This document shows positions 1 to 64,000 of a stretch of 64,000 bases of DNA, one piece after another. The first letter of the stretch is position 1. Each line of letters opens with the position of its first letter. The DNA is from Citrus sinensis. Taxonomy: Eukaryota; Streptophyta; Magnoliopsida; Sapindales; Rutaceae. The notes under the pieces are model-generated. The model was not told the origin of the DNA. It was given only the letters and a program-made list of their open reading frames with translations, and ran no database searches. The stretch lies in the NCBI RefSeq assembly GCF_022201045.2, contig NC_068559.1, forward strand, positions 26,543,501-26,607,500, read 5' to 3'. The position numbers and the translations under genes were made by a program.

Positions 1-225
1 AGTTTGTGTTATATCCATTATATATACATGATTACTAAAAGGGTATGAAAGTGTTGAGTTTTTAAAGGAATATCAGGAAAATCATAGATTACAATACTTA
101 CAAAAGTAATAATTTATTTTGGGGACGTGGTTCATCATCTGTAAATAGTTGTTATTGTTATGTACACATCCCATGAAACATGTGATTGTGTTGATGGAAA
201 TTAATTGTGCGCTATAACATTGTAG

Positions 226-1331
226 GTAAGTGTTTCTGGGATTTGGACAAAGATGGAAACATCACGCAAAATGATCCACAATGTGCAGTTTGATGATTAT
301 CTAATTAATAGATTCATGATGGGGGAGAGACCTTGGTCGTCTGTTGACCAGGCAAGTAATCTCTATAGCCAATTTTCATATTTGCCCTGTCATTTGGTAC
401 ACATCCATCATAATGCTATCATTGTTATGAATGGACTTTGTTCTTATATGTGCACAAACATGGTTGTCATTTCATATGCAATTGTTATAAAGGTTGCACA
501 ATATGCTTCTTGTCATATTAACAGAATAACAGGGAGAGTATACAGACATCAGGATAAATTTAATGCAAGTTATTAACAAACTAGTTATATTCACTTTTCA
601 ACAGTATTCTGAACTGGTTCTGTGGCATTTTCACTCACTTTCACTCCTAAGGCTGATGTTTATATGACCTTATTTATCTAGTGAATGCTAATATATTTGT
701 TGCAGTTTCAAATTGAGAGGATAAGTAAAATTTTCCTCATTATGAAATATTTAACAGTTTGTTCATTTAATCAGACTTTATATCCTTATGTATATTGCCT
801 GTGTATTACAATATCTCATCAAACTTATGCACTGATTTCTAAAAGAAGACATACTTATACATGTCTCTCATACTTTATCATACAATGTATTGATTCTAGT
901 CAACTAATGTAATCTTTACAAATTTACCTTTCAAGGTATATATGCCCATCAACTTAGGTGGCGCACATTGGGTTGCAGCAGAAATCAGTTTTGCCGAAAG
1001 GCGAATTACGATCTATGATCCTCAAACAGAACTTATACCAACTGAACAAATAATTAAATGGATTAGCTGCTTGAGAGAATTGTTACCCCGATTGTTGATT
1101 GCTTGCCCAGGATTCCACAGAGACTGTCCAATGCTCCGTGTTTCCACTGATCCTTACGACGTCGTTAGGGTGACTGCCGGCGTTCCCCAACAGCGACCTG
1201 GATCTGGGGACTGTGGTGTATTTGTGCTCAAGATAATAGAGTACTTATGCAGTGGATTTCCTTTCAATTTTGGTCCTCATGATGGCCCTCTTCTCAGGCA
1301 CAAGATAGCTGTGTCTATGTTAAAGGATTAA
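226..1331 (+). CDS. Ulp1/C48 SUMO-protease-domain protein, 3' part of gene
   Basis: Two exons are visible: 226-351 and 936-1331. The gene starts upstream of the window, because exon 226 opens at an acceptor (tgtag) with an in-frame stop just before it. The joined peptide reads ...RPWSSVDQ|VYMPINLGGAHWVA..., the usual run into the Ulp1/SENP cysteine-protease core. The catalytic set is visible: His in GAHW, Asp in IYDPQ, and Gln/Cys in the stretch ending SGDCGVFVLK. The C-terminus (SMLKD) ends at TAA 1331, and a possible poly(A) signal aataaa lies near 1599. The intron 352-935 begins GCAAGT, so it is GC-AG. C48 domains remove SUMO in host proteins, but plant Ulp1 domains also occur in Mutator-like transposons and DUF1985 proteins. 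The missing N-terminus prevents a choice between host gene and transposon-derived copy. Confidence 0.75.
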
Positions 1332-3233
1332 ATTGTCTGACTGTTAGCACAAGTATATGGTTGGCAGAAGCATGACCACATTAAACTCTTGTTGGGTATT
1401 TGTATGGAAAGGCAGTCTAATTTTAATGGTATGCACTGTTGGCCTTTTGATTCAAGTTCTGTTTTCCATTGTATGGGTAACAAAACTTTGTAGCCACCAG
1501 TATTTTGTTGTAGCTCAGCTGTCTTATTTATGGACCTTATTGTATATTTTATCATATTATCGAGTATTGTGTTACAGTCTTTTGTTGGATCAACTTCAAT
1601 AAAATGTTATGTAGTAATCTTCTACTTTTGTATTGCAGATATACTTGTCAAAATGTTTTTTCTTTTGCTTCAACGTTGTTTCATGTTAACTTAATGGCTT
1701 GCGTTCGGTTTTTTCTTTTAACTCCATCCTTTTTCAAGTACTTCATTTCTAAAATTTTTTTAACCCGTTACTCCATTTCCAGTTGCATGATGCACAATCC
1801 TATTAATGTTATGCTGCACATTTACTGATAAACTTAACTCATACGTTCCCTCATAATGCCTATTTTCAATTATTTGACACAACATTCATGTCTTTGCAAA
1901 GGAATTTTTTATAGCCTAATGAAGTTTATCGGGGCCAAATAATGTTCGGGTAGCCATAAATTTCAAATTTGTATACAACAGAGTTACTGATATTTGGATG
2001 TAGCCAAGCGTCCTCATTTTTACATTTGTCACAGTTTTTAAAATTAAATTACGAATTACACACTGTAGTCCAAGAAGATATTAAAGGAAGTATAATATTT
2101 TTAAGTCTTATTTTCGCATTTCATACTTATATAACATTTGAAATAATTATTAAAGCATCTAATCCCTAATTCAATCGAATCGCACCTACAAACTATTACA
2201 ATATATATATTTTGTTAATAAATTTCAAGTTACACATACATTTATAGTTTTATAACACTTCTAATTGACCAAAAAAATTCCTGAAATTAAAATACATAAC
2301 ATAAGAAGCTCCATGTTTTATTTACATATCGGGTAAGACATGTATAACAAAACTTTATATACATATACAAGTTCTACAATATACACACATAAACGTAAAA
2401 ACAACATTTCCCATGCTGCCTTCTTCCATTCTGTGCATCCAGTTCTGCAATTTTGTTTCTCTTTCAAAAAATATTTCCCAACTTTGCCTCCTGGGACGCA
2501 ACCCACAAACTTCCTAATTGTTGCATTGACACATCTACATTTGACATTAACCAAAAGTTCCGTCAAATTACATATCAACCAAGATAATAACAAAAAATTT
2601 TCAGGAAATATGCAATGGCCAACGTCATTGTTGGCCTTTTTTTCTCACCTTCTCCAATTCTGCATTTGTTCCTAGATGCACCGCTTTTTTCATTCTTAGG
2701 TGTCATAAATGGTGATGGATCATGTAACTTCGGAGCATAACTCACTAATGTATCGAAAGATTTTTGGCGCTCTGTCAGCACTGCACCCACTCTTGCTTCT
2801 TATTGCATCCCTAATCTAAATAAACAAAATATTCTAAAGCTCCATTTATGTAAATGCTAATAACAGAGTCAAAATTTAAACTTTTCCCTTAATTTAGCAA
2901 GGACATCAAGGTTTCAATTTGTTAACTGATTTATATATTCTAGTTTTGATTTACAGATATTGCAGGCATTGCGTTGAATTGTACGAACTGCACAAAATGG
3001 CACCGCGAATAAAAGGAAAATATTGTACAGAATAGAATATTTTCTATATAACTCCTATATATTCATCATACTCTGCGAAAACAGTGAGAACAGAACAAAA
3101 GGAAAAAATAAAATTATTAATTCTACAGAACCCCTAATAAGAGAAAATATTGTTATGGAAAAATGAAATTAAGAAGGTATTTTAGCTTCTTTCCTTCATT
3201 CTCAGAGAACTACAACGTAACATGATTCATGGT
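1332..3233. other. Intergenic stretch, no supported gene
   Basis: AT-rich DNA downstream of the Ulp1-domain gene. The first 300 bases are probably its 3' UTR. A minus-strand open frame at 2318-2593 contains a Cys-x-Cys start (VKCRCVNATIRKF) and a later Cys followed by TEWKK. This vaguely recalls the GRF zinc finger plus membrane-segment proteins of plants, but the spacing is poor and no exon chain could be built. I see no other structure. Confidence 0.4.
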
Positions 3234-3640
3234 GGCTCTGAAAAACAACTCAAATCATAGATACTAAACAAACCAAAGTACAGATGCACAGCAGCAGAAG
3301 CTAGCAGCGGCATACAACCCTCATTTATATTAATAAATAAACCAAACTACAAATACTCAGAAGAATAATCCAGCAGCAGCAGATTAATCAATCACCAGCA
3401 TACAAACCTCACATATATTCATCATGTTAACCAAATATATGGCCTTGTTGGCTCTGAATAACAAATCAAAACAGAGATACTAAACAAACCAAAGTACAGA
3501 TGCACAACAGCAGAAGCTAGAAGCGGCATACAACCCTCATTTATATTCATAAATAAACCAAACTACAAATACTCAGCAGAAAAATCAATCACCAACTTAC
3601 AAACCTCACATATATTCATCATATTAACCAAATATATTCA
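3234..3640. repeat. 216-bp tandem duplication, two copies
   Basis: The unit beginning ggctctga at 3234 restarts at 3450. Both copies run through the same landmarks in order: gatactaaacaaaccaaag, acagatgcac, the cagcagaagctag block, ggcatacaaccctcattta, acctcacatatattcatcat. The second copy lacks about 20 bases of a cagcagcag stretch. The copies differ by scattered substitutions, so this is a moderately old duplication. No coding potential is apparent. Confidence 0.85.
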
Positions 3641-3650
3641 TCAATTTTAG

Positions 3651-5731
3651 CAAAATATTTCCGGGCTAACGCTATTCAGACATTTCATCGAACACTTGAT
3701 GAATATGGTCCATTTAAGACTTTCAAGCAGGATAAATTAATTATACTTATAATTGCGAAACCAATCTATGATATTACTCCAACGGAAAAAAATAACGACA
3801 TATATTATAAATTTTTCAAACACTCTCTAACCTGTGAAACTGCAGCTCCCCGTCATTTCTCCATGTACTAGTAACGGACAAAACTCTGAAACCATTTTTT
3901 TCCCCCTCGATTTTCAGCCTTTGTTCAATACAATCAAATATAAAGCTATATGAAATTTTCGAATATTTACTTGCAGCCGCGAGCTGTTGCTTCTTCAATA
4001 ATCCTCTTTCAAAAGCCGCGTAAATTTTTTCTCTTTCCAAATTTTCCTTTCTTTTCAAAAATTTTAGTGATTACCGCCTTACCTTCAACCGGCTGTAATG
4101 ATGAATTTGTGACCTTGACTTTACCGTTGACCCATTTTGCAACTTGTTTTCATCCGGTTGCAACAACATTTTATTACTCCCCCATATTAACACGTGTTCC
4201 ACTTACAGTAATTAAATAGTCATGTCAGTAATGTTTCTTACATAAAATGTAACGTAAGCTTACCCAAAGTAAAGTAACTAAAGTCTTGTTTTAATTATTT
4301 AATTTCTGTGTACGGAAAGCACAGGTTTCCGTTGGTAACGGACCTCTCTTCACGGTATATATATATTTAAAGTTTTGAATTTTAAGAATTTAACTATAGA
4401 TCATTAGCAAACAAAAGATTTGTTGCTAATGATATTAATATTATTATGTAGAACTCATGAAAAATATTTTAACAATATTAAATCTGATGTCAACAAATGT
4501 CAAAAAAAATTTAACCAAAGCAATGATAGTCAGTAGTACATTTTGTCGACGGCAATAATCAATTACAGGTGATAGTTAAATGTCACTAATAAATTTATTA
4601 AATGAAAGCTATTAAAATACATTAAATAAATCATTTAAAATTTTAAAAAAGAAAAAAAAAACAAATTAGGCGAGACCCAAGCGAGCGTGGATCTCATTTT
4701 AGTGCATATAAAATAATGCAGACCCTTGTGTTCACTAAATATAGTGCAATCAAGTTTGTACAGAATCAACAAGCGTGTAGATCAGTTGATATATGGCTGT
4801 TTTAACTTAACTAAGATCTTCAATTCGAGTCTTGAAAATGTAGATGAATTAAATAGTTATTGGGAGAGTTTTACCATCCTGATAGTGCAGAATGCCAAAC
4901 ATACCCTTTATTTATGACATTGACTTAGATAATTGGGTTTTAGTATTAAAGATTGACAACTAAGAATAATTTGTATGAAGATTTGCTCCCTTTCTATTAT
5001 TATGCTATTTGTTTTGTTCAAGTAATACTCTCTTGTTCCCAATGTTGAGGAATTGAGATTTCTTTAAATGACAAAGGGGTCGATGATATTTTAATAAATT
5101 GCGGAATTATTATGTATTTCAGCTGTCATAGTATCTCATATATAATTCATTTATTAGGTTGTAAAAATAATATATTAATAAATAACAATCAAATAGGTTA
5201 TTTCCATGCATGTGACAACAAAATAATTGCGATAATAATTAACAAAAAATGATTTTAGCAACATATTTGTTTCTTCAACTGGCTTATTAAATATATTGTT
5301 AAAATATACATTTTATGTTTTAACAAATATATTAACTAATTTTAGTTTTATAAAGGCATTTAATAATGTATTTTTTTGGGTTAGTAGTTTAGTATTACGG
5401 ATGAAATTTGTCATTATTGATCCAAGTGACAAAAAAAAATTCAGCAAGGGATGAAAGTGTGATGCTCCCAATTGGTTTTATTGTATTGCTGACAAAGTGA
5501 GACTTTAAAGGATTATATTCGTTTAATTTAATGCAGACGATTTCTGAATGTTGACGTCCAGTAAAAGGTAGATAAATCACGACTAAAGTAGTGGATTTTC
5601 CAATATTGGTATCTATTTGTTTTTGAGAGAGGTGCTGCACGACGCATACCAGCAACAACACACAATGTGAATCAAAATGTTGCTGGCACATCTCCACTGA
5701 AACGGAAAGATTTAAGGTTTGGCACATACAA
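3651..5731. other. Intergenic stretch, no supported gene
   Basis: AT-rich DNA. A minus-strand frame at 3816-4058 (80 residues) is ATG-started but matches nothing I recognise and has no supporting exon chain. A short perfect hairpin lies at 4400-4410 / 4423-4433 (atcattagcaa and its complement around a 12-base loop). Otherwise nothing stands out. Confidence 0.4.
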
Positions 5732-5740
5732 TATATTTTC

Positions 5741-6355
5741 GGGTAATTTTAAAAAATCCCCCTGAGATTTGGGCTTGTTGCAAATAGATGACGAGAATCT
5801 GTTTATTTATAAAAAATTTCCTACCGTCAGTTAATTTTAATATTGACCGTTAGTTGACTATGCAAAGACAATATTACTCTTAACAACAGTTTGTAGACTG
5901 AAATAACTAAAAAAAAAAACTAAAATTATTGGCTATTTTACCCTCTTTAAATTATTGATATTTTCTTAAAGTTCCTACAAGAAAGATGAAATTAAAAACT
6001 TGAAAAATCCTCTTTAAATTATTGATATTTCCTTAAAGTTTCTACAAGAAAGATAAAATTAAAAACTTGAAAATGAAATAGTCATAATCTTTACCTATGA
6101 TATTGTAAATCTTTGGAATTGACAAGAATAAAATTGTCAAAAAATAAGGTTTGTGCTTTTCGCGCTAATAATTTTAGTTTTTTTTAGTTATGTCAGTCTA
6201 CAAACTGTTGTTAAGGACAATATTGTCTTTGCATAGTCAACTAACGATCAATGTTAAAATTAACTGATGATAGGAGTTTTTTTTATAAATAAACAGATTC
6301 TCGCAATCTACTTGCAATAAGCCCAAACCTCAGAAAAGGTTTTTAAAAATTACCC
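5741..6355. mobile_element. Mutator-like MITE with about 200-bp terminal inverted repeats
   Basis: The left end gggtaattttaaaaaatccc and its following sequence return as the reverse complement at the right end (ctgcaataagcccaaacctc... to attaccc). Matching blocks extend about 200 bases: the gggcttgttgcaa block, gagaatctgtttattta, gttagttgactatgcaaaga, caatatt, aacaacagtttgtagactga, and a poly-A/T stretch. Flanks are tatattttc (5732-5740) and tatcttttc (6356-6364), a 9-bp target duplication with one mismatch, as expected for Mutator-type insertion. The core holds a 67-bp tandem repeat and no transposase, so the element is non-autonomous. The arms could fold into a long hairpin transcript. Confidence 0.8.
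5942..6074. repeat. 67-bp tandem repeat, two copies, in the core of the MITE
   Basis: The unit starting cctctttaaattattgatat at 5942 restarts at 6009. Both copies continue through cttaaagtt, ctacaagaaagat and aaattaaaaacttgaaaa, with about four differences. It sits between the inverted arms of the surrounding MITE and separates them. Confidence 0.85.
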
Positions 6356-7116
6356 TATCTTTTCTCAAGAAGTTTGGCCCACGCTTATTTGTATTTTTCT
6401 TGGTCAATAAATGATCACGATAATATAATTTAAAATAGTAATGTTTCATCAACGAAATAGAAAACAAACTTGCATACCTCACCTTCGCAAGTGTACTGTT
6501 GTTTGTGAAATAAATGAGACGACGATGTATTTTATGCGAGATAAATGAGACGATGATTTATTTTAGCTCAACCCAAAAAAATAAAAAGGAAACATAAAAA
6601 AAAAAATACATGAGGTTACTCATAGTTAAGAGGAGAACTTGATCCTAGTGGTTCACCAGAAGGTTACCAACCCAACTAAAGAGTATAAGCTTGAAGCTTT
6701 CATCGATGAAGCAGGGCCTAATAATAAAATAATAACGAGCGAATATCCAAATTTGAAGAAAACGGAGGGCGAATGCGCTTGAAGATGGTATAATCTCTCC
6801 CTCTCGATTTGAGAGCCTAAGAGCAAGAGCATTTTTAAGATTAAGGGAAGAGGTGCGATCACCAAAAAAGAATAGAACGGATTAAATTTGCATAATATTT
6901 TTAATGGGTTAAAATCTATATATTTACTATATAGGATCTATTAAGAATTTAAATTTAAAATATATACCAACTAATAGACATGTATTATTTTTATATGTAA
7001 AAAAAATATAGCTAGTCTCACTAATACTTAAGAAAAAATACATATACCCTCCCGCCCCAATCAACAGACGTGCGGGTGGATTCTATTTATTATAGGTGTG
7101 TTTGGGAGTCCCTTTA
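6356..7116. other. Intergenic stretch, no supported gene
   Basis: Low-complexity AT-rich DNA. The only open frame (minus, 6653-6865) is a hydrophobic 70-residue frame without homology that I recognise or splice support. Nothing else is seen. Confidence 0.4.
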
Positions 7117-7261
7117 TTATAGGTGTGTTTGAGAGTGATGTGTTTTAACTTTTATGTTGCACCTGTTGTGGAGTAAAAGCTACAGCTATGGAGTGGAAGT
7201 TGGAAAAAAAATATTTACTAAGCTGCTAAAGCCCAACTATAAATATTATCAAACACCTTAA
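7117..7261. mobile_element. Possible Tourist-like (PIF/Harbinger) MITE
   Basis: A segment of about 140 bases opens with taggtgtgtttgagag and closes with the imperfect complement attatcaaacacc, next to tta/taa triplets. The GGTGTGTTTG-type end and TWA target are typical of Tourist MITEs, but the terminal match is short and the exact target duplication is unclear. The left end is also duplicated: the stretch tttattataggtgtgtttg occurs at 7086 and again at 7113, 27 bases apart. Confidence 0.35.
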
Positions 7262-7327
7262 TAATTAAAATTTAACAACCTTACTACTTCACCACACTCT
7301 CAAATTTGTTATATATGGACTGTCAGG

Positions 7328-7764
7328 TAGAGATGGCAAAACCCCGGGCCGGGTCCGGGTATTGCCATGACCGGACCCTGCCCGGATGCAACCGGTCCGG
7401 GTCCGGGTCCTGGCCGGGTTTTAATCCGGGTACCCGGATTTTATAATTTTTAATATTTTATGTGTATATATTTTTTATTTTTTGGTAATTTTATAAGTTT
7501 TAAATTTATTTCAATAAAATTTGACATGAAAATATAAACTTTAAGTGTTTAAAACTTTATATATGTATAATAAATAAGTCAAATAAATATAAAATATTTA
7601 AAATAATATATATTTTATAATTTTTTTTAATAAAATCCGGGTTCCGGGTTTATCATGTGATGCCCAAGACCGACCCGGCTTCATACCCGAGCCGAGTATT
7701 ACCCGGCCCGCAATGCCCGGGTACGGTCCGGGTCCGGACCGGACGGGTATTTTTGCCACCTCTA
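7328..7764. mobile_element. hAT-type MITE, 437 bp, with a perfect 8-bp target duplication
   Basis: The left end is tagagatggcaaaa. The reverse complement of the right end is tagaggtggcaaaa (one mismatch). Both sides are flanked by ctgtcagg (7320-7327 and 7765-7772), an exact 8-bp target duplication typical of hAT elements. The two subterminal zones are packed with short GC-rich words (gggtccgggt, cccgg, ggtccgg), strikingly unlike the AT-rich middle. There is no transposase frame, so the element depends on an enzyme in trans. Confidence 0.88.
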
Positions 7765-8157
7765 CTGTCAGGGTTCCTTCGAAACCGGAGCCACCTAAGT
7801 GAGAACATTATTAAGTTCGCCATCCGGGGAAAGGCAAAATTAAAAGCCCAGGAGGATCTGCGTCCAGAGCTAATGGGCCACGCTTAAGGATGTAAGCCCA
7901 AAATGTCTCATAGCGGTCGCTTTTTATCGCGTTCTCTGCAAGTTATTGCTGTGTGTGTGTGCTTGTTTACCTTGAGAGGGTATTATGGTCTCTCAATATA
8001 TATGTTCTATTTAGGTTACTTTTGGACAGTTCTGAGAGTTTGGGTTATCGCTTCAAATTAAGCCCCGTTTGTCTTCAGTTGGTTCAGACAGACAAGTAAG
8101 TGCGTAGGATTTTGAATCTGTAAGTGTGACGAAGCGTTGCGTATATTATCGTTCGTA

Positions 8158-10943
8158 ATGTGGAAGTTACCAGAAGGGATGGAACAGTGGAAGAAGGATT
8201 TAGAGGAGTGGTTGAATCGTGGAATTGAATTTATCAACCAAATTCCCCCAACTCAGCTCTACATCGCTTGCGCCGTTTTGCTCCTAACCACCGCTCTTCT
8301 CTTACTACGTGAGTCCCATTAACATTACTCACTTTTATTCTTCGTAATCGCTTCGGTTTTTCAAAATTATGCTTCCGCTGATCTTTAGGGATTTATAATT
8401 TCATTTGAATTCTCAAACTGCGCTCACCTTGGATCAATTATGATTCTTTTGTTGCATTCTCCGATTGAGCAACGAATTTTCCAAAACCATCTTTTATTTT
8501 ATTTTTGTTTAATCATTGCATTAACTTTTTTTTTCCCTCCTTTGGGGTCACCTGTTTGTACAATGGTTTTTTAATATTGTTTAAAAGAGGAGAAATAAAA
8601 TGGATAGTCTGGAATATCTTGGATGCTAATGTGCTCAATGGCTTGTTTTACCTTGCAGTTCAAGTGTTCAGACGCAAGAAATCTAATACCATTGTACTTG
8701 CTGGCTTAAGCGGGAGTGGGAAAACTGTTCTGTTCTATCAAGTAAGTGTATTTGATTTTATTTTTTTTCCTTTCAGCTACTTGTGGAAAATCTGATAATG
8801 GAGCTAGGTGCAGGTGTTTTAATTATTCCTTATTGCTTGTGTTTTTACATGAATGAGCTCCGAAGTGAGGTTTGGCAGTGTTTAAGAAAGCTAGCTTACA
8901 TTCTTTTTTATCAGAATTTTCTTATCTTGATCTCTTAGTCTTTTAAGGTTTACGCATACAAAGGCATGCATTCTTGTTGTTTTTCTGTCTGAGGTCTCTT
9001 GTTACTAGTTATTTGACCTCCGCTGGCAGATATTGCCTTAAACTAGGCAATACTATTTTCGATAAAGTAAGAACGGGAAAATACCTACAGTAAATACATA
9101 TGTACAGTGAAATTCCAAAGGAACTGAAAAGAAAGATGCAATTGATGTATATGAATGCCAAATTTAACTTTCTTTTATCTCTTTGCATTTTTCTCTAATA
9201 TTTCTTATCTGAAAAAGTATTTGTTTTCCGGCATTGATTGCTGTGGGAAATTTAATCTTTGTCGATTAAGCTGGTGATGTGGTATTGAATTTTCTGGTCC
9301 ATGTGTGAGACATAGATGTTGAGTTGGCTGTTGAATCTTGAATAGAGTACTGAGGCTTGATTTAGGAAACTATGGATTTGACTGAATTCCACAACGTGGC
9401 CCTTCTGTTAAGTGGCTTTGCAGCATTCTTTTCATAGGAGAGGTTAGGTGTCCCAACGTTTAGGTTCTAAGCATGTATGCAGCTTAGATCCTTATATGCA
9501 TATGAATCGAGATTTTGTTAATTAACTGGAAATTTTTCAACCTTCAGGGCAGAATATTTAGAATATTGATCTGAGTGTATGGTGTAGATTACTAGATCTT
9601 TTGTCTTCTCCATGATTCTTATTATCAACTTCTTTCTAGTTTGTAATAAAACTGCTTATCTGCCAGTGCAATGATTATTTTCTATTTCACAATTATAAAA
9701 TCGATATGGTTGCCCATTTGTGACTGCCACCTGGTATGTCTTACAGATGTTAATCTAACTATCATGACATGTATTTATGTGTTAGCTTCGGGATGGTTCG
9801 ACCCACCAGGGTACTGTTACATCAATGGAACCAAATGAGGACACTTTTGTGCTACATTCTGAAAGCACTAAGGTGATGTATCTTATTTGGTCTACTTTTA
9901 TATATACAGAAATAAGGGCATTAAAAAGTTCATGGTGTATGAATTTCATTATTCTCAAATTATGCTTCATCTTCTCTAACAAGAATTGAGCGGCAATTTT
10001 TATATCCTTGGCAGAAGGGGAAAATAAAGCCTGTTCACCTTGTTGATGTTCCTGGTCATTCTCGTCTCCGACCCAAACTAGATGAGTTTTTGCCTCAAGC
10101 AGCTGGCATAGTATTCGTTGTGGATGCCTTGGAATTCCTACCAAACTGTTCTGCAGCTTCTGAGTAATTACAAGGCCTTATAATGCAGCTTTAGGATGTC
10201 ATACATTCAATATACACTTTTACAGTACAACATGCTGTCCGCAAAGATACTATTTTTTTTATGGTTTTTGTGCAACAGGTACCTGTATGATATTTTAACA
10301 AACTCAACTGTTGTCAAAAAGAAAATTCCAGTTCTCATCTGTTGTAACAAGACAGACAAAGTGACGGCCCACACCAAGGAGTTCATTCGGAAGCAAATGG
10401 AGAAGGAAATGTATGTCTTCCTAGTATATCTCTTTCTGGGTGTTTGATATTTTGGTTAATTACTTTCTTACCAATTTCCTTTCAAGTGTTTGGTGGGATC
10501 TAAATTAATTAGGATGTATATTTGCATATTTGCAGCTAACAACCTGCATAAAATATTTTGTCCCTCAAATTGACATGTATATATAATTGATCATTGAATG
10601 AAATATGTACTTGTGGCATGTTGAGTAACTCTATGCTATTTGTTGTTGTGTCATATATGCTGAAAAATGTGATCACTGAAGCATTTGAATAAATTTGGCA
10701 TCCTGAATCTCTGATTTAATTGTTTTTATTCATTTCCTGTAACCATTTTACAGCGACAAGTTGCGAGCATCCAGAAGTGCAGTATCAGAGGCTGATGTGA
10801 CAAATGACTTTACTCTTGGGATACCAGGACAGGCGTTCTCATTCTCTCAGTGCCATAACAAAGTTTCTGTGGCTGAAGCTTCTGGTTTGACTGGCGAAAT
10901 ATCTCAGGTGGAACAGTTTATCAGGGAACAGGTGAAGCCCTAG
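8158..10943 (+). CDS. SRPRB: Signal recognition particle receptor subunit beta
   Basis: SR-beta is the membrane-anchored small GTPase that docks SR-alpha at the ER for co-translational protein targeting. Exons: 8158-8308, 8659-8741, 9786-9872, 10015-10163, 10279-10410, 10754-10943. All have GT-AG borders and join in frame to 263 residues. The start is ATG 8158 (MWKLPEGMEQW); an upstream in-frame TTG is not credible. One membrane segment spans about residues 30-48 (LYIACAVLLLTTALLLL). GTPase motifs are intact: GLSGSGKT at 66-73 (P-loop), DVPGH at 118-122 (G3), NKTD at 180-183 (G4) and AEASG near the C-terminus (G5). The C-terminus EQFIREQVKP matches plant SR-beta. The 1.04-kb intron 2 is the largest. 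The gene converges with the membrane-protein gene downstream. Confidence 0.95.
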
Positions 10944-12218
10944 GCGGTAGTTCCAATTCATGATATCTATGAACATTTTGCATTAAAGCTGGCTTGAGTA
11001 TAGCCTCATGATTGTTGCAAACGGCAAAGGAAGCTGAGAAATCCAAGGCAAGTGGAGGAAACAAAAAAAAAAACAAAAAAGTAGTGGAGTGCATTCTAGT
11101 TCGAATTAGTGTTTTGTCAGTGGATTTTGCTTAAACAATGAGAGTTATAAATGGACATTGCCTGGGTAATTCCAGTGATTTGTGATTGATATACTTTTGT
11201 ATCTGATGATTACGGCAATTGCAAAAAAACTTCATTCCTGGAAAACTAACTAGTTAACAAACAGATTTTTGCTTTCTTTTCTTATCTAAGCGCCTTTGTG
11301 ATTTTGAAAATCTTGGGGTACGTGTTGAAGAATAGTTTATGGTTAAGATTTGATTACCAACATCATTACCTCATATTTAGTCATTGAGCGGTTGAAACAA
11401 ACTATAACCTCTGAAATAATTCACAAGTACATATTTACCCAAAAGAGAATTAGAAACGAAATGAATACAGCTGCGAAGGAAGATTTTGAACATGCTTCAT
11501 TCATCAATGTTCTTGCAAGAATTGAATCAATAATACTGATGCGGGTATCAGTACTACACCTGCCCCTAAGAATTACAAACTTTACAGTCATCATCAGCAA
11601 TCCATCAAATATGGGAAAGGCTTGATTTATTTATTTCTCTCAAAAGAAATGGTTTGACTAGGATCTCTCATTTCAGACATCGATAAGCCTCTGGGAATGA
11701 TCTTGACAACCAAAAGTGTTTCAGCCTAATTATTAGAGCAAAAATGCCGTAGCACGGGAGATGCATCAGCCCTACACCAAAATACCTGCCCATCATGGCA
11801 AAACAGTTGGATAAACATTAGTATTTAGTAGAATTTATTTTTATTTTGTATGCATTCATCCGATCTTCAATCATTGAACCACTAACAGTCTCCTGTTTAA
11901 CGAATGTAGAGGTGCTGCCATTCTTTTAATCCTTTTCATTAAAGAATCAATGTCAACTACATATCAACATGGCAAAGCACCGAAAATAACATTTCCTTCT
12001 GGCAAGGAAAATAATATGCATCCTCGTTTTGTGCTGTTGTGAAATATATGGCTTGATCACTATAGCAAATGTTTTGCAATAAAAAGGAACATGCATGGGT
12101 TAGTAACAAGTTGGGATTTTTTTTTTCTTAATCTTCCATTTATGATGGTTGTTCCAGAGATGAGAGAAGGCATATCATAAAAATCATACCTATGGTCATA
12201 AATCAATATATAATGCTG
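10944..12218. other. Converging 3' ends, no gene seen
   Basis: About 1.3 kb between the stop of the SRP receptor gene (+) and the stop of the membrane-protein gene (-). Both 3' UTRs lie here. A plus frame at 11350-11625 looks like chance coding. No repeats or RNA genes are recognised. Confidence 0.4.
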
Positions 12219-15200
12219 TCAGTAGTGGTTATTTACATACCATAAGGGAGCAAATGGGGATGACAAGTCAAGAAATGCATAAGGCCACCTGCAAAAAAGC
12301 GTGACCTTAGTACGAGCCATTGAGTAATTTTCTTTAATGTAAATAAGACAATAACTTTAAGAAATACATTACCAAATTGAAACACAAGCATGAACGATCC
12401 ACTGGAAAATGACAAAGATAACCGTCCACAAAATAAAATAGGCAATTCGAAACAGAGGGAACCGCTGAAAGAGAAGGTTTCATTAATCAGAAAAAATGCT
12501 TAGAAGAGAATAGGAGATCACAAGGCAAAAATAATCAACGTACCAAGCAATTTAAAATTGTGTCTCCAAGAAGGAAAACGGCATTGACTGAATGCATAGA
12601 AACAATCAGCTGCAGTTGGAAGGTTAGCACAGTTATCAAATGAAGGGGCTTTTATGTGAGAGAAAAGTAATTAAACTCATCTTGTAAGAATAAAGAGAAT
12701 GAAGGCTCTAATGTATGAATAGACCAGCTAGGTTTTCTATGCCCTTCTTTCATAGCCAAAACCGATTAACTGGAAAAGGAAAATGAAGTAAGATGTCTCC
12801 TAAATTGTACAACACACACAATTAAACAACCCCTCTACAATGGTTGTTCACTGGTTCAACAACTGGAGGAAAATTATAAGATTGCATAGAAATAATTAAA
12901 CATCTAAAGGATACATGCTTATGGGAGTTCTAAAACAGACTAGTCACATCAAAAACTGTCTCCATGTTCAGTCACAAATCTTCCTTGAAGGGATTATATT
13001 CGAGGTTACTTCATGCATTTGCGCTGTGGTTGAAATTTGATAGCTACTGTCAGCTCATTCCCCACACCATCCCGTGACTCACAATCTTCTTTCAAGTTAA
13101 ACACAGGCTGACCTCAAATGATGCTAAATCTTTATAGTAACAAAATTTGCACTATTAGAAAGTCAATTTCTATTGAGGGATTTGACTCCCTGTACAGTTG
13201 AATATGGAGGTCAACAGAGGGAAGTAAATAAACAAATTGGACAATAAGCTAGTAGTACTTACAAAATTCAGACTGAAATCTGCTGATGTTAAAAATGGAT
13301 AAATAATGAGCCAAAATACAGAATCGGTGAGCATCACAGCTCCAGCACTCGTCTATTCATCAACACAAAAGAAAACAAATGGAAATAAACTCTTGTAAGC
13401 ACACATATGAAATACTGATATAAAACCAATAAAAACATGCTCTTCCAGCAGAAGGGCAATTTTGGCCAATAATGTGACCAGAATTGTTTGGTAAATAATC
13501 AAAAACCAGACAGCACCATATTAAGGATGCTTAAACAGTTAATATCACCCAAATTAGCAAATCCCCAACCTCTAACAACAAACAAAATAACTCACTGAAA
13601 TGTTGGCTCCACCCACGAGCATGTACTAGGTTGTAGGTTTGGACAGAGCACCCATCACTTTACCAATTAACTTGTTTATCTTAAATTTCATTCATGAGAG
13701 CCTCGTACAAGTTTCACCCTGAAATATTTCCTCGGTACTTGTTTCTTTTATAACAAATTAAGGCTAGAAAGGCTCAAAAATACTATTTAATCAAGGAGCT
13801 GCTTTTCTATGGAATCAAAATGATTTTATTAGATTATATTTGCTGATTTGGACACAAACCAAACTAGAGTAGATTTTGACTATAAAGCGCCTAAAATTTG
13901 CAAGGAAAGTTCTTATAACTTGTCTTTTGGCCTATAAACCAAAGTGGGCAAGTGCTTTACCTCCTTATGAGCTATTGCATATAAAGATACCACAGCAATT
14001 GTTCTTTAAGGAAAAAACTTGCCTGAAAAACAATCTGAAAGACATAACCCAATGCACCAGCAGTCCTACGAGCGTGAGGTTCTTCGTGGGTATTGGAGCT
14101 TTTAGATACAACGGATATGTCTGCAGTTTCACTGAGTGTGGGAGGCACGTAGGTGCCTCGCTCTGCATCTAATTGACGATGATCACGCCCATGGCATAAT
14201 CCGTAGATGGAAAGTGAAGAAGCAAGCTACAACACAATCTGAGAGCATTAGCAATTTATTCACAGTAACATTCATGTGATTTGAAACATAAGGTGCTGCC
14301 ACTAATCAGAAACCAAGTGAAGATATTGCACACTGACAGATTGATGATTATTATGCTGGAATTGAAATATTATCTGTGGAACTGGATACCAATTATTTAT
14401 ACTATCCTCAGACAGGCAGATTTAGTGAAAACCAAATCCATTCAAAACTTCATCACTAACATATTATCACAGTGCACTGATAGACATGAAGCGAGACATA
14501 CCCCAAAACAGACTGTTACCAGAGTAAATGTCCACCTGTTCAGCACAAGGGAAGTAAAATAATCAGAAACGTGCATTCAGGTAAAATAAAATTTCTTCCT
14601 CTCTCTTCTCATCAGTTCAGTGGGTACTCAAAAGACCTCTTGCAGTTCACAAATCCAGTAAAAATTAAAGCAGATAAAGCAAAATTATGCTGACTACAAT
14701 ATTAACAATATATGTTCATGTTTCTGGCTCTTCAGAACACCCTCTTCATAGATAAAATTCCTCAAAAGGGGTTTCTTGAAGTATGTTTAGTGTGCAACAT
14801 AAAACTACAAAAATGGAGTGCGCAAAATAAAACTACAAAAATATAGATGACTTACTGAGTATAGAAGTAAAATATACCACCTCCAGAAATAAGAGCATTA
14901 GCAGTGATCAATGCAACAAGAACTACAAAAGCAAACACTCTAAAAGCAAGCAACCAAGCAGGATGGATTCCTTTGAGACATGTGTTCCAAGCTTCATCCT
15001 CATACAAAGTCCCAACTGTTTCTTGCTGATTTTCTCTCCTTGCAGATTCTGATTTCCTGGACCCTTCAAATTTCCATATTATAATTGATGCTGAAACCAT
15101 GGTGACTAAGATCCATAGAGCACAGAGGAAAAACCTCCAATTCAACCAATAACTTAATGTGGTTGTATCCGCAGTCATAACTGGCTGCCAAGTACGCTTC

Positions 15201-15253
15201 GAGGATGCTGTTAAGAAACCCAAAATATTACTTTTACCAACTCCTACACTCAT
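12219..15253 (-). CDS. Plant multi-pass transmembrane protein (At1g10660-like family)
   Basis: Seven exons on the minus strand: 15253-14856, 14535-14502, 14226-14023, 13352-13263, 12609-12544, 12464-12373, 12288-12219. They join in frame to 317 residues. The N-terminus [20 protein letters not shown] and C-terminus [18 protein letters not shown] are hallmarks of a conserved plant family of uncharacterised membrane proteins. Several hydrophobic helices are clear: [40 protein letters not shown], the [15 protein letters not shown] stretch, [17 protein letters not shown], and [20 protein letters not shown]. Exon 2 is only 34 nt. The intron after exon 3 starts GCAAGT (GC-AG). The 5' UTR probably has its own intron, with a first exon near 16.0-16.1 kb beside a GA repeat. 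The biochemical role is unknown. Confidence 0.88.
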
Positions 15254-15360
15254 TGTATTTTCAGATTTATATCCCTAAGTTCAATGTTGAACTACAATTG
15301 ACACTTTATACTATTATGCAGATGAATTTCCAGTAGTAAAGCTTTCCCCGACACACCACC

Positions 15361-15387
15361 CCCACCCCCCCCCCCCCCCCCCCCCCA
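15361..15387. repeat. Poly-C tract of about 26 bases
   Basis: A near-pure C run, followed by a short A run, in the probable 5' UTR intron of the minus-strand membrane-protein gene. It creates a spurious minus-strand frame full of Gly residues. Runs like this are length-variable and error-prone in sequencing. Confidence 0.9.
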
Positions 15388-16086
15388 AAAAAAAAGAAAG
15401 TGAAAAAAATTATCATAGTGAACAATAAGTAGATGAAACTGATTGTAACAGAGAAAAAGGGACGAAAACAATAAACAGTAAAAAATAATTTTACAAACAA
15501 GATACAAATACTTGATGAGAAGAATAAAAACTGTGAACCAAAAAAAAAAAAAAAGATTTAATGGGCTATGAACTAAAATCCTTAAAATATTGATTTATTT
15601 TATAATTTGGAAAAAGAATATAATATTAAACTAGTTTATTCAAATCCTGTTCACAGTAATATAATATTGAACTAGTTCATTCAAAACTTGTTCACGGTAA
15701 AGAACTCAATCCAACCACCATTATTCTTGAAATGAAACCCCATTGAAAAAACTTCAATTCTATGGATACGTGTGTGTGTGTGTGTGTTTATTCAAGCAGA
15801 ACAGTTAAAAAGCATGCAAAGAACAAGTACCATAACAAAGAGGAGTAGTATGGGAATCTTGATATATACAAATGAATTCAACTGAGATGCTTACTTAAAT
15901 GGGTTTAAAACCCAATAAAGCTACAATCACATTAAATTGAGCAAAAGTGTCAATTTGTAAGAAAAAGGACAAGTGTATTACTTACAGTTTTCTACAAGTG
16001 GTCAAGCCCAGATGAACAGTTATTCCTCCACGTTATTAAAAGAAAATGTTTTGCTTCTTCTTCCTCTCAGTATGACTGCATCCAAC

Positions 16087-16122
16087 ACAGAGAGACAGAG
16101 AGAGAGAGAGAAGAGAGAGAGT
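16087..16122. repeat. GA/CT microsatellite near the presumed start of the membrane-protein gene
   Basis: An interrupted (GA)n tract on the plus strand, so (TC)n in the direction of transcription of the minus-strand gene. Plant core promoters and 5' UTRs often carry such Y-patch/CT tracts, which fits a transcription start near 16.1 kb. No start site can be proven from sequence alone. Confidence 0.6.
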
Positions 16123-16903
16123 AGAGATGTAAGAGGGTAGCGTGTAGTCACAGTGACGTCTATCTGGGGTATTATGGTCTTTGAAAGGCTCACCTAATAA
16201 TATTAATTGGGTAGACAAGATAAAGCAAACTTCAATAGAAGAATATGACCACCATAAGAGAGGGGAGAAAAAAAGAACACACTATTTCCATGAGTATTTT
16301 TCTAATTTTTATTTAATTTTTTATTCCATTTTTTAATAAGCTAAGTTTCTAGAGCAGACCAGTTGCTTGCTGCCGTACGACTTTAGTTTGTCAACGTGGG
16401 GACGACGACAACATGAAATGGTGAAAATGATTACCTGTCATACTATTACTATTAACCACCCAACAAAAGAGGAGTAAGCATGTCTGCCAAGAAGCATAGT
16501 GAGAAAGATTCTCATTTCATCTACGTAGTAGATTCTCTCAATTAAGCTCATTTGCCACGATGATTCAAACCTTTACGGAATATGTACGCTATGCTCGCAT
16601 ATTCGTTTTACGGGAGATGTTTGTTACAGAATCTGTACCATAGACAGGTCCATCAACTAAACATTATCGATTAGCCATGTGACATTAATAGATTACAACT
16701 GTACATCTTACGACTAAAATGAAGGCGCAAGATTTACGTAGCTCCTGATGAAACCCACATCAACATGCACTAGCCTTCTGGAACAAGAAGAATGGGACCC
16801 GCCCCGTGACATCAATTTACATTTCTTTGTACACATTTATTTACTGGTACAAACATCACCACGAGCCAAAAGGAGTGCAAATGATCTTTCTTTACTTTGA
16901 ATT
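16123..16903. other. Intergenic stretch, no supported gene
   Basis: Promoter side of the membrane-protein gene and 3' side of the CAF2-type gene. No coding region, repeat or RNA gene is recognised. Confidence 0.4.
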
Positions 16904-19900
16904 TCATTTCCGCTGGAGCCTCTCTGCTATATGATCAACAGGTAATGACCCTAATGGGACAACATCAGATGAGTCACTATCATAAAATTCATCGTCATCG
17001 TTGAAGTCATCCTCAGGATAAAATTCATCTTCGTCATAATTCTCACTTTGAGAACCATCTTCGTACTCTGCCATTGAACTACTGGCACCGTCTTCCCTTG
17101 ACAAAACTAACGCTGGATAGGAGTGCTCTGCGGCCTGTGAAATACCCTCAAATTCTTCAACCTTCTTCAAAAGATCATCAGGACCAAGATTAATCTCATC
17201 CAGTACCAATGCCTTGGTTGATTCAATTGCGCGCTTCCAAAGGGATATCATTTTAGGACTTGATCTAATGGTTCCTTGGCTAGGGTCATCACTAGGCGTC
17301 CCTAAAAAGCATAATGGAAAATTGATGAAAAACTAATTGTAACAGAATATAGTTAATTATCAATCAAGTAAAAATATAATTCAGCAGCGAGCAGAAATCA
17401 AGCAGAACATCGAGCAGAAATGTCATGACTATGAAATATAATTAAGCAATCAGTGAAGAGAATATAATTAAGCAGCAATCAGTGAACAAATTGAATGCTG
17501 GCCAGAACATCGAGCAGAAATGTCATGTACATCAGTCCTCTTAAACAAAAAATAAATAAATAAATAAAAAATAAAGGAAGGGTAACTGACCACACTCGTT
17601 ACTGCCAATCCTAAAATACAATGAAATATCATGATTATCCAACCTTTTCTTAAGGATAAGTAACTACATTAATCTAATCCTCCAATTTGTAATTTAGACC
17701 CGCAAAAGATACAAACACGAGAGATTGCAGATGATTAGCTTGCTGGTTTAATAAATAGTCATAGTTGATATAATGTAGCTCTAGGGTATGAAATTTCCAG
17801 GAAACAGCTTCTGCTGCAACATTTGATATGGGATGTTTTTAACTTTCCAACCAGCAGTTTCCCAGTTTCCCTTTCATGAATTCCAATGCTTAGCAGAAGC
17901 TTCCATCTTGTTTGAAATTTGCCTCAATTGGTCAGACAAATCCATTTTTCCATATGAAATCTACCAACACAGTTTATGCCACTAAGAAGGTTGGGCTCCG
18001 CACAAGATGTACACTATCTACATGCAACTTACAGTCTTTCCGTTCAGCAATAAAACCTCCAACATGACACTTGGGAATTACATTAACCGCTAAAAGACTT
18101 ATAGGTGTGTGACTTATAATGACAAAAATCAAGTGTCTTCCCATTTGAGTCATGGGAAGACTAATGGTTATTCAAATGAAGTTTTTATAGAAATTTCATT
18201 TATCTTTGAGAGACAATTCCAATCTTCAAACTCTTAAATGCGTACCTGAACCATCTGCATCTCCAGCAATGTCAAGGTCAACAGGATTTGAAAATGAAGG
18301 AGGTTCTGGATACATTGATTTCCAATCTTTTCCTCTCCACATCAATATCTGTTCATCGTCAAAAGATAATAGCACGCAGGGAACCAATTCCTGACCAAAA
18401 ATGAAGAGGAAAGAATTGGAGAAACAGAACATGATACCCAAACTACTTAGGAAAGTGTGAAAATTTCAAAATTTAAAGCAACTCCAAACAAATTTGATAG
18501 TTATTCTACCCCTGTGTGAGTAGCTGCAGATATTTGCCATTCCTTTTAGTGCCATTTAATATTTCTTTTTAAATTTCACAGGTGAAGATCTGTCATAAAA
18601 TGAGACATAAACCACGGCACAGGTACAGTGTAGGAACATAGATAAACAGAAATTGTACACAGACCTTAAGCTTAGCACCCAACTTCTTGTAATCACTTGC
18701 ATGCATCCCTTTGCAGTTAACCTTAACCAATGAACTTCCTTCAAAAGCATTCCTAACATCTCTCACCAGGGTAAGGTACACTCCATTTTTTGCTGCAATG
18801 TGCAAAAAGAAAAGCATTACTTAAACTCACAAGTGTAAGAAATTTTATGATGAAAAAAAAATGATGCACATAAAATTCCTTCGGAAAGCACATGCATGAG
18901 TAATATCAAACTAAAGAACAAGCTGAATTCATGGCACAGGCAAGCAAATCCATCAACATGAAATAAATTTAGGAATTGACGTAACACATAAAAGGAGTAT
19001 GTACGTCAGATGTTACAAATAAATTCACAAGCTGTGTGCCCAGTAAAAATAGAAATGGAAAGCTAACTGTCAAGAGTGAACAATCAATCAATTCAAAACA
19101 TCTCATGTAGAGCACGATTCTAAATGCAAAATTTACAACTTGGGAATAATTCACACCAGAGGCGACTTAATTCTAACTTCTAGTACAAGTGAATATACAA
19201 GGGAAGAAGATTATATGGAACAATATATGGATTATCAATGATATCATGCTCTTAAACCACAAAATAATACGGGTATTTTAAGACATCCAAGTGCTTCCAA
19301 GAATTCAACTTCTATACTGCTAAGAACAAAGATAATGAAAGAAGGTGTGTGATTAAATGAGGATACACAACCCTTGCAACAATTAGATCACTTGTAGGAA
19401 TTAAATGTGGATGGCTCACCTAATTTACAAATAGGCAGCAGGGATTTCCCTTTCCTCCGCAACTCATCGGCTTCATGTTTTGTCAATCCTTCAGGGGCTT
19501 CTTGGATAAGCTTTGGGTAAACGGGAGCAGCTGGTTTCCAGAGCATCAGTGGGTATTGAGGACGAGTGCGATAGTTATAGTTCCTGCCCCGGAAAAGATA
19601 AACTAGACCACCAACTCGAAAAATGATCTTCCCCCCTGTTTTTTCCTAACAGTAAAATATAAACTTGAGAGCAGACAGCATAAGAGCTTATCTCATAAAT
19701 AATTACTAAAATTGAGAGCATAGCATACCATACATTAAGCAAACTAGCAAATAATCAATATATACTACCTCAAGACGGCGGCAAACATTATCCATATCGA
19801 CAGTAGGAACACCTTTGCATTTAATTTTGATGACACGACGCCGCTTCCAATGGGAGTGTATCAGCTCCAGCATATTATGCGTCAATCCGTCTCTTCCAAG

Positions 19901-20530
19901 GTTAACTTGACGATTATCCTTCAAAAGAGGCTTAACAAGCATGCTAATTTCCCACCTCTTCAATGGCTCCCCGAGAATCTCCTCTCTCGTCTTCCCTTCT
20001 TGTGGATACTTCCCGAGAGGAAACGGCCCCGGCATTTCCACGTGTTTCACGCCCTTTTTGCCGGGCAGCGGCGGGTTAAACGAGTCAAAGAGCGGGATTT
20101 TTTTCTTAGACTTTTTCAACGGTTGTTTTCCGGTCCAAGGCCGCGGCATCGTGGGTGGACCGAAAGGCAAGAAAGCCGGTTCGCGGATTGCCAAGGGTTT
20201 AGCTTGTGGAGTCTCTGTGTAACTGTATTGGAACTCGAATGGAGCCCCCGGTAGCCGATAGGATACGCCGGACTCACCGATGGTAACACCGCGGTCGCCA
20301 TCTGATGCGATGACTCCCGGATTGACGGGCTTGTAGTAGCGTGTATGACGGTGAGGGAGCTTGAAGGCCGGATTGGGTCTAGATTTGGGTTTTTGTTCTT
20401 TTGGGGGATATTTAGGAACGGGGATGGGTGGTGGCGTGGAGGGTGGCGGCAACCTGGGGTCCCTTGGAGGTGGAGTTGACGGAAGGGATGAGAAGAGGTT
20501 ACCGTCTGGTAGCGAAGCTAGAATCCGCAT
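16904..20530 (-). CDS. CAF2: CRS2-associated factor 2-type CRM-domain splicing factor
   Basis: CAF proteins bind CRS2 in chloroplasts and promote splicing of group II introns. Exons on the minus strand: 20530-19769, 19645-19420, 18792-18665, 18390-18246, 17301-16904. They join in frame to 552 residues, close to the length of plant CAF2. The start is ATG 20530 ([18 protein letters not shown]). The basic, Ser/Pro-rich N-terminus fits a plastid transit peptide. The CAF signature [14 protein letters not shown] precedes two CRM domains. CRM1 (about 186-282) contains [18 protein letters not shown] and [16 protein letters not shown]2 (about 308-405) contains [17 protein letters not shown] and [15 protein letters not shown]. 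The tail is strongly acidic (EYDEDEF-type runs, DDDEF). CAF1 or a mitochondrial CAF are alternatives, but the N-terminal motifs favour CAF2. It shares a 480-bp promoter region with the ubiquitin-eS31 gene. Confidence 0.88.
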
Positions 20531-21481
<951 letters not shown>

Positions 21482-24400
21482 TCGAGATTAGGTGGTTGTT
21501 TTGCTATTTTTAATTAGTATTAATTACTATGGTTTTTGTGGTTCAAAAATTATGACTCTTTCGTAATTTTGTTTGACTATATACTTGTTTGCTGGAGCGT
21601 TTTAATTAAATGGTTATCTGTTTTAAATTTTAATTGATGAATCTTTTATGATTTCTGCTTGTTTTGTTTGTTATATAATTGATGTTATTGATTCTTGATT
21701 GGATGCATTGATCTATTCTGTTAATTTGATGGAATATTGTCTAGGATTTGAGTATTGTGGGGGAATAATTTAGTGGTAATTGATTTTCGTGTAGGAGTGC
21801 TATTCTACATACGAACAATTAAGTTGGAATTAAAGGACTAACGCTGGAAATTATTAAGAACTTTGTGGGTGGGTCAGAAGTTTTACACAAGAGTACTTAG
21901 AATCTGTTTTGAATTTAGTTGGATGCGTAAATTATTTTGGGAGTTTGAATTGATTATGTACATTTTTTTTCTCTGAAAACTGGTTGAGAGAAATGTTGAA
22001 AGGTAATTATGACTTTGTTTGAGGAAAGAGTTATTGGAAATGTCTTTAGTTTTCCCCTTTTTTCTCCGGAGATGGTTTAGCTAGATGCAGCTATATGTTC
22101 TTTTCTGGAAATGTTTTATGCTCTTATTTATGTTAATTATTGATGATATTGCTTTTCCCCCCTATAAAAGAATTTTACATTCTCTCGCATCTAATGGATA
22201 ATCATTCTTATGTTTTATGCTTTTATTGGCTGCTGCATACTCATCTTTGGGAAATGTCTGAGCTATCAATGAGTAGCTTCATTCCTTAGAATAGGGTTCT
22301 GTAGCAGGCAGCCCAGCGGCTGGCAGCTTTCCCAATCATGTTTTTTAATGTATGACCCAAACTGATCTTTATTATGGAGCTTCTGCTTGCCTCACTAGAG
22401 TTAGAGCTGGCTGTCATTTGCAATTTGAGAATTCATAATAGACTGCTTAATTAGGAGTATTGATATACCATGTTGCTTAATATCCTGGTGAGTTGTTTCA
22501 ATCCAGGACAAATTTGGGAAGCATAATTTGGACATATATCATTTTAAATGTTTTGATATATTTTGATTAGTATGTTGCAGAGATACAATTTCTCAATATA
22601 TGTATGAGTAGTGGGTTGAGATAATGAAAATGAAAGATCATGCATGATTGCTTTCCTAGTGTTGGATTTGGCCTAGTTGCAGTGTTCATAGTTTGAGATC
22701 TACATGGATTTTAGGTATTCTTTGAGCTGCTCTTAAGTGTATTATTCTCAACTGTTGGTGTTTGGTGTGCCATCGTGGATCATGTGTCCTTCATCCCCCA
22801 CCGTGCCCACACATGTTAATCTTCAACTCTGTTGGAAGTGGTTTTGTTGATTTGATAGCCATTTTGTTGGTTGCTTTCAACTCTGGAAGGTGGATGTTCA
22901 TTTTTCCATCATATTTGCAGATGGATATCTTCTTATAATAATCGTTGGATCTGAAATTCTTTCTGAATCATAATAATTAAGTAAAGGCTGATGTTACATG
23001 CTTCTTAATTAGTTGAATTTATTTACAAACCACCCTACCTTTGCTAATCAGGAAAATTTTATAGAACACCCATCAGAAAAAAAATATAAAACAACCCACA
23101 TCTGCAGGAATCAATGGCCTCTCTAGCCTCCCTGACCGGCAACTGCAAGCAGGCAATAGTGATTGTTAAGCTAGTTTACGGGACGCGAGAGTAATTGGGT
23201 TTGGCAGTGGCGGCATAACTGCTGGACCTGGACCGCTCTACTGGAGCTTACATCTCCTGAGGAAACTTGACCATGGACTCTATCATCTTCTTTTTCATTA
23301 AGCCTTCCATAGGTCACACTCTTTAAAAGTTTCGACAAGTAAAATATGACCAGAGTTTCCTGTTTTTAAGCAATAGACTCGAGGGACTAGTTTGCTACCA
23401 TCCAACTCCATCTGTTCAACAGATAACGGGTGGCGGGTTACACATTAATTAGTCACTCTCTAGAATTCTTCTCAATTTCAATGGATTAAAGGTGAGGTCT
23501 CAGTCTCAGTAGCTGGAGTAAGATTTGGAGAGACATTTATGAATGATAGAGGATAATTGCGATTTTCTATTTCAAAACTTTCAGCGTCGTTTTCTCCTTG
23601 TCCAGTTGTCCCAAATCAAGTGCTCCTGGCTCAATTTTTTACAAGCATTTTTAGGTAACATATTTTTTGGATTAGAAATCTGAATAGATTTGAATATTTT
23701 TAAATTTTGGATTAGAAATCTGAATAAATTTGAATATTTTTAAAATTTAAAAGGGTTTGAATTTCTTTTAAAGTTTGATATTTGAATATGAGTATTTAAC
23801 TAAAGTGTTTGTTTTTCTTTTTTTAATATTTGAATATAAGAGGTTTTTTTTTATAAATAAAGAACATTTTAACCGTAGTCATTTGACATTTATGTCTTTA
23901 CAAGTCAAAATAAAAAAATTAAATTTCATAGTTTAAAAAATAGATATATTTTATAAAGATAGTTTTATATATAATATTTATTTATTATCCAGATTTTTTT
24001 CTATTTAAATGAAAGTCACAAGTATGAGGCTATTTGAGGTTCTGGATCCACCAATTTTCTCTCTATACCTTTGTAATTAAGAATTTTATTATCTAAATAA
24101 TCTTTGAAAAATTACTTAATAAACTTTGCTTTCTCTTCTCAATTCCTCAAATTCTCATCAATTCATTCGAGTATATTTCTTTACTTGCAAATAATTGATA
24201 TTACTAACTGAAAAGAACAAAAACTAACCATTTAAAAATGAACATCAACAAATTTTTTATTAGTTATGAAAATAAATATCATGAAATTAATTTTTACTAA
24301 ACACAAAAGCTAGTAGACATCAAGAAAAAAAAATCCTTAGACATAGAAAACATGAACTAGAGATCGTGATATATTAAGAGAGATAAAAAAAAATAAAAAA

Positions 24401-24762
24401 GAGAGTGAAATTGAGTGTTTAATTTATAAAATATGAAAGTAGAGAGAGAATATGCAATTGTAAGATAAAAAGAGAGAGATTATTAAAGGGTAATTTTGAG
24501 ATCTTAAAATTTAAAAATTTTAATAATGAATTCAATTTTTAAAATGGGTGTATAAAAAATTTTGATAGGTTCAAATAGTCTCACCCCAATTGCAAAAGTT
24601 TAGTTTTTTTTTTTTTAATTCTAAATGTAAAAATATGAAAACCAAATATAAATTACAAAAAATTAATAATTTTTAAAAAAAATTGATAAAATTTAAATTT
24701 CATACATTTAACAAACAATCTCTTAGATAACTCAGTCGAGCATATTTCCATTTTTTACTTCT
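21482..24762. other. Intergenic stretch with a short tandem duplication, no supported gene
   Basis: The first few hundred bases are the 3' UTR of the ubiquitin-eS31 gene. A 40-bp unit (ttttggattagaaatctgaa...) is duplicated at 23665 and 23705. The 23.1-23.4 kb piece is less AT-rich and opens with a short ATG frame (MASLASLTGNCK...) that stops after 26 codons. It may be a worn gene fragment, but I cannot name its source. 23.6-24.7 kb is very AT-rich. Confidence 0.4.
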
Positions 24763-25489
24763 ATATAAAAAGAGAAATGCTAAAGGTCGGGAACGCTAAG
24801 AGAACACTGAAAGAAACGGCAAGTTGTGCTGCCGTTTCGTGTTCTCTCAGCTCCCCCCCCCCAACATGACTAAGAAAGCGAACCCCCACGTGAAAAAATA
24901 CTTCAGCTCAAGTCACTTTTGTCAAAAGCTGCCGTTTGGCCCCACACTCAAGTCACTTTTGCCAAGTGAATTCTGCCCCCCACATGAAAGTTTGGGTTAT
25001 CTCCTTGCTCATGACCAAGCAAAGCTAAGTTTGAGTTCTCTCCTTGCTCCTTCACTCGTTCACTTTTCCTTCGTTTCTCGTTCACTTATTTGCTCATCAC
25101 AAACCATCACAAACCCAGATAACTTGCTCCCATTAATTTCAAATATTAAACTGCTTTGTTGAGTTCTACAACCTGAAAGTACAATTCTTTTAACATTCTA
25201 ACAGCATCCTAGTTCACAGTTAGATATCATAAACAAATGTTAACATAGTTAATGCCAATCTTTATTCCATGAGAACTTAAAATATCCAAAAGAGATGCAT
25301 CTACCCTACATATCTATTTACACAACAAGTGTCCCTTCAATTCCAACAGAATATACATGCCTCTATCTTAAGATTTCATATGGCACTGAAATTCAAAATT
25401 TCGTCAACTGATAGAAGCCACCACACAATGGCAAAATATATATGTTTATTATCAAAGAACAGAAGGCATCATTTGAGCAAATTAAAGAG

Positions 25490-25534
25490 ACAACTATTCT
25501 CAGTCATTCTTCTTAATATGGGATAGACTTCTTG
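25490..25534 (+). repeat. Displaced 45-bp copy of the hydroxylase fragment
   Basis: These 45 bases (acaactattctcagtcattc...) match 26658-26702 with one substitution. In the downstream copy they encode the YNYSQSFFSIWDRLL segment in its normal place. Here they sit upstream of more N-terminal gene sequence, so the captured piece was rearranged. The join to ...tatcgtcatatcc runs through the shared bases ttcttg. Confidence 0.85.
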
Positions 25535-25538
25535 TATC

Positions 25539-26367
25539 TAGGGATGACAATTGGATCGTTTCATAATAGATATCCACAATATCCATCTAATTGGATCGGA
25601 TAATATCCATTCAAAATTTTTTGGATCTTGAAATGGATATTTTAAAATTATATCCAGATAGATATGGATGGATATGAATAATTATTTTTACCCAATGGAT
25701 ATCCGTTTAACCCAACACAAGTTTAAAAAGTTTTAATTTTATAAAATAAAAAATAAAAAATATAATAAACAAACAATTGTAAAAATATTATATTAACTAG
25801 TGAAAAATTTAAATTCCTCTTATATTAAAAACTAAAGTTTTCAAAATTACCCTTTAATTTTTTAACTTATTTAATACTATTAATAATTATTTTATTTTAT
25901 TAATTTAATATTATAAATGGACCTCCACCGGAATGTCGCCGGACCACCACCGGACATCGCCAGAATGTCACCGGACCACCATCGGATCTCGCCGGAAGGT
26001 CGCCGAAATACCGTCAGCTTCGCCGGAAGGTCGCCGGACCTTCGCTGGAATTCACCGGAAAGTTGCCGGACCTCTGCCACCGACCACTGAACCGCCATTT
26101 TATTTTATATAGATATTATTACTAATATAAATAATTTAATAGCCAAATTTGATATTGGAATTTTAACTATTTTATATTATTATTTTTATATAATAAAAAT
26201 AAAATATACATGGATATCTATGGATCTCCATAGCTATATGGATAAAATCCATATCCATGTCCAATATTAAATATTGGATATGGATATAGATATATCCATT
26301 ATGGATAATTATGGATTTGTATTTGGATGGATATTATCCATCCATAATTGGATATTTGTCATCCCTA
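25539..26367. mobile_element. hAT-type element, 829 bp, nested inside the Mutator-type element
   Basis: The termini are perfect 12-bp inverted repeats, tagggatgacaa and ttgtcatcccta. They are flanked by an exact 8-bp duplication, cttgtatc (25531-25538 and 26368-26375), characteristic of hAT insertion. Subterminal zones on both sides are dense in the word ggatat/atatcc and its palindrome ggatatcc, recalling a transposase-binding array. A GC-rich block (25919-26096) made of variants of cgccggaaggtcgccgga interrupts the AT-rich interior. No transposase is encoded. It inserted into the captured hydroxylase fragment and therefore arrived after the Mutator-type element had taken up that cargo. Confidence 0.9.
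25919..26096. repeat. CCGGA-rich short-repeat block within the hAT element
   Basis: About 180 bases built from irregular 9- to 21-base variants of tcgccggaaggtcgccgga / tcgccggaccacc, very GC-rich against AT-rich neighbours. It is open on the minus strand, but the predicted peptide is repetitive and looks fortuitous. Confidence 0.75.
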
Positions 26368-26368
26368 C

Positions 26369-26773
26369 TTGTATCGTCATATCCACTCTCAGCATCATCG
26401 GCTGGTTGTTCCTTATGCAATCGGTGCCCTTTACAATCACCCACTTGAGGGACTTTTGCTCGACACTTTGGGTGGAGCCCTCTATTTTCTTGTCTCGGGA
26501 ATGACTGCACGAACAACCGTGATATTTTTCTGCTTTGCTGTGATTAAAACTGTTGATGATCACTCTAGGCTTTGGTTGCCTGTCAATATCTTCCACTTGT
26601 TCTTCCAAAACAACACCGCTTATCACGATGTCCACCATCAACTTCAGGGCTTGAAGTACAACTATTCTCAGTCATTCTTCTCAATATGGGATAGACTTCT
26701 TGGAACTCACATGCCTTACCATCCAGTCAAGCTACCTGAAGGAGGTTTTGAGGCTCAGCTAAAGAAAGACTAG
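26369..26773 (+). pseudogene. Captured fragment of a sphingoid-base C4-hydroxylase (SBH) gene
   Basis: From TTG 26369 (LYRHIHSQHHRL) to TAG 26773 the frame is uninterrupted for 134 codons. It gives the C-terminal half of a plant sphinganine C4-monooxygenase of the fatty-acid-hydroxylase superfamily. Two histidine clusters expected of the di-iron centre are present (HIHSQHH and HDVHHQ), along with NHPLEGLLLDTLGG, NIFHLFFQNNTAYHD and SIWDRLLGTHMPYH. The N-terminal half, including the first histidine box and leading membrane segments, is absent. The open frame continues upstream into the hAT terminus, but no suitable ATG exists there. It lies wholly inside the Mutator-type element, so I read it as transduplicated cargo rather than a working gene. 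The intact frame suggests recent capture or retained constraint. Confidence 0.85.
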
Positions 26774-26927
26774 ATGCTATTAAGACAATTTGACTGTATC
26801 ATAAATTAATTATTAAAATAATTATCAACAATACAATTACCAAAATAATTGTGGGAGTTGGAGTTCATGTGGGAGTGCTGGAGAAGGAGTTGAAAATAAA
26901 AAGGAAAAGGAGTTGAGAGGGAGTGAA

Positions 26928-27010
26928 GGAGTGCTGGAACGGATTTGTTAAAAGCGAAGAAGGAATAAGGAGTGCTGGAACGGATCTGTTGAAAGCGAAG
27001 AAGGAAGTGG
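26928..27010. repeat. 41-bp tandem repeat, two copies
   Basis: ggagtgctggaacggat starts at 26928 and again at 26969, each followed by a closely similar tail (tgttaaaagcgaagaagga / ctgttgaaagcgaagaagga). It belongs to the right subterminal zone of the Mutator-type element. Confidence 0.8.
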
Positions 27011-27164
27011 AAGAAGGAAAATGATTTGAAAGTCACATGGGGGACAAATATTTGTTACTCATGTGGGGGGTGAGGGAGGTGAGAGAACGAAACGGCAGCA
27101 CAAGCTGCCGTTTCTCTCAGCGTTCTCTTAGGATTCCCGATGTTTAGCAGCACTCATATAAAAA

Positions 27165-29880
27165 TTCTCCTAACTTGAGGGTGATTGTGTGGCTATTAAC
27201 AAAAAGGTGGGCATGGTTCTTCCACTAGCTGGTGTGTGTGAAGTAACGAATGAAACAAAAGACGAAAGAAATTATACCGCTAGTAATGCAGCGCTTCGAT
27301 AATAATGCACAAGGAATATGCCACACAGTTTTAATACAAATGTTATGTACCCAAGTTTACAAGAGTGGCATCACTCTTTTACTACATAGGTTGTCTTGCT
27401 TTCCTTATGACAACTGAGGCGTGGTTTGGTTTTTACATTTGGCAGCTTAGTTACTGAATCTCTAAGCTGCATACTGAAACAAAAATAAGCTCCACAACTA
27501 CAAGTGATAAGAAATTATTGTTATGCAATGGTTAGTGATGTTGTTTAACAATCAGATGTGTTCGTTAGATACCCATAAACAAATGAGAAATAAGTTTTAT
27601 CCGAGAGCCTTATAAACTTCCTCTTAACAATTAGAGCTTCTATTTCACTACAATTGTTTCTTAAAAATCTAGAACCAGATGTTGCCTTAATTACACTATA
27701 AAAGAACACTATAATCGTTTGCAAATGATATCCAGCCCAAATGTTGACAGAGTGAGGCATTAAAAATGGCACCTCTATGGTGTTGCTCTGACATCCTCTA
27801 TCAGTATTTAAATCCAAATACTGAAACATAGGCATCGAAACGACACTCTTATGGTGCCGCTATGGTCGCCTCTCCATCAGCCTTTGGGCTGAATAGCACT
27901 CATAATAGTTTCATGTATACTTACTTAATAATATTATGGGTGCGTTTAGCACACTTTATTATATTATGTTATATTACATTATTTTAATATTGGTGTATTA
28001 TATTATATTGTATTGCATTAGCACTGTATTATAATAATTATTTTTGTGATTAACTTAAATTATATATTTAGAAAATAATAGTTATTAGTAACTAGAAAAA
28101 TACAAAATATAGAAGTCTTAAATTTTAGAAATTTAACATTATTTTTTAGTATAAATATTAAAAAAATAATTTTTCCATAAAGATTGAAGCTTATAGCCTT
28201 ATAATCGACAACATAACATTTATTTTAAATTAATATTATTTAAATTTATTCGTATATAAATATTTTTATTAATTATATTAAATTTTTATAGATTAATTAC
28301 CATAATATAATTAAATAATTTAATATCAAGTTATATTCTTATTTTTATATATTATTTAAGTACTTATTAATCAATTTGATATATTAATTATTACATAATT
28401 AAATAATACATTATTTAGTAATATTTTTAATATAATAAAAATTAAAAATATGATTAATAAATTATTAATTTATATTAATAATTATGATATAAAAATACAA
28501 GAAAATAAAAATTAATATTAAAAAGTTATATTATTTATTATTATTAAAAAAAAGCAAAAGCAAAAGTTAAAAAAAGAAGAAGCAGCAGCAAATACAATGT
28601 ACGAAACAAGCCCCATATGCATCATTGCATTGTGAAAATTACTCAATATTATGGAAAATTAAACCTCCCTCTTTCCTCAAACATAGATTATATCTTATCA
28701 TTGGTGTTCTTCATAATCATACCGCAACTTCATTAGGACCAGAACAGACATTGAACCACAAGCCTTAGATGATGAAATTACAACTGACAACTGGTTCAAG
28801 TTCGAGGTGAAAGATGAGTATATGATGTGAAAACTTACTAAAAATATATGATAAAATTTGTCAGCGTATTCTGATACCTCCCAACCGGACCGGTCACAAG
28901 TATTTTTCCCATCAAACTTCAAATTCAGTACAAGTGGTCCTTCTTGGTTCCAGGCTACCAGCTGGTCCCTTCTACGCATACAGGATGACAGTGGCACTAG
29001 CTAGGATCGGCCCCGTTGGACTTGGATATAAGCAATAACACTTAATCAAGCTGATTATGGGCATGGGAAATTGAGATTACGTTGATGTACTTTTTGTGCT
29101 ATTATGTTCACTAATTTGGAATCAACACAATCATTACTGTCAGTCTCTTCAACATGTAGACTATGTGCAATTTAGTCATTTTTGCATCACAGTACATCTT
29201 CATCTAAGTGTCATTTTTTGAGCTTTTCAACCGTGGGGAGCCTGGAAAATTTAGCTTTTTTTCACATGCATGCACATGGGTAAAGGCTAAGACTTAATAA
29301 AAGAGTCAACAATCAGAGGCAACGAAAATGGGAAAAAGTAAATGCTTGCATTAAGAGCAGTGAGCTCCGAAGTGAAAAATAAACATGAACGGAGATCTCA
29401 TATGGTCAATTAATTTTACTCTGTTTCAGGAAAGACAAATCCTAAGATGCCACTTTACCTTCTCTATACACCTTTCCAGAAGTTTCCCCATTCCTCCAAA
29501 ATGGTAAAAACTTACCGCACTTTCACTTTCATGTTAGAAATAGAGGGCTCAAAGAGATAGGTGGAGTAAATGAGTTAGAAAACAACACATGAAACAAATA
29601 GGCACTAGTCCTTTTCTTCACTTGCTGTCTTTCAGCATTGAATTTTTTGCAAACCCCCAAGTGTTTGATAATTTTCATCATTTTAGAGTACGAAGGGTAA
29701 ATAATTAACTTCGTTCGCTCGTTGGAGTTACCAGAGCCTAAAACATTCCCAAATCAATAGAAGTAGTTGTTTTTTGGGTAAATAACAACAATAAGTGCAG
29801 TCCATTTTGGGATAATTAGAAGGAGATTTGTAAAAAGATCTAAATGATCCATTATTATTAAGTCATGTAGTACTCTACTC
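27165..29880. other. Intergenic stretch, no supported gene
   Basis: 27.9-28.6 kb is extremely AT-rich and begins with ttatgggtgcgtttagcaca, which resembles a MITE end, but I could not find a matching right end. A minus frame at 28698-28997 contains MRRRDQLVAWNQEGPLV and CDRSGWEVSEYADKFYH. These are non-repetitive, protein-like residues ending at a possible donor (gtaagt). I do not recognise the family; it may be an isolated exon or a gene fragment. Confidence 0.35.
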
Positions 29881-29887
29881 TAACATC

Positions 29888-29960
29888 TATAAATCTCTCT
29901 TCAATGACAAGACCCCCATCCTTTTTCTCTCATTGTCTTTTGTTGGTGGCCCTTTCTCTG

Positions 29961-29996
<36 letters not shown>

Positions 29997-30063
29997 TCTG
30001 TGTCTCCCTTTTGATCTTTCAGACAAGTAATTAACCGATCGTCATCATCAAGCAAAACACAGC
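29888..30063 (+). promoter_or_regulatory. Core promoter and CT-rich leader of the INO-type gene
   Basis: A TATA box tataaa lies at 29888-29893. The leader region holds a long (CT)n/(TCTG)n tract at about 29955-30007, before the ATG at 30064. GA/CT repeats are the known binding sites of BASIC PENTACYSTEINE proteins, and BPC1 was identified through GA-rich elements of the Arabidopsis INO promoter. The same control here is inference. Confidence 0.6.
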
Positions 30064-32166
30064 ATGTCTGCACTCAACCATCTGTTTGATCTCCCTGAAC
30101 AAATATGCTATGTGCAATGTGGTTTCTGCACTACCATTTTGCTGGTGACTAATTAATATTGCATCATTTCATTTATGTACCAACTTGTTGGTTTTGTAAA
30201 ATTATTTGTGGTTGGCTTTTGGAAATATGCAGGTGAGTGTCCCATGTAGCAGCATGTCAATGGTGGTGACAGTGAGATGTGGCCACTGCACAAGCCTCCT
30301 CTCTGTTAACATGATGAAAGCTTCATTTGTTCCTCTTCATCTTCTAGCTTCTTTTAGCCATGATGATGAGGTATTTATGCGTGTGTTTAAATTGTCTTTT
30401 AATTATATTTACTTGAGAATCAAATCAAAGACCAAGATTATATATGTACATAAGTGAGTGTGTGTGTGTGTGTTTGCTGTCTTTGATATGGTTCATAATA
30501 TTCTCCACTAAAATTAATTGTAACCCAAAATTCAAAGTTGCTTTTCAATGTCTTTGAGGTCCTTTCTTCTCTACTTATAGCCTAAAGAAGAATTTCGTAA
30601 GGAAGAGGTGCAAGCTGATCAGAAGGCCTTCAACAGATTTAGCCCTTCAATTTTGACCTCTTCTGACAATGAAGAAGAAGACACCGGCAGTGTGATCAAT
30701 CACGTCGTTAACAAACGTATATATGCGTGCCAATCTTGTAACTAATTAAGCTCTGGATGAAACTATTTGATGTATAAAGCTTGTATATTCTTATTATTTA
30801 ACTGATATTTAATTATGTTGTGATTTTGTTAACAGCTCCTGAGAGGAGACAAAGAGCTCCATCAGCTTATAACCGTTTCATCAAGTAATATCGTAGCTTG
30901 TATTACAACATATAAATACATCTATGCCATTTATGTAGGAACTCTGATCAATTTGATTTTCATGGCTGCACCTGCAGGGAAGAAATCAGAAGGCTAAAGA
31001 CTGAAAATCCAAACATGGCTCACAAGGAAGCCTTCAGCACCGCTGCCAAAAATGTAAGGCCACTAGAAATCAACACGAGTAACATGCATGTTTCAATTTT
31101 ATTGGACAGCATCCGAAAATATCAACAATTTCATTAATTAAAAGAAAGAGGTAGTGACATGGAATGAATGAAGGGCTTTCTTTTTCCTTTTTTCAATTAC
31201 GAGCTTAAATTCTGGTCGTGTTTGACAACTCTCAGTGGGCCCAATGTCCTCCAATTCAGCACAAAGGAGATGGAGAAAGCTGCGGTGGCCAAGAAGAGGA
31301 AAAGCAAGCTTGGAACTTTGAAGCTACCGATCGGGTCAGTATATATATATATATATATTTTTTATTTATTTATTTATTTTTAGTTTGGAAACTGTGACAA
31401 GCTGCAACATGGACTGATTCACTTTTTAAACTGCCTTTCGGGTACGAAAAATAATCAAGCTTTGACCGTTTGTTATAGTTATATGATAATCAAATTATTT
31501 GTACACACAATCTGATGAATCATATAACTTTACAAGGTGATGGAATGATAGGGTTTCACCTATCAAATCACAACCGTCCATTTTGGAAAACTTATAAACA
31601 TAATGTGCATCTTTAAACGCACGTGTGCATATATGTAGATGATCGATCATTTAATACAACCCTATCTTGATACTCCATTTTGTTCAGGTTCAGTTTTGGA
31701 ACGTATTTTCTAAAGAACGGTGATATACAGTTAAGACTCAAAGGCTACATGTTTCCAAACATTATGTTAATACAAACCTATCACCCTTACAATTATGAAT
31801 TTGTGTTGACTAAATCCAGTTCATGATGATGAGATGACCAAGTCAATTGATAATACAAACTAATTTTATAAGGATTAGAGATAGAAGTTGCCAAAATCAA
31901 CCATGATTAGAAAGAATATGGTAAGTAACACGGTGTCGTTTATCAATATTATTGAATTTAAAAAAAGGAAAGTCACTTTCTTGGGGTTCAACCACTCACG
32001 TAGTGAAATTTATGAGGGCTATATATGGTAATAACTTAATTATATGTCACTGAAATGGTAGCTTGACTTTTCTGTTCGCAAAACTTTTCAGGTTCACGTA
32101 CAAGGCAATGGTTTCCGCGAAAGAAAAGCTCCAAGGCATTCCTTCAGGGCGAGGTACAACCTTTGA
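30064..32166 (+). CDS. INO: YABBY transcription factor, INNER NO OUTER type
   Basis: INO is required in the outer integument of the ovule. Exons: 30064-30144, 30233-30370, 30581-30716, 30836-30884, 30978-31053, 31236-31334, 32092-32166. They join in frame to 217 residues. The zinc finger uses C19, C22, C43 and C46 (CYVQCGFCTT ... VRCGHC). The INO-type continuation SLLSVNMMKASFVPLHLLAS separates it from other YABBY classes. The HMG-like YABBY domain (about 119-168) reads RQRAPSAYNRFIKEEIRRLK ... HKEAFSTAAKNW. The ending NGFRERKAPRHS is also specific to INO proteins. The segment after the invariant Trp is WAQCPP, where YABBY proteins usually have WAHFP. Intron 6 is about 757 bp. Converges with the A_thal_3526 gene. 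Confidence 0.95.
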
Positions 32167-33004
32167 GTGAAAACGATCTACTTTGCATAAAATTAAATCA
32201 CCTTATATAAAAAGAAAGTGTTGTATCTCTTTTAGGGTTTAAATCATTTGACTTTTTAAGGAAGATGCTCTTGGAAATGAGGTTTGAACATTTCACTTCT
32301 AGTAGTAGTAGGCGAGTTTCCCACTGACAAAAAAGAAGCTCCAGCTTTCAGAGAGCTCTTAGTTAGCGGTTAAAATTTATTTTAGTTAAATATCTATTGT
32401 GCTAAACTATCTTCTAGTTATTTGATCATAAATGTTTCTTAGTTAATTGGGTTTATGGATTGGATTATGGTCAATGATATATATATGTGTGTGCATGTGT
32501 GTGTGTTGATAAATTTAGAGTCTGCTGTATAACGATGAAATAAGAGATGAAAAACATATTACTATAATATCAGTACGTTTACATACTATCATCACTATGC
32601 AAAAGCTTCTGGTAAATATGGATCGGTCGGTTTACAGTGAACTAATCAATAACTAACTAAATATCATCGGCTTGCCCTCTAAAAAATAAGAAAAAGAAGA
32701 AGAAAAACAAACCATTCTCTAGTTATATATCACATCTTCATTTTTGTTCTATGATCGATCCTTTAATTCGATCATCATTCAGGAATCGCGACTGTTTTCA
32801 TTCACATCCATCGTTTCCTTCTTGTGAATCTCGGTGCCCTTTGATCAATAGACCTCCCTACTCCATGGAAAAGGAATTTAAATGCACACTCTCATCAATA
32901 ATACTAATAATAATTACAAAAAGCTTCAAATATATAACATCATTGGAATCAACAAATTAAATGACTTCGTGAAAGTTGTACCGAGTAATTAGAAGCTCAT
33001 GAAA
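32167..33004. other. Converging 3' ends, no gene seen
   Basis: 3' UTRs of the YABBY gene (+) and the A_thal_3526 gene (-). A plus frame at 32751-32960 has no recognisable features. A short (TA/TG)n microsatellite lies near 32478-32506. Confidence 0.4.
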
Positions 33005-33920
33005 TTAAATTAAGTTAATAAAACAAGATGAGGTCTTACTCATGAAAGGCCTTGGAGAAATAGAATGAAAATATGCTCGAAAGAAGTCCTTGTTCTCCTT
33101 TTGTAGCTCCCTCCATACTGCAAGCATGATGCCCCCACTAAGTTTACCAATGAATTAACCAACTAAAATAGACTTGCTGTACTTCAATTTTCATGTTAAG
33201 GTGTTTCTGGTGTATATATATGGTATGTGCAGAAATATCGATAAATAATTATATACCTGTAAGTGTGACAAGCGGGCGAATACTGGCGTGCTCTGCTAGT
33301 GCCTTGATGCACTGGTCTCGGCTCATGTGAAGGAGCAAGCACCTCTCTATAAGATGCTGAACCTGTTTTAATTAATTTCCATGCAAAAACCACATATCAG
33401 TGATTAAGTATTGGTTAAAATTATGTACCTTTATAACGGGGTATAATTAATATATATATGCAATTTTTCAAAGACTAGTAGCCAAGCTAGCAAAAAAGCC
33501 AAATATATATATATATATATAAAACTAACCATTCTAATGTAGCTATGTGGGTGGCAATGCAAGCAAGGAAAGAAATGGTGGTTACGATACATATTGCCCT
33601 CTTCAGTGTTGATGATTATACTATAGAAGTGGAAAACAAACAAAACAAATCGAACAAAAGAAGGAAGTCAAGGAAACAGAAAGAGAGCAAAAGAAGAATG
33701 CAAACAAATGATTAAAAGTGAAAGGAAGGAGAAGATATTTAGAGAATATTTGTACAAAAAAGAAATTAATACTAGGAGGAGTACGTAATTCAAGAGAGAG
33801 TGCTTTGTTATCCACAGATATCCAAGCGAAGGGCCAAAAAAGCACAAGAAATCCAAACGATAGATTCACCTCATCTTGAGGAGATAAGAGGTCGATGATT
33901 TTTTGAAGAGTCTGACACAT
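33005..33920 (-). CDS. Small A_thal_3526-domain protein (TIGR01589/PF09713)
   Basis: Three exons on the minus strand: 33920-33870, 33362-33257, 33117-33005. They join in frame to 89 residues. The start MCQTLQKIIDLLSPQDE is followed by VQHLIERCLLLHMSRDQCIK, ALAEHASIRPLVTLTVWREL and QKENKDFFRAYF. This is the plant-specific domain known as A_thal_3526. Helices and the conserved Cys, Trp and aromatic residues are all present. Molecular function is unknown in any species. The short tail after SISPRPF is read through to TAA 33005 and may be replaced by another 3' exon. The first intron includes an AT microsatellite (around 33500). Confidence 0.85.
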
Positions 33921-35848
33921 CTTTTTGCTTATTTATTTATTTTCGACGATGACATCCCCGCAGCCGTTCGAGCAACAACGCACCCTTCGCTGCACCTACA
34001 CACACACCCATTTGCTTCCTGTACAGTGGCCGGTCCTACGTTCTTCAGCCACCTTCAATGTTTAGTGGTCCCTTATCCTTGATGGTTAGCATAACTGTGT
34101 GCCTGCCAAGTACCAAATATAGTCTAGTTCTTACTTAAGGTAATTAAGTATATAATTAAGCTTGTCCCCATCTTTATTAGGTAGCTCTTTTTTAATAAAT
34201 GTGCTTATAAAATTAGAGTACAAGATTTGTATCCAAATGATGTGGTATATGATGTGTGATTCGTTTGTGTAGTATGATGAAATTATCTCATTAATTATGG
34301 TATGAAAGTCAATTATATATTACTAAATACATGACAGTTATTAATGGTTACCATATCATTTGGGATTAAAATTTTATAAGTCTTTTTTCATTTGAATTAG
34401 CTTTTATATGGGTTTCTAGCCAATATAACTAGGGCTTGCATTAGTAAATTTAAAGTAATTCTCTACTCATGAGCTAGTTTTTAAGTGTGAGTTAAGATTC
34501 ACAAGTCCAATATCTAATTATGTCGGGTCAAATATATTTGATTTGACTGTCGAACGGGCTCTCGTACCATTTAATTTCAATTTGGTTGAACAAAATTTTT
34601 AGGCAATTGCTACTAAGTTATTACTGGCGTAACTTTGAAAACAATACAAAAAGTAGTAATAAGTTATGGGGTCCGCATGTGTTTTATGAGAAAACTTTAT
34701 AAACTTCTTGATGGTACAAAAACAACAATTTGATTTGGTGGTTAAAGCACTTCTGAGCATTTGATGAATAATGAATTATAGATCTTTCGTGTACAAAACA
34801 CAAGCCACCCGTCTTGGTTTTAATTTGAAAATTTGGAGAGACGCAAATTTTTCTATTGATGGAATGAGGTTTTTTTTTTTTTCTTTTTGTATTAAATCAT
34901 CTGCTATTTGAAGATATTAATGGAATGAGATGATCATATTGGCCTCATCACCACAATTGCCGAAGAACAACATCCAATCATTATATCGTGTCTGGTTTTC
35001 CAACGAAGGTACAATAAACGTGTAAATCATGTTAAATACGAAAGAGTTTGAAAGATTTCACAATTTAGGAACAATCATTTATCAACCAACTCTTTTGGTT
35101 GGTTATAACATTAATTGCCTAAGAATTTATTTCAGGTTCCAAGGCTAAGAAAACTAATACCGATAAATATAGTCTCTTAGCCTAAGAAGTAATAAAATCT
35201 TAGGCAATTTGATTTTACGTTAATATTTCTCTTGGTTGTAAAATCATATTTCACTTTTTTGGTTGATTATAAAAAAAATTTTAACGTTAGGTGAGATTAT
35301 TTGAATCCATCATAATATTTAATAAATTACATAAACTTAATAAACCTACCACCAAATTTTAAATTTTACTTTTTACTTTCTATATCTTTATTAGATATCT
35401 GTTGTCAAATTTTAAAATTTTACTTTTCACTCTGTACACCCTTGTTAAATATTTTCGGTATTCAGTTTTCTTTAATCGATTTGTATTGTCAAGGCTTCAT
35501 GATTGTTAATGTTTTTTAACTAAATCCTAGGCTTGTTGCAATGCTAATTTTCCTCTTTTTTTCCAGAACTGAAACTCTCAAACCAATCATGAAACACTGA
35601 TGTAAAATATAATAAAACTCAAATTTTTATGTCAATATGCAAGGGATTTTTTTTTCTTGGAACAGAATAGAAGTTTAATTTATGTCAAATTAGGTAAGCC
35701 TTTGATTTTATTTATAAAAGACAATTTAAGTTAATTTAGTTGATGTCATCAAAGGGAGCAATGGTAGATCTTTAATATATGTTAAGAATTGCAGAAAAAC
35801 CTTTAAAGAGAAAAACACGACAAGACTCTTTCTATTCGTTCGTCCGTA
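33921..35848. other. Intergenic stretch, no supported gene
   Basis: Upstream region of the A_thal_3526 gene, then AT-rich DNA. At 35.1-35.3 kb related words recur in opposite orientations (attgcctaagaattta near 35112; ttaggcaat near 35202). This might be the trace of an old MITE, but the ends cannot be fixed. Confidence 0.35.
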
Positions 35849-36034
35849 TCAGAAATCCGCTACACAAAGATTTAGCTTAATTGACTCATCCCCATTAAGC
35901 ACCAGTGCTTCTATAGTTCTGTTTCTTCTCAACTTCTCAGTCAGCTCTACAATTGTGTTCTCATTGCTCGCAAATTCTAAGATAAATCGCATACAAACTT
36001 TTTGACCTTTGACCCTTATTTTTCTACTTTCCAT
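35849..36034 (-). CDS. Small hypothetical ORF, 61 residues
   Basis: ATG-started minus-strand frame (MESRKIRVKGQKVCMRFILE ... IKLNLCVADF). The composition is mixed and charged rather than low-complexity, with a plausible amphipathic helix (VELTEKLRRNRTIEALVLNG). No intron, signal peptide or known motif is visible, and I do not recognise it. It sits about 0.8 kb beyond the RPB10 stop on the same strand. It may be a small gene, a fragment or chance. Confidence 0.25.
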   Translation of the reverse strand: MESRKIRVKGQKVCMRFILEFASNENTIVELTEKLRRNRTIEALVLNGDESIKLNLCVADF

Positions 36035-36847
36035 AGAGCATACATAGTAGTAATAGTTATTCGTGTTGCTGGGAGAAGATTTCTAATTGAAAGAATATGA
36101 AAAGCAACATCTTACACAGCACACAAGTGAATTATCAAAAGCTTAAGAGGACTTTGAAGGGGTGGCAAAAGCTTCGCTCTTATGGCTGCCTATTCATTCG
36201 TAACCCAGAAAATGGCTAAAAACAACACGATCCACAATCAAGTGAATTATCAAAATTCAAGACGAACAATCTCAAGGTATCAACCACCCTGGTCATGTCT
36301 AAAATACAAGATATTTGCCAAACCACCTTGTGCTAGTAATGCAATTTGCTCAAGCAATTACTTACTTGTCACCAGCCCCAGACCCAGATCCACTTAACAA
36401 AATAGTCACCTCTTCATTCTGTACCTGCTTAAGCAAAACCTTTTAGCCCTATGTACGCTTTAGTCAAAAACAACTACAAATCCCTCATACTATCAGATTG
36501 GCCTCACGAATGAGTAAATAAGTTACAATGACGAATACAAACTCAGTTAACGATACGACCATATCTACCAAGGAAAACAAATTCAAACAACTAAAACAAT
36601 CTCAAGCACTTGAAACGCAGCTGCCAATTTAGGTTCATTACATATAACAAACTATGACACACATACACCCCCCCAAAATTATCCATGACTTGGGTAAGAG
36701 TTAAGTCTTTAATGCATTTGATGCCTAATATTCCTCAATACTAAACATAACGGCAAGTGCTCACAGAGACATTACAATATGGAAGTTGACATGCAGATGC
36801 AACAGGCAACATGAACAAACCAACTTCAGGTCCATCCATGGGCTTCC
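36035..36847. other. 3' flank of RPB10, no gene seen
   Basis: Probable 3' UTR and downstream region of RPB10. No coding, repeat or RNA feature is recognised. Confidence 0.4.
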
Positions 36848-37847
<1,000 letters not shown>

Positions 37848-40800
37848 CTTCCTTGAGTCTTACGCTCGAGTCGCCTCTTTCTCCCTTCTCTCCTGCGAAT
37901 CGTTTGTCACCCTAGAGCAAGACTGGTGGAGGCACGGGGTTCAAATTCTGTCCAGCTTTATACGAAGACCTCGCCGCCCTTAGAAAACTGACCATAATCT
38001 GTGAACTTATAGTTGTGTTTGTGACCAATATTATACTTGTACTGACTAAAATACCCATGGGTCGATTTGATGCCGGCCCGTAAGTTCAAGCAAAAGCCCA
38101 ACTCTTCAATCCGGTTAAAAAGACGTGAATTTTTCGATCCGGTTGCTTAAACCCGCGCGGACCCGGCATCCGGGTGTGAAAATATGCCGCAAGAATTCAA
38201 AGCTCTGGCCTACTTTAGAATATGGATTGAGGAGGGCGGTCCGGCAATGATGCTTTAGTCTGTTAAACGTGTTCCAATTCAAACAAAATTTTGATCATAA
38301 TCCTACACGCGTATTGACATTGACTGCCACCTTTTTATTCCCCCCCCCCCCCCCCCCCCCTATTATTCAATTTTTTTTTTCAACATAAAATAAGAATGAT
38401 TTTGGTCGGTTTTAGCATATATACGACGAGAAATTTTATATTATTATGATGCAATAGGAGCCAGGAGGCTTCTTCTATTGAAAATTATTTAAATTTTGGT
38501 CATCATTCAATTGATTTTAACACCAATTCATTTGCTTTTTTGACGGTGGTGGTCTGAATACGGCTCAATCTAGCCTCAAATTATTGGACTATTTTATTAA
38601 AAAAGAAATGTAATTGTTAAATTTTCAATTAAACAAAGTTATTGCTTTAAAACGTGTATCACATTTATGAAAAATGTACATTGTCATAAAAGATTTCTCA
38701 CCTTACAATATTGATTGCTGCGAGCATTATTATATCAGTTTGTATAACCAATCAAAACCATAAAAGATAATACAAAAGGAGTTAATTGGATACATATCTA
38801 TAGCGAGGGAGTCTAATATTGTGTGTGTTATGTCTAATGATAGGGGTATTGTTGGCTAATGTGTCTTTAATGCACTTTTTCCCTCCATATCTAATTAATT
38901 TTTATGATATCATGAATAAAAAATTAAGACATTAATATTGTAAATAAATATAAATTATATAAATAAAATATTAGACTTATAAATTCAACATAAATTTTGT
39001 AATTGTTTGTTAAAAATTTAAAATCTGAAATTTTATAAATTTCGGACCTTTTTTAAAATTTGTTTGTTTATTTTTTGTAATTTATCTATGATTTTAAGAT
39101 ATTTACATCGGAATAGAAAAATAAATTTTGTGACTATTATCTCGATGCCATATATATATTTAAAATATATTTATTTCCTAAACTAAAAAATTAGTCCTTT
39201 TTGTTTTGATTTGCAATGATATAAATGTCAAATAACTATGTTTAAAATTTTTTTATTTATAAAACAAACAAAATGCCACTTATATTTAGACATTAAAAGA
39301 AAAAAAATGAACATGTCATTCAAATATTTGTATTCAAATCCATTCAAATTTTAAAACTAATAAATCAACATTAAGTGCAAAATAAAACATAAATTATAAA
39401 AATGGAGTAGAAGACTTATAAATAGAAAGTAAAATAAGTGAATTAATATAAAATTAGTAAATTGATGATTTGATATATTATTGATAAAAAAAGAAAAGCT
39501 TATAAATACAATATAAAACTAGTAAATCAATAGAAGTGCAAAATAAAATACAAAATTTGAAAATGAAATATAAGACATAAATAAAACATAAAACAAGTAA
39601 AATAATATAAGAGTGGCAAATTGGTTTCTTACTATTAAGCAAAATAAAAACTTATAAAAATCAACATCAAGTGTAAAATAAAATATAAATTTTATAGATT
39701 GCACCTAAAATTTGTTAATGAAAGGTAAAATAAGTAAATTGATGCAAGAGTTATTGAAAAAAATAAAAGAATGCAAATTGAAAATAAAAACTCATTATAA
39801 TATTGATTACCATATATATTTATTGATTTTGTATTTAAATTGAATAATAATAGTTTTGGATTTATATAATATGCATAATGTTTTATTAATGATAGAATAT
39901 ATTTTCAAATTTGAATTTTAAAAACCTATTCTTTTAATGATGATTATATATTCTTCTACACTTCCTCAACAACAACCTAAAATAGTCTTTGAGTACAAGT
40001 AAGGAGCAAAATTTAAAACTACACAAAATATGCAAAAGATTCAAAATTAGATCTAATTTAATTGATATATCATATATGTGTTTACTAATATAAGAATAGA
40101 GTGATGATACAGTCACAAACTCTTGCACAAACTTATCTTGTATAAATTGATTTGACATTAATTCATTTGTTGAATGAAAATACAAAATAATAAAAATAGA
40201 TCATGTGGGTCAATAAATATTTAATTCAACCAATTTTATCATGCTACATTAATTTGTATAGAATAAATTTATACAAAAGTTTGTAACTATATTATTACTC
40301 ATTTAGTTTTAGTTACTTAAGGTAAATGAATAAACTATTTTTCACTATAATTTTATAGAAACACTGCTAATTGTTTTAATAATTAAAATTTTATATAAAT
40401 TTATTTATTTTATTTTTTATTTACTAATTTTATGTATAATTTATAAAATTTATATTTATTATACTTGTGATATCGTAATTTTAACCACGTTATAGAATTT
40501 GCATTGTGGGTGCTTCTTTTTCTGTCAAAAACGTTCAACATTATGAGGGAATCTTCAAAGCTAAAATAGGAAACCATACAATATTGGCTTGGCGATGAAA
40601 AAAATAAAAATTGTAAATACGGTTAGAAATAATTTTATCAAAATATTGGGACGTGGGGTCCTTGAAAATAAAAATACAATTAATTATCAAATTGCAATCT
40701 TCCACGATCGCAACCATTCATTCCGCTTTCATTGAACTTCGACATGTTTTTGAAGCTTGCTTCTGACTCCACACCATTCAATTACAAGAAAAAAATGAAA

Positions 40801-41449
40801 AAAAAAAAAAGACTAGTAACAAAACTTGAAAATTCCGCAATTGATATGACACGACAGGATGATTGATTCAGCCAGCGTGCAATGTACATACATTGATCAT
40901 ATATCATAGAATCTGGCACGTCACTGCAGTCTTCACTCCCACCGTGTGATTTCCAGAGAATCCGACGCGATCTTGATAATCATGAACCATACAACAAGGA
41001 ACACAAGGTTGGTTTTAATAAAATTTGTTTATATTTATTAATTATAAATGCAAGCAGCAGCAGCAGCAGCATTTGAGTTGAGTTTTTGGTTTTGGATGGT
41101 GGTTAGCTGATTCCGTGAAGCAAGGGACCATCAATGCCTCGTCGTTTTGCTCACCCGCCAAAATTTACCCGCCAACTACAAGACTGAGGGCGCGGGGCCC
41201 AGTGGGACCCACGAATGGGGAAGAGGAAGCAGTCAGCCAACCGCGCACTCTCTCTTTTCCCGCTTTTATATTAAATTCTTGTTGAATGGGCCTCGTACCG
41301 ACCACCACGGCATCTCTGCTCATTCGTATTATTGCATATGATTCTTGGTTTAGTCATTCTAATTTTGTTTTTTTTTTTTTGGGTCATCATTTGTTTGTGG
41401 TTTATTTCAACCGTTTTAAGTTTAGGAAGCGTCCACGGCGTGATTGAAA

Positions 41450-41485
<36 letters not shown>

Positions 41486-42540
41486 CAAAACTCACAAGAG
41501 ATTAAAAAAAAAAAAAAGCAACCGATCAGTTGAATTGAATTCATAATTCTTTTTTAGTGTAAAGATCAATTGGGAAATTTTCTCAAAATTGATTGGGTTG
41601 ATTCGGTTTGATCTTTATATCCTCTCGCTTAATGTTTGTTTGACTTAGTAATTCGGGTTTCACAGATTAAATGCATTAGTATTCTTTTTTTTTTTCGGGG
41701 GGCATACATAACCTTTTGGTGGACTTTTTTGACCTGCTTAGTAGGTTAGCGAAACTCATTTTATGGTGTCATTCAAAGTTTATTTGTCCGGTCTAACGGC
41801 CCAACATTCCGCTTACTTTAGTGAGCTTAAAAACTAGGAAATTGGGAATGCTTACAAGAGTAAAGCCGGTTGAGACGGCAGACGAGGACTGTTTGTCATT
41901 AGAAGAATTTATGCTGAACGGGACTATATATTATGATAAAAGTTTTTTTATTGCTTCACATGATTGTTAATAATTTAGTCTTTTTTTTTTAATTAGGTGA
42001 TAATTTAGTTTTTTTTTTTTCCAAAAAAAAAAGTTGCTAAAATTTGCCGTTAAATAATAAATAAGACAGGGAAGATAAAGGAGGTAAATTAAGCGTAATA
42101 AATTTTCGAGAGTAAAAAACAAAAAGAAAATCGAGAATGTTGGTAACGGATGGTGAAGGAGTGCAGGTTACATGAAACAACAGTTATTTAAGCAGAAATC
42201 GAGAAACCAAAACAAAAACCGCTCGTTTTTTCGACTCCAATTGTGGGCTCCACTCCCACACTGTTAAACTTAAACCAGACGTTTTACACGTTACAAAATC
42301 CAACCCGCTGCACCGCAAGCAATTTCACTTTCACATTTAACACAATAACACTCACTTGGTGCTGTTCGGTTGTTCTTAAACTGGAATTTATCAACAAACA
42401 AATAAATTAATTCATTAATAGATAATACAACCATTAACCAAAAGCAAACAAAAACAAAAAGAAACCACACCAGTTTGCGTAACCCCAACTTAAGTGTCTG
42501 TCCGCAGTATCACCACCACCACCGATTCATTCATTCATTT
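37848..42540. other. AT-rich intergenic stretch, no supported gene
   Basis: About 4.7 kb between the divergent RPB10 and BOI-type genes. It includes a poly-C tract (38341-38360), a degenerate repeat array near 39.36-39.76 kb, a (CAG)n tract at about 41053-41070 and a (TA)n tract at about 41459-41485. The last 1.4 kb is less AT-biased and probably holds the promoter of the RING ligase gene. No open frame here is credible. Confidence 0.4.
39356..39770. repeat. Degenerate tandem array, about three copies of roughly 150 bp
   Basis: Similar blocks begin at 39362 (aaatcaacattaagtgcaaa), 39524 (aaatcaatagaagtgcaaaa) and 39658 (aaatcaacatcaagtgtaaa). Each is followed by ataaaa(t/c)ata-type sequence, a gaaa(g/t)-taaaataagt block and a stretch with ttattgataaa or ttattgaaaa. 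Spacings of 162 and 134 show indels between old copies. Confidence 0.5.
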
Positions 42541-44187
42541 CCTTTCAATAATTTACCCCCGCTCCCACAGCACCTTCTCTCTGTCTCCTCTTTTTTTTTT
42601 TTCCCTCTCCTCTCACTCATTTAAAGATTCATTTACGTTACGATTCATCCTCTTCCGCTTCATTTTCGTATGACTTTTAGATCCTAGATGATCGCTTGCT
42701 CTTTCTGATTGCATTTTCAGGTGTTTGTTCTCAACCGGGTTTTCTCTTTTGTTTTGTTTGTGGATTTTTGTTCTGTTTAGATTATCAAAAAAGATTTTTT
42801 TTTTCTGGGTTTCATCTTGTTTTTGTTTTTGATGATACTGCAGGATCTTGGGCAGTGGTTGTTTTCTTGAAGTGATCAAATAGTCTGCGTCTTGCACAGG
42901 TAGAAGGCTGTTCTTTTATGTTCTTATTTGATGCTTGTCTTCATGATGCGGGTTAATCTCTGCTCTTGATCTATTAGCTTTTAGTGATTCTTTTTGCTTT
43001 CTACTATCTCGGTTTTTTCTTTATAATTGGTCAAATATGAAATTTTTTTTTTTTTGGATTCTTGATAATCTCTTATCATCTTGATGTGATGACGACCATA
43101 ATTGTTTGTATAAAAAATTAGAAAAATAAATTCTTGGTTGCAATCCATGTACCCCTGTTCATTTCCCCTGCACCAACATCTTAAGTTGGGTATCTGGGTT
43201 TTCAGATGCTTATGTTTCTTAATCTCCAGGTTGAATGTTTCTTTTGATTATAATCACCTTTCTCTTTTCAAGTTTCCAAAACATTTATTATTATTTGTAT
43301 TTTTTCTGCCTTGCATGGTTTGCATTTACTATTTATACTAAATATCTATCTGTTTGGCAGTCCCGTATGTGGGTTTTAATGATCTAAATAGATTTATGTC
43401 ACTTTCTCCTTTTGTTTCAGTTTACCTAAATGCTCTAAAAGTTGTAACGTACTGATGATAATTTTTGATGTTCTGCTACCATCTTTGGAGTGGTCTTTAA
43501 AGGCCGAAAATTCTTAACTAAATACGGGCTTGTGTGCATTCATGTGCTTCCCAGAATTGATTGATTTATCATGTGATGTTTTGTATGAATATATTGTGAA
43601 TAACATGGAAGTTAAATTGTGTTTAATTCATTGAGAATCGATGGGAGTTTATGCTGCAATTAGAATGTAGTCCATCCTCATTTTGTTGACACGTGCTAAT
43701 AACTAAATGCTTTGATTCATAAGCTTATGCCATATTTTGTCGGTTACATCGTGCGCATACTGCAAGAATATTCTAAACTGGTATTCAAATTGCCTGCCCT
43801 CACCTTATTATGAATCTTGTATCCTATGTTTTCTGCTTCTGAAATACTGAAACTTATTAATAATCCTTCTAAGATTTTTGTAGAAAGTTGTTTGCGTTTT
43901 AATGAGAAGTGAGTTATTGTTTTCCAGTTATATGAACTAAGTTTCCTATGGGAGCAGAGTTCCATAAATATGTGTTTTCATAAACTTCTAATGTCATAGC
44001 TAGATGTCTTTCATGTTAACCAAAAAACTAAAACTTGTCATCTTTTACCTTGAATTTCGCTAGCACAGGCATTCCCCAGAAGTTTCCCTGATCCTGCTGT
44101 AACTTACACCTTCAATTTTTATGCAGGTGAATATAGCGACTTTTCTATCTGCTGTATATTTAGCGTAATTAGCCCTATCATTGTAAA
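42541..44187 (+). promoter_or_regulatory. 5' UTR with a 1.2-kb leader intron of the RING ligase gene
   Basis: A CT-rich leader (tctctctgtctcc near 42577) fits a transcription start close to 42.55 kb. A donor at 42900 (cacag|gtagaa) and an acceptor ending at 44126 (tatgcag|gtgaat) would remove about 1.23 kb and leave about 60 bases before ATG 44188. Long leader introns are common in plant genes of this type. This is inferred from splice-site sequence only. Confidence 0.5.
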
Positions 44188-45728
44188 ATGTTGGGAGGCA
44201 ATAATGGCAATCCTGTTGTTCCGGTTTTCCTGGATGAGAATAGTTTTCAGTATCAGACTAATGCATCAAATCAGCTGCAGTTGTTTGGAAACTGTAAGCC
44301 CATTTCTCATTCAATTAACATATTCATTTTTACCATTTGTTTGCTTCATTATTTTCCTTTATATTTTTCTATTGAGTACTTTGCCCCATTCCTTTTCTTC
44401 CTTTGAAAGCTGTTTTACTTGCAAAAAGAAAATGAATTGCGAAAATTAAATCTCTCGGAGAGTTGGACGTTTAGTTGTTTTGGACTGATTGTAATGTCCA
44501 ATCCTTGTTTCAGTACCGGCTGGGTGTAGCATTGATCCTGTCAATTATTTTGGGAATGAGCATATCCATCCTATGCTTCGGCCCAACAAACGTGGCAGGG
44601 AAACAGAAGATTTCTCAAGGCAGCAAAAGCTGCAGATCTCTTTGAATTCAAACATCTGTCAAGATGAAGCCGATCGCTCAGCAAGCATTCTGAATCCCAA
44701 TCCTGTATCTACAGGGTTAAGGCTATCCTATGATGATGATGAACGCAACTCATCTGTAACTTCTGCAAGTGGAAGTATGACTGCAGCACCACCAATCATC
44801 TTGTCCCTTGCTGATAATGTTAGGACTGAGCTTGATCGGCAGAAAGAAGAATTTGATCAATATATCAAAGTTCAGGTACCTATGGTCTCTAAGCTTAGCT
44901 ACAGTTGCTTTTCCAGGACATGCCATTGCTTTACGTCTATATCAAATTTGTTCTCTGTACATTTTTTCTTGGTATGTATCAAATGATCTGATGCTTGATT
45001 ATGCACCATCTGAAACCTAGGATTCCAGGATTCCTGAGATGACTAGGACTGGTAGAATCTTCTCCATTTCCATACACCATAGGATGTTGAACTCAGTGAT
45101 CATCTAATTGCATATTTGTTTATTGTAATGACATATTGGTATCGTTAGAGTGTTCAAATTCATCTTCATCTTTATTACTCTTTTTGAACAGGAAGAATAC
45201 TTGGCAAAGGGGGTTCAGGACATGAAGCAGAGACACATGGCTTCATTCCTTTCAGCTATTGAAAAAGGTCTCGCCAAAAAACTGCAGGAGAAGGACATGG
45301 AGATAGAAAACATGAACCGGAAGAACAGGGAACTGATTGAGAGAATAAAGCAAATGGCTGCTGAAGCTCAGAATTGGCACTACAGGGCTAAGTACAATGA
45401 GTCTGTTGTTAATTTACTTAAGAGCAACCTGCAGCAGGCAATTTCACAGGGTGCTGACCAAGGGAAGGAAGGATTTGGAGACAGTGAAGTTGACGATGCT
45501 GCCTCATACATCAACACTAACAACTATCTGACCGTTCCAAGTGGGCCTGGAAAATCCATCTCCCGGAATCATCAGATGATCTGCAGAGCATGCAAGGCAA
45601 AGGAGGCCTCTGTGTTGTTGATGCCCTGTAGGCATCTGTGTTTATGTAAAGATTGTGATGTGTTAGTCGCCGTTTGTCCAGTATGCCAGTTTGTGAAAAA
45701 TGCTAGTGTCCTGGTGCACCTGTCCTAA
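44188..45728 (+). CDS. BOI-related RING-type E3 ubiquitin ligase
   Basis: Three coding exons: 44188-44293, 44514-44875, 45192-45728. They join in frame to 334 residues. The protein has the build of the plant BOI/BRG (SBP1-like) family. The N-terminus is variable and low in structure. A conserved central block follows (LSLADNVRTELDRQKEEFDQ ... HMASFLSAIEKGLAKKLQEK), continuing into a coiled coil to about residue 230. The RING lies at the extreme C-terminus (about 287-321): CRACKAKEASVLLMPCRHLC, CKDCD, CPVCQ. Arabidopsis BOI-type ligases act in stress and cell-death control, some with DELLA partners; the target here is unknown. All zinc ligands are present. Converges with RBM48. Confidence 0.92.
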
Positions 45729-46499
45729 ACTGTGAAGCAAATTATCCAAAAATGAAAAGTTACCTACGCCCTTCCTGTGTGATAGTTGGGGTTTTCTTTG
45801 TTGAAATCTTGAATTTCATGTTCAGTAATCAACCATTGCCAAAAAGATGGAATTGCACAATTTTCTTTGGTGTATGCCATCACACTTTAGCTTTGATTTT
45901 GCATATTGTCAGAAGGTAAGATTTTGGGCTTTGCTTAAATGTTTGCTTAGGCACCATTCCGCCCTACTCTTTCCATCTGACGGATATAAGAAGTGCTCAT
46001 TTTCGTTGTGCAATTTAGTTGCTTTTGTGTGTGTAAACTCACACTCAAGTCTTAACACTTCCTGCAGTGGCGACTAGTTTACTCTATGTCTTGTTAGCCA
46101 TTAACCAAACCGCCATTCAAATTCAGAAAAACAAGCAAACTTTATATTGATCAAACTTTGTTGATGCATTCAGGGTCCTTTTCCAAATACTAATAAAAGA
46201 ATAAGATTTATATTGATCAAGGTTACATGCTACACATTGTTGGACATTGTTTCAACAAAGGACAATAAGCATGAAATTTTCACATGGATTCAACACTAAA
46301 AAGAAAAAGGAAAAAAAATTAAAAGAATAAAAATCTGTGGTCACCAAAAATTAAGATCTGATGGCCACAGTTTACAGGCGCCAGGCGAAGTGATGTGCCA
46401 TTGACCAGAAGGAGGAGCAACATAATGATTGTTACAAAAGGTGAAACTGAAAAACCCAATTGGTGCATCCAGCTGAGTTTCTCCATTCCCCAAAATTTA
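45729..46499. other. Converging 3' ends, no gene seen
   Basis: 3' UTRs of the RING ligase (+) and RBM48 (-). Short plus and minus frames here are hydrophobic, lack support and overlap the RBM48 last exon region. Nothing else is seen. Confidence 0.4.
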
Positions 46500-48574
46500 T
46501 TAGATTCTTCTTCTATTGTCAATTCTTGGTTTCTTTGATGCTGGTCTAGCTTGTAGATGCTCAGTACTAGATTCAATCTAAAAGAAGAAGAGAGAAGATA
46601 GAGAATAAATTTTATAGAACAGTAGCTAATTTCTAGGAAGGAAAATGAAGCCACAAAGGCTTATCACCTTATTGAGCTTCTCCCTGACCAATCGAACTGT
46701 CTGATTCATTGATTGAGATGCAAAATAATCCTGGGATGGAATTACAGTAGAATACAAAATTGTTAGTCCAGGGCAATCAGCCATCTATCAACTTCCAGTC
46801 TTCCACCACTTTGCATGATAAAGTTCAGATATTTAACAAGAACATGTCAAGTAATATTAAAACTATACTGTGCCTAATAAATACCCACAAATGATCCAAG
46901 TGACTATGTTTCTATAAGACATGAACATTGAGCAAAACATTTAACTTAAAGGTGAGAAACCCTAAATGGAGGAATAATTTTTTATTGTCTAACAAATGCC
47001 TGAAAATATCAATCTAAAATTAGGTGGAATTTAGCAGGGATTAAGCATTAGAGAGTACAATTAACCCGCCCTGATTGAAGATCAGTATGCTGCTTCTCTT
47101 ATGCTTTCATTGCATAGACATTTCAATTGTAGTTCTTCACAATATTCTTAAGGGAACAATGGTGACTAAGACACAATACTGAGATCCCAAAATAAAAAAA
47201 AAATGACATTGCATATAAGGTACTCAAGAATAGCAACCATGCACCTGATGGTGAACTTAACAATTTGACCCAAGTCAACCCACTTAGGTTTAGCAACAGT
47301 AAAGTGGAACTGAATTGTGCACTGAATTTTTAAGTTCAGGCTTATGCTGGCAATTACCAAAATCACAACCCCAAGTTCCTAAGTGCGACCATGAGTAATT
47401 GCTACGTCAACTTATGAAAGATACAGAAGCTATTGGTTGTATTGCACACTGATTCTGCTTTCAAAAAGGTATGGCAAGGAAAGGAAAAAAGATTAGTAAC
47501 ATGCCTTGTCAGAGGAAACCCTTGTGATGGGAGACTCGTTAACATGAGAAATGCGTTGTGATTCACTGGAGGCCCTACAGAGAGGAAAGACAATCAGATG
47601 TACTATCACAACAATAAATTTATATGGCTTTATTAAAATGAAAAAAAATAAAAATAAAAATAAATTTGAACAACCTTTGCCAAGAAGTGATCTGCTCAGA
47701 TACCAGGTTAGGTTGCAAGGGAGCTGTGACCAATGAAGGTTCGCCTAAATCAACTGAACTATGAATGTTAGGCACTTTTGATCTTCCAGCTGACATAAAT
47801 AAATTATAAAACGTGAGCTACAAATCAGCACAAGCAATTAATTTTAACACAAATATTCCCATCACATGCCTCACACATAATAGCAAGTAAAAAGAAAAAA
47901 GAAAAAAGAAAAGTGCTCACAATTCAATCTGGCTAGAACTTCCTTTCTTCTAGTTTCCAACTTATCTTTGGTATCAGCAAGACTCTCAAACTGAGAAGCA
48001 TATGAAACCTTCAGTCTATTGCCAAGGAAAACAAACTCGTCCAACTTTCGTTTCGCAAATCTACCCAGTTTCTCAAGGCAAACATGAATATTCAAAATCA
48101 GAAACACGGATTAATGAACCTACAACATAAATTATAAAAGATCAGAATCAAATTAATAATAAATTCACCTGGCATTGCTGAACAGGCGAAATTTGATAAA
48201 ATAAACATCAGTAAATGGATCACAGTCTTCTGCATCCATTGGTTTACACCTAAAATAATAATAATAATTCGTTAACCTAACCTAAAAAGTTGTCGCAATT
48301 GTACACAAAAATAAAGAGACAAAAGATAGGTTACAAGCTTACTTACTCTTCGATGTCTCCATAAGTAGCGAACAATTTCAACAAATCATCGCCGCAACCT
48401 AAAGACGGAACGTTCCTAACAATCAAGTACCTGAAGTAATAAAAACTAAGAGTGAATTCAAACAAAGAAATCATCGAAACTGATCTTGGTTCTTTGAGAG
48501 CAAGATGAAGACCTAGATTCGTCGCAGACGGTGTATACGCGAACTCCAGGGGGCTCGTCTTTGTATCGAGGCAT
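46500..48574 (-). CDS. RBM48: RNA-binding protein 48 (minor-spliceosome factor)
   Basis: RBM48 works with ARMC7 in splicing of U12-type introns. Exons on the minus strand: 48574-48513, 48430-48347, 48249-48169, 48060-47921, 47789-47675, 47574-47505, 46730-46668, 46577-46500. They join in frame to 230 residues. The start MPRYKDEPPGVRVYTVCDES is diagnostic. The RRM spans about residues 20-100: RYLIVRNVPSLGCGDDLLKL, FATYGDIEECKPMDAEDCDP, VYFIKFRLFSNARFAKRKLD, then FLGNRLKVSYA. The C-terminus is basic (RPASKKPRIDNRRRI). The intron after exon 6 begins GCATGT (GC-AG) and is about 0.77 kb. A head-to-head arrangement with pyroglutamyl-peptidase suggests a shared promoter region (48.6-49.1 kb). Confidence 0.94.
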
Positions 48575-50309
48575 GCTCTGCTTCCAAACCCTAGCAATGA
48601 AATGTAGCCGTTGTTCTCCGTTACAAATTATAATAAACCAGTATTCACTGCGGCCAGTAGGAATGCTAACTTGTAAGATTTTGGCGCCTTTTTTTTTTTT
48701 TTTCTCCCCCTTTTCACACTGTAAAACTGGTTGCTCAAACCATCACCATGATAGATCACAAACTTTTATTTTTTATCTTTTCACGAAATAGTAATATATA
48801 TATATATAATTTCTAATTTTAAAGTTAATATCGCGTAAAACAAATGGGGGGTTTGATTAAAAAAACCCAATACATAATTTGGTATTTGACTTTCAGCAAA
48901 ATTAAAGCACAGCAAATAATTTAATGCCACGTTTCGGAGTCAGCAGAGTACTGGTCAATCAGATAATGAGGAATCTCACCGCTGCCAGATTGGCGGCGGG
49001 CGTTATCTAATTGAGAAGCCGAATAAGACAAAACCGTGGTGGTTTTCGTGCTAAATAAATGCGGGAAGGCGTTTCGTTAACGCTTCCTTGTAATATCCAA
49101 TAAGAGAGACGGAAAGGAAACTTTCCCTCTTGCACTTGCTGCCGCACCATAGCCGGCGGAATTCCCAGGTACTTATCCAATCCAATCCTAATTGCTTTCA
49201 ATTCCAAGTAAAGACTAAACAATTAAAATAGTCAGAATCTATTTAAAAGATGCAAAATTCTTTCTTTTTCTTTTTCTTTTTGATTTTGATGAAGATTCAG
49301 CTTTTTTTTTTCTGCTAAAAGAATCAAACTTATTGAATAACTTGGTTTTATGGTTCATGTAATGATTGATTGAGGAATATTAAAATTGAAACAAATGGAG
49401 TTTCTATTTCATGCTTACGTTTTCCTTTAAATTCTTGATGATAGCCTCTGTTTGACTTCTAGATAGAATAAAAGGTGCCCTTAGGAAGGGTAGTGAGGGA
49501 GAAAAAAGATCTTTTGACTTCAAAATGTGGTGATTACTGGTGAGGCAGGGAATTTTGCTTCTTCTTCTTCCCTTTTTTTTAAAAGAAAGTAAACCTTTCA
49601 TTGAATTAGCAAGAGAACAGATACAACACATCAGCTGGAAATTCATCCAACCATACGACAGATTCTATTTTTCTTAAGGCTAGTTCAGCTAAAGAATAGC
49701 TATGGTGTTACATAATCTAGTAGTGTGTTGAGCTTTGACCTTTAGAAAAGATTTTTATGGTGTTGCTAATTTGAAGAAGGTACTCTATCTAACTGGGTAA
49801 ATAATGCCACCATCTCTTTGAGGGATCATTGTCAAATTCACTCCCCTCTGTTTGAATAGAATCTCTGTTAGCTGCTCTTTCTTCCTCTTGCATGTCAATT
49901 GTCATGGAATTCTTCCCTTATTATTATTTTTATTTTTTTTTGGTTTTTTTTGTGTGTGTGCGCACGCCTGCACTTGGGGTGAGGGTTTACAGGGTCACTG
50001 CATTGTGCAAAAAAAACAAAAAATTTTATGAGACTGTTTCTTTTAATCATCCTTCTAAGCTAGGGACTAGTTTTTAGTTTTGTTCTTTATCTGAGGGTTA
50101 GTTCTCAAAGTTTTGTATTCAGCAGTCTTGACAAACTTGTACCTGGAGAATGGCTGCTTCTGTGTGTTGTACAGGAAACATAGTAATAGTTCTTTCTTGC
50201 TTTATTTTGTTGTTTTCAGAAGGTTGGGGTTCAGTGCATTGCATAGGGAAGATCTACCAGCAGTGTCACCTTGAAAATTGGGAACTGCATCCTTCTGCAA
50301 AGTAAGGAG
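48575..50309 (+). promoter_or_regulatory. Shared upstream region and leader intron of the peptidase gene
   Basis: The divergent ATGs of RBM48 (48574) and the peptidase (50310) lie 1.7 kb apart. A donor at 49169 (ttcccag|gtactt) and an acceptor ending at 50219 (gttttcag|aaggtt) would form a 1.05-kb leader intron for the peptidase. Its first exon would then be around 49.05-49.17 kb. A (TA)n tract is at about 48794-48808. Open frames inside the proposed intron are not credible. Confidence 0.5.
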
Positions 50310-52261
50310 ATGGGATCTGAAGGGCCAAAGGCTGTAACCATACATATAAATGGATTTAAGAAGTTTCAAGGGATTGCTGAAAACCCTACAGAGACTGTAG
50401 TTAACAATCTAAAGGCTTATGTTGAAAGAAGAGGGCTGCCAGCTGGTGTTACTTTAGGCAGTTGCACTGTTCTGGAGGCAGCTGGAGATGGTGCACTTCC
50501 CACACTTTTGAAGACCTTGGAATCGAGCATATCTCAAACAAATACAAACAATGAACAAGTCATCTGGGTTAGCTTTGTTCTGCAACTTCATTTAGTTTTA
50601 AAAATTGCTAATATTTTGGAATTTATATGTAATATAGGAGAGGAAATTCTCACACTTTTTTTTCTTTTGAATGGTTAATTAGTTTACTAAGAGCAGCCAT
50701 GTTTAGGCCTGTGAATTGGGACACCAACTCTACAACACGGCTGTTGAAGCCTAATTCAAAAGGAAATAAGAATCCATGAGACTTCTCAGGATGCCTCACT
50801 ATCGCTCAGTTTTGAGGCTGACCAGAAAATTTCGTGCAAATTGAACATAGAAAAGCCCGGCGAACTTTTAAAAATTATATTAGTAGATGCTTTGTGCATA
50901 GTCTAAATATAAGGGTAGTCGTATCTCTTAAATTTCTAGTTGTTTTTAGTCAATCATTGCTTCACTTCTTTTTTTTACCCCCTCCTTCTTTGCATTTGCT
51001 TTGTTATTACTGCTTGCTCCTTTTCATTCTCTATTTTTCACTATAGTCGACCTTCAACTGTTGCTGTTGTCTGTCTACTTTATGTTTTTGGTATATTGGC
51101 TGCTTGTATCCTCTGGGACTTGGCTTTAAAGCATTTCACTCTTATTGGGAGGCGCTGGGCCCCACAGGCTAGCTCCCCAATGTGAGGTGCGCAACAACGT
51201 GCTCTAGATCAATTGCATTGAATTCATATATTTAATAAAATTGCCGATCACAAAAATGTCAGTCCACGAATTCACCTTTTCAGTTTTGGATTAAATAGTG
51301 TGTCTAAGAAGACTTAAATTTTGTTGCTTTTTCAGATTCATTTGGGGGTAAATAGTGGGTCATCAAAGTTTGCCTTAGAGCGGCAAGCAGTGAATGAAGC
51401 CACATTCCTTTGTCCAGACCAACTGGGATGGCAACCTCAGGTAAATTTGCTTTGTCTTCCATCAAAATAGCAATTCTCTTAAACTCTTTTGGCCAAGATC
51501 CTTAACCTTTTTTCCTTCCTGGATTACATTGTTTGCAAAGGAGCCATTTCAATTACTCCATTCCCTCTGTGGAAAATGGAGGCTATAACTTATACAGTAG
51601 CCTTCTGAATCCAGAATATATGTATGTTTTTATACCTTTCATATATTCCTAATGTGAAGTAAATCCCTTAACATGAAAAAATGTAAAACACTTCTGGAAC
51701 TTGAATATAAAATTGCCTTTCATAGTTTTTTACACTGAATTTTCTTTTGCTTTTTCCAGCAAATTCCAGTAGTCCTTGAGGATGGAGGAATTTCCCGATC
51801 AAGACAGGTAATCTGAGAGCACCCTTCCTCCACTCTCCTCCTCTCCAATTTCCATGTATGAGATTAGGAGTTTTCTTTTTTAATTTTTTTTTTTGGGATT
51901 TATAGCATCAATAACCTTATCACTTACCATTAGACATAAGTATGTGACATTTTGAATTCTCTGTTCTTTCTCTGGCAACTCTCCTCGTTTGTTTAACATT
52001 TTCATCTTCTGTTTCTTGAAGACATCTCTATCCACTGAAGCAATCCTGAAGTTCTTGAAGAAGAAGGGCTTTGATGTAGTTATATCTGACGATGCAGGCC
52101 GTTTCGTTTGCAATTATGTCTATTACCACTCACTTCGGTTTGCAGAGCAGAAGGGTCACAAGTCTCTGTTTGTCCATGTTCCTCTCTTCTCAACAATTGA
52201 TGAAGACACTCAAATGCAATTCGTAGCCACACTCTTTGAGGCCGTTGCATCAACATGTTGA
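50310..52261 (+). CDS. Pyroglutamyl-peptidase I (pyrrolidone-carboxylate peptidase, C15)
   Basis: Cleaves N-terminal pyroglutamate from peptides in the cytosol. Exons: 50310-50567, 51336-51440, 51760-51807, 52022-52261. All phases are 0, giving 216 residues. The start is ATG 50310 (MGSEGPKAVTIHINGFKKFQ); the in-frame codons upstream lack an ATG. The C15 landmarks are visible: the N-terminal GFKKF(Q) motif, HLGVNSGSSKFALERQAVN with catalytic Glu101, GRFVCNYVYYHSL with nucleophile Cys167, and SLFVHVPLF with His189. The triad is therefore complete. The pocket region DQLGWQPQQ is of the plant form. The PPR gene follows on the same strand about 0.5 kb later. Confidence 0.93.
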
Positions 52262-52755
52262 ATAAATGATTATTTGAATTTCCATCTGTTTTCTCTTGTG
52301 TTGTTGGTGTGTAATGAAACAACTGTATCAATATGATTATGAAATAATAATTTGCTTTACGTCCATCTGCCTAGGACTGACTTGTTGTTAGAGAGATGAG
52401 CACTCGCACAGTAGTTATCTTTGCCACGGGACTAAACGTCTTGTTTATATGGAGATAGTTAAATGGGGGGAGGATGTTGATTGTTTTCAGTTTGTTCATT
52501 TATTTTTCATGACCTTGTTCTGTTTTTCGTTTTGTAGAATATTATGAGGTGCTGGTGTGATTTTGTTTGTTTTGGCCGACCAGCTCGGAGTTGCCTTGAA
52601 GAAAAAGAATGGAAAAAAAAATAATATATACAGAGTGTACTCTGTAATGAGCTATTTAATAGTGTTAATATGATTATGAGCTGATTTGAAAACATTTTCA
52701 CAAGCTCCCAAGACGGACATATAGAGTATTCCTTCATTTGTGCTTTAAGAGCTTA

Positions 52756-54756
52756 ATGTTAAGCACTAAATTATTGCCTCGTGTCCGTACCATAACAACC
52801 TTGGCACCAACGTGCACGTCAATAGTTCCGCTAAGCTCCTCTCTGCTACTAGATTCATACTGTCAACCCAATCCTCAGCTGAATATATACTCCAGTAACC
52901 GTACAATCGATGATTTCGTAAAGTCTGGGCATTTAAACTCTGCTAAAAAACTGTTCGATGAAATGCCAGCTCGTGACGTGGTAACATACAACTTGCTAAT
53001 ATCGGGTTACGGGAAATTCGGACACCCAAAACAGGCTCTTTATCTTTACGATGAAATGGTTTCCCATGGGATCAAAGAAAGTGCGTCGACGTTTTCTTCT
53101 GTTTTAAGTGTTTGTAGCAATGCTGGGTTTTATACAGAAGGAATTCAGATTCATTGTAGGGTTCTTTCACTAGGGTTTGGACTGAATTTGTATATAGGAA
53201 GCCCACTCGTTGATTTGTATATGCGAATGGGACCCAGTGTTCGAGCTTTGGACTTGTTTGACGAATTGCCTGAGAGAAACTTGGCAACATGGAATTTGAT
53301 GTTACGAGCGTTTTGCGAACTGAGCCGACCAGATGAAGTGTTGCGAATGTATAATAAAATGAAAGCTGAAGGCGTGGAGCCCAATGGGCTTAGCTTTTGT
53401 TATATGGTTCGTGGGTGCAGTATTGGGATGTTACTTGATGAAGGGAAGCAGTTGCATTCTCACGTGATTAAGCTTGGATGGGTGGATGTGAATATATTTG
53501 TGGCGAATGCTTTAGTGGATTTTTATTCTGCTTGTGGGAGTTTAATTGATGCGAAGAAATCATTTGATTTCATTCCGGTGGATGATGTTATTTCGTGGAA
53601 TTCGATTGTTTCAATTTATGCTGATTATGATTTAATATTTGATGCTCTTGAATTGTTTTTTAGGATGCAGCTTTGCAGAAAGAGGCCATCGATACGTTCA
53701 TTTGTGGAGTTCTTGAATTTTGCTAGTAGGACCGGCAATGTATATTTCGGGAAACAGATTCACGGTTATGTTACAAAACTGGGTTTTGATCATGGGAGTG
53801 TCCATGTTCAATCTGCTTTGACTGATATGTATGGGAAGTGCAATGTCATTGAGAGTTCTGTTGCTGTATTTGAGTCTGTTCCTGGGAGATCATTGGAGTG
53901 TTGTAACTCACTAATGACATCTTTGTTGCATTCTGGAAACATTGAGGATGCGGTGGAGATGTTTGGTTTCATGGTTGATGAAGGAATTGGACTTGATGAG
54001 GTTACCTTGTCCACAACACTGAAAGCATTATCAGTGTCTGCTTCAGCAAATGTAGGTAGTTGCAGACTGCTGCACTGTTGTGCAATAAAGTCAGGTTTTG
54101 AATCTAATATTGCTGTGTCATGTTCTTTAATGGATGCATATTCAAGATGTGGTCATATTGAACTCTCTCACCAAGTTTTCAAGAAAATTCCTTCTCCAAA
54201 TGTTGTCTGTTTCACATCCATTATGAATGGTTATTCTCGAAATGGAATGGGAAGAGAAGCTCTTGATATGCTGGAAGTAATGATCCAGAGGGGTCTGATA
54301 CCTGATAAAGTGACGTTTCTGTGTGTGCTTGCTGGGTGCAATCACTCGGGAATGGTCAAAGAAGGACAACTGGTATTTAATTCTATGAAATCTGTTTACG
54401 GCATTGATGCGGACAGGCAGCATTATTCATGCATGATTGATATGTTAGGCCGTGCCGGTATTCTGGACAAGGCTGAAGAGTTACTGCAACAGACACCAGG
54501 AGGGGGTGATTGTATGATGTGGAGCTCATTGCTGCGAAGTTGCAGGGTTCATGGCAATGAAATCATTGGAAGAAGAGTAGCAAATATTTTGATGGAGCTT
54601 GAGCCAGTGGATTTTGCAGTTTATTCGCAAGTGTCAAACTTTTACTCTGAAATAGGGGAATTTGAAGTGTCAATGCAAATTAGGGAGACTGCTTTGGCAA
54701 GGAAGCTGACAAGGGACATTGGTCATAGTTTAATTGAAGTAAACAGTTGCCACTAG
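52756..54756 (+). CDS. Pentatricopeptide repeat protein, PLS class, E-type, no DYW domain
   Basis: A single-exon gene of 666 residues. The start is ATG 52756 (MLSTKLLPRVRTITTL). An in-frame TTG 18 bases earlier is not a start. The N-terminus is Ser/Thr/Arg-rich and poor in acidic residues, as in organelle-targeting peptides. Repeats follow the P-L-S pattern, for example DVVTYNLLISGYGKFGHPKQ, NLATWNLMLRAFCELSRPDE and NVVCFTSIMNGYSRNGMGRE. After the last repeats come HYSCMIDMLGRAGILDKAEE and WSSLLRSCRVHGNEIIGRRV, the E region. The protein ends without a DYW deaminase domain. PLS-E proteins act in organelle RNA editing with a DYW partner or in other RNA processing. The RNA target cannot be read off by eye. 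Confidence 0.95.
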   Translation: MLSTKLLPRVRTITTLAPTCTSIVPLSSSLLLDSYCQPNPQLNIYSSNRTIDDFVKSGHLNSAKKLFDEMPARDVVTYNLLISGYGKFGHPKQALYLYDEMVSHGIKESASTFSSVLSVCSNAGFYTEGIQIHCRVLSLGFGLNLYIGSPLVDLYMRMGPSVRALDLFDELPERNLATWNLMLRAFCELSRPDEVLRMYNKMKAEGVEPNGLSFCYMVRGCSIGMLLDEGKQLHSHVIKLGWVDVNIFVANALVDFYSACGSLIDAKKSFDFIPVDDVISWNSIVSIYADYDLIFDALELFFRMQLCRKRPSIRSFVEFLNFASRTGNVYFGKQIHGYVTKLGFDHGSVHVQSALTDMYGKCNVIESSVAVFESVPGRSLECCNSLMTSLLHSGNIEDAVEMFGFMVDEGIGLDEVTLSTTLKALSVSASANVGSCRLLHCCAIKSGFESNIAVSCSLMDAYSRCGHIELSHQVFKKIPSPNVVCFTSIMNGYSRNGMGREALDMLEVMIQRGLIPDKVTFLCVLAGCNHSGMVKEGQLVFNSMKSVYGIDADRQHYSCMIDMLGRAGILDKAEELLQQTPGGGDCMMWSSLLRSCRVHGNEIIGRRVANILMELEPVDFAVYSQVSNFYSEIGEFEVSMQIRETALARKLTRDIGHSLIEVNSCH

Positions 54757-55443
54757 CAATGGATTTTTATTCCGTTTACCTATTCAAGGATATTGACTGC
54801 AAATGCTGAAGCCACCTATATGATTTTTCTGCTGGGTCTTTGATAGGCTGACTGGCTGAGCCCCATCTGTGAAGGTTACCAACTCTACAATATACAATTG
54901 AGAGATTTCTTTTTCTTTAAGCCTTAGCATTAGCATTCATGGAAAGTGGAAGCAGCTAGTGGGATCTGTTTTTCTTCTGCATCATTTGGTCTAACTAATC
55001 CTTTGACCTTTTTATTTTTCTTATTTTTTTCTTATGGAAGTTTAATGCATTGCTAAATAGTTGGACTCGGTATGTGTAAATAACTAATTTATAAAAACAC
55101 AGATTGTCCAGAAAGATTTTCCTTTGCATACACACTCATTATCCATTTATATGAGGGCTATAGAGAGCACAAGCCAAGACAGAATCCATGAACACATTGA
55201 CTGGTTAACATTTTGTACACTGGTTTAAGAGTAAAGCAAAGAACTTCAAAAAGAATTTCCCTTGTGCTTCAAGTGTGGGCATGTAGAAAATGTAGCACCT
55301 TCATCTACTTTTAAGCCAAGCCATATAGGCCACAAATCCCTTAATTTCCAAAACTAATACGCACTTATAAATTAAAACCCAATCTCTTCACTGGATTTAT
55401 ACAAATCTAACCAATCTTGTGGAACAGCCAGAACAGACAAAAT
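54757..55443. promoter_or_regulatory. Intergenic region and polygalacturonase promoter
   Basis: PPR 3' UTR, then the promoter of the polygalacturonase gene, with a TATA box tataaa at 55366-55371, about 75 bases before the ATG. No repeats or RNA genes are recognised. Confidence 0.45.
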
Positions 55444-58423
55444 ATGGATAAATTCTTGATTATTTCATTCTTCGGTGTGCTGATGGTGGCTCATGCAGTT
55501 GCAGGAAAAATGGTACATGACAATATTGCCTTACTTGGGGAGCTTGAAAACCTGGACGTAGAAGAAGAGAATGAGGTGGAACTTTTTGAAGAGCCATCAT
55601 GGACAAGTGAACGAGGTGGCAAGGTTCTAGTAAATGTGGATAGCTTTGGAGCCGCTGGAGATGGAGTTTCTGATGATACCCAGGTACATTCATGTTATTA
55701 AATAATTTTTGTTTTAGGAAAAAAACAGTTGTTTTGAACAATACCAATGACATGATGTAATATATACTAATGTGAACATCAAAGTTTGGTTTATATAAAT
55801 CATGGTTGTGTCACATAACCAGCAGGTCTCATGATGATTTTAACCGTGACGCTATCAAATTATGACTTTTTTTCTTTTCCTAATTATTTTTCATGATTAG
55901 ATTTTGGTAATTTGTTTCTTCCTACTTTTCGTAACTTGTTCCTTCTTCTTGTGTTCTGTTGTTATCATCAGGCTTTCCTGAATGCATGGAACACAGCCTG
56001 TTCTACTCCAAAATCAGTTTTCTTGGTTCCTGCAGGACGCCATTATTTAGTTAGTGCAACAAGATTCAAGGGGCCATGTGCTGACAAGTTAGTCATTCAG
56101 GTAATCTTCAATAGATACCAATATGGAACCATAAACGGCATTTAGATAATTTTAGTAATAGTTTTGTCGCTCTCATGATTTATTCCTCTACAAATATTCA
56201 CGTTGATAATACTCTATATCATCAATGTCAGAATTACTAATGTTATCACCATTCAGATTGATGGAACAATAGTTGCACCAGCTGAACCTGATAATTGGGA
56301 TCCGAAGTTGGCACGAATCTGGCTTGATTTTTCTAAGCTGAATGGGGTCCTCTTCCAGGGGTCAGGAGTCATTGATGGCTCCGGCAGTAAATGGTGGGCA
56401 TCGTCTTGCAAAAAGAACAAGTCAAATGTAATTATTCTAAATTCACATATTTCTTCCATTCCATGTAATTCAATTTGAGAAGTATACTATTGACACGTAT
56501 CTTTTTTTTCTCTTCTTGCTTGCTTACAGCCTTGCAGAGGAGCACCGACAGTGAGCACCTTCCCTCCCTTAATTATATTAGTCATATCCCAAAAAAAAAT
56601 TCATAAAATGCATTTTTGGATTAAAACTACCTAATTATTCTCATTATTGAGATTTAAGATAGAGTTTCTTTACAGGCATTAACTATAGATTCAAGCTCGG
56701 CTGTAAAGGTCAAAGGCCTTACCATTCAGAACAGCCAACAGATGAATTTTGTCATTTCCAGATCTGAATCTGTGAGAGTATATCAAGTACTAGTCTCAGC
56801 TCCAGAAGACAGTCCAAACACAGATGGAATTCACATTACTGAGTCCACCAACGTTGTTCTCCAAGACTGCAAAATTGGAACAGGTTCAAATGCCCCATCC
56901 TTTTTATGGATTTCATTATTTTGTTAAACTTATTGCAGTTTCTATAGTTCAAACCAAGAATGGGACGATAAAAGCCAAATGATTGGGAAAATCCAAACAA
57001 TTGCTGAAGCTGTGCCTACCATGGAAACCTGCATACTTTCTGAGATTTTCTGCATATGAAATGTGCAATGTAGCATGTACATTGATATTGTAGGGCAGCA
57101 TATTGACAGGTTGTGTTTGATGGTGATTCTGCATTTGGTATTTAGGGGATGATTGCATCTCAATTGTCAATGGTAGCTCTGCTATCAAGATGAAGAGAAT
57201 ATTTTGTGGACCCGGACATGGAATCAGGTATATTTAGTTAATTTTGTACACTATTGTTGATCTTATTCCATATTCCAATCCATAAGAATACACTGTGGAA
57301 CTTGTAGATTACCCATTTGATTTTGTAAAATATAGAAAAACTGAAACTGATTTTGCCAATATTGCTCTGTTTTCTGATGTGAAATTCTGGTTCTTAGTAT
57401 TGGAAGCCTCGGAAAGGACAACTCGATAGGCATAGTTGCAAAAGTGGTCTTGGATACAGCATACCTCAGGGAAACTGCTAACGGCCTCAGGATTAAGACT
57501 TGGCAGGTAGTACTTCATAACATGAGTAAATCACGTAGATCTGATATGTAACACTGGCAATACCAGTTTAGCTACTTTAGGAGAGACATTAGGAAAAGTC
57601 CAAATTGGCTACATTCTGGAAACCTGGAAAGAGACTTTTTCTATTGTATATTTAACTTCAAGTATTCATTAACACTCCAAATTGCTAACAAAGTGTTTGA
57701 ATGTTTTTTCAAGACTTCGAAACAAATTTTTCTTTGGTGTTAAGAAACAATTTTTGTGCTTCTCCAATTTTCTGCATTGAATGTATTTTCTATACTTTTA
57801 TGGGTCAGAATTTGATAGATACATAGCGCTTACATGTTGAAACATAGAGTTCGTTCTAAGCTCCAATTAATTTTACTCTTTCTTTTGAAACTGATGGGAA
57901 CCCTTTCTTTTTCAACCTATGGTCCAGGGAGGTTCTGGTTATGTTCGTGGGGTACGATTTGAAAATGTGAGGATGGAAGATGTTTCAAACCCCATTATCA
58001 TTGACCAGTTCTACTGTGACTCCCCAAAAACCTGTCAGAATCAGGTACATTATCCGGTTCCCTTTCTATAATTGAAACATGGAGTCTCAATTCTGTAAAG
58101 ATTGTAAACGATTAATCCTCTCTTGTATTTGCTAGACATCAGCTGTTAAAATAAGCCAGATCATGTACCGGAACATTAGTGGGACTACAAAGAGCTCAAA
58201 AGCAATGAAATTTGCCTGCAGTGACACCGTCCCCTGTAGTGACATAGTCTTGAGCAATGTCAACTTAGAGAAGAAAGATGGTACGGTAGAGACCTACTGC
58301 AACTCTGCTCAAGGCATCGGGTACGGCATTGTGCATCCTTCAGCAGACTGCTTAACCTCCAACGATAAAGATGCTAAGCTCGCAGAACCAACAAGAAATG
58401 AAATTGTTCACACTGAGCTGTGA
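55444..58423 (+). CDS. Polygalacturonase (glycoside hydrolase family 28)
   Basis: Hydrolyses homogalacturonan in pectin in the cell wall. Exons: 55444-55683, 55972-56100, 56257-56427, 56530-56550, 56676-56883, 57146-57227, 57398-57506, 57928-58044, 58136-58423. They join in frame to 454 residues. A signal peptide is clear (MDKFLIISFFGVLMVAHAVA), followed by an acidic stretch (about 35-50). The beta-helix starts at VNVDSFGAAGDGVSDDTQ. All four GH28 catalytic motifs are intact: NTDG at 235-238, GDDC at 257-260, GHG at 280-282 and RIK at 315-317. Enzyme activity is therefore expected. Exon 4 is a 21-nt microexon encoding PCRGAPT. The C-terminal tail past CNSAQGIGYG is hydrophilic. The substrate form (endo or exo) cannot be decided from sequence. 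Confidence 0.96.
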
Positions 58424-59621
58424 CTTGCCAACTATAGGCCCTTAAATAATTACGTCATAGTATATTGATCGGGTATGTAACTGGACCGTAGAGCATACTA
58501 GTATAGGTTTCTTGGTGGAGGACTGAGGTGACCAAGTTAAATTTTTTATGGGATATTGAGGATGTTTTATATGTTATCCATCGAATATATATAATTATAT
58601 ACACACACACACAGAGAATGGAAAGCCTTGTATGTTTGTTGCAGTACAATTGACATTGAAGAGCAAAATTGAATAAAACCAATTCATAGTACTTCCCAAA
58701 TAGTATCTCTTGGTTATATCAAGCGTTTAAAGCTTGGAATGAGATTGAATCGGATCGACTGTTTTGTTTTTGTTTTTTTTTTTCTAAAGGAGTTGGACTA
58801 CTGGAACCCTCTGAAGTCCTAATCGAATCTCTTTAGAGGCTTGCAGATCGAAATCGGGCCAGGCAGCCTGTGCTTAGATTTTCTGGAAAAGCCCACTGAG
58901 TTGTAAAAACATAATTGTTTGTGTGTCCAGCCCAGTGAAGTCCCTTGAGAACTCAATTACAAGATGCGTTTTTTTAATATAATTATTACACTCACGTCAC
59001 GTCAAGATTGAAATTAAAAAAAAAAAAAACTAATAATGAGATGAAACAATACATACATGCGAGACAATGCGGGTGACGGGAACGATTAGAGATTCAAATC
59101 GAAATGCTGACAATACTTCGTACCCATAATGTGATTGGTTAAATTAGGCTTATACCTAAAAGATTGTTACCCAAGGAAAAACTAATAATAATAATAAAAG
59201 GGGTTGCTTCGAAGAACGAATGACTTATTTGTAAAGTTTCTCGGCCCGTTTTAAAGTGACAAGTGCACAATACATGTTACATTAAACGACATTGTGTTGT
59301 CCAACGTACACACATTAACATATGTATAATACAATACAGCATTGATTTCATTACACGTATGCTTGAAGAAATATAAAAGAAATGTGAAAGTGGTTTTTAA
59401 TTTATGTTGTCACTACTCAATTCGTTTTCAGATTGCAACACAACCCCCATTGTTTAATACGTAATATAATAGATACGCACCAGTTGGTATGTTAATTCAA
59501 TCATGGATGACAATTTGATTTTAAAAATTTTGACAATGCCATGCTAATTTCTTTATCAATTATTTGATGGGGAGACGCCACCTCATCATCTTTATTTTTT
59601 AGTGGGAGTGAAATTGAAGGA
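58424..59621. other. 3' flank of polygalacturonase, no gene seen
   Basis: 3' UTR and intergenic DNA. A compound TA/AC microsatellite lies at about 58587-58615. Nothing else is supported. Confidence 0.4.
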
Positions 59622-59625
59622 TTAA

Positions 59626-59886
59626 GGGTGTGTTTGTGATTGAGGTTGTTTAAGTTACAACACTAAAGTGTTTGGTAAACACTAACTGTTATACCTTATA
59701 AATTATATTGATATGATTTTTTGGTTGTATAATGAAAAATCTATTATATTTTTAATAATTTTGTCAAAATTATTATTTAAAATTTATATTTACTACATAT
59801 TATTAACTTTTATTTGATAGTTACAGTTTTTTTTTCCACAACAGTTGTAACTTAAAAGTTACAACACCTTAATCTCAAAACGGAGC
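59626..59886. mobile_element. Tourist-like (PIF/Harbinger) MITE, about 261 bp
   Basis: The left end gggtgtgtttgtgattgagg and the reverse complement of the right end (gctccgttttgagattaagg) match over about 14 of 20 positions. Further in, both have the block aagttacaac. Both sides are bounded by ttaa (59622-59625 and 59887-59890), containing the TWA target typical of Tourist elements. The interior is AT-rich and non-coding. Confidence 0.55.
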
Positions 59887-59890
59887 TTAA

Positions 59891-62800
59891 GATTTAAGAG
59901 AGACAGACAATTGCAAATTCCAAGAGCCCAGCTAGAATCTAAGTTCGTTATATTCATTATCATTTCATTGTTTTTTTTAACATGATTTTCTCTAGTTAAT
60001 TAGCAGGAGAAGAAAATATATGCATTTCACACTGTTTCATTTTAATTTCTACTATCTAATAAATGAATGGTTAAAAACTCTTTGATTAGTGAATAAGGTC
60101 AGTTAAGATACTGATAACTAAGAGCATCATAAAATATTAATCTCTTAGTTCAACACTATAAAATATTTAATACGTTTATCTCTATTCAAACAGACTAAGT
60201 TTACTAAAGAAATGAGATTAAATTCTCATTTATAAAACAGTAGAGCCTAATTCTCAATATTTGAGATAATAAGAATCAAATTATCTATGGGATCAAACCC
60301 TTAGGGTCTAGTGGGTGCTTTTTGTCCACTGATTTAACCCAAAAAAGAAAAAAAGTATGTGACCAGAAGGCTATATATGTCCTCTCCTTAGGCCATCTTT
60401 CTTTGAAGTTACCCTCCTAAATTTGAATCAGTGAACTTTATAGAATCAAGCAACAAGTTTTATTATCATCATCCTGTTCTCCATATGTTAAATAAAATAA
60501 ACAAATCTAGCTGGTGGGTGGAATTAAAGCTTGTCAAGAATATTAATAACGTGCCGGGAATTTCACGGCGAGTACTTGATGGCCAATGGTGTAAATGAAA
60601 AGACGACCATTTAGTGGAAATAATGCAACTTTACACCAAGCATTTTCGTGATGGCATTGTACGAAATATTTGTACAAGCAGAGAACATTCCAAATTGCCA
60701 AATCAAATTACAGGTTGGTGAAGATCAATAATTACTATTGTCTCAATCTACCTGTCAGGAAAATCGTACGATCAAATATGAAATGTCTTCATTTAAAAAA
60801 CTATGTGCTGGCTGGCCTGTTTTAAAGGTGATTGGTGGGAAAATGATTATGTAACAGCAGCTGGTCTTAATTACTTGCGTTGTAGGCCAAGTTATATTAG
60901 AGGAAAGGGTTCCAAAAAAAATTATGTACGAATGAGATGTTGCATTTTTGTCCCCAGAAAATAAAATAATGATAAGCAAATCTTTAGGGGCTCGAAATGA
61001 TCCGTGACATTGCTTTGGATGCATGGTGGCCGGCTCTTTTTTAGGCCATGAATCAAGGGTCTTGTAAATTGTAATACAAACAAAAAGCTGGCGTCAAAAG
61101 CACTTTTGAGTTTTGTCCTTCTAAATTTAAGAATCGAGAATCGAGAGAGAGAGAGAGAGATCAAAGCAGAAGCAGAAGCAGAAGCACAATATTAATGGCT
61201 GACAAGAAAACTCAGTGATTCACATGCACGACAAGAAGGAATTCACAAACCAGAACATCAGCAGAAAGAACAATAAGAAGAGCTTATGAACAATAAGAAG
61301 AGCTTATGAACAATAAGAACAGTTGAAAATTTTATTAATTAAATTCTTGTAGCTCCAATTCAAGTTATAGAATGAATCGTGAAAAATCCCCCCGGCCCCT
61401 CTTTTTTTTTTGGCCATTTTAACTTTTCTTCTTCTTCTTCAATTAGAGGCTGAAGCATGATCTAAGAAAAGTGATTGCAAATTGAAGAATCGGATGTAAA
61501 TTTGCACTTTTACACTGAAATGAAAAGTTGATTTTCTTTCTTTTGCAAAATATTGTTAAGAAGTTGTTTTAGAATATTTTTAGCATCATCAATTAGTAAA
61601 AAATACACAATAATTCCCGATTGCTGATTATATAATAATATTTTAAAGTATTATCTAAAACTCGACAAGATTTGCCAATTTGGGTTTAAAGGACATAAAA
61701 AGTACTCAAACGTGTGCCTTGTCTAATTAATTTAGAAGCACTAATGTTGATTTCATGTGTATGATTAATCATTTAATAAATTTATTGTTGAACTTAATTT
61801 ATTCTCTAAAATCTGAATATGTTGGGTGTTAGCAGCCAGAAGAACAACTAAGCACAACCGCAAATTAAGTTGGAATCGAAGTAAAATAATCACTTCATTC
61901 TTTTATTTCTTTTCTCCGTTAAAAATTAGCTTTAATTAACTGACATAATTAATCCAATTGTAAAATATAATGAGATCATGAATGATGTAATGCTTTCGCT
62001 GCTTGATTGAACAGTCAATCTATATACAGCGAAAGATTTGATTTAATCGCAAGGTAATGATGAGGAAATGAAGACAACGAATATGACAAAAATCCAACCG
62101 ATATCATAGTTTAACATTAATTAATTCTTTAAGAGGAAATCACATTAAATTTGATCGTCTTGCATGTAGTTATAATAATCAAATGAGTGCATAAAGTTTG
62201 TGGGAAACTTCTCTATTTAGAACTTGTACATGAAACCCTAAAAAGAATGAAATAATTCCCACTTTATCAATTTGACGCGGGCTGTTGAAGCTGCACATGT
62301 TGATAAGTTAAAAGAAAACATGAATGTTGATGCCTTGGTTGGTGGCAGAAAAATGAATCACAAAAGTGAATAATAATAATAATAATAAGTCAATAATAAT
62401 GGAGCAGAGAGAGAGAGAGAGAGAGAAAGAGAGACAGAAGAGAAGAAATTAATAAGAAGTTAAGAACCCCAACCCTAATGGAGTTCACGAGAAGATTCGA
62501 AGTTCACGAGCTTCACAAAAAGACGGCTTCGAAGGTCCTACTACTACTCCCCCAACTTCACCTAATCTATATAAAGTCCATATCATGCACATAATTAATA
62601 TATATGTATGCTTGTCTCACCAAAGACTGCAATTACAATTAACAAATTATTTAACTGTGCCTAATTAAATTATTACTGGGACTTTAAATTTAACAAATAA
62701 ATGTTTGTGATTCATAAGTCGATTAATTCAATTATATAACGACTTTATGTGAGATGTGTGGCCTTTTATGTCGTCAGTTTTGTACATATTTTTCTTACTG

Positions 62801-63530
62801 AAATATTAAAGCATGCAAATCAGTTGGGACTTTAGTTGAGACTCAACGATTGAGATTTCTAATATTATTGGTTATATTTTCGTGTGGGATTCGGAAATAT
62901 CATAAATTTGGCAAGGCAAGCACTGCAGCCTAGCACATGAATGAGAAGGGGATGTGTCATGGCGAATTCTAGAGGGAAAGTGACTAGAGCAAGAGGTCAA
63001 AGACTGCAAGATAAACTTTGCTGGCTCATGAAAGTGAGTTATAGTTCCTGAACCAACACTATCTTGTTGTTTCTGTAAATTTTATTTTGGGACATATATA
63101 TGAAGAACCACCATTTACCACATACTTAAAATATTAAATGTTAATGCAACGTCTCCTGTGATATGAAAAATATTTTATATTTGTTGCAAATAGTTACTGA
63201 GCTAATAATATAAGCTTGAGGCCATTAATTCTTAACTCTTATGTTAGTTGTCACTTGGGTATAAGTTGTATATGAGCGTTTATGTGGTATATATCCGAAC
63301 CAGATTAACTTATGCATGGGTGAATCCACACTACCTTATCATCTGACAATATGATTAGTTACAAAACTTGATTTATACATGATGAGGAGACTTGAGGCAA
63401 TCATGAACTTTTGAGTATGAGCTAGATGTGTGGGCTGCTACATTTATTTTGGTACAACGCCCTCACACTCCCTCTGTTGAAAACCTTTAAAATTCTTTGT
63501 TACACACTCAAGTTTCCTGGGGTTATACCA
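59891..63530. other. Intergenic stretch with simple repeats, no supported gene
   Basis: AT-rich. It holds a (GA)n tract at about 61142-61160 followed by cagaag triplets, a 20-bp repeat in tandem at 61268-61319, an (AAT)n tract near 62370-62388 and another (GA)n tract at about 62406-62427. The minus frames at 60755-61164 are not convincing. No tRNA or miRNA precursor was recognised by eye. Confidence 0.4.
61268..61319. repeat. 20-bp tandem repeat, about 2.6 copies
   Basis: The unit gaacaataagaagagcttat starts at 61268, 61288 and 61308 with no differences between the first two copies. The identity suggests a recent slippage duplication. Confidence 0.9.
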
Positions 63531-63535
63531 ATAGG

Positions 63536-63625
63536 CTTTTGGTCCAGTGGGAGAACCCTTGCATTTATAATGTTGAGAATAAGGGTTCGAGCCTCCATAA
63601 AAATATTATGGGGTTAACTTCAATT
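63536..63625 (+). mobile_element. Probable tRNA-derived SINE (internal pol III promoter seen)
   Basis: A tRNA-like A box tggtccagtggg (63540-63551) and a B box ggttcgagcc (63584-63593) lie 32 bases apart (end of A to start of B), the usual layout of a pol III promoter. The sequence between them does not fold as a tRNA and there is no acceptor-stem pair, so a SINE head is more likely than a tRNA gene. I could not fix the 3' end or target duplication. Confidence 0.5.
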
Positions 63626-64000
63626 CTCTCTCGATTATCAAATAATGAAGTGGAGTCCGTCTATTTCTCCGTATATATGGTCCTTTAATCACGGGGGGGT
63701 CATATCAAAATTTTAGGTGAAAATTTCTTAAGAAAATGGATCTAACGAAGCTTATGGTGATACGATCCTATCGCAGCAGGAGCCTGTTTGTGCAATGATT
63801 TATCGCAAATCGCAATCTCTCCTTTTCTCTTCTTGCTGTTATATTATTTGTCTTTTTAAAAGCTTGTTCTCTTCACAGGGATTAAGCATGTGACTCCAAG
63901 AGAAGCTTTTTTTTTTTTTTTGGGGTCAAATCAGTGTGAACTAATTTATTGTTAGCTTGTACACCATCTACTTGCCTATTTGTACAGTTGTACTTCTCTT
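63626..64000. other. Window end, no gene seen
   Basis: Remaining right edge, with a poly-G stretch near 63692 and a poly-T tract at about 63908-63922. No feature is supported. Confidence 0.35.

Follow-up and report, generated by a model that had tools for sequence, protein, structure and literature searches.

The segment 24772-27155 of the 64-kb stretch of DNA analysed here (the window) has the structure of a Pack-MULE, a non-autonomous Mutator-like element that carries part of a captured gene, a class assignment that is well supported by the sequence. Its 2.4 kb preserve a readable record of a single capture, in which two gene pieces were joined out of order and then interrupted by a nested insertion. 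We consider it very probable that a Pack-MULE took the 3' coding part of a hydroxylase gene, switched templates in doing so, inserted at this locus and later received a hAT-type element, the fragment itself being likely functionless. A Pack-MULE-like build with a captured, rearranged hydroxylase fragment had been proposed in a preliminary description and agrees with the terminal inverted repeats (TIRs), the target duplication, the PF04116 match and a displaced 45-bp piece found here. The 829-bp nested hAT-type element, the scrambled junction at the 45-bp piece and the stem-loops within the TIRs were absent from that description.

The window has a G+C content of 34.8% and resembles plant nuclear DNA. 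Five of the ten window open reading frames (ORFs) in one Pfam comparison matched a family: ubiquitin-ribosomal protein S27a, a CRM-domain protein, a RING-finger protein, a 672-residue PPR protein and a C48 peptidase. A fragment of Ulp1-type peptidase C48 lies at 942-1331 (PF02902, 60.8 bits); since ULP domains are described in plant MULEs and CACTA elements in the available part of PMC2528002, it may mark another transposon near the window edge. At 5747-6348, a long imperfect inverted repeat of about 600 bp has arms of 106 nt (91%) and 70 nt (84%) and is MITE-like. The sequence TTTTAAAAA is present at both of its edges; as this sequence is itself close to a palindrome and falls mostly inside the arms, it does not clearly qualify as a target duplication.

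The 9-bp sequence ATATAAAAA occurs exactly at 24763-24771 and at 27156-27164 and adjoins both ends of the element, as the preliminary description had it. Its length falls within the 9-11 bp given for MULE target-site duplications in PMC3310237, which, in its available part, also gives TIRs of typically 100-500 bp and, for a tomato TIR library, thresholds of at least 100 bp and at least 80% identity. A 9-mer match between random position pairs in the window has a frequency of 3.2e-5, a figure that ignores one to two bases of sliding freedom. The left TIR (24772-24877, plus) and the right TIR (27051-27155, minus) align from the seventh base inwards, with 81% identity across 86 nt without gaps and 84% over 101 columns with gaps (E 2.8e-25), which places them narrowly within the length and identity range of MULE ends. 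Compared without gaps from the very tip, 66 of 85 positions match (78%) and three of the six outermost bases differ. The inverted ends of about 85 bp reported earlier are confirmed. The weaker agreement from the tip is what could be cited for a plain hydroxylase pseudogene that is flanked by chance inverted repeats and has no transposon around it, a reading for which no support was found. The E value of the ends together with the exact adjoining duplication make it extremely improbable, and so does the TIR core pattern, which occurs twice in the window versus 0.00 on average across 100 shuffled sequences, the pattern having been built to fit both ends.

Further copies of the inverted ends were not found within the 64-kb window. 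The two ends of this Mutator-like element diverge by about 16% in the gapped alignment and by 22% in the ungapped comparison from the tip, and the element, if its ends were identical at first, may therefore predate what the captured frame suggests. MULE ends are not necessarily identical at their origin. Inverted 14-mer seeds number 12 in 22000-30000 versus a mean of 0.92 and a maximum of 6 in 100 first-order random sequences; this count was dropped as evidence for the ends, since it spans the whole of 22000-30000 and not the two ends only.

The region 24000-28000 contains 11 ORFs of at least 60 amino acids, ten of which were compared with Pfam (26334-26543 on the minus strand was left out), and none of these ten matched a transposase family. 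Likewise, no MULE transposase was found among 20 window ORFs run against Pfam, which are part of the ORFs of the window. Matches below the cut-off (APP_E2 at 4e-4, VasL, PIK3CG_ABD and DUF2427) were discarded as chance.

The captured gene piece occupies 26369-26773 on the plus strand and translates into 134 residues followed by a stop, in agreement with the open piece of a host enzyme noted before. It matches the Pfam family FA_hydroxylase (PF04116) with 67.7 bits (cut-off 31) at profile positions 25-132 of 132, and thus represents the host-gene fragment expected of a Pack-MULE. Enzymes of the fatty acid hydroxylase family carry three histidine boxes. Two of HxxHH type, HSQHH and HDVHH, are present, as already described; an HxxxH at residue 114 (HMPYH) is found beyond the last box, out of alignment with the first one. 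Profile positions before 25 are absent from the fragment and its N-terminal part is missing. The first histidine box would presumably fall into this missing part of the profile, HRYMH preceding the captured stretch in Arabidopsis SBH1. With HSQHH and HDVHH only, the fragment falls short of the three boxes of a working sphingoid-base hydroxylase.

Aligned without gaps to a provisional sequence of Arabidopsis SBH1, the fragment is identical at 94 of 134 positions, starting from residue 123. With this comparison as a lead, the parent was probably a sphingoid-base hydroxylase within the fatty acid hydroxylase family. The earlier identification as a sphingoid-base C4-hydroxylase thus holds for the family, on the Pfam match, and is a lead as regards the exact name, which comes from the SBH1 comparison. 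At two positions where the provisional SBH1 sequence has Gly, the fragment has Arg and Val, which may hint at decay. NCBIfam gave no match, and three matches among solved structures (ribosomal proteins and an antibody chain; E 0.8-0.95) were dismissed as chance. Comparisons with microbial sequences are uninformative for a plant gene or a plant element: no relative of the fragment was found in a phage collection, none of the 13 stretches in viral contigs and none of the 133 stretches in prokaryote contigs that fit the fragment's peptide pattern was confirmed, and the TIR pattern was absent from the viral and prokaryote contigs.

A second piece of the hydroxylase gene, 45 bp long, lies at 25490-25534 on the plus strand and is 97.8% identical to 26658-26702. 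It is separated from the main fragment by an 829-bp nested element (25539-26367) with ends TAGGGATGACAA and TTGTCATCCCTA, flanked by the 8-bp duplication CTTGTATC at 25531-25538 and 26368-26375. An 8-bp duplication and short inverted ends of the TAGGG type are the marks of hAT elements. Both are present here, the ends being 12-bp perfect inverted repeats of the TAGGG type, and the nested sequence would thus be a non-autonomous hAT-type element, a class assigned from its ends and duplication alone. Part of the scrambling is accounted for by this second transposon. The three ORFs wholly within it that were compared with Pfam matched no family. GC-rich 32-bp tandem repeats at 25931-26040 stand out in its otherwise AT-rich sequence; its weak matches elsewhere in the window (e.g. 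7510-7446, 77%) were rejected as low-complexity, AT-rich sites.

When the nested element is removed and the empty site is read through, the 45-bp piece is located directly upstream of the main fragment. Its source lies close to the 3' terminus of the coding sequence, yet the piece stands before an earlier part of the gene. Because the two pieces share one orientation, they cannot pair with one another as a hairpin. In the joined reading, a stop occurs six codons ahead of LYRHIH, and the frame barely extends into the displaced piece. The displaced piece ends in CTTCTTG and the main fragment starts with (C)TTGTATCG. The two templates would have three to six bases in common, the number being set by the codon that the parent uses for the presumed Phe just before. 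A scrambled junction of this kind is as expected of template switching. The left CTTGTATC comes after the displaced piece yet has the main fragment's TATC as its last four bases, and we infer that the junction is older than the hAT-type insertion. Similar captures are described in animals in the available part of PMC8277862, where 67.6% of the examined Pack-TIRs have microhomology at one breakpoint at least, explained by template switching in gap filling.

The preliminary description took the open frame as a sign that the capture was recent or that the fragment is constrained. The frame from stop to stop covers 26348-26773, its first seven codons belonging to the nested hAT-type element, and the first in-frame ATG occurs only at codon 45; the fragment alone could therefore yield no more than 90 residues, with a single HxxHH box. 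Of random changes in the frame, about 4% would create a stop (transitions weighted twofold). The single difference per 45 bp between the duplicated pieces corresponds to approximately 0.011 changes at each site in each copy, subject to a very wide error. At this value, a neutral frame would survive with a probability of 0.84 if only stops are counted and of 0.51 if indels are included in an assumed model (0.14 indels per substitution, four fifths of them frameshifting); at 0.05 the corresponding values are 0.45 and 0.05. Because neutral survival at 0.011 is about half or more, a recent capture suffices and the open frame is no evidence of constraint. The first of the two proposed explanations is thus adequate, and the second is left without support.

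A further idea, of which the preliminary description named regulatory RNA against the parent gene, is that the fragment is functional, with a putative TIR-driven transcript that would give rise to a short protein or to small RNAs acting on the parental hydroxylase. Its 134 open codons and its two histidine boxes can be read in this way. The late in-frame ATG, the missing profile before position 25 with, presumably, the first histidine box, the hAT-type element lying between the frame and the left end, the neutral survival already calculated at 0.011 and the common direction of the hydroxylase pieces, which precludes a hairpin between them, all argue otherwise, and we regard such a function as very unlikely. 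The sequence has given no sign so far of any activity of the fragment, which fits best with a decaying pseudogene.

The remaining internal sequence of the element falls into two parts. The left part, 24878-25489, consists of short repeats followed by an AT-rich region; it has self matches only, within the window, and two ORFs in it gave nothing above the curated Pfam cut-off. On the minus strand of the AT-rich region 25100-25489, the sequence, read by eye, resembles the end of an intron with a short terminal exon after it, and a second captured gene is possible there. The right part, 26774-27050, holds a 41-bp direct tandem repeat in two copies at 26926-27006 (95% identity).

Each TIR contains an internal stem-loop, represented in the left one by GAAACGGCA...TGCCGTTTC. 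Both ends fold into strong hairpins (left, 24772-24870, z -5.15; right, 27057-27155, z -4.07), and in neither case did any of 200 shuffled sequences fold as well. The palindrome AAACGGCA...TGCCGTTT with an outer GAGAAC/GTTCTC stem is located at 24795-24851 in the left TIR and at about 27081-27129 in the right one. The stems differ at two pairs (AGAGAACAC/GTGTTCTCT on the left versus AGAGAAC/GTTCTCT on the right), a difference that presents no clear compensatory change. A scan for bacterial-type signals in 24772-25500, irrelevant to a plant, counted one promoter-like site (1.5 expected) and one terminator-like site (0.4 expected), the latter being the left-end stem-loop itself. Rfam gave no match at the gathering score over 24500-27500.

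These stem-loops merit a look because PMC4858842, in the part available, presents models in which gaps at stem-loops take in new sequence when they are repaired; two sequences are too few for a stronger claim. We may speculate that the stem-loops take part in gene pick-up, with stalled synthesis or exposed single strands leading to a template switch and the palindrome therefore being retained at both ends, a proposal that we hold to be very doubtful. If the host has a family of such elements, their ends would offer material for testing stem-loop models of capture by MULEs.

The sequence itself shows the two sets of ends with their duplications, the family match, the duplicated piece and the nested insertion; capture by template switching, mobilisation in trans and the absence of function are inferred. 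Taken in order, the history of the locus was very probably as follows. A non-autonomous Mutator-like element would have picked up the 3' part of the coding sequence of a plant gene of the fatty-acid-hydroxylase family, most likely one for a sphingoid-base hydroxylase. Repair synthesis would have copied two non-contiguous stretches of this gene, the 45-bp piece and then the stretch through the stop codon, and these would have been joined via a few bases of common sequence. A transposase acting in trans could then have inserted the element here, generating the 9-bp duplication, and a hAT-type element later entered the scrambled junction, generating the 8-bp duplication. The mobility and the origin of the element are, in this proposal, drawn from one locus. 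A variant of the same explanation places the capture at the present site: a resident MULE was broken, the gap was filled from the hydroxylase gene, and the version with the hydroxylase piece never moved. Most single-copy animal cases are explained in this manner in PMC8277862, as far as its available part goes, and the lack of an element copy elsewhere in the 64-kb window, a weak test, agrees with it. No observation at this locus separates capture in place from capture preceding insertion, and we retain the former as a possible but less favoured course of events.

The element adds one new example of an ordinary, well-known process that is common in plants. In the open-access literature, as far as the searched words reach, no paper was found that names this hydroxylase in a Pack-MULE or a Mutator-like capture of a sphingolipid hydroxylase, and SBH combined with intron terms likewise retrieved none. 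Among the titles and abstract beginnings retrieved with the string AGGGATGACAA, or with AAACGGCAGC and transposition, none concerned a similar transposon.

With known Pack-MULEs, the element has in common the long inverted ends, the 9-bp duplication, the host gene fragment, the scrambled pieces and the lack of a transposase family in the tested ORFs. It differs in that a single copy is seen, that a strong stem-loop is present in each end and that its captured part is split by a nested hAT-type element; it is still of the same kind. The transduplicating transposons of grapevine (PMC2528002) are similar in that plant MULEs and other cut-and-paste elements capture intronic and exonic gene fragments, whereas the available part of that source names other genes, such as one for a putative cellulose synthase, and does not mention a hydroxylase. 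The nested element, for its part, is similar to non-autonomous hAT elements in its 8-bp duplication and short TAGGG-type inverted ends. As to the captured gene, the fragment resembles plant SBH1 and SBH2 in its FA_hydroxylase match and in its gap-free identity to the provisional Arabidopsis SBH1 sequence; unlike them, it comprises the C-terminal half only, devoid of its own start codon, of the N-terminal part and presumably of the first histidine box.
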